From: Tardiphaga sp.
GTDB taxonomy: Bacteria > Pseudomonadota > Alphaproteobacteria > Rhizobiales > Xanthobacteraceae
NCBI RefSeq assembly: GCF_028290785.1
Contig: NZ_JAQGJD010000204.1
Span: 1 to 34,216, forward strand
Direction: 5' to 3'
DNA: 34,216 bases
Below, piece by piece: positions 1 through 34,216 of this stretch. A program made the position numbers and the translations under genes. How positions within the stretch are numbered: the stretch's first letter is position 1; each line of letters opens with the position of its first letter. The notes beneath the pieces are model-generated. The model was not told the DNA's origin, searched no databases, and saw only the letters and a program-made list of their open reading frames with translations.

Positions 1-419
1 GCAGCAGGCACCGCGCCCGATGCGACCAGCTTGCCGTCGCCATAGAGATCGCCCAGCACCCGTTCGAGCAATTGCGCGCGCTGGGTTATCGCGACGGAGA
101 TCTGCTTCCACTCGGTCTCGTCGATCAGCAGCGGCACATGGCTGAGCGGCCAGATCCGGTCGGCGATCTCGCCGGGCGCGCGATAGGTGACCCCGGCCTC
201 GCGCAAATGACGGTCAGCGGAGCCGAAACGGCGCTCGATGTCGGCCGGCGCCAAGCTGCCGAACGCCTCGAAGAACTTGTTCCAGACGTCGCGCGGCGTG
301 CCGTCGGCGTTCAGATATTCATCGGGAATTCCGGGCAGCCGTTCGTAGTCGCGGGTCCACTGCGCGACCTTGCGATGTCCCGGACGGGGTTTTTTCCCCT
401 GGCCGGCCATTCCCGTCAT
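1..419 (-). CDS. Circularly permuted ATP-grasp (DUF404/DUF407-type) protein, N-terminal part only
   Basis: Reading the minus strand from ATG at 419 (a second in-frame ATG lies at 410) gives 139 open codons that run off the left edge. The basic start is followed by residues such as WTRDYERLPGIPDEYLN, PRDVWNKFFEAFGSL and GEIADRIWPLSHVPLLI. I recognise these as the N-terminus of the large circularly permuted ATP-grasp family usually encoded beside transglutaminase/DUF2126 proteins; in this bacterial group it is often fused to an alpha-E (DUF403) domain. Members are predicted to form peptide-like amide bonds using ATP. No catalytic motif lies in the visible part. The gene begins 31 bases after the stop of the transglutaminase gene, so the two are probably co-transcribed. 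The family call is from memory; the C-terminal architecture cannot be seen. Confidence 0.75.
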   Translation of the reverse strand, partial: MTGMAGQGKKPRPGHRKVAQWTRDYERLPGIPDEYLNADGTPRDVWNKFFEAFGSLAPADIERRFGSADRHLREAGVTYRAPGEIADRIWPLSHVPLLIDETEWKQISVAITQRAQLLERVLGDLYGDGKLVASGAVPA

Positions 420-450
420 CCCCGACTCTCCTGCCAAACCACTGGCAACC

Positions 451-3400
451 TCAATGCAGGAGCGGCGTCCGCAAGTCGAGGGTCAACGGAAATTCAAGTG
501 TGCGTTCTTCCTTCGGCGGGTCCATTTCGCCGGGCGTGTGCCCGATCTGCTCGAAACGCGCCAGCCGCCGGGCTTCCGCCTCGTAGGAATTGACCGGCTT
601 GGTGTCGTAGCTGCGGCCGCCGGGATGCGCGACGTGATAGACGCAACCGCCGAGCGACCGCCGGCTCCAGGTATCGACGATGTCGAACACCAACGGCGCA
701 TGGACGGGGATGGTCGGGTGCAGGCCGGAGGCCGGCTGCCACGCCTTGAAGCGGACCGCGGCGACCACCTCGCCGGAGCGGCCGGTGTCGGTCATCGGCA
801 GCGCGCGGCCGTTACAGGTAATGAGGTGCCGACCCGGCACAAAGCCGTTGGCCTTGAGCTGCAGCCGTTCCACCGACGAATCGACGTAGCGGACGGTGCC
901 GCCGGCCGAGCTTTCTTCGCCCAGCACGTGCCACGGCTCCAGCGCCTGCCGGACCTCCAGCGTCACGCCGCCATAGGTGACATGGCCGAACACCGGGAAG
1001 CGGAATTCGAGCTGGGCCTCGAACCACTCTTTCGAGAATTCGTAGCCGGAGGCGCCGAGCTCGGCGAGCACGCCCTGGAAATCCTCCCAGAGATAATGCG
1101 GCAGCATGAAGCGATCGTGCAGCGTGGTGCCCCAGCGCACGAACTGGCCCTGCTGCGGCTCGCGCCACATCTTTGCGATCAGCGCGCGGATCAGAAGCTG
1201 CTGCGCGAGGCTCATGCGCGGATCGGGCGGCATCTCCAGCGCGCGGAATTCAACCAGACCCAGACGGCCCGTCGTGCCATCCGGCGAATACAGCTTGTCG
1301 ATGCAAATCTCGGCGCGATGGGTGTTGCCGGTGATATCCACCAGGATGTGCCGGAACAGCCGGTCGACCAGCCACAGCGGCGCTTTGGTGCCGGGCGGCG
1401 GCACCTGCGCCAGCGCGATCTCCAGCTCGTAGAGGCCATCATGACGCGCTTCGTCGATGCGCGGCGCCTGACTGGTCGGCCCGATGAACATGCCGGAGAA
1501 CAGGTAGGACAGACAGGGATGGCGCTGCCAGTACAGCACCAGGCTCTTCAACAGATCCGGGCGGCGCAGGAACGGCGAATCGGCCGGCGTGCTGCCGCCG
1601 ACCACCACATGGTTGCCGCCGCCGGTGCCGGTGTGGCGACCATCGACGAGGAAACGGTTGGCACCGAGCCGGACCCGCGCGGCTTCCTCATAGAGGAATG
1701 TCGTGGTGTCCACGGCTTCGCGCCATGTCGCGGCCGGGTGAATATTGATTTCGAGCACGCCGGGGTCCGGCGTCACCTTGATGACCTCGACGCGCGGGTC
1801 AAACGGCGGCGGATAGCCCTCGACATGGACCTGCAGCTGCATCTCCTCGGCGGTCGCTTCCAGCGCGGTGATCAGTTCGAGATAGTCTTCGAGCTTTTCC
1901 ACCGGCGGCATGAACGCGCACAGGATGCCGTCGCGCACTTCGATCGACATGGCGGTGCGCACCGGACCGTGGTTTCGGCGTTCCGCCTGGATTTTCTCGG
2001 CCGTGGCCTTGGCCCGTTCCGTCGCCTCGGCGTCGTCAGCTGACAGTTCGCCGCGCGGATCCATCGGATCCCGCTCGACGATGTAGGGGAAATCGTCCTC
2101 CGGCACATGCGGCAATGACGCAATCGGCAGCCGCAGGCCGAGCGGCGAATCCCCGGGCGTCAGGAACAGGTTGCCGCGGCGCAGCTTCCAGTGCTCGGAG
2201 CGCCAGCGGGTATCGGTGTTGTCGGCTCCGGCGTTCCAGCGCTGGATCGGCAGCACGAACCCCTTCGGCGTGTTCAGCCCGTGGTCGAACACCTTGGCCA
2301 TCCGCGAACGTTCTTCCGGGTCGGCTAGCTTGGAATCGCTGGGATCGACGTTGTGCGGCAGGCCCGCTTCCTTCTGCAGCCAGTGCGCGGGGTCTTCGAA
2401 CGCCGGCATGATATATTCGCGGGGCACGCCAAGCCGATGCGCGGCGCCTTCGGCGAATTTCTCGGCGTCACCGACGCCGGCGTTGCGCGGGCCTTCGACG
2501 CGTGCGATCAGCGCGTCGTTCTTCCAGATCGGCACGCCGTCCTTGCGCCAGTACAGGCCGAACGCCCAGCGCGGCAGGCTTTCGCCCGGGTACCATTTGC
2601 CCTGCCCGTAATGCAGCAGCCCGCCCGGCGCGAAACGCGTCCGCAGCCGGCGGATCAGGTCGTCGCCGAGGCCGCGCTTGGTCGGGCCCACGGCGGCGAT
2701 ATTCCACTCCGCGCCTTCCAGATCATCCATCGAGACGAAGGTCGGCTCGCCGCCCATGGTGAGGCGGACGTCGTCGGCCTTCAGATCGGCATCGACCTTT
2801 TCCCCCAGCGCGTCGAGCTTCTGCCACGCTGCTTCCGAGAACGGCTTGGTGATCCGCGGCGCCTCGCGGACGCGCTTGACCTCCATCTCGAAGCCGAACT
2901 CGACTTCGGCAAAGCCCGCCATGCCGGAGATCGGCGCCGCCGAGCGGAAGTGCGGCGTGGCGGCGACCGGGATATGGCCTTCGCCGGTCAGCATGCCTGA
3001 GGTCGCGTCGAAGCCGATCCAGCCGGCGCCGGGGATGTAGACTTCGGCCCAGGCGTGGAGATCGGTAAAGTCGTTCTCGACCTCGCGCGGGCCTTCCAGC
3101 GGATCGATGTCCGGCCGCAACTGGATCAGGTAGCCCGACACGAAGCGCGCGGCGAGACCGAGATGGCGCAGCGTCTGGATCAACAGCCAAGCCGAATCGC
3201 GGCACGAGCCGGACCTGTTGGCCAGCGTCTGCTCCGGCGTCTGGATGCCGGGCTCCATGCGGATGATGTAATTGACCTGGGTGCGCAGCCGCGCGTTGAG
3301 ATCGACCAGGAAATTGACCGTGCTGGGTGCCTGCTTCGCAATCTCCGCAAGGTAGGCCTGGAACAGCGGACCGGTTTCTTCCGTCGCCATATAGGGCGCC

Positions 3401-3741
3401 AGTTCGGTCTTCAGGTCGTCGGGATAGGCGAACGGAAACGTTTCGGCATAGGGCTCGACGAAGAAGTCGAACGGGTTGATGACCGTCATTTCGGCGGTGA
3501 AATCGACCTCGATCTTGAGCTCGGTGGCCTTCTCCGGAAACACGAAGCGCGCCAGCCAGTTGCCCTGCGGATCCTGCTGCCAGTTCACGAAGTGGTTGGC
3601 CGGCGTGACCTTGAGCGAATAGCTCAGAATCGGCGTGCGGGTATGCGGCGCCGGCCGCAGCCGGATGGTTTGCGGCCCCAGATCGATCGCGCGATCGTAT
3701 TTGTAATGGGTGACGTGATGTAACGCGACGAAGATCGACAA
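451..3741 (-). CDS. Transglutaminase-like cysteine protease fused to DUF2126
   Basis: The product is 1096 aa if started at TTG 3741; the frame is open upstream to a GTG at 3777, which would add 12 residues. I prefer the TTG because GGAG lies 9 bases before it and homologues begin at the equivalent of [16 protein letters not shown]. The N-terminal third has a beta-sandwich plus transglutaminase core. The papain-like triad is visible as Cys in SGSCRDSAW (about residue 180 from the TTG), His in DLHAWAEV (about 229) and Asp in GFDATSG (about 245). The long remainder matches DUF2126 (for example [28 protein letters not shown]). The family is a soluble protein encoded with circularly permuted ATP-grasp and alpha-E proteins and predicted to process or transfer peptides; the substrate is unknown. 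The ATP-grasp partner follows 31 bases downstream. Confidence 0.9.
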
Positions 3742-3848
3742 GTTGGGCAACTCCAGCGGATTTTTTGAGCAGAACACCGGCAGAGATGTGGATCAAGGCC
3801 TAACAACGGGCAGATGTTGCCTGAGGAAAGGGCGCTCACCTCTCAGCC

Positions 3849-3942
3849 GTCATTGCGAGGAGCCTCTTGGCGACGAAGCAATCCAGTTCTTGCCTAGTTC
3901 GTGGCTTCTGGATTGCCGCGTCGCTTCGCTCCTCGCAATGAC
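3849..3942. repeat. Palindromic dispersed repeat, family A, copy 1
   Basis: A 94-bp imperfect palindrome with termini GTCATTGCGAGGAGC and GCTCCTCGCAATGAC and internal marks GACGAAGCAATCCAG and CTGGATTGCCGCGTCG. It lies between the uxaA and transglutaminase genes. Four related copies occur in this window, at 6271, 9321, 22669 and 32832, all intergenic. Confidence 0.9.
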
Positions 3943-3962
3943 GTGGAGGGGTTCTTCCACTC

Positions 3963-4006
3963 GTCATTCCGGCCTGCGGCAGCTGTCTGCCGCAGGCCGG
4001 AATGAC
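3963..4006. repeat. Perfect 20-bp hairpin downstream of the altronate dehydratase gene
   Basis: Arms 3963-3982 and 3987-4006 are exact reverse complements around a 4-base loop (CTGT). The outer end is GTCATTCCGGCCTG. The hairpin sits 6 bases past the stop codon of the minus-strand gene ending at 4013. No T-run follows on either strand, so it is not a textbook intrinsic terminator. It may protect the 3' end of the mRNA or be a small mobile repeat. Confidence 0.8.
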
Positions 4007-4012
4007 AGCCTG

Positions 4013-5536
4013 TTACATCGTCGCCCCCAGCACCCACGGCGCGAATTCCGCGCCGCCGAAATCGAAGCTCTCGCTCTTGGTCGGCGCGCCCGAGGCCGTC
4101 TTCAGCATCTGCTCGAAGATGCGCTGGCCGCATTGCTGCACCGTCTCGTCGCCGTCAAGGATGGTGCCGCAATTGATGTCCATGTCGTCTTCCATCCGCT
4201 TGAACATCGGCGTGTTGGTGGCGAGCTTGATGGACGGCGCCGGCTTGCAGCCGAACACCGAACCGCGGCCGGTGGTGAAGCACACCAGGTTGGCGCCGCC
4301 GGCGACCTGCCCCGTGGCAGCCACGGGGTCGTAGCCGGGCGTATCCATGAACACGAAGCCCTTCTTGGTGACGGCCTCGGCATAGTTCAGCACCTCGACC
4401 AGATTGGTCGAGCCGGCCTTGGCCATCGCGCCCAGCGATTTCTCGAGGATCGTGGTGAGCCCGCCGGCCTTGTTGCCGGGGCTGGGATTGGCGTTCATCT
4501 CGGCACCCTCGCGTTCGCAATAGGCGTCCCACCAGCGCATCAGCCCGACCAGTTTCTCGCCGACCTCGCGCGACACCGCGCGGCGCGTCAGGAGATGCTC
4601 GGCGCCATAGGTCTCCGGCGTCTCCGACAGGATCACGGTGCCGCCGTGGCGCACCAGCAGGTCGCTGGCAACGCCGAGCGCAGGGTTGGCCGAAACGCCG
4701 GAATAGCCGTCGGAGCCGCCGCATTGCAGGGCGACGGTCAATTCGCTGGCTGAGACTTCCTCGCGCGTCGCTCTGTTCGAATCGGCGAGCACCTCGCGCA
4801 CGAAGGCGACGCCCGCCTCGGTGGTCTTGCGGGTCCCGCCAATCTCCTGGATCTGCATCTCGCGCAGCCGGCCGGCAAGCTTCTGCTCCTGCATCAAGCC
4901 GCCGATCTGGTTGACCTCGCAGCCGAGGCCCAGCACGACCACATGCGAGAAGTTCACGTGGCGCGCATAGCCGCCGAGCGTACGGCGCAGCAACTTCAGC
5001 GGCTCGTCCTGGGTCATGCCGCAGCCGGTCTTGTGGGTCAGCGCCACGACGCCATCGACATTGGGAAAATCCGCCAGCGGATTGTGGCCGGTGAACGGGT
5101 TCTTCTTGAACACGTCGGCGACCATGCTGGCGACATGGGCGCTGCAGTTCACGCTCGTGAGAATGCCGATATAGTTTCGCGTGGCAACGCGGCCGTCGTC
5201 GCGGCGGATGCCCATGAACGACGCCGGCAGGTCGAAGTTAGGCGTCGGCTTGACGTCGACGCCGTAGGCGTAGTCGCGCGAGAATTCGCCCATGCCCAAG
5301 TTTTGCGTATGGACATGCTGGCCGGGCGCGATCGGCTGCGTCGCGAAGCCGATGATCTGGCCGTAGCGGCGGACTTCCTCGCCCACCGCGATCGGCCGGA
5401 TCGCGACCTTGTGGCCGGCCGGAATACGCTCCGACGTCACCACGCCCGCAGTGACCTCGACGCCGGGCAGCAGGCTGGCGCGCGCGATCAGCACGGCGTC
5501 GTCGGCATGCAGGCGAATGACGGGGGATACGGCCAT
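4013..5536 (-). CDS. uxaA: UxaA-family altronate/galactarate-type dehydratase
   Basis: The product is 507 aa from ATG 5536, chosen because GAGG lies 10 bases upstream and the protein then begins MAVSPVIRLHADDAVLIAR; an in-frame extension to 5578 lacks such a site. Residues 1-80 form a SAF-like domain. The rest is the UxaA/GarD catalytic domain, with VALTHKTGCGM, GLGCEVNQIGGLM and CGGSDGYSGVSANPALG. The family eliminates water from sugar acids such as D-altronate or galactarate to give 2-keto-3-deoxy acids, usually with Fe2+ or Mn2+. No other hexuronate genes are adjacent, so the substrate is uncertain. It is a monocistronic minus-strand gene with a perfect hairpin just past its stop and the long non-coding stretch upstream. 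The symbol denotes the family. Confidence 0.85.
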   Translation of the reverse strand: MAVSPVIRLHADDAVLIARASLLPGVEVTAGVVTSERIPAGHKVAIRPIAVGEEVRRYGQIIGFATQPIAPGQHVHTQNLGMGEFSRDYAYGVDVKPTPNFDLPASFMGIRRDDGRVATRNYIGILTSVNCSAHVASMVADVFKKNPFTGHNPLADFPNVDGVVALTHKTGCGMTQDEPLKLLRRTLGGYARHVNFSHVVVLGLGCEVNQIGGLMQEQKLAGRLREMQIQEIGGTRKTTEAGVAFVREVLADSNRATREEVSASELTVALQCGGSDGYSGVSANPALGVASDLLVRHGGTVILSETPETYGAEHLLTRRAVSREVGEKLVGLMRWWDAYCEREGAEMNANPSPGNKAGGLTTILEKSLGAMAKAGSTNLVEVLNYAEAVTKKGFVFMDTPGYDPVAATGQVAGGANLVCFTTGRGSVFGCKPAPSIKLATNTPMFKRMEDDMDINCGTILDGDETVQQCGQRIFEQMLKTASGAPTKSESFDFGGAEFAPWVLGATM

Positions 5537-5599
5537 GAACGAATTTCCTCGTGAGATTATTGTTGGCTTTACCGCCATTTGGAACGAGTCTAGCTGAAA

Positions 5600-6180
5600 T
5601 CACGAGGCGGCGTCACCCCTGCTCTGGCGTGCAAACATCGCGGCAGACATGCGGGATCGCCCCTGTTGTTTGCGGCGCGGGGACGCCGTCGAATCGCTGC
5701 ATTCCCTGCCCTCCCTGAAGAGGGCGCGCGGAACGCCGGGTGCCCGATGCACCCATGGCCCAGACGCGAATGCCGTAGACGGCAATAAATGCGCCGGGGA
5801 TTCCGGATTCACCGGGGGATCACCCGGCGTTCCGCACGCGGTGGGCTCCGGCCTGCTTCGTGCTCTTCCCGGCGGAAGGTCGTCGCCCCGGACCTCTAAG
5901 GGTGCGCGCCGGATTTGGCATCGCGCCCTACACTCCGGGGGTGCCCCATCTGGCACCCAGGAACCACACGACTTGGGCCGGCGCGCCAGCGTGGTCGTCA
6001 GCCTCGGCTCGTGCCGCTCACCCTCCCCCGGCCTTGAACGCACCCTTTGTACAAGGCGCACGTCCTCACCCGGGCTCGCGCCCTGCGACCTTCGCTCTGG
6101 CCTGACGCTGCCGCGCCACCGCCACCCGCCCCGCGAACACCGACGTCGCGAACGCCCCTCTTCTTGGGGCGGGATGCGGG
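5600..6180 (-). ncRNA. Candidate structured non-coding transcript or dispersed element
   Basis: This is most of an 850-base stretch (5537-6384) without a credible protein gene. ORFs exist in several frames on both strands but have low-complexity Arg/Pro/Gly-rich composition, no recognisable domain, and read as GC-rich shadows. A near-consensus promoter at 6182-6209 points into it on the minus strand. About ten bases after the expected start is a stem-loop (6153-6171, 6-bp stem). Others are at 5939-5958 (7-bp stem, 6-base loop) and a long pair, 5728-5742 with 5821-5835 (15 bp, perfect). No intrinsic terminator is visible, so the lower boundary is arbitrary. I recall spurious hypothetical proteins from similar segments in Bradyrhizobium genomes, suggesting a multicopy element; this is unverified. 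Confidence 0.4.
5728..5835. repeat. 15-bp perfect inverted repeat enclosing about 78 bases
   Basis: The left arm 5728-5742 (GCGGAACGCCGGGTG) and right arm 5821-5835 (CACCCGGCGTTCCGC) are exact reverse complements. The enclosed segment has a smaller hairpin (TGCCG/CGGCA). This would be a long stem in an RNA read from either strand. Confidence 0.8.
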
Positions 6181-6181
6181 G

Positions 6182-6209
6182 AATATAGTCAATATAGGAC
6201 TTATGTCAA
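6182..6209 (-). promoter_or_regulatory. Near-consensus housekeeping promoter reading leftward
   Basis: On the minus strand TTGACA (6209-6204) is followed by a 16-base spacer and TATATT (6187-6182), a six-of-six -35 and a five-of-six -10 match in a locally AT-rich island inside GC-rich DNA. Transcription would start near 6175 and run into the gene-free segment. This is the strongest promoter-like signal I saw in the window. Confidence 0.55.
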
Positions 6210-6270
6210 GACGGCGGAGTGGAGTTTGCCGCAAGGTTATCAAATGAAAATGAAGCAGGTCATACGCAGC

Positions 6271-6354
6271 CATCATCGCGAGGAGCTCTTGCGACGAAGC
6301 AATCCAGTCTGCGGGTGTGGCTCTCTGGATTGCTTCGCTTCGCTCGCAATGATG
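6271..6354. repeat. Palindromic dispersed repeat, family A, copy 2
   Basis: An 84-bp variant with ends CATCATCGCGAGGAGC and CGCTCGCAATGATG and the core GACGAAGCAATCCAG. It lies just downstream of the nitroreductase gene and is the most diverged of the five copies. Confidence 0.85.
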
Positions 6355-6384
6355 GAGTTGGTGGATTCGCTCACACCAAACGCT

Positions 6385-7062
6385 TTATTCGTCGAACCCC
6401 ACGAATACCGTCGCTTCCTCGACCGACTTTCGTTCCGACACCACCGCATTGGCCGGAAAACTTTCATCCGGCCATCCCAGCGCGATGCTTTTCATGATGA
6501 CCTGATCGTCGGCGATCCCGGCGTGCTCGCGAACCACTGGCGACTGCATGATGCCCTGGCTGTTGATTACGGCACCGAGCCCGCGCGACCAGGCGGCATT
6601 GACCAAAGCGGTCGCCACGGCGCCGCAATCGAACGGCGTATCGTCGCTGCCGTCCAGCACGCGGTCATAGGTCACGATGATGCAGACCGGCGCGTCGAAC
6701 TGGCGAAAGCCGCGTAGCACCCAGTCCTGGCGCATGTCCTTGTCGTCGCGCGCGATCCCCATGGCGGAGAACAGTTGCTTGGCGACGCCGACCTGACGGT
6801 CGCGGTGCGGGCCGGCAAAGGCCTGCCCGGTGCGGAATTCGCGCGACTGAGGCACGCCGGCCACCATCCGCTCGGTGTTTCCGGCGCGGATCCGGTTGAG
6901 CGGTTCGCCGGTGAGGACGTAGAAATTCCACGGCTGCGTGTTCATCGACGACGGCGCGCGCATCGCCAGACCGATGATTTCCTCGATCAGCGCTTTGGGG
7001 ACCGGATCGGGTTTGTAGCCGCGGATGCTGCGGCGGCCGAGGATGACGTCATCGAACTGCAT
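6385..7062 (-). CDS. Nitroreductase-family FMN oxidoreductase
   Basis: The product is 225 aa from ATG 7062. The frame is open further upstream, but that part runs through a repeat; GGAG lies 11 bases before this ATG and the protein then starts with the family hallmark MQFDDVILGRRSIRGYKPDPVP. RRSIRGY near residues 10-16 contacts the FMN phosphate, MRAPSSMNTQPW follows near residue 35, and the C-terminal part has ALGWPDESFPANAV. Members reduce nitro groups, quinones or enones with NAD(P)H in the cytoplasm. The substrate cannot be read from the sequence. It is the last gene of a long minus-strand series but is separated from the TctC gene by about 210 bases with a palindromic repeat, so it may be transcribed alone. 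Confidence 0.88.
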   Translation of the reverse strand: MQFDDVILGRRSIRGYKPDPVPKALIEEIIGLAMRAPSSMNTQPWNFYVLTGEPLNRIRAGNTERMVAGVPQSREFRTGQAFAGPHRDRQVGVAKQLFSAMGIARDDKDMRQDWVLRGFRQFDAPVCIIVTYDRVLDGSDDTPFDCGAVATALVNAAWSRGLGAVINSQGIMQSPVVREHAGIADDQVIMKSIALGWPDESFPANAVVSERKSVEEATVFVGFDE

Positions 7063-7122
7063 TGGTGTGGAATCTCCAGGGTGACAGGTTAGTAGACGCC
7101 GCGCGATGGCCTCTCCGTTGTC

Positions 7123-7231
7123 GTCCCCGCGAAGGCGGGGATCCATACGCCGTGCAGTGACTTCGACGCGTGGCAGATGCCGTCGATCATTACAACCGCC
7201 AGAGGTTATGGGTCCCCGCCTTCGCGGGGAC
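7123..7231. repeat. Inverted pair of 19-bp palindromic units
   Basis: Unit 7123-7141 (GTCCCCGCGAAGGCGGGGA) and its exact reverse complement at 7213-7231 face each other across 71 bases, filling most of the gap between the TctC and nitroreductase genes. Each unit is itself hairpin-forming (CCCCGC/GCGGGG). This resembles the common extragenic palindromes of this bacterial group. Confidence 0.85.
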
Positions 7232-7276
7232 CTCTCGTGGAGGCGACAGCGTGCACATCTGCGGCAACGGCGAGGC

Positions 7277-8275
7277 CTACTGCAATTGCGGCCCCAGACT
7301 CGCGGCAAGCTCGGCCCAGATCGGCGCCTCTTCCTTGTAGAGCGCCTGACTGGCGTCCAGCGTCATCGGGCCTTCGCTGATGCCCTGGCTCTTGAGCAAT
7401 TCGCGAACCCGATCGCTTTGGCCGGCCGCGATGAACAAAGCCGACAGCTTTGCCACGATCTCCGGCGGAGTCTTGGCCGGCGCCACGCATCCCTGGAAGG
7501 TCAGCAGCGTATGCGCGAGCGAGGTCGCGCCCTGCTCGCGAAAGGTCGCGACGTCGGGAAGCGCGTCGATCCGGCGGCGCGACACGGCGACGGCGCGGGC
7601 CTTGCCGCTCTGCAGCACCGACAGCGAGGCGGCGTAGCTGCCGATGCCGGCATCGATGGATCCGCCGGCGAGATCGCTCCACATCGGCGCCTCGCCGCGG
7701 TAATGCACAGCCTCCATCTTCAGGCCGTATTGCTTGTTGAGCTCGAGGATGACCATGTGCGCGAAGGAACCGGCGGCATAGGTGCCGACATTCACCTTCT
7801 CGGTCTTGCGCGCATAGTCGATGAAGTCCTGCAGCGTTTTGGCGCCGATCTTTTCGCTCACCATGAGCGGCAGGCTGCCGCCCGGCATCACGGTGATCCA
7901 CGCGAAATCCTGCGGGACATTGTACTTGATGTCCTTGATGAGCACAGGATTGAGCATGTAGGCGGTGGTGTTACAAATCATCAAGGTGTGGCCGTCGGGA
8001 TCGGAGCGCTTCAGCTCCATGGCCGCAACGGCGCCGCCGGCACCCGCCTTGTTCTCAACCACCACGATCTGACCCAGCTCGCGCGACAGATAGTCGCCAT
8101 AGACGCGCGCGAATTGATCGGTCTGGCCGCCCGCCGCGGAACCGGCCAGCATCCGGATCGGCTTGGTGGGCCATGTGCTGGCCCTGACCAGCGAAGGCGC
8201 GCCGAGCAACGCGGCTGCACTGGCACTTGCGGTGACGAACTGACGTCGGTTGAGAAGCAGCGATCTGTTGCGCAT
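7277..8275 (-). CDS. Tripartite tricarboxylate transporter-type (Bug/TctC) substrate-binding protein
   Basis: The product is 332 aa from ATG 8275, with GGAGGA six bases upstream. The N-terminus LNRRQFVTASASAAALLGAPSLVRA is a signal with a twin-arginine-like RR start. The mature protein has the Bug pattern: WPTKPIRMLAGSAAGGQTDQFAR at the first strand, VVVENKAGAGGAVAAMELKRSDPDGHTL, then the second lobe. Bug proteins bind carboxylates or other small acids in the periplasm for TctAB-type transporters. No TctA or TctB gene lies in the window, so this is an orphan receptor, a frequent situation. The nearest upstream gene is the HpcH/HpaI aldolase, about 240 bases away across a repeat, so a ligand feeding that aldolase is possible but only an inference. 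Confidence 0.9.
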   Translation of the reverse strand: MRNRSLLLNRRQFVTASASAAALLGAPSLVRASTWPTKPIRMLAGSAAGGQTDQFARVYGDYLSRELGQIVVVENKAGAGGAVAAMELKRSDPDGHTLMICNTTAYMLNPVLIKDIKYNVPQDFAWITVMPGGSLPLMVSEKIGAKTLQDFIDYARKTEKVNVGTYAAGSFAHMVILELNKQYGLKMEAVHYRGEAPMWSDLAGGSIDAGIGSYAASLSVLQSGKARAVAVSRRRIDALPDVATFREQGATSLAHTLLTFQGCVAPAKTPPEIVAKLSALFIAAGQSDRVRELLKSQGISEGPMTLDASQALYKEEAPIWAELAASLGPQLQ

Positions 8276-8324
8276 GTCGTCCTCCCGATGTTGGCCTTGT
8301 CGCTTCGGACAAGTGCCTCTTTCT

Positions 8325-8493
8325 TCATTCTCCCCTTGTGGGAGATGGTGGCGCGGCCGACGGCCGGGCCGGATGAGGGGCAGCCACAGGATCCTAGCTC
8401 GTGGCTACCCCTCACCCGTCTCGAACCGCTGCGCGGTTCGATCCACCCTCTCCCACCTAGCGAAGCTTCGCTTCGCGCGGGGGAGAGGGAAGA
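8325..8493. repeat. Palindromic dispersed repeat, family B, copy 1
   Basis: About 170 bp between TTCTCCCCTTGTGGGAGA and GGGGGAGAGGGAAGAAG, with inner marks GGATGAGGGGCAGCC and CTACCCCTCACCC. It fills the gap between the TctC and aldolase genes. Related copies are at 19958 and 25410. Confidence 0.85.
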
Positions 8494-8514
8494 AGTGCGC
8501 AGCTTTGCGTTAGC

Positions 8515-9291
8515 TTACGCCTTGCCGCCGGAGTTCTTGCGGGTGTCGCTGATCCAGCTCTTCGCGCCGGTGGCGAGAATGCCGCTGTCGTTGAGCAGCG
8601 TCACCAGCTTGAAGCCCATACCGATGTTCTTCGCAGCACCCACCGGACCCGAGCAGTGGATGCCGGGAAAGATGCCGCGCTTGTCGCATTCCTTGATCAG
8701 CTTGTCGTAGATCTTCAGCATTTCCGGCTCTTCGCGGTCGAGCTTCGGCACCAGGCCGTAGGAGAAGCCAAGATCCGAAGGTCCGACATAGACGCCGTCG
8801 ATGCCTTCGACGTCGAGGATGGCTTCCATGTTATCGACCGCGGTGCGGGTTTCCAGCATCGGCAGGCAGATGATCTCGTCGTTGGCCGTCTTCTGGTAGT
8901 CGCCGGCGCCGCCATACATGCCGGAGCGGATCGGGCCGTTGCTGCGGGTGCCCCGCGGCGGGTACTTGCAGTACTGCACGAAGTTCTCGGCTTCTTCCTT
9001 GGTGTTGACCATCGGGCAGATCACGCCGTAGGCCCCGCCGTCCAGCACCTTGCCGATGATACCGGGCTCGTTCCACGGCACGCGGACCATCGGCGTGACG
9101 GGATGCGCACCCATCGCCTGGAAACATGTCACCATCGACATGTAGTCCTGCACGCCGTGCTGAATATCGACGGTGACGCTGTCGAAGCCGCACTGTGCCA
9201 TCACCTCGGCGGAGAAGCCCGACGGGATCGCCAGCCATCCGTTGACGGCGACCTTGCCCGACTTCCAGATTTCTTTGACTTTATTGGCCAT
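8515..9291 (-). CDS. HpcH/HpaI-family class II aldolase
   Basis: The product is 258 aa from ATG 9291, with AAGGA seven bases upstream. The family splits or forms 4-hydroxy-2-oxo acids using pyruvate enolate and a divalent metal. Key positions match E. coli HpaI numbering closely: His45 (VDIQHG), Arg70 (MVRVPW), metal-ligand Glu147 (LPMLETR) and Asp173 (VGPSDLG). HpaI would make pyruvate and succinic semialdehyde from 4-hydroxy-2-oxoheptane-1,7-dioate, the last step of the homoprotocatechuate pathway encoded about 6 kb away. However, IQHG replaces the usual GEH context and the C-terminal half differs from HpaI, so another 2-keto acid substrate is equally possible. It sits between an Ldh2-type dehydrogenase and a TctC receptor on the same strand. 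Confidence 0.88.
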   Translation of the reverse strand: MANKVKEIWKSGKVAVNGWLAIPSGFSAEVMAQCGFDSVTVDIQHGVQDYMSMVTCFQAMGAHPVTPMVRVPWNEPGIIGKVLDGGAYGVICPMVNTKEEAENFVQYCKYPPRGTRSNGPIRSGMYGGAGDYQKTANDEIICLPMLETRTAVDNMEAILDVEGIDGVYVGPSDLGFSYGLVPKLDREEPEMLKIYDKLIKECDKRGIFPGIHCSGPVGAAKNIGMGFKLVTLLNDSGILATGAKSWISDTRKNSGGKA

Positions 9292-9320
9292 GTTGTAGTC
9301 CTTCGTTGCGATTTCAATTC

Positions 9321-9408
9321 GTCATTGCGAGGAGCCCTTGCGACGAAGCAATCCAGTTCTTCCTTGTGGCTTTCTGGATTGCCGCGTCGCTTCGCTCCTC
9401 GCAATGAC
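9321..9408. repeat. Palindromic dispersed repeat, family A, copy 3
   Basis: An 88-bp copy with the intact ends GTCATTGCGAGGAGC and GCTCCTCGCAATGAC, between the Ldh2-type dehydrogenase and aldolase genes. It is a good reference copy because both arms are nearly complete. Confidence 0.9.
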
Positions 9409-9426
9409 CGGTGATGGGGCTGTTTT

Positions 9427-10512
9427 CTAAACTCCGACGCTTTGAATTTTGCTCTCGCTGACGCCGACCTCGCGCGCGGTCTGCACGATGGCGCTCCAGG
9501 TCTCGTCCGGCAAGGGCACACCATTGGCCGTGCGCTCGGCGCGGGTAGCGGCTTCGGGATCACCGGGGACGAGAACGGCATCGACGCCGGCGGCGGGCTT
9601 GGTGCTCCGGAAGAAGTCGATGTAGCGCGTCACTTCGCCGTCGAAGAAATTCGAGGGATCGATGACCTTCGGATCGATGTAGATCGAGAACATGCCATTG
9701 GCGAACGGCCGGTCGTATTTGGTGGCGCCGTTGCCGGTGAGCGCGCCGCCCAACAGTTCGCAGATCAGCGCCAGGCCGGAGCCCTTGTGATCGCCGAACG
9801 CGCGGATCGCGCCGGTGCCCTGCGCGTGATTGCGCGGACCATCCATCTCATAGGGGCCATACAAGACGGTCGGGTCCTCGCTGAGCGTACCGTCGGGCGC
9901 GATCAGTGCGCCCTTCGGCAGTTTCTTGCCGCCGCGGCTGGCAACCAGCACCTTGCCCTCGGCAACCACCGAGGTGGCAAAATCCAGCACCACCGGCGCC
10001 TGGCCGGGACGCGGAATGCCGACGCAATACGGCGCGGTCGATAGCCGCCGTTCGACGCCGCCATACGGCGCCACCAGCACCGAACCCGCCGCGGTGACGA
10101 AATGAATGGAGACCAGCCCCTCCGCCGCCGCCATCTCGGCCCAGTCGCCGATGCGGCCGATATGCCCGGAGTTGCGCGTGGCGATGGCGGCGAGGCCTGC
10201 GGCCTTGCACTTCTCGATGCCGAGCTTCACCGCCTGCGGGCCGACGGTCTGGCCGTAACCGAACTTGCCATCGACCACCGCCAGCGACGGCGTATCGACG
10301 GGGATTTCGATGGTCTGGTTCGGCACGATCATGCCGGCGTTGCGCCAGCGGATATAGACGGGGACGCGGATCACGCCGTGGCTGTCATGGCCGGTGAGGT
10401 TCGCCGTGGTGAGGTAGCTGGCGATACGTTTCGCCTCTTCCGGCGAGGAGTCGGCGTGGGCAAAGATGTCAGCGACGAAGTCGATCAGTTTATTGACTTG
10501 AAGTGTAACCAT
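9427..10512 (-). CDS. Malate/L-lactate dehydrogenase-2 (Ldh2/YlbC) family oxidoreductase
   Basis: The product is 361 aa from ATG 10512; the in-frame extension to 10695 overlaps livF and is rejected. AAGGGCGA precedes the chosen ATG. Family marks are GHDSHGVIRVPVY (residues 41-53, with the conserved DSHG), ATRNSGHIGRIGDWAEMAA near residue 115, APYGG and FGDHKGSGLAL. Members use NAD(P)H to interconvert 2-hydroxy and 2-keto acids or cyclic imino acids and are unrelated to classical lactate dehydrogenases. The start is 16 bases after the livF stop, so the gene is probably the distal member of the liv operon. That suggests the transporter imports the substrate or a precursor of this enzyme. Confidence 0.88.
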   Translation of the reverse strand: MVTLQVNKLIDFVADIFAHADSSPEEAKRIASYLTTANLTGHDSHGVIRVPVYIRWRNAGMIVPNQTIEIPVDTPSLAVVDGKFGYGQTVGPQAVKLGIEKCKAAGLAAIATRNSGHIGRIGDWAEMAAAEGLVSIHFVTAAGSVLVAPYGGVERRLSTAPYCVGIPRPGQAPVVLDFATSVVAEGKVLVASRGGKKLPKGALIAPDGTLSEDPTVLYGPYEMDGPRNHAQGTGAIRAFGDHKGSGLALICELLGGALTGNGATKYDRPFANGMFSIYIDPKVIDPSNFFDGEVTRYIDFFRSTKPAAGVDAVLVPGDPEAATRAERTANGVPLPDETWSAIVQTAREVGVSESKIQSVGV

Positions 10513-10528
10513 GGTTGGACATTCGCCC

Positions 10529-11266
10529 TTATAGGTTGGCTGCGAGTGGCTTGGCGTGGCCGCCGAGATAGGCGGCGGCGATGGCCTCGTTGCCCCACAA
10601 TTCATCCGGTTTGCCGCCGAGCACGATGCGTCCGGTTTCCAGGACGTAGCCCTGATCGGCGACGGATAGTCCCATGCGCGCGTTTTGCTCCACAAGCAAG
10701 ACCGTGGTGTGCTGCCGGATCTCGGAAATGATCCGGAACACCGCCTGCACGATCACCGGCGCGAGGCCGAGCGACGGCTCGTCGAGCAGCAGCAGACGCG
10801 GCTTGGCCATCAGCCCGCGCGCGACCGCGACCATCTGCAACTGGCCGCCAGACAACGTCCAGCCGAGCGAGTTGGTGAATTTCCGGATGTCCGGAAACAG
10901 GTCGAACATGGCGTCGGCTTCGCGCGACAGTTCGGACTTCGCAGCGCGGCGGTTGGAGCCGCCGAGCATGATGTTTTCCTTCACGGTCAGGCCGGGAAAC
11001 ACCCGCCTGCCCTCGGGCACGTGCGAAATGCCCATCCGCACGATCGCCTCGGGGCCGAGGCCGGCGATGGATTTGCCGTCAAACAGAATATCGCCCGACG
11101 CCGGCTTGGCGAGGCCGGAGATGGCGCGCAGCGTGGTCGACTTGCCGGCGCCGTTGGCGCCGAGCAGGGTTACCACCTGGCCTTCCGCGACGCTGAACGA
11201 AACGCCGCGCAGGGCGACGATCTCGCCGTAGCGGACATGGAGGTCGTTGATTTCCAGAAGCGCCAT
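10529..11266 (-). CDS. livF: Branched-chain amino acid-type ABC transporter ATPase, LivF-like
   Basis: The product is 245 aa. Walker A GANGAGKST is at 36-44, the ABC signature LSGGQ at 138-142, Walker B LLLLDEP at 158-164, and H-loop region LLVEQNAR follows. It is the second ATPase of a HAAT-type importer, energising uptake of amino acids or small amides and acids across the inner membrane. Its ATG overlaps the TGA of the LivM-LivG gene by one base (TGATG), so translation is coupled. Substrate cannot be assigned from the ATPase. The symbol reflects family membership. Confidence 0.92.
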   Translation of the reverse strand: MALLEINDLHVRYGEIVALRGVSFSVAEGQVVTLLGANGAGKSTTLRAISGLAKPASGDILFDGKSIAGLGPEAIVRMGISHVPEGRRVFPGLTVKENIMLGGSNRRAAKSELSREADAMFDLFPDIRKFTNSLGWTLSGGQLQMVAVARGLMAKPRLLLLDEPSLGLAPVIVQAVFRIISEIRQHTTVLLVEQNARMGLSVADQGYVLETGRIVLGGKPDELWGNEAIAAAYLGGHAKPLAANL

Positions 11267-13047
11267 CAGTCTGTCCCGAGATAGGCGGAGACCACGTCGG
11301 GATGCCGCAGCACCGCCATGGATTCGCCGTCCGCGATGCGGCGTCCGAAGTTGAGCACGGTAATGTGCTGGGCGGCTTCCGAGACCAGCGTCATGTCGTG
11401 ATCGATGATCAGGATGGTCAGCCCCTGCGCCGCGATGCGCTTCAGCAACTCGTGCAGTTCGAGCTTCTCGCTGGAGTTCAGGCCGGCGGCGGGCTCGTCG
11501 AGCAACAGCAGCGTCGGATTGGCAGCCAGAGCACGCGCAATTTCGATCAGCCGCTGGTGGCCATAGGAGAAGCTCGAGATCAGCTCGTTGGCGCGCGGGC
11601 CAAGGCCGACGAAGCTCAGTGCCGACATCGCGCGCAACGTCAGTTCGGCTTCGCTGCCCTTGCCGATCAGCGTATTGCCCGGCCGCTCGGCGCCGATGAC
11701 GACGTTTTCCAGCGCCGACATCGAGCGGAACAGCCGGATGTTCTGGAACGTGCGTCCCAGCCCCGCCGCGGCGCGCAGGTGCGGCGGCATGGTGGTGACG
11801 TCGGTGCCGTCGAGCAGCACCTTGCCGGCCGTGGCCTGATACAGGCCGGACAGCACGTTCAGTGTGGTGGTCTTGCCGGAGCCGTTCGGCCCGATCAGCG
11901 CATGAACGCCGCCGCGACGCACGGCGATATCGACATCATCGACCGCCTTGAGGCCGCCGAAGTGTTTGGCGAGGCCGGTGACTTCCAGCACCATCTCGCC
12001 GCCGGTCTTCGCCGGCGCCAGTATCAGTGGCAGGCCCGCATCGGGCACCCTCGCCTTGCGGCGGAAGCGATCGAGACCGGCGGTGACGAAGCCCCAGATG
12101 CCGTCGGGCATGTAACGGATGATCAGGATCACCGACAGGCCGTAGATGGCGAGATAGAGGCCGGGCACGCTCTTCAGGAAGCGCAGCCATTCCGGGATCA
12201 GGATCAAGAGCCCGGTGCCGATCGCCGAACCGATCGGCGACGCCACGCCGCCGAGCAGCGACATGGTCAGGAACACGATCGACTCCGCGAAGGAGAACTG
12301 GTCCGGACTGACATAGGCGAAGCCGCCGGCGAACAGCCCGCCGCCGAGACCGCCGAGCACGGCACAGATCGCGAAGGCGTAGATCTTGGTGCGGAACACA
12401 TCGATGCCGGCGACGCCGGCGGCGAGTTCGTTGTCGCGCACCGCGCGCATGGCGCGGCCGAGCCGGGTCTGCGGCAAGTGCCAGACGAAGTAGCCGACCA
12501 GCGCCAGCATCGCGACGCTGAAGGCGAGATAGGATTGCGACGACTGGAACAATGCGGGCCGTCCGATCTTGCCGACGCCGTCGGGACCGTGGGTCAGCCA
12601 GATCGCATTGATCATCACCAGCGTGACGATCTGCTGGAACGAGATCGTCACCATCGCGAGATAGTGCCCGCCGAGCCGCAAGGTGGACATGCCGAGCAAC
12701 GCGCCCGCGAGCAGCGCCATGACGCAGCCCGCCGCGAGACACAGCCAGTAGCTGATTTGATAGTCGGCGGTGCCGATCGCCACCGCATAGGCGCCGAAGC
12801 CGAAGAACGCTGCCTGCGCGAGGTTGATCTGGCCGCACAGGCCGAGCACTACCGACAGGCCGAACACCGCGATGGCGAAGGTGGTCGCCTGCATCAGGAT
12901 ATTGAGGATGTAGCCGTCGAAGCTCGCGGAGGCCGCCAGCGCCACGACGATCGCCGCACCAATGAAATACGGCGCATGACGGATCAGCAGCGGCGTGGAC
13001 CGAGGCACGACGGCGATCGGCTGGATGTTCTCGCTGGGGGCGCTCAT
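11266..13047 (-). CDS. Fused LivM permease and LivG ATPase
   Basis: A single 593-aa frame. Residues 1-330 are a LivM-type membrane domain with about eight to ten hydrophobic segments (for example VVALAASASFDGYIL, FAIAVFGLSVVLGLCGQINLAQAAFFGFGAY). After a short linker, residues 350-593 are a LivG-type ATPase with Walker A GPNGSGKTTT near 385, signature FSYGHQR (SYGHQ instead of SGGQ) and Walker B LLLLDEPAAGL. Fusion of inner-membrane permease and ATPase is seen in several alphaproteobacterial transporters. Here it is a clean in-frame fusion with no frameshift scar. It overlaps livH by four bases upstream and livF by one base downstream, giving the order livH-livMG-livF. Confidence 0.93.
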   Translation of the reverse strand: MSAPSENIQPIAVVPRSTPLLIRHAPYFIGAAIVVALAASASFDGYILNILMQATTFAIAVFGLSVVLGLCGQINLAQAAFFGFGAYAVAIGTADYQISYWLCLAAGCVMALLAGALLGMSTLRLGGHYLAMVTISFQQIVTLVMINAIWLTHGPDGVGKIGRPALFQSSQSYLAFSVAMLALVGYFVWHLPQTRLGRAMRAVRDNELAAGVAGIDVFRTKIYAFAICAVLGGLGGGLFAGGFAYVSPDQFSFAESIVFLTMSLLGGVASPIGSAIGTGLLILIPEWLRFLKSVPGLYLAIYGLSVILIIRYMPDGIWGFVTAGLDRFRRKARVPDAGLPLILAPAKTGGEMVLEVTGLAKHFGGLKAVDDVDIAVRRGGVHALIGPNGSGKTTTLNVLSGLYQATAGKVLLDGTDVTTMPPHLRAAAGLGRTFQNIRLFRSMSALENVVIGAERPGNTLIGKGSEAELTLRAMSALSFVGLGPRANELISSFSYGHQRLIEIARALAANPTLLLLDEPAAGLNSSEKLELHELLKRIAAQGLTILIIDHDMTLVSEAAQHITVLNFGRRIADGESMAVLRHPDVVSAYLGTD

Positions 13048-13919
13048 GCTTTTTCCGCCACGCGTTCGCCAAAGATGCCTTGCGGACGGAACACCAGGAA
13101 CAGCACCAGCACGAGGAACGCGAAGGCGTCCTTGTAGGGCACCGAGACGTAAGCCGCGCCGAAGGTTTCGATGATACCGAGCGACAGCCCGCCGATGATG
13201 GCGCCGGTGACGTCACCGAAGCCGCCGATGATGGTGGCCGCAAACGCTTTCAGCGCGATGGTCGAGCCCATCTGGATCGAGACGAACAGGATCGGCGCCA
13301 CCAGGATGCCGGCGAGGCCGCCGAGCACCGCCGAGTAGATGAAGGTCACCATGATCATGGTGGAGACGGAGATACCGAGCAACGACGCCATCTCCTTGTC
13401 CTGCGAGGTCGCCTGCAGCTTCTTGCCGACCAGCGTGTGCTCGAAGAACCAGTACTGGAACGCCACCAGGGTGGCCGTCGCGGCGATGATCAGCAGGTAC
13501 TGGCTGTCGAGATAAACCGGCCCGAGCTGGATGCCGGGGGTTTCGAACCAGCCCTCCAGCACCTGCGGCTGCGGGCCGTAGATCGCCAGCACCGAATTCG
13601 CCATCAGGATCGAGGCGCCGATGGTGGCGATGATCACCGGCAGGAAGGTGCGGTGGCGCAGCGGATAATAGACGCCGAGATTGAACACCGCGCCAAGCAG
13701 CGCCATGCCGGCCAGCGACAGCAGGAACGACAGCCAGTACGGCAGCGCCAGATCGACGGCGAACACCACCATCAGATAGGCCGCCACCATGGAGAATTCG
13801 CCCTGCGCAAAGTTGACGACATTGGTGGCGCGGAAAATCAGCACGAAGCCGAGCGCGACCAGCGCATAGACGGCGCCGATGCCGATCCCGGTAAACAGAA
13901 GCTGTAGTGCAAGATCCAT
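13044..13919 (-). CDS. livH: Branched-chain amino acid-type ABC permease, LivH-like
   Basis: The product is 291 aa from ATG 13919, beginning MDLALQLLFTGIGIGAVYALVALGFVLIFRATNVVNFAQGEF, the LivH signature. About eight hydrophobic segments are visible. The C-terminus FLVFRPQGIFGERVAEKA is also typical. It forms the inner-membrane channel with the LivM half of the next gene, overlapping it by four bases (ATGA). The substrate-binding protein gene lies 189 bases upstream on the same strand, separated by two hairpins. Confidence 0.93.
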   Translation of the reverse strand: MDLALQLLFTGIGIGAVYALVALGFVLIFRATNVVNFAQGEFSMVAAYLMVVFAVDLALPYWLSFLLSLAGMALLGAVFNLGVYYPLRHRTFLPVIIATIGASILMANSVLAIYGPQPQVLEGWFETPGIQLGPVYLDSQYLLIIAATATLVAFQYWFFEHTLVGKKLQATSQDKEMASLLGISVSTMIMVTFIYSAVLGGLAGILVAPILFVSIQMGSTIALKAFAATIIGGFGDVTGAIIGGLSLGIIETFGAAYVSVPYKDAFAFLVLVLFLVFRPQGIFGERVAEKA

Positions 13920-13949
13920 CAGAGGTGCTCGGTGGGAGGTGATGTTACG

Positions 13950-14000
13950 TTGTCGTTCCGGGGCGCGAGCGCGTCAGCGGCGAGCGAACCCGGAACCTCG
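13950..14000. repeat. Palindromic element related to family C
   Basis: The half-element GTCGTTCCGGGGCGCGAGCG ... GCGAACCCGGAACCTCG lies between livH and its binding-protein gene. A fuller version is at 18803-18920 (GTCATTCCGGGGCGCGAGGG ... GCGCCCCGGAACGAC). Confidence 0.65.
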
Positions 14001-14036
14001 AAGTGATGAGCAAGACACACGCTGAACATGTCGGGA

Positions 14037-14110
14037 TCCCGGGTGCACGCGCGAAGATGCGCGTGCCCCGGGATGACGACACAGGCCGTCTATCGACGAC
14101 CTGTGTCGTC
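14037..14110 (-). repeat. Two stem-loops just downstream of the substrate-binding protein gene
   Basis: Stem-loop one pairs 14075-14085 with 14100-14110 (11 bp perfect, 14-base loop) and its outer end overlaps the stop codon of the binding-protein gene. Stem-loop two pairs 14037-14052 with 14059-14073 (one bulge, 6-base loop). No T-run follows. Such hairpins between a binding-protein gene and permease genes often protect the upstream mRNA and reduce read-through, raising binding-protein levels; that role is inferred. Confidence 0.6.
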
Positions 14111-15254
14111 AGTCGTTGAAGTCGATGTGCTTGTCGAAGACGATGTTGCCCTTTTCGTTCTTCACGATGTTGTAGCCGTGCAGACCGTCGCCCTTGTCGT
14201 CGAAGTTGTACTCGCCTTCGGCACCGGGATACTTCTTGATGGCGATGATCGCCTCGCGGATCTTCTGCGGGTCAGTCGAGCCGGCGTTCTTGATCGCCTG
14301 CGCCAGCACCATCACCGCGTCGTAGGGCCACGAGCTCTGGTTGTCGGGCGCCACCTTGTAGGCGTCGCGATAGGCCTTGCCGAAGGCCTTCGAGGCCTCA
14401 GAGGATTCCTCGGCATAGTCGGCGACACCATAGGTGCCGTACAGCGCCGGACCGGCCAGCTTCAGGGCGGTGACGTTGACGATCGACGGCGAGCCGACCC
14501 ACGGAATGGTGACGCCGAGCTGGCGCAACTGCCGGGCGAAAATACCGAGGTCGTTCTCGAAGGTGAAGTACGAGCCGAGAATGTCGGCGCCGGACTGCTT
14601 GATCGCGAGCACCACCGGAGTGAAGTCCTGACTCTGGTTGGCGTAGCCCTGGTCGATCGCGATCGTGGTGTCGAGCTTGCCCAGCGCCTCGGTCAGCGCC
14701 TTGCCGCCGGCGGTTCCGAACGCATCGGTAGAATGCAGCACGGCCCACTTCTTCTTGCCGAGCGTCTTGACGCCGTAATCGGCGATCACTCGGCCGGAAA
14801 AGCTGTCATTCGGGCGGAAGCGGAACAGCCAGGGATTACCGAGCTTGGTGAGATTCGGATCGGTGCCACCGAACATCACCGGCTTGCCGAGCTTCATGAC
14901 GTCAGGCGCCATGGCGTGGACCTGCGTCGAGCGGATCGAGCCGAGGAAGCCGACGATATCCGGCTGCGCAGCGAGCTTGGAGAAGGCGAGCACAATGCCG
15001 GGATTCGTGGTCTGGTCGTCCTCGACGATCAGTTCGATCTGCTTGCCGAGCACGCCGCCGGCCTTGTTGATCGCATCGACCGCCAGCTTGGCGCCGCCGG
15101 TGGCATATTTGCCGGCTTCGGCGGCGGGGCCGGTAATCGGCGCGCACATGCCAATCTTGATGGTCGCGCCCTGGGCACGTGCGCTGCCAATCAGATAAGG
15201 GGCCGTTACGCCGGCCGCCAAACCAGCCGCGAATTCACGTCTCGTGAGCTTCAT
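14109..15254 (-). CDS. Periplasmic substrate-binding protein of a LivK-type ABC importer
   Basis: The product is 381 aa from ATG 15254, with GGAGGA four bases upstream. The N-terminus MKLTRREFAAGLAAGVTAPYLIGSARA is a signal with a twin-arginine-like RR motif. The mature part opens IKIGMCAPITGPAAEAGKYATGGAKLAVD, the type I periplasmic binding protein pattern. It then shows VEDDQTTNPGIVLAFSKLAAQ and VGFLGSIRSTQVHAMAPD, typical of receptors for amino acids, amides or aromatic acids. It precedes livH, livMG and livF on the same strand and is the likely receptor of that transporter. Its position next to hpaR suggests an aromatic or phenylacetate-like ligand, but this is inference only. Confidence 0.92.
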   Translation of the reverse strand: MKLTRREFAAGLAAGVTAPYLIGSARAQGATIKIGMCAPITGPAAEAGKYATGGAKLAVDAINKAGGVLGKQIELIVEDDQTTNPGIVLAFSKLAAQPDIVGFLGSIRSTQVHAMAPDVMKLGKPVMFGGTDPNLTKLGNPWLFRFRPNDSFSGRVIADYGVKTLGKKKWAVLHSTDAFGTAGGKALTEALGKLDTTIAIDQGYANQSQDFTPVVLAIKQSGADILGSYFTFENDLGIFARQLRQLGVTIPWVGSPSIVNVTALKLAGPALYGTYGVADYAEESSEASKAFGKAYRDAYKVAPDNQSSWPYDAVMVLAQAIKNAGSTDPQKIREAIIAIKKYPGAEGEYNFDDKGDGLHGYNIVKNEKGNIVFDKHIDFND

Positions 15255-15358
15255 CTATTCCTCCCTAGAGGCCGGACTTGAGTGCCAGCCGTTTTTTGAT
15301 GTCGCGAGTTGAGCGAAAAATGCTGCGCGTGTCTACTCTCCCTTCGGCAAGCCCATGT

Positions 15359-15377
15359 ATGCACAAACAATATGCAT
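15359..15377. promoter_or_regulatory. Possible operator upstream of the substrate-binding protein gene
   Basis: ATGCA and TGCAT face each other across nine bases about 105 bases upstream of the binding-protein ATG, inside a small AT-rich patch between it and hpaR. The arms are short, so chance is a real alternative. Confidence 0.25.
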
Positions 15378-15406
15378 GCCCGCGAAACTGTCTCTGGTCG
15401 TCGAAA

Positions 15407-15901
15407 TCATTCACCCGCCTCGCCTGCGATCGGCATCGTCAGCAGACTGTCCTCCAGCAGGTGCAGCATGTCCTGCAGGTCCGCGAGCTTTCGGGCTCCG
15501 AACCGTTCGGCGATTTCGGCATAGATCGCCTCCGAGGACGGCGCCACGGCTTCGATCAGTTTCACGCCCTTGTCCGTGATCGCCACAATGCTGCGGCGCA
15601 AATCGGATTTCACCAGTCGTCGCCGGATCAGCCGGCGCGTTTCCAGATCGCGCAGAATCCGCGACAGACTGGGCCCCAGCAGATAAGCGACGCCGGCCAG
15701 CTCGGTAACCTCGATATCGCCGTGCGACGACAGCGCGCGCAGGATTCGCCACTGCTGCTCGGTCAGCCCGTGGGCGCGCAGCGACGGGCGAAAATGCCGC
15801 ATCACTGATTCGCGGGCGCGCAGCAGCGACATCGGTAGCGAGCGCGAAAAGTCGCGCATTGGAATCGAAGTCGCGGGCTTTTCTGGTTTGGGCGTAGGCA
15901 T
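15407..15901 (-). CDS. hpaR: MarR-family regulator of homoprotocatechuate degradation, HpaR
   Basis: The product is 164 aa from ATG 15901 (beginning MPTPKPEKPA) or 174 aa from ATG 15931; neither has a strong ribosome site. The core LPMSLLRARESVMRHFRPSLRAHGLTEQQWRILRAL is the HpaR hallmark. A winged helix follows, with recognition region VAYLLGPSLSRILRDLETRRLIRRR. HpaR proteins repress hpa meta-cleavage genes and release DNA when the aromatic substrate is present. It is transcribed divergently from hpaH. A perfect 12-bp palindrome lies in the shared control region, and another palindrome (15916-15930) lies right before the 15901 ATG, which would be in the leader if that start is right. Confidence 0.88.
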   Translation of the reverse strand: MPTPKPEKPATSIPMRDFSRSLPMSLLRARESVMRHFRPSLRAHGLTEQQWRILRALSSHGDIEVTELAGVAYLLGPSLSRILRDLETRRLIRRRLVKSDLRRSIVAITDKGVKLIEAVAPSSEAIYAEIAERFGARKLADLQDMLHLLEDSLLTMPIAGEAGE

Positions 15902-15915
15902 GTTTTGAACTTCGT

Positions 15916-15930
15916 TGGTGCGCCGCACCA
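15916..15930. promoter_or_regulatory. 15-base palindrome at the start of hpaR
   Basis: TGGTGCG, one base, CGCACCA: perfect 7-bp arms. It lies 14 bases before the preferred hpaR ATG, or just inside the gene if translation starts at 15931. It could be a secondary regulator site or a leader hairpin. Confidence 0.35.
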
Positions 15931-15965
15931 TATTCCGCGGCAGATTTTGCTTTGAGGAAATCCAT

Positions 15966-15977
15966 TTAACATGTTAA
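15966..15977. promoter_or_regulatory. Likely HpaR operator between hpaR and hpaH
   Basis: TTAACATGTTAA is a perfect 12-bp palindrome in the 119-base gap between the divergent hpaR and hpaH genes, in an AT-rich dip. Its size and symmetry suit a MarR-family dimer. One site could control both directions: it is 43 bases before the hpaH ATG and 64 bases before the preferred hpaR ATG. Confidence 0.6.
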
Positions 15978-16020
15978 TCGGATTGCCGCGCGGGAAATTT
16001 GCGCGCGGGACGCCACCGAC

Positions 16021-16827
16021 ATGACGCTCACGACTTCGGAAATTCGCGCCGCCGCCGACCGCCTGCATCAGGCGGAAAAGAGCCGCGTGCAAATCCGCCA
16101 GTTGTCGCAGGACCATCCCGGCATCACGCTAGCGGACTCCTACGCCATCCAGAAAGCGTGGATCGAGATCAAGGTCGCCGAAGGCCGCATCGTGCGCGGC
16201 CACAAGATCGGACTGACCTCGAAGGCGATGCAGAGCGCGCTCAACATCGACGAGCCTGATTCCGGCGTGCTTCTCGACGACATGTTCTTCGCCGACGGCG
16301 GGCTGGTGCCGTCGGATCGATTCATCGGCACAAGGGTTGAGGCCGAACTCGCCTTTATCATGAAGCACCGCCTCAGCGGGCCCCACTGCACCATGTTCGA
16401 CGTGCTCAACGCCACCGACTTCGTGGTGCCGGCGCTGGAGATTCTCGACACCCGGATCGAGCGCGTCGATCCGCAGAGCAAGGCCACGCGCAAGATTTTC
16501 GACACCGTGGCCGACAACGCCGCCAATGCCGGCATCGTGCTCGGCGGACGGCCGATGCGGCCCATGGAGACCGACCTGCGCTGGGTCGGCGCGATGGTTC
16601 ATCGCAACGGCCAGCTGGAGGAGACCGGTCTCGCCGCCGGCGTACTCAACCATCCCGCCACCAGCGTGGCCTGGCTCGCCAACAAAATCGCGCCCCTCGG
16701 CCTTGCGCTGGAGCCCGGTCAGGTGGTGCTGGCCGGCTCATTCATCCGCCCGATCGAAACCAAAAAGGGCGACACCATCCAGGCCGACTACGGGCCCTGG
16801 GGCACGGTGAGCTGCTACTTCGCCTGA
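16021..16827 (+). CDS. hpaH: 2-oxo-hepta-4-ene-1,7-dioate (HHED) hydratase, HpaH
   Basis: The product is 268 aa from ATG 16021. It belongs to the 2-hydroxypentadienoate hydratase family (MhpD/HpaH/DmpE), related in fold to FAH hydrolases. Visible marks are [51 protein letters not shown] (carrying the metal-binding acidic ExE-like pair) and the C-terminal [15 protein letters not shown]. In the homoprotocatechuate pathway it adds water to 2-hydroxyhepta-2,4-diene-1,7-dioate to give 4-hydroxy-2-oxoheptanedioate, using Mg2+ in the cytoplasm. It is the first gene of the plus-strand operon, 26 bases before hpaF and next to the putative operator. Confidence 0.92.
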
Positions 16828-16853
16828 CCAACAACGAACAAGCGAGCCGCAAG

Positions 16854-17252
16854 ATGCCGCATTTCACCATCGAATATTCCGCCAACATCGAGCCGCGGGT
16901 CGACATCGCCGCGGTCTGCGAACTGGTGCGCAAGGCGGCGGTGGAGACCGGGATCTTTCCGCTCGGCGGGATTCGAGTCCGCGCCATCCGCTGCGAGCAT
17001 TTTGCCATCGCCGATGGCCGGCCCGATCTCGGCTTTCTCGACGTGCTGCTGCGGATCGGCGAAGGCCGCGACCTCGCCGCGCGGCAGAAGGCCGGCGAAC
17101 ACGTCTTCAAGGCGCTGTCCGGCTTTCTCGATCCGGTGTTCGCGAGTCATCCGCTCGCTCTGTCGTTCGATATCCAGATCAACGACAAGGACACTAGCTG
17201 GAAGCGCAACACCATCCACGAACTGCTGAAGGCCGAGGCTGCGAATGGCTAA
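16854..17252 (+). CDS. hpaF: 5-carboxymethyl-2-hydroxymuconate delta-isomerase, HpaF
   Basis: The product is 132 aa beginning MPHFTIEYSANI. The Pro directly after the initiator Met is the catalytic N-terminal proline of the tautomerase (4-OT/CHMI) superfamily, which supports this start. The length fits CHMI (about 125-130 aa). The C-terminal half has SFDIQINDKDTSWKRNTIHE, typical of the family. It ketonises 5-carboxymethyl-2-hydroxymuconate or its decarboxylated product. The 3' end overlaps hpaE by eight bases, so translation is probably coupled. Confidence 0.92.
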   Translation: MPHFTIEYSANIEPRVDIAAVCELVRKAAVETGIFPLGGIRVRAIRCEHFAIADGRPDLGFLDVLLRIGEGRDLAARQKAGEHVFKALSGFLDPVFASHPLALSFDIQINDKDTSWKRNTIHELLKAEAANG

Positions 17253-18798
17253 ATCTCCCGTCGATCCCGCCGCGGTGTTCCAGGCCAACCGCGACCGCGC
17301 CGCGCCGCTGCTGAAGAAGCTGACCGCCGACGGCATCGGCCACATCATCGATGGCCAGATCGTGCCGTCGGTGTCCGGCGAGGTGTTCGAGACGACGTCG
17401 CCGATCGACGGCGCCGTGCTGGCGCAGGTGGCGCGCGGCGCGGCCGAGGATATCGACCTCGCGGCGAAAGCGGCCCAGCGCGCGTTTCGCGAATGGCGCG
17501 ACATGCCGGCGACCATGCGCAAGAAGCTGCTGCACCGGGTGGCCGACGCCATCGAGGACCGCGCCGAGGATATCGCGGTGCTGGAATGCATCGATACCGG
17601 CCAGGCGCATCGCTTCATGGCGAAGGCGGCGATCCGCGGCGCCGAGAATTTCCGCTTCTTCGCCGACAAATGCACCGATGCCCGCGACGGGCTGAACATG
17701 CCCGCCGACGAGCACTGGAACGTCTCGACCCGGGTGCCGATCGGCCCGGGCGGCGTGGTCACGCCGTGGAATACGCCGTTCATGCTCTCGACCTGGAAAA
17801 TCGCGCCGGCGCTGGCCGCCGGCTGCACCGTCGTGCACAAGCCGGCGGAATGGTCGCCGGTCACCGCCGACCTTCTCTCGCAGATCGTCAAGCAGGCCGG
17901 CGTGCCGGACGGCGTGCTCAACACCGTGCATGGTTTTGGCGAGGAGGCCGGCCGCGCGCTGACCGAACATCCCGCCATCAAGGCGATCGCCTTTGTCGGT
18001 GAGACGTCCACCGGCGCGGCGATCATGGCGCAGGGCGCGCCGACCCTGAAGCGCGTGCATTTCGAACTCGGCGGCAAGAACCCGGTCATCGTGTTCGGTG
18101 ACGCCGACCTCGACCGCGCGCTCGATGCCGTCGTGTTCATGATCTACTCGCTGAACGGCGAGCGCTGTACGTCGTCCAGCCGGCTGCTGATCCAGGACAG
18201 CATCGCCGAGACGTTCATTGCAAAACTGACCGCGCGGGTGAAGGCGCTGAGGGTCGGGCATCCACTCGACCCTTCGACCGAGATCGGCCCGCTGATCCAC
18301 GAGCGGCATCACGCCAAGGTGTGCTCCTATTTCGACATTGCGCGCCAGGACGGCGCCACCATCGCGGCGGGCGGCGCGCCACACGACGGCCCCGGCGGCG
18401 GGCACTATGTGCTGCCGACGCTGGTCACGGGCGCCCACAAGCACATGCGCGTCGCGCAGGAGGAAGTGTTCGGCCCGTTCCTCACCGTGATCCAGTTCCG
18501 CGGCGAGGAAGAAGCGATCGAGATCGCCAATGCCGTGCAATACGGCCTCACCGGCTATGTCTGGACCGCCGACATGGGCCGCGCGCTGCGCGTCGCCGAC
18601 GCGCTGGAAGCCGGCATGATCTGGCTGAATTCGGAAAACGGTCGCCATCTGCCGACGCCGTTCGGCGGCATGAAATCGTCGGGCATCGGCCGCGACGGCG
18701 GCGACTACTCGTTCGATTTTTATATGGAGACCAAGCACGTCTCGCTGGCGAAGGGGACGCACAAGATACAGCGCCTCGGCATCGAGCCGGGGATTTAG
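17245..18798 (+). CDS. hpaE: 5-carboxymethyl-2-hydroxymuconic semialdehyde dehydrogenase, HpaE
   Basis: The product is 517 aa of the NAD-dependent aldehyde dehydrogenase superfamily. The catalytic base is Glu274 (HFELGGKNP) and the nucleophile Cys308 (NGERCTSSSR). NAD-binding PWNTPFMLSTWKIAPALAAGCTVVHKPAEWSP lies near residues 175-205. The C-terminus PFGGMKSSGIGRDGG is also standard. HpaE oxidises the ring-cleavage semialdehyde made by HpaD to the dicarboxylic acid. The assignment among ALDHs rests mainly on the position between hpaF and hpaD and the characteristic ERCTSSSRLL context. The start overlaps hpaF. Confidence 0.93.
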   Translation: MAKSPVDPAAVFQANRDRAAPLLKKLTADGIGHIIDGQIVPSVSGEVFETTSPIDGAVLAQVARGAAEDIDLAAKAAQRAFREWRDMPATMRKKLLHRVADAIEDRAEDIAVLECIDTGQAHRFMAKAAIRGAENFRFFADKCTDARDGLNMPADEHWNVSTRVPIGPGGVVTPWNTPFMLSTWKIAPALAAGCTVVHKPAEWSPVTADLLSQIVKQAGVPDGVLNTVHGFGEEAGRALTEHPAIKAIAFVGETSTGAAIMAQGAPTLKRVHFELGGKNPVIVFGDADLDRALDAVVFMIYSLNGERCTSSSRLLIQDSIAETFIAKLTARVKALRVGHPLDPSTEIGPLIHERHHAKVCSYFDIARQDGATIAAGGAPHDGPGGGHYVLPTLVTGAHKHMRVAQEEVFGPFLTVIQFRGEEEAIEIANAVQYGLTGYVWTADMGRALRVADALEAGMIWLNSENGRHLPTPFGGMKSSGIGRDGGDYSFDFYMETKHVSLAKGTHKIQRLGIEPGI

Positions 18799-18802
18799 GA
18801 CT

Positions 18803-18920
18803 CGTCATTCCGGGGCGCGAGGGCACAGCCCGAGCGAACCCGGAATCTTGATATGGGACGATGAACATTTCGAGGTTCCGGGTTCTCGGCCGGCTAACGC
18901 CGCCCGCGCCCCGGAACGAC
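18803..18920. repeat. Palindromic dispersed repeat, family C
   Basis: About 118 bp between CGTCATTCCGGGGCGCGAGG and CCCGCGCCCCGGAACGAC, with inner CGAACCCGGAATCTTG and CGAGGTTCCGGGTTCTCGG. It fills the 147-base gap between hpaE and hpaD inside an otherwise tight operon. A related partial element is at 13950. Confidence 0.85.
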
Positions 18921-18945
18921 AGAAGAAACATAAACAGGAAACACC

Positions 18946-19929
18946 ATGCCGGTCCCGCAACATGTCTTCGATCCGCCGTTCAACATCCTGCGCGCCAGCC
19001 ATGCGGTGCTCGACGTCGTCGATCTCGCGGCCAGCCGCGCGTTCTATGAGAACATCATCGGCCTGCATGTGGAGGACGATGACGGTGAGGCGGTCTATCT
19101 GCGCGGCAGCGAGGAGCACCAGCATCACTCGCTGGTGCTGCGCCGCGCCGACAGCGCCGCCTGCGCCCGGCTCGGCTTTCGCGTCGGCAATGAGGGCGAT
19201 CTCGACAAGGCCGCCTCGTTCTTCGCCGCCAACGGCATCGTCTACGCTTTCGTCGAACGCCCGTTCCAGGGTCGCACATTGCACTTCACCGACCCGTTCG
19301 GATTCCAGATCGAGCTTTACGCGCAGATGGAGAAGCGGCCGCACCTGCTGCGGCGCTACGATCTGTACAAGGGCTGCCATCCGCAGCGACTCGATCATTT
19401 CAACGTGTTCGCGGCCGAACTGCAGGACACCATGGATTTCTATGCCCGGCTCGGTTTTCGCCTCACCGAATATGCCGAGGAAGACGGCGCGAACGGCCGC
19501 GTCGCCGCCGCCTGGATGCACCGCAAGGGCAACGTGCACGATTTCGCCATCACCAATGGCCGGGGGCCGCGGCTGCATCACTTCGCCTATTGGGTGCCGA
19601 CCTCGATGAACATCCTGCACCTGTGCGACGTGATGGCCGCCGGCGGCTATCTCGCCAACATGGAGCGCGGCCCCGGTCGCCACGGCATCTCCAACGCGTT
19701 CTTTCTCTACGTCCGCGATCCCGACGGTCACCGCCTCGAACTCTACGCATCGGACTATCAGACCATGGACCCGGACCATGAACCGTTGCGCTGGTCACTG
19801 AAGGATCCGCGCCGCCAGACGCTATGGGGCGCGCCCGCGCCGCGTTCCTGGTTCGAGCAGGGCTCCAGGTTTGTCGGACAGGACGTGCGCGAGCCGCTGT
19901 TCGTTGCCGACGTCACCATTGCGGATTGA
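18946..19929 (+). CDS. hpaD: 3,4-dihydroxyphenylacetate 2,3-dioxygenase (extradiol, VOC fold), HpaD
   Basis: The product is 327 aa from ATG 18946, with AGGAAA upstream. There are two VOC halves. The N-terminal half (residues 15-130) lacks metal ligands. The C-terminal half carries His151 (RLDHFNVF), His212 (LHHFAYW) and Glu264 (RLELYASD), the 2-His-1-carboxylate triad, at spacings nearly identical to the type I homoprotocatechuate dioxygenase of Brevibacterium fuscum (His155, His214, Glu267). It cleaves the ring of homoprotocatechuate next to the hydroxyls using O2 and Fe2+ or Mn2+, giving 5-carboxymethyl-2-hydroxymuconic semialdehyde. It is of the VOC type, not the LigB type found as HpaD in E. 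coli. Confidence 0.92.
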   Translation: MPVPQHVFDPPFNILRASHAVLDVVDLAASRAFYENIIGLHVEDDDGEAVYLRGSEEHQHHSLVLRRADSAACARLGFRVGNEGDLDKAASFFAANGIVYAFVERPFQGRTLHFTDPFGFQIELYAQMEKRPHLLRRYDLYKGCHPQRLDHFNVFAAELQDTMDFYARLGFRLTEYAEEDGANGRVAAAWMHRKGNVHDFAITNGRGPRLHHFAYWVPTSMNILHLCDVMAAGGYLANMERGPGRHGISNAFFLYVRDPDGHRLELYASDYQTMDPDHEPLRWSLKDPRRQTLWGAPAPRSWFEQGSRFVGQDVREPLFVADVTIAD

Positions 19930-19957
19930 GAATGTGATGCGCACGGACAACATGGCA

Positions 19958-20109
19958 TCCCTCCCCCTTGCGGGGAGGGTCGGCCGAACGAAGCGATGCG
20001 CCGCATCGCTGAAGTGGAGGCCGGGGTGGGGGTGCCGCGGGCTCGGAGTACGTGGCACCCCCACCCGACCCGCCTTCGGCCGGCCACCCACCCCGCAAGG
20101 GGGAGGGAA
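19958..20109. repeat. Palindromic dispersed repeat, family B-like, copy 2
   Basis: About 150 bp between TCCCTCCCCCTTGCGGGGAG and CCCCGCAAGGGGGAGGGA, with the inner pair GGGGGTGCC and GGCACCCCC. It fills the gap between hpaD and the FAH-family gene. Only the outer ends resemble the copies at 8325 and 25410. Confidence 0.8.
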
Positions 20110-20145
20110 AGAAATAGCCGCCTCTCGCGTACACTGGATTAGATC

Positions 20146-21012
20146 ATGACCCCTCCCCGCCTCGCCACCTTCACCGTCAACGACGCGCCAAAATACGGCG
20201 CCGTCACCGACAGCGGCGTTGTCGATCTCTCCGCGCGCTATGCGCAGGACTATCCGACGCTGCGCGAGGCGATCGAACACGGCGCGCTGCACCGGCTGGC
20301 GGACGCGGCGGAAAATCTGCCGCCCGACTTCGCGCTCGATGCTGTCAGCTTGCAGCCGCCGATCCCCTCCCCGGAGAAAATTATCTGCGTCGGCGTCAAC
20401 TACCCCGACCGCAATGCCGAATACAAGGACGGGCAGGACGCGCCGAAGTTTCCCAGCCTGTTCATGCGCACGCCGCGCTCTTTTGTCGGCCACGGCACGC
20501 CGCTGGTGCGCCCGCGCGCATCGACGCAGCTCGACTATGAAGGCGAAGTGGTGCTCGTCATCGGCAAGCCCGGTCGCCACATCGCCGAGCGCGACGCGCT
20601 GGATCACATCGCGGCGATCACGCTGTGCAACGAGGGCACCATCCGCGACTGGGTGCGCCACGCCAAATTCAACGTCACCCAGGGCAAGAACTTCGATTCC
20701 ACCGGCAGCCTCGGGCCATGGATCGTGCCCTACAGCGATGAATCGCAGATCGCCGATATCCGCCTCACCACCCATGTCAACGGCGAGTTGCGGCAGGACG
20801 ACCGCACCTCGCGGATGATGTTCGGCTTCCGCTATCTGCTCAGCTACATCTCGACGTTTACGACGCTGGTGCCCGGCGACGTCATCGTGACCGGTACGCC
20901 GACCGGCGCTGGCGCGCGGTTCGATCCGCCGCGTTATCTCGTCCCCGGCGACGTCATCGAGATCGCCGCCGAAGGCATCGGCACGCTGCGCAACGGCGTG
21001 ATCGACGAATGA
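20146..21012 (+). CDS. Fumarylacetoacetate hydrolase-family protein, probable HpaG-type decarboxylase/isomerase
   Basis: The product is 288 aa from ATG 20146; the upstream ribosome site is weak. A short N-terminal domain precedes the FAH catalytic domain, which starts around EKIICVGVNYPDRNAEY (residues 77-93). Metal ligands Glu132 and Glu134 are in LDYEGEVVLVIG. The third position, Asp in the usual ND motif, is Glu163 here (CNEGTIRDW). QGKNFDSTGSLGPWIV and PGDVIVTGTPTGAG follow. In the hpa pathway an FAH protein (HpaG) decarboxylates the tricarboxylate made by HpaE, and no other candidate lies in this cluster. The single-domain size and NEG variant also fit other FAH enzymes, so the symbol is left blank. 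The stop overlaps an ATG at 21009. Confidence 0.75.
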   Translation: MTPPRLATFTVNDAPKYGAVTDSGVVDLSARYAQDYPTLREAIEHGALHRLADAAENLPPDFALDAVSLQPPIPSPEKIICVGVNYPDRNAEYKDGQDAPKFPSLFMRTPRSFVGHGTPLVRPRASTQLDYEGEVVLVIGKPGRHIAERDALDHIAAITLCNEGTIRDWVRHAKFNVTQGKNFDSTGSLGPWIVPYSDESQIADIRLTTHVNGELRQDDRTSRMMFGFRYLLSYISTFTTLVPGDVIVTGTPTGAGARFDPPRYLVPGDVIEIAAEGIGTLRNGVIDE

Positions 21013-21035
21013 ACTCTTCCAGTGGGAAACACAAA

Positions 21036-22658
21036 ATGACCGCACGAACCGGCGGCGAAGCCATTGTCGATGGGTTGCTCGCCCATAATATCGATACCGT
21101 GTTCGGTCTGCCCGGCGCGCAGATCTACGGGCTGTTCGACGCCTTCCATCAGGCGCAGCTCAAGGTGATCGGCGCCCGTCATGAGCAGGCCTGTGGCTAC
21201 ATGGCCTATGGCTATGCCCGCGCCTCCGGCAAGCCCGGCGTGTTCAGCGTGGTGCCCGGCCCCGGCGTGCTCAATGCGGGTGCTGCGATGCTCACCGCGT
21301 TCGGCTCCAACGAGCCGTTGCTGTGCCTGACCGGTCAGGTGCCCACCGCCTTTCTCGGCAAGGGCCGCGGCCATCTGCACGAGATGCCGGACCAGTTGGC
21401 AACGCTGCGCAGCTTCGTGAACTGGGCCGACCGCATCGAACATCCCGGCGACGCGCCGACCAAGGTGTCGCGCGCGTTCCAGGAGATGATGTCGGGGCGA
21501 CGCGGCCCGGTGGCGCTGGAAATGCCGTGGGACGTGTTCACCCAACGCGCGGAAGTCGCCGCCTCCACACCATTCGCGCGCCTGCCCTCGCCGCAACCGG
21601 ACAGCGATCGCATCCAGGCTGCGGCGGCGCTGATATGCTCCAGCAAGAACCCGATGATCTTCGTCGGTTCCGGCGCGTTCGACGCGGCAAGCGAGATCCT
21701 CGAACTGGCCGAACTGATCGACGCGCCCGTGGTGGCGTTTCGCTCCGGCCGCGGCATCGTCAGCAACGCCCATGAGCTGGGTCTCACCATGGCGGCGGCG
21801 TATAATTTATGGCCGGAGACCGACCTGATCGTCGGGATCGGCACGCGGCTGGAATTGCCGGCATGGCGCTGGCCGTACCGGCCCGAAGGGCAGAAGTCGG
21901 TGCGGATCGACATCGATCCGGTGGAGATGCGCCGCTTCGCGGCCGACGTTGCGGTCGTCGCCGACGCGCAGGCCGGCACGCGCGATCTGCTCGCCGCGGT
22001 GCGCAAGGTCGGCTTCACGAAATCGGCGGGACGCCGGCAGGCGATCCGCGATGCTTCGGCAAAAGCATTGCACGACATCCAGTCGGTGCAGCCGCAGATG
22101 GCCTATCTCGACATCTTGCGCGCCGCGCTGCCCGCCAACGCCATCGTCACCGACGAGTTATCGCAGGTCGGCTTCACCTCATGGTACGGCTTTCCGATTT
22201 ACGAACCGCGCACCTTCATCACGTCGGGCTATCAGGGCACGCTGGGCTCCGGCTTCCCGACCGCGCTGGGCGCCAAGGTCGCCTATCCCGATCGCCCGGT
22301 GGTAGCGATCACCGGCGATGGCGGCTTCATGTTCGCGGTGCAGGAACTGGCGACGGCAGTGCAGTTCAAGATCGGCGTGGTCGTACTGGTGTTCGACAAC
22401 AACGCCTATGGAAATGTGCGGCGCGACCAGTTGCAGGTGTTCGACGGCCGGGTGACGGCCGCCGATCTGGTCAATCCGGATTTTGTCCGGCTCGCGGAAT
22501 CGTTTGGCGTAGGCGCGGCGCGCGTCACGTCACCGGCCGCATTCAAGCCGGCGCTGGAAAAAGCGCTGGCCGATGGGGGGCCGTATCTGATCGCCATCGA
22601 CGTAGTCAGGGATTCCGAAACCAGCCCGTGGGCGTTCATTCACCCGGCGAAGCCGTAG
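21036..22658 (+). CDS. Thiamine diphosphate-dependent enzyme of the acetolactate synthase-like family
   Basis: The product is 540 aa from ATG 21036, which has GGGA nine bases upstream; an earlier in-frame ATG at 21009 overlaps the FAH stop and would add nine residues. The N-terminal Pyr domain carries catalytic Glu50 (GARHEQACGYMAYGYARASG). The middle domain follows, and the C-terminal PP domain has GDGGFMFAVQELATAVQF followed by FDNNAYGNVRRDQ (the GDG-NN ThDP/Mg site). The family includes acetolactate synthases, glyoxylate carboligase, benzoylformate decarboxylase-like and 2-keto acid decarboxylating enzymes. It is not part of the known homoprotocatechuate route. Its place at the operon end suggests it handles a pathway product such as pyruvate, a semialdehyde or an arylpyruvate, which is untested inference. 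Confidence 0.85.
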   Translation: MTARTGGEAIVDGLLAHNIDTVFGLPGAQIYGLFDAFHQAQLKVIGARHEQACGYMAYGYARASGKPGVFSVVPGPGVLNAGAAMLTAFGSNEPLLCLTGQVPTAFLGKGRGHLHEMPDQLATLRSFVNWADRIEHPGDAPTKVSRAFQEMMSGRRGPVALEMPWDVFTQRAEVAASTPFARLPSPQPDSDRIQAAAALICSSKNPMIFVGSGAFDAASEILELAELIDAPVVAFRSGRGIVSNAHELGLTMAAAYNLWPETDLIVGIGTRLELPAWRWPYRPEGQKSVRIDIDPVEMRRFAADVAVVADAQAGTRDLLAAVRKVGFTKSAGRRQAIRDASAKALHDIQSVQPQMAYLDILRAALPANAIVTDELSQVGFTSWYGFPIYEPRTFITSGYQGTLGSGFPTALGAKVAYPDRPVVAITGDGGFMFAVQELATAVQFKIGVVVLVFDNNAYGNVRRDQLQVFDGRVTAADLVNPDFVRLAESFGVGAARVTSPAAFKPALEKALADGGPYLIAIDVVRDSETSPWAFIHPAKP

Positions 22659-22668
22659 ACCCATCCAC

Positions 22669-22748
22669 GTCATTGCGAGCGCAGCGAAGCAATCCAGAAG
22701 CAACAAGCGAAGTCTGGATTGCTTCGTCGCTTCGCTCCTCGCAATGAC
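22669..22748. repeat. Palindromic dispersed repeat, family A, copy 4
   Basis: An 80-bp copy with ends GTCATTGCGAGCGCAGCG and GCTCCTCGCAATGAC, shortened in the left arm. It lies between the convergent ThDP-enzyme and substrate-binding protein genes. Confidence 0.9.
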
Positions 22749-22757
22749 GACCGAGCC

Positions 22758-23978
22758 TTACTGCTTCACCGGCGGATCGAGCTGCGTGCAGCCGCCATCG
22801 GCGATCGGCCGCATGATGTCCTCGGCCTTGATCTTGCTCTTGATCTTGAGCAGGTCCCATTCGCCCTTGACCTCGGATGGCTTCTTCACTTCGGCAAGCA
22901 GCATGTCGTTCATCAGGCGGCCATCTTCGCGGACGCGGGCGCCGGGCGCGAAGAAATCATCCACCGGCATCGCCTTCATCTTGCGCATCACGGTGAGGCC
23001 GTCATTGTCATTGGCGGCCTCGGCCGCGCGCAGATAATGCCTGACAGCACTGTAGACGCCGGCCTGTGCATGGGTCGGCATCTTGCCGCCGTGCTTCGCC
23101 GCGAAGCGCTTGCCGAAGGTGCGGCTGGGCTCATCATTGTCCCAGTAATAGCCGGTGAGGTATTGCACACCCTGGGTCGCCTCGGCGCCGAGGGCATGGA
23201 CCGACGTCAGATAGAAGATCAGCACCGCCAGCTTCTGCTTGCCCTCGCCGATCTGGAATTCGCGCGCCTGCTTGATGTTAGTGACGGTGTCGCCGGACGC
23301 GTTGGCCAGCGCGATCACCTTGGCGCCGGACGATTGCGCCTGCAGCAGGAACGAGGAAAAATCCATCGTGCCGACGGGATGACGCACCGCGCCGAGCACT
23401 TTGCCGCCGGCCGCGGTGACGACCTTGGAGACTTCAGCCTGCATCGCGATGCCGAACGCATAGTCGGCGGTGATGAAGAACCAGCTGTCGCCACCCTGCT
23501 GCACCACGGCCTTGGCGATGCCCTGCGCCAGCGAATAGGTGTCGTACAGCCACATTGCGCCGGTCGGCGAACAGGCCTTGCCGAAGATGTCGGCGGTGGC
23601 GGAGCCGACATGGACCAGCACCTTGCCGCGCTCGCGCGCCATGTTTTGCACCGCCAGCGAAATCGCCGAATTGCCGATATCGAAGATCGCATCGACGCCC
23701 TGCTGGTCATACAGGTCGCGCGCCAGCGAGACGCCGACATCGGTCTTGTTCTGATGATCGGGGCCGAGCAGCACGACCGGCTGCCCCCTGACCTTGCCGC
23801 CGGCGTCATCGACCGCGAGTTGCGCGGCAACCACACTGCCGACCCCGCCAGCGTCGGAAAACACCGAACTCTTGTCATTGAGGACGGCAATCTTGAGGGG
23901 TTTGGTGATCGGTTCGGCGAGCGCGGACGTTGCCAGCGACGCCATCAAAACAGCCGTCAGGCCCATGCGAAAGGTCAT
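22758..23978 (-). CDS. ABC transporter substrate-binding protein (type I periplasmic fold), orphan
   Basis: The product is 406 aa from ATG 23978 with GAGGAA upstream. Residues 1-22 (MTFRMGLTAVLMASLATSALAE) are a Sec signal peptide. The mature protein opens LKIAVLNDKSSVFSDAGGVGSVVAAQLAVDDAGGKV and continues VLLGPDHQNKTDVGVSLARDLYDQQGVDAIFDIGNSAISLAV, the pattern of LivK-like receptors for amides, urea-like compounds or organic acids. No permease or ATPase gene is adjacent; the downstream neighbour is the convergent ThDP-enzyme gene. It may work with transporters elsewhere, or the ligand may be an aromatic acid linked to the hpa cluster. A palindrome-rich leader precedes it. Confidence 0.88.
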   Translation of the reverse strand: MTFRMGLTAVLMASLATSALAEPITKPLKIAVLNDKSSVFSDAGGVGSVVAAQLAVDDAGGKVRGQPVVLLGPDHQNKTDVGVSLARDLYDQQGVDAIFDIGNSAISLAVQNMARERGKVLVHVGSATADIFGKACSPTGAMWLYDTYSLAQGIAKAVVQQGGDSWFFITADYAFGIAMQAEVSKVVTAAGGKVLGAVRHPVGTMDFSSFLLQAQSSGAKVIALANASGDTVTNIKQAREFQIGEGKQKLAVLIFYLTSVHALGAEATQGVQYLTGYYWDNDEPSRTFGKRFAAKHGGKMPTHAQAGVYSAVRHYLRAAEAANDNDGLTVMRKMKAMPVDDFFAPGARVREDGRLMNDMLLAEVKKPSEVKGEWDLLKIKSKIKAEDIMRPIADGGCTQLDPPVKQ

Positions 23979-24000
23979 CGTTTCCTCGTTTTGATTTTGC

Positions 24001-24062
24001 TTGGCGCCAAACTTATTGGCCGGGAACTCGGTTGACCAGCAATTTTTAATTGAACGATTAAA
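24001..24062. promoter_or_regulatory. Palindromes in the leader of the orphan substrate-binding protein gene
   Basis: TTGGCGCCAA at 24001-24010 is a perfect 10-bp palindrome 22 bases before the ATG. TTTAAT-N6-ATTAAA at 24045-24062 lies in an AT-rich patch. Either could be an operator for a TetR or LacI-type regulator encoded elsewhere; no regulator gene is adjacent. Confidence 0.35.
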
Positions 24063-24109
24063 TAAATACTTCGAGGGAAGCCGATGTGACCCGCCTCACA
24101 AAGGCGCGC

Positions 24110-25348
24110 TCAGACCGTTTGCACGGCCTGGCTGCCCCGCTGCATCCGCGACGCCGCCAGCACCAGCAGTCCCGCGCCGGCCACCGACCAGCACGCCACC
24201 GGCGCCCAGTGCAGCAGCGGCGCGTAGTCCGGCAGCTTCTGCAGGCCGCCGGCCACTGCGGCCATCCGCGCAAAAGTCGCCAGCGCCAGCGCGGAGAATA
24301 CCAGGCCGACGACCTTGCCCTCGGCGCCGGTCTCGCCGATCGCCAGCGCTGCCGATACCGCGCTCATCAGCATGCAGCCCCATGCGGCGCCGGCTAGAAA
24401 TTGCGTCGCGATCAGCACGTTGAGGCTGCCGGCCAGTTCGGCTGATATCACCGCGATGGCGCCGAGCAGCCCGGCCGCGCCCATCACGATCAGGCCACCG
24501 CGGCGCTTGGTGACCGCGCTGGCCGGAAACATCGCGATGTTGAAGCCGATCCAGAACACCGGCATCAGCCATTCCAGATCGGCGGGCCTGGCGAAGCGCA
24601 GGAAGAACGGCGCGCTGTTGATGCTGAAATGCAGTTGATAGCCGAGCGCCAGGATCACCATCGCGGCGATGAACAGCACCGGCACGCGGCTGAGCGGTTT
24701 GGTATCGACCGGCTTCCTGGCGCTGTCGCGCGCGGCGACGGGCACCAGCCCGCGCTCGACGCGAGACAGCGCCAGCGCCACGATCAGCAGCACGCCGCTG
24801 GAGATGACGAAGGGCAGCCGCGGATCGCTGTTGCGTAACGTAGCGCCGAGATAGGGCGACAGCGCGCCGGCCAGACCGTAACCCAGCATGACAAGCGCCG
24901 CGAGAAAGGGGCGCGACGGCCGCGACGCGTATTTGCCGAGCAGGGTCAGCGGCGGCGCGCGCAGCGCCGACGAGGTCGCGGCCCAGATCACGATCAGCAC
25001 GATCAGTGCAGTTTGCGCGCTCGGTCCCTGACCGGCGACGAACGGCAGCGCCACGAAGGCGGCGCAAGAGACCGCGGTGAGCACGCCGACGATCAGCCCG
25101 AGCCGGCCGACCACGCGCGCGATGCGGTCGGCAACGATGCCCATCGCGGTGTCGGTGACGGTGAAGATCAACTGATCCAGCATCAGGATGAAGATCACCA
25201 CCGTCGGCGCCAACCCGACATCGGCGGCGAGTTTCGGCAGGTAGATGACGTAGACCGTCCAGCCGAGCGTGAACACCAGTTGCAGCACGGCGAGATAGAC
25301 GCCGGCGCGGGTGCTGGTGGTGGTGTCGGATAGTTCGGGGTTGGTCAT
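24110..25348 (-). CDS. Major facilitator superfamily transporter
   Basis: The product is 412 aa from ATG 25348, which has GAGGG five bases upstream; the 11-residue extension to 25381 is less likely. About twelve hydrophobic segments are visible, for example VYLAVLQLVFTLGWTVYVIYL, VLTAVSCAAFVALPFVAG and VLFIAAMVILALGYQLHFSI. The loop ADRIARVVGRLG after the second segment is the MFS A-like motif region. Substrate is unknown. No efflux regulator or pathway gene is contiguous. It is transcribed toward the substrate-binding protein gene, but 131 AT-rich bases separate them, so separate transcripts are likely. Confidence 0.88.
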   Translation of the reverse strand: MTNPELSDTTTSTRAGVYLAVLQLVFTLGWTVYVIYLPKLAADVGLAPTVVIFILMLDQLIFTVTDTAMGIVADRIARVVGRLGLIVGVLTAVSCAAFVALPFVAGQGPSAQTALIVLIVIWAATSSALRAPPLTLLGKYASRPSRPFLAALVMLGYGLAGALSPYLGATLRNSDPRLPFVISSGVLLIVALALSRVERGLVPVAARDSARKPVDTKPLSRVPVLFIAAMVILALGYQLHFSINSAPFFLRFARPADLEWLMPVFWIGFNIAMFPASAVTKRRGGLIVMGAAGLLGAIAVISAELAGSLNVLIATQFLAGAAWGCMLMSAVSAALAIGETGAEGKVVGLVFSALALATFARMAAVAGGLQKLPDYAPLLHWAPVACWSVAGAGLLVLAASRMQRGSQAVQTV

Positions 25349-25409
25349 GATGCCCTCAGCGCGCAACATAGAACAGCGCAAGCATTATTGGAAAGCGGCG
25401 CGGTGCTCT

Positions 25410-25555
25410 TCTTCCTTCTCCCCTTGTGGGAGAAGGTGGCACGGTCGAAGGCCGTGACGGATGAGGGGTATTTGCACGCTCGGAGCCTGCCGCTACCCCT
25501 CACCCGTCCGCGCTTCGCGCGTCCACCCTCTCCCACAAGGGGAGAGGGAAGGAAG
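25410..25555. repeat. Palindromic dispersed repeat, family B, copy 3
   Basis: About 146 bp with long, nearly perfect ends: TTCTCCCCTTGTGGGAGA and CCTCTCCCACAAGGGGAGAG. Inner marks GGATGAGGGGTA and CTACCCCTCACCC match copy 1 at 8325. It lies between the MFS and alkB genes. Confidence 0.9.
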
Positions 25556-25570
25556 AAGACGCAGCACTCG

Positions 25571-26221
25571 CTACATCACCTTGCGAAACGTCAGATTAAT
25601 GCGCTGCCGGCCCATGATCGGATGCTCGCCTTCCGCCAGCGGCGCGACGCCGTGAAACGCCAGCCGCGCCGGGCCGCCCCATACGGCGATGTCGCCATGC
25701 TCGAGGCGAAATTTTTGCGGCTTGTCGCTGCGCGAGAGTCTCCCGAACAGGAACGTCGCCGGCAGGCCGAGCGACACCGAGACGATCGGCGCGCCCAGAT
25801 CGAGTTCGTCCTTGTCCTGATGCAGCGACATCTTGGCGCCGGGCACGTAGCGATTGATCAGGCACGCCTGCGGCGCAAAACCTTTGAAGCCACCCTGCTC
25901 CGCCGCGCGCTGCGCCAGATCGCCAAACGACGGCGGCATTGCCGGCCATGGCTGACCGCTCACCGGATCGATCGCGTCATAGCGATAGCCCCCGATATCG
26001 GTGACCCAGCCCTTGCTGCCGCAATTGGTCATCGCCACCGACATGGTATGGCCTGATGGCGTCACCATGTGGCGGAACGGCGCCTGCTTCACTATAGCGC
26101 GCAGGTCGGCGATCAGGTCGGCTTCGGTGGCCGCGAAGATGCCGCGCAGCAGCACGGCGCCGTCGGCCATCACCTCACGCGAAGGCCTGATATCGGCGAG
26201 GCCGGCAAACAGATCGGTCAT
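25571..26221 (-). CDS. alkB: AlkB-type DNA dealkylating 2-oxoglutarate/Fe(II) dioxygenase
   Basis: The product is 216 aa, the same length as E. coli AlkB. The Fe ligands His134 and Asp136 (MSLHQDKDE) and His190 (LAFHGV), and the 2-oxoglutarate and signature arginines Arg207 and Arg213 (RINLTFR), sit three residues off E. coli numbering (131, 133, 187, 204, 210). NRYVPGAKMSLHQDKDE and TNCGSKGWVTD are also diagnostic. It oxidatively removes methyl groups from 1-methyladenine and 3-methylcytosine in DNA and RNA. Its ATG is nine bases after the stop of a second 2OG oxygenase gene, so the two form a repair operon. No Ada-like regulator is in view. Confidence 0.95.
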   Translation of the reverse strand: MTDLFAGLADIRPSREVMADGAVLLRGIFAATEADLIADLRAIVKQAPFRHMVTPSGHTMSVAMTNCGSKGWVTDIGGYRYDAIDPVSGQPWPAMPPSFGDLAQRAAEQGGFKGFAPQACLINRYVPGAKMSLHQDKDELDLGAPIVSVSLGLPATFLFGRLSRSDKPQKFRLEHGDIAVWGGPARLAFHGVAPLAEGEHPIMGRQRINLTFRKVM

Positions 26222-26230
26222 GGCGGCCCG

Positions 26231-26986
26231 TCACTTCGCATCGTGAAAAATCACCCCCAGCGTATGGCGGTGCCCGGCGCGGAGCCGGCTGACGCCATGG
26301 CGCAGGTTAACACGGTAGACGCCGCGGGTGCCCTGTACGGGACGGTGATGCACAGCAAAAACCACCGCGTCGCCCCGACATAGCGGAACCACCTCGGGCC
26401 GCGACTGCATCCGCGGCCGCTGCTCGGTCAACACGAATTCGCCGCCAGCAAAATCCCCGCCGGGCTCCGACAGCAGGATCGCCACCTGCAGCGGGAATAC
26501 GTGCTCGCCGTACAGATCCTGATGCAGGCAGTTGTAGTCGCCCTCGCCGTATTGCAGCAGCAGCGGCGTTGGGCGGGTCTGGCCGGCATCGTGGCATCGC
26601 TGCAGGAAGGCCGCGTGATCGGCGGGATAGCGGATCTCGATGCCCATCGCTGCGTTCCAGCGGTTGGCGACCTCACTCAGCGGCGCGTACAGCGCGGGAC
26701 GCAACCCGGCGATCAGATCGGGCAACGGATAGGAAAAATACTTGTACTCGCCGCGACCGAAGCCGTGGCGCCCCATCACGACGCGGCTGCGGAAATGCAC
26801 GTCGTCGGGATACAGCGAAGCAAGTGTGGCGCATTCGTCTTTGGCGAGAAGGCCTTCGATGACCGCGCAGCCGCGGGCGTCGAGGTCGGCGCCGATGCGC
26901 GCCCAGTCGATGGCATCGACGCGCGGCATGATTCCCTGCGGCGATGCCGTGTCGGCCCGCTTTGCCTTGCTTGCGAAAGAAACCAT
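26231..26986 (-). CDS. 2OG-Fe(II) oxygenase of the PF09859/COG3826 type, linked to alkylated-DNA repair
   Basis: The product is 251 aa from ATG 26986 (GGAG seven bases upstream). An alternative ATG at 26929 (AGGG upstream) gives 232 aa beginning MPRVDAIDW. The facial triad is visible as His155 and Asp157 (NCLHQDLYGEH) and His230 (RHGVSRLRAG), with Arg240 as the likely 2-oxoglutarate contact and the end motif LGVIFHDAK. I recognise this as the oxygenase family annotated for oxidative demethylation of damaged DNA (formerly DUF2086). The AlkB gene follows nine bases downstream, supporting a shared repair role. The actual substrate of this family is poorly defined. Confidence 0.85.
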   Translation of the reverse strand: MVSFASKAKRADTASPQGIMPRVDAIDWARIGADLDARGCAVIEGLLAKDECATLASLYPDDVHFRSRVVMGRHGFGRGEYKYFSYPLPDLIAGLRPALYAPLSEVANRWNAAMGIEIRYPADHAAFLQRCHDAGQTRPTPLLLQYGEGDYNCLHQDLYGEHVFPLQVAILLSEPGGDFAGGEFVLTEQRPRMQSRPEVVPLCRGDAVVFAVHHRPVQGTRGVYRVNLRHGVSRLRAGHRHTLGVIFHDAK

Positions 26987-27144
26987 GGCGCCGCTCCGTT
27001 CCCGGCCGCGATTATGATGTCATGGCCTGTCGGGGCAAGGTGCGGAATTCGGGAGGCACGAGACACCCGATTTCCGGCGGTCCCGTTTCCCGGACGCGCT
27101 GCGGCATTCCAGGCGATGCACTTGCATCGCCGCATGCCGCTGCG

Positions 27145-27196
27145 CAGATCCGGGATCCCGGTTGCTTTCTCATAACAAACCGGGACCCCGGATCTG
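27145..27196. repeat. 19-bp inverted repeat, palindromic element
   Basis: Arms 27145-27163 (CAGATCCGGGATCCCGGTT) and 27178-27196 pair with one mismatch around a 14-base loop. Around it (27010-27260) are further GC-rich palindromes such as GATGCACTTGCATC and GCCGCCAAGCGGCGGC. No gene is visible in this 270-base gap between the PF09859-type and DUF2848 genes. Confidence 0.8.
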
Positions 27197-27260
27197 CTGC
27201 GCACCACGCCGCCAAGCGGCGGCGCAGTGCGCAGCGTCCGGGGAACGTCCCCCGAGGTCC

Positions 27261-27950
27261 TCAGCCTAAAACCGGCAGCGTCGCGATATCGTAGCCCGAC
27301 GCAATCTTGCGCTTCAGCACTGGGTCTTCGATCTCGTAGTCGAAGCGCGTCGCCGGGCGGATGCCGCCCTTGGCGGCGAAGGTGCCGCCAAACATCGCGG
27401 TGCCCTCGGGCAGCGTGGCTGCGTTGAAGCCGAGCTTGATCAGTTCTGCGACCGGCAGCATGCCGCTCAACGTGCCTTCTTGGTACAGCACGCGCTGGCC
27501 ATCGATCGTGGCATAGGAGCGCAGGATGATCTGGTCCCAGTGACCTTCGACCTCGGCCAGATCCCACACCGTCGTCGCCACCGGCTTGTCGCACACCTGT
27601 TTCGACACGGTGATGTTGTAGGTCTCGACCTTGCGGTCGGTGTGGTCGGAGCCGACGCCGACAAAGGTGCGGCCCTTGCCGCCGAACAGCACGAATTCGA
27701 CTTCGCCGGAAGACTCCTGGCCGGTGCATTCGATCGCCGCGTCGGTGGTGAGGCGGCGCGCGGCGCAGCGGTAGTAGATCGGCGTCGAGGCCGGCGGCGC
27801 GATGCCGATGGCGGCGAGCTCGGCGATGTGGTGGTCGCGCGCCACTGGATCGCGGCCGGTCCAGCCGGCAATGACGCCCTGGGTGATGGTGAGGCTCAAC
27901 GGCGTCGTGGTGCCCTTGGCGTCCAGTGTGAACGCGATGGTGGTGCTCAT
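27261..27950 (-). CDS. DUF2848 family protein
   Basis: The product is 229 aa from ATG 27950 with AAGGAA upstream. I recognise the DUF2848 (PF11010) pattern: LVIAGWTGRD-like opening, PIYYRCAARRLTT, QESSGEVEFVLFGGKGRTFVGVGSDHTDRKVE, SKQVCDKPVATTVWDL and the C-terminal AMFGGTFAAKGGIRPA. Function is not established. The SSGEVEFVL segment resembles the metal-binding EGEVxxVxG stretch of FAH-fold hydrolases, which hints at an FAH-like metal-dependent hydrolase or lyase; that is my inference. It starts 39 bases after the amidase stop and is the last gene of the AtuA-amidase unit, a likely shared catabolic pathway. Confidence 0.85.
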   Translation of the reverse strand: MSTTIAFTLDAKGTTTPLSLTITQGVIAGWTGRDPVARDHHIAELAAIGIAPPASTPIYYRCAARRLTTDAAIECTGQESSGEVEFVLFGGKGRTFVGVGSDHTDRKVETYNITVSKQVCDKPVATTVWDLAEVEGHWDQIILRSYATIDGQRVLYQEGTLSGMLPVAELIKLGFNAATLPEGTAMFGGTFAAKGGIRPATRFDYEIEDPVLKRKIASGYDIATLPVLG

Positions 27951-27989
27951 GTCGTATTCCTTGAAAATGAAGCGAGAGCGAGAAAGCGA

Positions 27990-29339
27990 TCAGCCGCGGA
28001 TGGCCGTTTCGATGCCGGCGGCGAGTTCGAAGATGCGGCGGTCGGAGCCGCCCGCACCGGCCAGCATCAGGCCGACGGGCGCCTCGCCGTCGCGGTGGAT
28101 CGGCAGCGAGATGGCGCAGCCGTCGATCATGTTGACCAGCGTGCAGTTGCGTAAGCTTAGGATGTTGGCCTTCGCGAACACCTTGTCATCCTTCATGTCG
28201 TCGATGACCGGCGGCGTGATCGCCGCGGTCGGCATCACCAGCGCGTCATAGGGCGCGATGCGTGCTTCCGTCCGCGCAATCAGCGAGCGCCGCGCCGGCA
28301 GCAGGTCGATATATTCGGCCGCGCTGATGGTTTCACCGCGCAGGATGCGGACCGAGACGCGGGGATCGTAGACATCGCCCTTGCGGGCGATCAGATAGCG
28401 GTGCCAAGCATAGCTCTCTGCCGCGGTGAAGCCGCCCTTGACGCTCATCGGGCCGATGTCGAGGAATTCCGGTACGGCGATGCGCTCGATCAGCGCGCCC
28501 TTGTCGGCGAGCTTCTTCAGCGCGCGCTCGAAGGCGTCGGCGACGATCGGCTCCAGATCGTCCATCGCAATGGTGGTCGGCACCGCCAGCCGCATGCCCT
28601 TGATGGGACGCGGCGCCAGCGGCACCCACGCCTCGTTGGCGAGCACGGCATCCATCACCGCGCAGCATTCCACGGTGCGCGCCAGTGGGCCGATACTGTC
28701 GAGAGTAAAGGACAGCGGCACCGCGCCGTCGAGCGGGACGCGGGCTTGCGTCGGCTTGAAACCGACGATGCCGTTGAACGCGGCCGGAATCCGGCAGGAG
28801 CCGCCGGTGTCGGTGCCCAGCGCCGCATGCGCCATGCCATCGACCACGGAGACCGCGGCCCCCGACGACGAGCCGCCTGGGACATGGCCGACGTCGCGCT
28901 GCCAGGCGCTCTTCGGCGTGCCGAAATGCGGGTTGGTACCGATGCCGGAATAGGCGAATTCCACCATGTTGGTGCGGCCGATCAGCACGAAGCCGGCCGC
29001 GCGAAGCCGCGCCACCGCGGGCGCATCGGCGGTGGCGGGGGCGGAATCCTCCAGCGCACGCGAGCCGGCGCGGCTGACCTGGCCCTTGATGTCGAACAGG
29101 TCCTTGATCGAAATCGGGATGCCGGCAAACGCCGACGGCGCCGCGTTGACGGCGCGGAGCTTGTCCATGGCATCGGCGGCGGCCAGTGCCGCATCCTTGT
29201 CGACATGAAGAAAGGTGCGCTCGCCCTCCCCCTTGGGATCGGCGATGGCAGCCAGGCAGGCCTCGACCAGCTTGCGGGAGGTGGTGCGACCGGCCGCGAG
29301 ATCGTCGGCCAGGCTGGCAAGGGTAGGCTGCAAGGTCAT
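27990..29339 (-). CDS. Amidase signature family hydrolase
   Basis: The product is 449 aa from ATG 29339 with AGGAC upstream; the longer frame to 29408 would overlap the preceding gene and is rejected. The Ser-cisSer-Lys triad is readable: Lys79 (ISIKDLFD), cis-Ser157 (GGSSSG) and nucleophile Ser181 (GTDTGGSCRIPAAFNG). The substrate loop is unremarkable. Members hydrolyse amides, allophanate, carbamates or Glu-tRNA intermediates in the cytoplasm. GatA is unlikely because gatB and gatC are absent and the context is catabolic. It sits 37 bases after the AtuA-like small gene and 39 bases before DUF2848. Confidence 0.92.
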   Translation of the reverse strand: MTLQPTLASLADDLAAGRTTSRKLVEACLAAIADPKGEGERTFLHVDKDAALAAADAMDKLRAVNAAPSAFAGIPISIKDLFDIKGQVSRAGSRALEDSAPATADAPAVARLRAAGFVLIGRTNMVEFAYSGIGTNPHFGTPKSAWQRDVGHVPGGSSSGAAVSVVDGMAHAALGTDTGGSCRIPAAFNGIVGFKPTQARVPLDGAVPLSFTLDSIGPLARTVECCAVMDAVLANEAWVPLAPRPIKGMRLAVPTTIAMDDLEPIVADAFERALKKLADKGALIERIAVPEFLDIGPMSVKGGFTAAESYAWHRYLIARKGDVYDPRVSVRILRGETISAAEYIDLLPARRSLIARTEARIAPYDALVMPTAAITPPVIDDMKDDKVFAKANILSLRNCTLVNMIDGCAISLPIHRDGEAPVGLMLAGAGGSDRRIFELAAGIETAIRG

Positions 29340-29376
29340 GTCTCGTGTCCTGTTTCGGGCCGGACCGACCTGTCGA

Positions 29377-29709
29377 TCACGGCGCGGTGTCGGTATCGCC
29401 GAAACCACCGTCGATTTCCAGATCGAGCAGCGCGGAGCTCAGCGATTTGCCATGCGCATCGAGCGCCAGCGACCGCGTCACGCCGCCGCCAAGCGCCTGA
29501 TCCATCACGAAATTCAGCGCGGAAATATTCGGCAGTTCGTAGCGAACCACCGTACCCGCGACGATTGGACCGAACAACGCCTTCACGCGCGCGCTGGTCA
29601 CCTGCGACACCAGCAGCGGATAAAGCTTTGCGTCAAAGGCAATGACCGAGATGTTGGAGATATTGCCCTTGTCGCCGGTGCGGGAATGGGCGATGTCGCG
29701 CAGCTTCAT
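29377..29709 (-). CDS. AtuA-like small domain protein (free-standing DUF1446-associated C-terminal domain)
   Basis: The product is 110 aa from ATG 29709, two bases after the stop of the DUF1446 gene. The N-terminal MKLRDIAHSRTGDKGNISNISVIAFD is the hallmark of the AtuA-like domain that is fused to the C-terminus of DUF1446 in many proteins. Here it is separate, and the tight spacing implies a subunit of the same enzyme. The C-terminal half (ALGGGVTRSLALDAHGKSLSSALLDLEI) is also typical. Function is unknown; related AtuA proteins act in acyclic terpene (citronellol/geraniol) catabolism in Pseudomonas. Confidence 0.82.
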   Translation of the reverse strand: MKLRDIAHSRTGDKGNISNISVIAFDAKLYPLLVSQVTSARVKALFGPIVAGTVVRYELPNISALNFVMDQALGGGVTRSLALDAHGKSLSSALLDLEIDGGFGDTDTAP

Positions 29710-29711
29710 GG

Positions 29712-31052
29712 TCAGGCCTCCACGAACCGGATCGAGGGTGTGGCGAGATCACGCGGCAACAGCACCGACGCCACCGCCACCACCTCGCGCGCGGATTTTG
29801 TCGCACCGCCGCCGGCGGCAGGGCCGTTGGTGTACAGCGTCTCGACCTCGTTGCCGATCCGCACGGCCTCACGAAAACTTTCGGTGCGGCCGGTCACACG
29901 AATGCGGACCTCATAGGGATCGTTCGCGCGCGTCGCAAGTTCGGCGCCATGGAGGGAATCAATACCGATCAGGTCGAAGCGGGTTTCGCTGGTCGCGACG
30001 CCGGTGAGTTGCAGGCGCTCGCGTACGATGTCGAGGGCAAGCCGTCCGCGCGCAACCGCTCCGGGGCCGGCATAGGAGATCTGCCCTTCGCCGATATACC
30101 CATCGACATAGCCGACAGAAACTTTCAGCGTGGCCGTGCGCTGCGTGCCGCGGCCGCCGCTGACGCGAACGCGATCGGGCGCGATCTGCTCGATCTTCAC
30201 GTCAGAAAAATCCGCGACCACATCGGGCTGGATGTAACGTTGGGGATCGTGGACCTCGTACAGCAATTGCTCCTTGCAGGTCGCCGCGGTCACCGCGCCG
30301 CCGGAGCCTTGGACCTTGGTGATCACCAGGGAGCCGTCTTCGCCGACTTCGCCGATCGGAAAGCCCAACCGCGCGAGACCCTGCACATCCTTGAAGCCGG
30401 GATCGGCGAAATAGCCGCCGGTGATCTGTCCCGCGCATTCCAAGAGATGGCCGGCGACGGTGCCCTGCCCGAGCAGATTCCAGTCGTCCATCGCCCAGCC
30501 GAAGGCATGGATCATCGGCGCCAGAAACAGCGCCGGGTCCGAGGCGCGCCCGGTGATGACGACATCGGCGCCCGCATTCAGCGCTTCCGCCATCGGCGCG
30601 GCACCGAGATAGGCATTGGCGGACAACACGCGGTTACCGAGTTGCCGCATGGTGCCGTCGATTTCCAGCAGCGGCAGGTCGCTGTCCTTGCAGGCTTCCA
30701 GCACATCGTCGCCGGTGACGGCCGCAATCTTCAGCGATGAAAGGCCGAGCGACCTGGCGATCTCCGCGGTCTTGCGCGCCGCCGCCACCGGATTCGCCGC
30801 GCCCATGTTGGTGACCAGCTTGATCCCCTTCGCCGCGCAGATCGGCAGCACCGCGCGCATCCGCTCCTCGAGCAGCGGATCGAAGCCGCTATCGGGGTTC
30901 TTCATCCGCGCCTGCTGCGCCAGCGCTACCGTGCGCTCGCCAAGGCATTCGAATACCAGATACTGGATGTCGCCATGTTTGGCGAGTTCGACCGCGGGCT
31001 CGATGCGGTCGCCGGAATAGCCGGCTCCGGAGCCGATCCTTATGCTTCGCAA
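29712..31052 (-). CDS. AtuA/DUF1446 family acyclic terpene utilisation-like protein
   Basis: The product is 446 aa from TTG 31052. The frame is open to 31160, but the 36 extra residues are Arg/Ala/Pro-rich and unlike the family, which begins (M)RSIRIGSGAGYSGDRIEPAVEL exactly at the TTG. Marks include LVFECLGERTVALAQ, KLVTNMGAANPVAAA, GADVVITGRASDPALFLAPMIHAFGW, LLECAGQITGGYFADPG and QLLYEVHDPQRYIQPDVVAD. AtuA is required for citronellol/geraniol degradation, but the reaction of DUF1446 proteins is undefined. It heads a four-gene minus-strand unit and is divergent from the DUF35-thiolase-SDR genes. The non-AUG start and 200-base divergent gap suggest tight or low expression. Confidence 0.88.
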   Translation of the reverse strand: MRSIRIGSGAGYSGDRIEPAVELAKHGDIQYLVFECLGERTVALAQQARMKNPDSGFDPLLEERMRAVLPICAAKGIKLVTNMGAANPVAAARKTAEIARSLGLSSLKIAAVTGDDVLEACKDSDLPLLEIDGTMRQLGNRVLSANAYLGAAPMAEALNAGADVVITGRASDPALFLAPMIHAFGWAMDDWNLLGQGTVAGHLLECAGQITGGYFADPGFKDVQGLARLGFPIGEVGEDGSLVITKVQGSGGAVTAATCKEQLLYEVHDPQRYIQPDVVADFSDVKIEQIAPDRVRVSGGRGTQRTATLKVSVGYVDGYIGEGQISYAGPGAVARGRLALDIVRERLQLTGVATSETRFDLIGIDSLHGAELATRANDPYEVRIRVTGRTESFREAVRIGNEVETLYTNGPAAGGGATKSAREVVAVASVLLPRDLATPSIRFVEA

Positions 31053-31214
31053 AATCGTCTCGGCATGTTCGCTCCCCGGAATTTCGCGACAACCTACCCC
31101 GCCCGGTTGCGGCGGCACAAGCCTCGCGCGTGCCGCTGCGCGGTGGGCGGATGCGGCCATGCAGCGGTGGGCCGTTGACGCGGGAACGTGGAATGTCCAT
31201 CAAGATCGCAACGA

Positions 31215-31233
31215 GCGGGGCCGATGACCCCGC
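31215..31233 (+). promoter_or_regulatory. Leader hairpin before the DUF35 gene
   Basis: GCGGGG and CCCCGC pair around seven bases, ending 23 bases before the DUF35 ATG and just ahead of its GGGAGAG ribosome site. It could affect translation of the thiolase operon. The rest of the 204-base divergent gap shows no clear promoter. Confidence 0.3.
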
Positions 31234-31256
31234 CCCTTCCGGGAGAGAACAACGAC

Positions 31257-31670
31257 ATGGCCGAGGCTTCCCGCGCGCGTCCGAAACCGACACCGGAAAC
31301 CCAGCATTTCTGGGACGGCACGCAGGCCGGCGAATTGCGCCTGCAGCGCTGCGACGAATGCGCCAACGTGTATTTTCCGCCGCGCCCGTTCTGCCCGTCC
31401 TGCGCCTCGCGCAAGGTCAGCGTCTTCAAGGCCTCCGGCCGCGGCACGCTGTACAGCTACGTGATCAATCACCGCCCCGCCGCCCCGGGCTTCACGCCGC
31501 CTTACGCCATTGCCGTGGTCGAGCTGGAAGAAGGCCCGCGGCTGATGAGCAATATCCTGGATTGTCCGCAAACGCCGGAAGCGCTGGTGCTCGACATGAA
31601 GCTGGAAGTCGCGTTCGAAAAACTCGACGACGCCATCACGCTTGCGCAATTCCGTCCGGCGAAAGGCTAG
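31257..31670 (+). CDS. DUF35 zinc-ribbon/OB-fold protein, thiolase partner
   Basis: The product is 137 aa from ATG 31257, with GGGAGAG nine bases upstream; an earlier in-frame start at 31188 lacks a site. The zinc ribbon is CDECANVYFPPRPFCPSC (two CxxC pairs, near residues 31-48). The OB-fold follows (GTLYSYVINHRPAAPGFTPPYAIAVVELEEGPRLMSNI). Such proteins form obligate complexes with SCPx-like thiolases or retro-aldolases, as in steroid side-chain degradation (ChsH2-Ltp2). The thiolase gene starts four bases after the stop, which fits that partnership. Confidence 0.9.
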   Translation: MAEASRARPKPTPETQHFWDGTQAGELRLQRCDECANVYFPPRPFCPSCASRKVSVFKASGRGTLYSYVINHRPAAPGFTPPYAIAVVELEEGPRLMSNILDCPQTPEALVLDMKLEVAFEKLDDAITLAQFRPAKG

Positions 31671-31674
31671 CATC

Positions 31675-32814
31675 ATGCGCAGGAACGCAGTCGCCGTCGT
31701 CGGCGCCGCCGAGACCACCGAACTCGGCGTCATCCCCAACATGTCGCAGTTGCAGCTCCATGCCGATGCCGCATTGAACGCCATCAAGGACGCTGGCCTC
31801 AAACTGTCGGACATCGACGGCATCGCCACAGCGGTGGAAACGCCGCAGCAGATCGCGCATTACCTCGGCATCACGCCGACCTGGGTCGATGGCACCTCGG
31901 TGGGCGGTTGTTCGTTCATGCTGCACGTCCGCCATGCCGCGGCGGCCATCGAGGCAGGCCTGTGCAAGACCGTGCTGATCACGCATGCCGAAAGCGGCAA
32001 GTCGATGATCGGCAAGGCGCCGCGCTCGATCCCCGCCGACAGCCTGCAGGGCCAGTTCGAGGCGCCGTTCGGCGTCTACGGCCCTCCCAGCATGTTTCCG
32101 ATCCCGGTGCTGCGCTACATGAAGACCCATGGCATCACCCACGAGCAGATCGCCTCGGTGGCCGTCGTGCAGCGCGAATGGGCGGCGAAGAATCCGCGCG
32201 CGACCATGAAGGCGCCGATCACGGTCGAGGACGTGCTGAACTCACGGATGATCGCCTACCCGTTCCGCATCCTGCAATGCTGCCTCGTCACCGACGGCGG
32301 CGGCGCGCTGATCATGACCTCGGCCGAGCGCGCCAAGGACTTTCCGCACAAGCCCGTCTACATCCTCGGCACCGGCGAGAGCGTGGAAACCCCGATGGTC
32401 AGCCAGATGAAAACGTTCGACTCCTCGCGCGCGTTCACGGTGGCAGGACCGACGGCGTTTCGTGAGGCCGGCATCGCGCATAGCGACGTCGATCACCTGA
32501 TGATCTACGACGCCTTCGCGCATCTGCCGCTGTACGGTCTCGGCGATCTCGGCTTCATGCCGCATGAGGAAACCGGCAAATTCATCGCCGACGGCAACAC
32601 CCGCCCCGGTGGCAAGCTGCCGATGAACACCAATGGCGGCGGCCTTAGCTACATGCATTCCGGCATGTACGGCATGTACGCGCTGCAGGAGAGCGTGCGG
32701 CAAATGCGCGGCATCGCGCCGGCGCAGGTGCCGGGCGCGAAAATTTCGGTCTGTCATGGCGTCGGCGGCATGTTCGCCGCGTCGGGGACCGTGATTTTTA
32801 CGAACGAGGCGTAA
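31675..32814 (+). CDS. SCPx/Ltp2-like thiolase-superfamily protein
   Basis: The product is 379 aa from ATG 31675; the 11-residue upstream extension would overlap the DUF35 gene. AAAGG precedes the ATG. The thiolase fold is seen in AVVGAAETTELGVIPNMSQLQLHADAALNAIKDAGL, GTSVGGCSFMLHVRHAAAAIEAGLC, the MNTNGGGLSYMHSGMYG motif (His equivalent to the catalytic His) and CHGVGGMFAASGTVIF (the C-terminal Cys loop). Cys79 in VGGCS lies near, but not clearly at, the usual nucleophile position, so a retro-aldolase (Ltp2-like) activity is as plausible as thiolysis. With the DUF35 partner it probably cleaves a branched or hydroxylated acyl-CoA. Confidence 0.9.
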   Translation: MRRNAVAVVGAAETTELGVIPNMSQLQLHADAALNAIKDAGLKLSDIDGIATAVETPQQIAHYLGITPTWVDGTSVGGCSFMLHVRHAAAAIEAGLCKTVLITHAESGKSMIGKAPRSIPADSLQGQFEAPFGVYGPPSMFPIPVLRYMKTHGITHEQIASVAVVQREWAAKNPRATMKAPITVEDVLNSRMIAYPFRILQCCLVTDGGGALIMTSAERAKDFPHKPVYILGTGESVETPMVSQMKTFDSSRAFTVAGPTAFREAGIAHSDVDHLMIYDAFAHLPLYGLGDLGFMPHEETGKFIADGNTRPGGKLPMNTNGGGLSYMHSGMYGMYALQESVRQMRGIAPAQVPGAKISVCHGVGGMFAASGTVIFTNEA

Positions 32815-32831
32815 CGCGCCGGCCTCTCCCC

Positions 32832-32954
32832 GTCATTGCGAGGAGCGAAGCGACGCGGCAATCCAAAGCCACAAGCTCGGTGAGAACTGGATTGCTTCGT
32901 CGCAAGGGCTAAGAGGAAAGCTGGCGAGCCAGCTTTCCTTGACCTCGCAATGAC
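32832..32954. repeat. Palindromic dispersed repeat, family A, copy 5, with nested insertion
   Basis: The same ends as the other copies (GTCATTGCGAGGAGC and CCTCGCAATGAC), but 123 bp long. Compared with copy 3, 32 extra bases (32911-32942) split the right arm between CAAGGGCT and CCTCGCAATGAC. It lies between the thiolase and SDR genes. Confidence 0.9.
32914..32939. repeat. Small palindrome inserted into repeat family A
   Basis: Perfect 12-bp arms AGGAAAGCTGGC and GCCAGCTTTCCT around a 2-base centre. This is the core of the 32-base insertion in copy 5 and looks like a second, smaller mobile palindrome. Confidence 0.75.
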
Positions 32955-32985
32955 AACCATCACATTCAACCAAGAGGAACCAACC

Positions 32986-33689
32986 ATGTCACAGACCAAA
33001 TCACTCGACGGAAAAGTCATCGTCGTCACCGGCGCCGGCCGCGGCATCGGGCGCGGCATTGCGATGCTGTGCGCCGCTGAAGGCGCCAAGGTCGTCGTCA
33101 ACGATCCCGGCGTCGGCACCGACGGTTCGGGCGGCGATGGCGCCGCGCCGGCGGAACAGGTGGTCGAGGAAATCACGAAGGCCGGCGGCACCGCCGTTGC
33201 CAATTTCGAATCCGTCGCCGAAGCGATCCCCGCCAGCAAGATCATCAAGCAGGCTGTGGACACCTACGGCCGCATCGACGGCGTGGTGAACAATGCCGGC
33301 ATCCTGCGCGACGCGATCTTCCATAAAATGTCGATCGACGCGTTCGAGATGGTCATCAAGGTGCATCTGATGGGCTCGTTCTATACCTCGCACGCCGCGG
33401 CGCGTTACTTTCGCGAGCAGAACTCCGGCTCGTTCGTGCACTTCACCTCGACCTCCGGTCTCATTGGTAACTTCGGCCAGGCCAACTATTCCGCCGCCAA
33501 GCTCGGCATCGTCGGCCTGTCGAAGTCGATCGCGCTCGACATGAACCGTTTCGGCGTCAACTCGAACTGCGTCTCGCCGTTCGCCTGGAGCCGCATGATC
33601 GGCAGCATCCCGACCGAGACCGAAGCCGAGAAGGCCCGCGTGGAACGGATCCAGCGCATGGGTCCGGAAAAGATCGCACCGCTCGTCGC
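32986..33689 (+). pseudogene. SDR-family oxidoreductase, 3'-truncated by an inverted copy
   Basis: Starts at ATG 32986 with AGAGGAA upstream. The first 234 or so residues are a classical short-chain dehydrogenase: TGAGRGIGRG (NAD(P) motif, residues 16-25), NNAG (near 102), catalytic Ser in TSTSG and Tyr/Lys in NYSAAK (near 170). After LVA (about codon 235) the frame enters reverse-complement sequence of the same gene and stays open to the window edge with no stop. Homologues run about 300 residues, so about 70 C-terminal residues are missing. The family resembles hydroxyacyl-CoA or 17-beta-type dehydrogenases. It follows the thiolase gene by 171 bases. Whether this is a real truncation or an assembly join cannot be decided here. 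Confidence 0.8.
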
Positions 33690-34216
33690 GATGGACCGAG
33701 CGCAGCGGGCGCGACTGCCCCATCAGGAAAATCTCGTTCATGCGCGCGGCGAAGATCTGCCCGGTGACGTCCTTGCCGGCGTCCGAGAGCAGATAGGCGA
33801 CGAGCGGCGCGATCTTTTCCGGCCCCATGCGCTGGATCCGTTCCACGCGAGCTTTCTCGGCTTCGGTCTCGGTGGGGATGCTGCCGATCATGCGGCTCCA
33901 GGCGAACGGCGAGACGCAGTTCGAGTTGACGCCGAAGCGGTTCATGTCGAGCGCGATCGACTTCGACAGGCCGACGATGCCGAGCTTGGCGGCGGAGTAG
34001 TTGGCCTGGCCGAAGTTACCAATGAGACCGGATGTCGAGGTGAAGTGCACGAACGAGCCGGAGTTCTGCTCGCGGAAGTAACGCGCGGCGGCATGCGAGG
34101 TGTAGAACGAGCCCATCAGATGCACCTTAATGACCATCTCGAAGGCATCGATCGACATCTTGTGGAAGATCGCGTCGCGCAGGATGCCGGCATTGTTCAC
34201 CACGCCGTCGATGCGG
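33685..34216 (-). pseudogene. Second SDR copy in inverted orientation, 5' end outside window, 3' end broken
   Basis: The minus strand encodes the same SDR from RIDGVVNNAGILRD through NYSAAK and LVA. It then continues into normal family sequence absent from copy 1 (YLLSDAGKDVTGQIFAARMNEIFLMGQSRPLRSVH). It is broken near 33685-33689, where it meets copy 1 and lacks its last 30-40 residues; the frame runs on through antisense of copy 1 to a stop at 33001. Over 33797-34216 it matches 33270-33689 with 17 substitutions in 420 bases, every one synonymous. Confidence 0.8.

What the first reader, a model, noticed from the sequence alone, without database searches (positions are those of the whole stretch)
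33270..34216. Inverted, 96%-identical duplicate of an SDR gene with only synonymous differences
Copy 1 (33270-33689, plus) and copy 2 (34216-33797, minus) are inverted over 420 bp around a 107-bp spacer that belongs only to copy 2. I count 17 mismatches, all at third codon positions, so the 140 encoded residues are identical. That pattern needs long purifying selection on two full-length genes, yet both are now truncated at the join. GTCGC (33685-33689) can be assigned to either copy, a 5-bp microhomology. Fold-back amplification of one molecule would give identical arms, so the choices are a genuine inverted paralogue pair with a recent truncation, or a chimeric assembly joining two strains or species.
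Basis: partly seen in the sequence, partly recalled or inferred. Interest (0 to 1): 0.72.

Follow-up and report, generated by a model that had tools for sequence, protein, structure and literature searches.

The report
Two strains' gene copies joined backwards
The last 527 bases of this draft contig look like a sister strain's copy of an ordinary enzyme gene attached backwards at the contig's broken end, most likely a sequencing or assembly artefact rather than a real inverted gene pair.

Summary
In detail: 420-bp arms (33270-33689, 33797-34216), 17 mismatches, all synonymous third positions, and a 107-bp spacer belonging to copy 2. The arms stop at 34216 because the window is a whole contig (C278 of a 423-contig draft). 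Of 17 other genomes of the genus, 16 have the gene; the join-spanning query splits onto opposite strands in all 16, and G006 has no match. The copies are sister alleles over the whole arm (support 0.98), dS about 0.20, dN 0, so they diverged as two working genes before being joined. The same draft has one other pair of contig ends overlapping as 96% alleles; a related draft does so over this very gene. Best reading: alleles of two strains joined inverted at up to 7 bp of microhomology, in vitro or during assembly. Against it: a toy K=127 graph gave the observed contig only when the joined molecule was alone, so a genuine join is not excluded. No reads were available. Interest low.

The parts
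31642..32814 (+). Thiolase-like gene (context); a relative of it lies upstream of the SDR gene in all 16 congeners that have the SDR gene
   Evidence: ORF; best model PRK06158 (392.9 bits, below its cut-off of 421) and Thiolase_C_1; order in relatives
32986..33689 (+). SDR copy 1: first 704 bp of a gene of about 307 codons, cut at the join
   Evidence: adh_short, E 3.8e-37; full length in relatives
33270..33689 (+). Arm 1 of the inverted repeat
33683..33689 (+).
   Evidence: the copy-2 side of the match begins at query base 84 (33683) in G002 and G004
33690..33796 (-). Spacer: 3' continuation of copy 2, runs up to the join
33797..34216 (-). Arm 2: SDR copy 2, a sister allele, cut off by the end of the contig at 34216

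Best explanation
The last 527 bases are most likely not a second gene of the same chromosome. They are the allele of the same SDR gene from a sister lineage of the same population, attached in inverted orientation to the broken end of the contig. Shown: two alleles, sister-level divergence, synonymous-only differences, contig terminus, no such join in the relatives examined. Inferred: a free 3' end of a copy-1 plus strand, ending TCGTCGC, primed on the plus strand of copy 2 at GCGACGA and was extended back along it. Two plus strands of 96% identity can lie in register when both pair with the same minus strand, so branch migration would free the 3' end next to its homologue. This is the inverted-chimera mechanism described for multiple displacement amplification, here between strains. 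A join made by the assembler or by a later bin-processing step at a poorly covered, strain-mixed spot is the other version of the same reading.
For: The window is the complete contig C278 of a draft with 423 contigs, completeness 87.48, contamination 2.84, and the repeat runs to its end. All 17 differences are synonymous; dS 0.197, dN 0. Copies 1 and 2 are sisters over the arm, support 0.981. Among 296 sampled family genomes, G000 included, the closest match to copy 2 other than itself is copy 1 (96% over 420 bases), then G002 and G004 (94% over 521 and 523). Alleles at contig ends occur in the same draft: C74 and C92 overlap at 96.3% over 765 bp, 21 of 28 differences at the third codon position of the frame with the fewest stops, which is open for 227 codons; this is one such pair among 119 contigs. 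In relative G003, C318 and C356 overlap 605 bp at 96.7% over the 3' end of this same SDR gene and beyond. Sixteen of 17 congeners have the gene and none holds the join; G006, a fragmented draft, has no match. All 80 kept loci from named genomes have the gene on one strand and none has an inverted partner of 55% identity or more within the flanks held, up to 3 kb. Among 119 contigs analysed (215 ends) no other has a high-identity inverted repeat at an end. Lasken and Stockwell (PMC1855051; abstract and Discussion read): more than 85% of 475 MDA chimeras were inversions, over 70% of junctions primed at 2-21 complementary bases.
Against: No reads or depth could be seen. In the toy K=127 graph the observed unbroken tail arose in 1 of 7 molecule sets, the one holding the joined molecule alone. 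With copy 2's native continuation added, the path broke 120 bases past the join; with both natives added it also broke 127 bases before it; copy 1's native continuation alone was not tried. So the join was locally the dominant path, or read pairs carried the assembler through, which a rare chimera does not predict. Inverted chimeras of the MDA type are mostly within one molecule (PMC1855051), and nothing shows that this sample was so amplified. The other contig ends sampled show no such repeat, so it is not a systematic fault of this assembly. The sister relation is not uniform: over the last 77 aligned bases before the join copy 1 is 98.7% identical to G002 and G004 but 94.8% to copy 2.
Confidence: 0.77

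Rival explanations
1. A genuine chromosomal structure: the genome once held two tail-to-tail SDR copies, one acquired from a sister lineage, and a recent deletion at short microhomology removed both 3' ends.
For: Differences are synonymous only, as two working genes would keep; the contig passes the join unbroken, as a real and dominant path would; second copies of this gene occur in the family, in G090 and G174.
Against: No inverted neighbour in the 16 congeners with the gene or the 80 kept named loci; the second copies in G090 and G174 lie about 239 and 437 kb from the first; both 3' ends would be lost together although 16 of 17 congeners keep the gene; long near-palindromes are unstable in bacteria (general knowledge, not tested).
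Confidence: 0.17
2. Same-strain fold-back chimera whose arms look different because the assembly graph mixes strain letters across the join.
For: The nearest copy-specific bases flanking the join span 131 bases, more than a 128-mer, so strain phase across the join is not fixed by the graph if K is 127.
Against: In the four sets with same-strain fold-backs the observed 617-base tail was in no unitig. It would need the same join in both strains.
Confidence: 0.05
3. Inverted duplication within one genome that diverged in place after the join.
For: Fold-back inverted duplications form in living cells (PMC10622511, yeast; search listing only).
Against: Truncated copies diverging freely would not show 17 of 17 synonymous changes (chance 2e-11 to 4e-10).
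Confidence: 0.01

Closest known systems
Inverted chimeras of multiple displacement amplification (Lasken and Stockwell 2007, PMC1855051; abstract and Discussion read)
   Same: Inverted join of nearby sequence, loss of the stretch between, short complementary bases at the junction.
   Different: Those were from one E. coli cell and mostly within one molecule; here the arms are two alleles, and the amplification history of the sample is unknown.
Microhomology-induced chimeric reads of library end repair (MicroSEC, PMC8674242; passages read)
   Same: Mis-annealing of two homologous single strands, or of one hairpin, at microhomology.
   Different: Described in formalin-fixed human tissue; those are single reads, not an assembled contig end.
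Strain-mixed contig ends in draft genomes
   Same: Two alleles of about 96% identity at contig ends, as in C74/C92 of this draft and C318/C356 of G003.
   Different: Those overlap in separate contigs; here the allele is joined, inverted, to the contig itself.

Membership tests
Genuine inverted paralogue pair | Both copies lie in one replicon, with sequence beyond both copies | tested here: inconclusive
   The contig ends inside copy 2 at 34216.
Genuine inverted paralogue pair | Same arrangement in relatives | tested here: not met
   0 of 17 congeners, 16 of which have the gene; 0 of 80 kept named loci; join pattern 0 hits in genome contigs, where the window's own genome may be left out.
Strain chimera at a contig end | Arms differ like alleles of two lineages under selection | tested here: met
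   dS 0.197, dN 0, sisters at 0.981; near the join copy 1 is closer to G002 and G004.
Strain chimera at a contig end | Join within a short distance of a contig end | tested here: met
   527 bases from the end.
Strain chimera at a contig end | A second strain is present in the same draft | tested here: met
   C74/C92 96.3% over 765 bp; one such pair among 119 contigs.
Strain chimera at a contig end | No or abnormal read support across the join | not testable with these tools
   No reads held.
Classical SDR (adh_short, PF00106) | Match above the Pfam gathering score | tested here: met
   128.1 bits against 26.6 for copy 1.

The most novel reading that the evidence does not exclude
The join is real and formed in a living cell: DNA of a sister strain entered, paired with the resident gene, and the resident strand switched template in inverted orientation onto the incoming allele, leaving a between-strain near-palindrome as a by-product of homologous recombination.
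Probability: 0.05. Interest if true: 0.45.

Novelty: not a real feature. Interest (0 to 1): 0.1.

Why it matters
Mainly as a caution: a terminal inverted repeat whose arms differ only synonymously can mark a contig end where two strains were joined, and gene calls there (two truncated enzymes) should not be taken as gene loss or duplication. If the join were real it would be a record of inverted template switching between strains.

Tried and rejected
A shared-k-mer cause for the contig end was considered, because the outer 54 bases of the two arms are identical. It was rejected because contig ends of this draft overlap by exactly 127 bases where they overlap exactly at all (7 overlaps and 1 fork among 215 ends, lengths 18 to 300 tested), and the longest identical run between the arms is 62.

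C165 as the native continuation of copy 1: it holds the 3' part of an SDR gene followed by a convergent gene that also lies downstream of the SDR gene in several relatives (I called it ppc from memory in my scripts, and the one family search that held it failed). Its SDR part is only 79% identical to copy 1 over 346 bases, so it is a third allele or a paralogue, not the continuation.

Hairpin ends as a systematic fault of this draft: not found in 118 other contigs analysed. Of 130 contigs of G000 fetched, 12 read as N and were left out; with the window, 119 were analysed, 1.29 of 5.28 Mb, 96 of them to both ends and 23 over the first 20 kb only. One search printed its repeat table before its output was cut; the overlap part was redone. 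One search listed only repeats of 85% identity or more.

A join pattern scan of genome contigs gave nothing. Rfam gave no match in the window. Literature searches served to find chimera mechanisms; no claim is made that the case is not in print.

Full report
What was checked. The inverted repeat is there as described: arms 33270-33689 and 33797-34216, 420 bp, 107 bp between them. A direct comparison gave 17 mismatches, all at codon position 3 and all synonymous, over 139 complete codons. Random substitutions on these codons would all be synonymous with a chance of 2e-11 to 4e-10. The divergence therefore built up while both copies were working genes.

Where it lies. The window is the whole of contig C278 of a draft genome with 423 contigs, 5.28 Mb, completeness 87.48 and contamination 2.84. 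The repeat is cut off by the end of the contig, so nothing is known of what lies beyond copy 2. The genus is therefore most likely Tardiphaga; the draft itself is unnamed.

What the gene is. Copy 1 is the first 704 bp of a short-chain dehydrogenase/reductase gene (Pfam adh_short, 128.1 bits). Its best NCBIfam model is PRK07791, 235.7 bits, below the cut-off of 373. In relatives it is a gene of about 307 codons. In all 16 congeners that have it a thiolase-like gene lies upstream, and in several a convergent gene lies downstream. The enzyme is ordinary.

Relatives. A query spanning the join (33600-33820) was run on the 18 genomes held for the genus, G000 included. Of 17 others, 16 matched; in each the query broke into two pieces on opposite strands over the same gene, and no piece crossed the join by more than about 11 bases. 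G003 shows this on two contigs, which overlap as alleles. The one without a match, G006, is a fragmented draft. Of 273 related loci found in genome contigs the best 80 were kept; all 80 have the gene on one strand and none has an inverted partner of 55% identity or more in the flanks held. Of 296 sampled family genomes, G000 included, 107 matched copy 2 at E 1e-80 or better; the closest match other than itself is copy 1 (96% over 420 bases), then G002 and G004 (94%). Apart from G000, two genomes, G090 and G174, have two copies, about 239 and 437 kb apart.

Two strains. Copies 1 and 2 are sisters in a tree of the arm (support 0.981), with dS 0.197 and dN 0. Their 96.0% identity lies in the range of the closest pairs of congeneric genomes, 97.1% for G016/G009 and 96.9% for G004/G002. 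So copy 2 looks like an allele of a sister strain or a very close species. The relation is not uniform: over the last 77 aligned bases before the join copy 1 is 98.7% identical to G002 and G004 and 94.8% to copy 2, so past recombination among lineages is likely. The draft shows strain mixing elsewhere: contigs C74 and C92 overlap at their ends at 96.3% over 765 bp plus 94.3% over 212 bp; in the frame with the fewest stops, 21 of the 28 differences in the longer piece are at the third position and 6 amino acids differ. It is the only such pair among 119 contigs. In relative G003, contigs C318 and C356 overlap by 605 bp at 96.7% over the 3' end of this very SDR gene and beyond. A third allele or paralogue sits at the start of C165, 79% identical to copy 1 over 346 bases.

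How common such ends are. Of 119 contigs analysed, 96 to both ends, only C278 has a high-identity inverted repeat at an end. It is thus a single event in the sample, not a habit of this assembly.

The join. Copy 1 ends in TCGTCGC. What follows copy 2 natively is not seen; if it is like 7 of 16 congeners (G002 and G004 among them) or C165 it gives 7 bp of microhomology, if like G007, G011 or G017 6 bp, if like the other six 2 or 3 (read off). Contig ends in this draft overlap by exactly 127 bases (7 overlaps, 1 fork), which points to a de Bruijn assembly with K=127; the assembler is inference. The nearest copy-specific letters on the two sides of the join span 131 bases, so no 128-mer links them.

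Result against the reading. A toy K=127 graph was built for seven sets of molecules with stand-in flanks, the spacer taken as equal in both strains. The observed tail appeared in one unitig in 1 of 7 sets, the one with the joined molecule alone. With copy 2's native continuation added the path broke 120 bases past the join, with both natives also 127 bases before it; the four sets with same-strain fold-backs did not give it either. So either native copies were missing or very thin here, or read pairs took the assembler through, or the join is real. The toy ignores coverage, read pairs and lower K, so it does not decide, but it lowers the confidence in a simple rare chimera.

Mechanism. The most economical account is that a free 3' end of copy 1 primed on the same strand of copy 2 at the microhomology and copied it backwards, as described for MDA inversions (PMC1855051, abstract and Discussion) and for mis-annealed homologous single strands in library end repair (PMC8674242, passages). 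That two strands of different strains lay in register is inferred from their 96% identity. A join by the assembler or by later bin processing cannot be told apart from this without reads.

Verdict. Observation confirmed; best read as a between-strain artefact at a contig end (0.77), with a genuine join at 0.17. Interest is low.

Noticed in passing
window 3840-3952, 6273-6352, 9319-9421, 22657-22755, 32823-32955: A dispersed palindromic element built around TCATTGCGAGGAGC: 7 sites with up to 1 mismatch in the window against 0.03 expected, 93 forward and 96 reverse exact sites in the draft against 0 for the reversed control. The copy between the thiolase and SDR genes folds strongly as single-stranded DNA, z -5.76; no Rfam match. 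It resembles REP or MITE-like intergenic repeats (recalled, not tested).
   Followed up: partly
L034 (G000 contig C165) 1-597: Third SDR allele or paralogue, mosaic-looking: the first 370 bases are at most 83% identical to the matches in 296 sampled family genomes, while the two last 100-column blocks of the alignment are 88-94% identical to 14 of 16 congeners. May be a recombinant allele.
   Followed up: partly
L108 (G000 C74) 2307-3302 and L166 (G000 C92) 1-1164: Two contig ends overlap as 94-96% alleles of one locus, a sign of a second strain in the draft.
   Followed up: partly
L144 (G003 C318) and L145 (G003 C356): In a related draft two contigs end as 96.7% alleles over the same SDR gene; laid end to end they overlap rather than forming an inverted join.
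   Followed up: yes
window 25407-25556 and 8318-8423: Another inverted-repeat element: 25407-25556 matches its own reverse complement at 81% and 8318-8423 at 76%, and it has 85-86% relatives in contigs L053 and L086.
   Followed up: no
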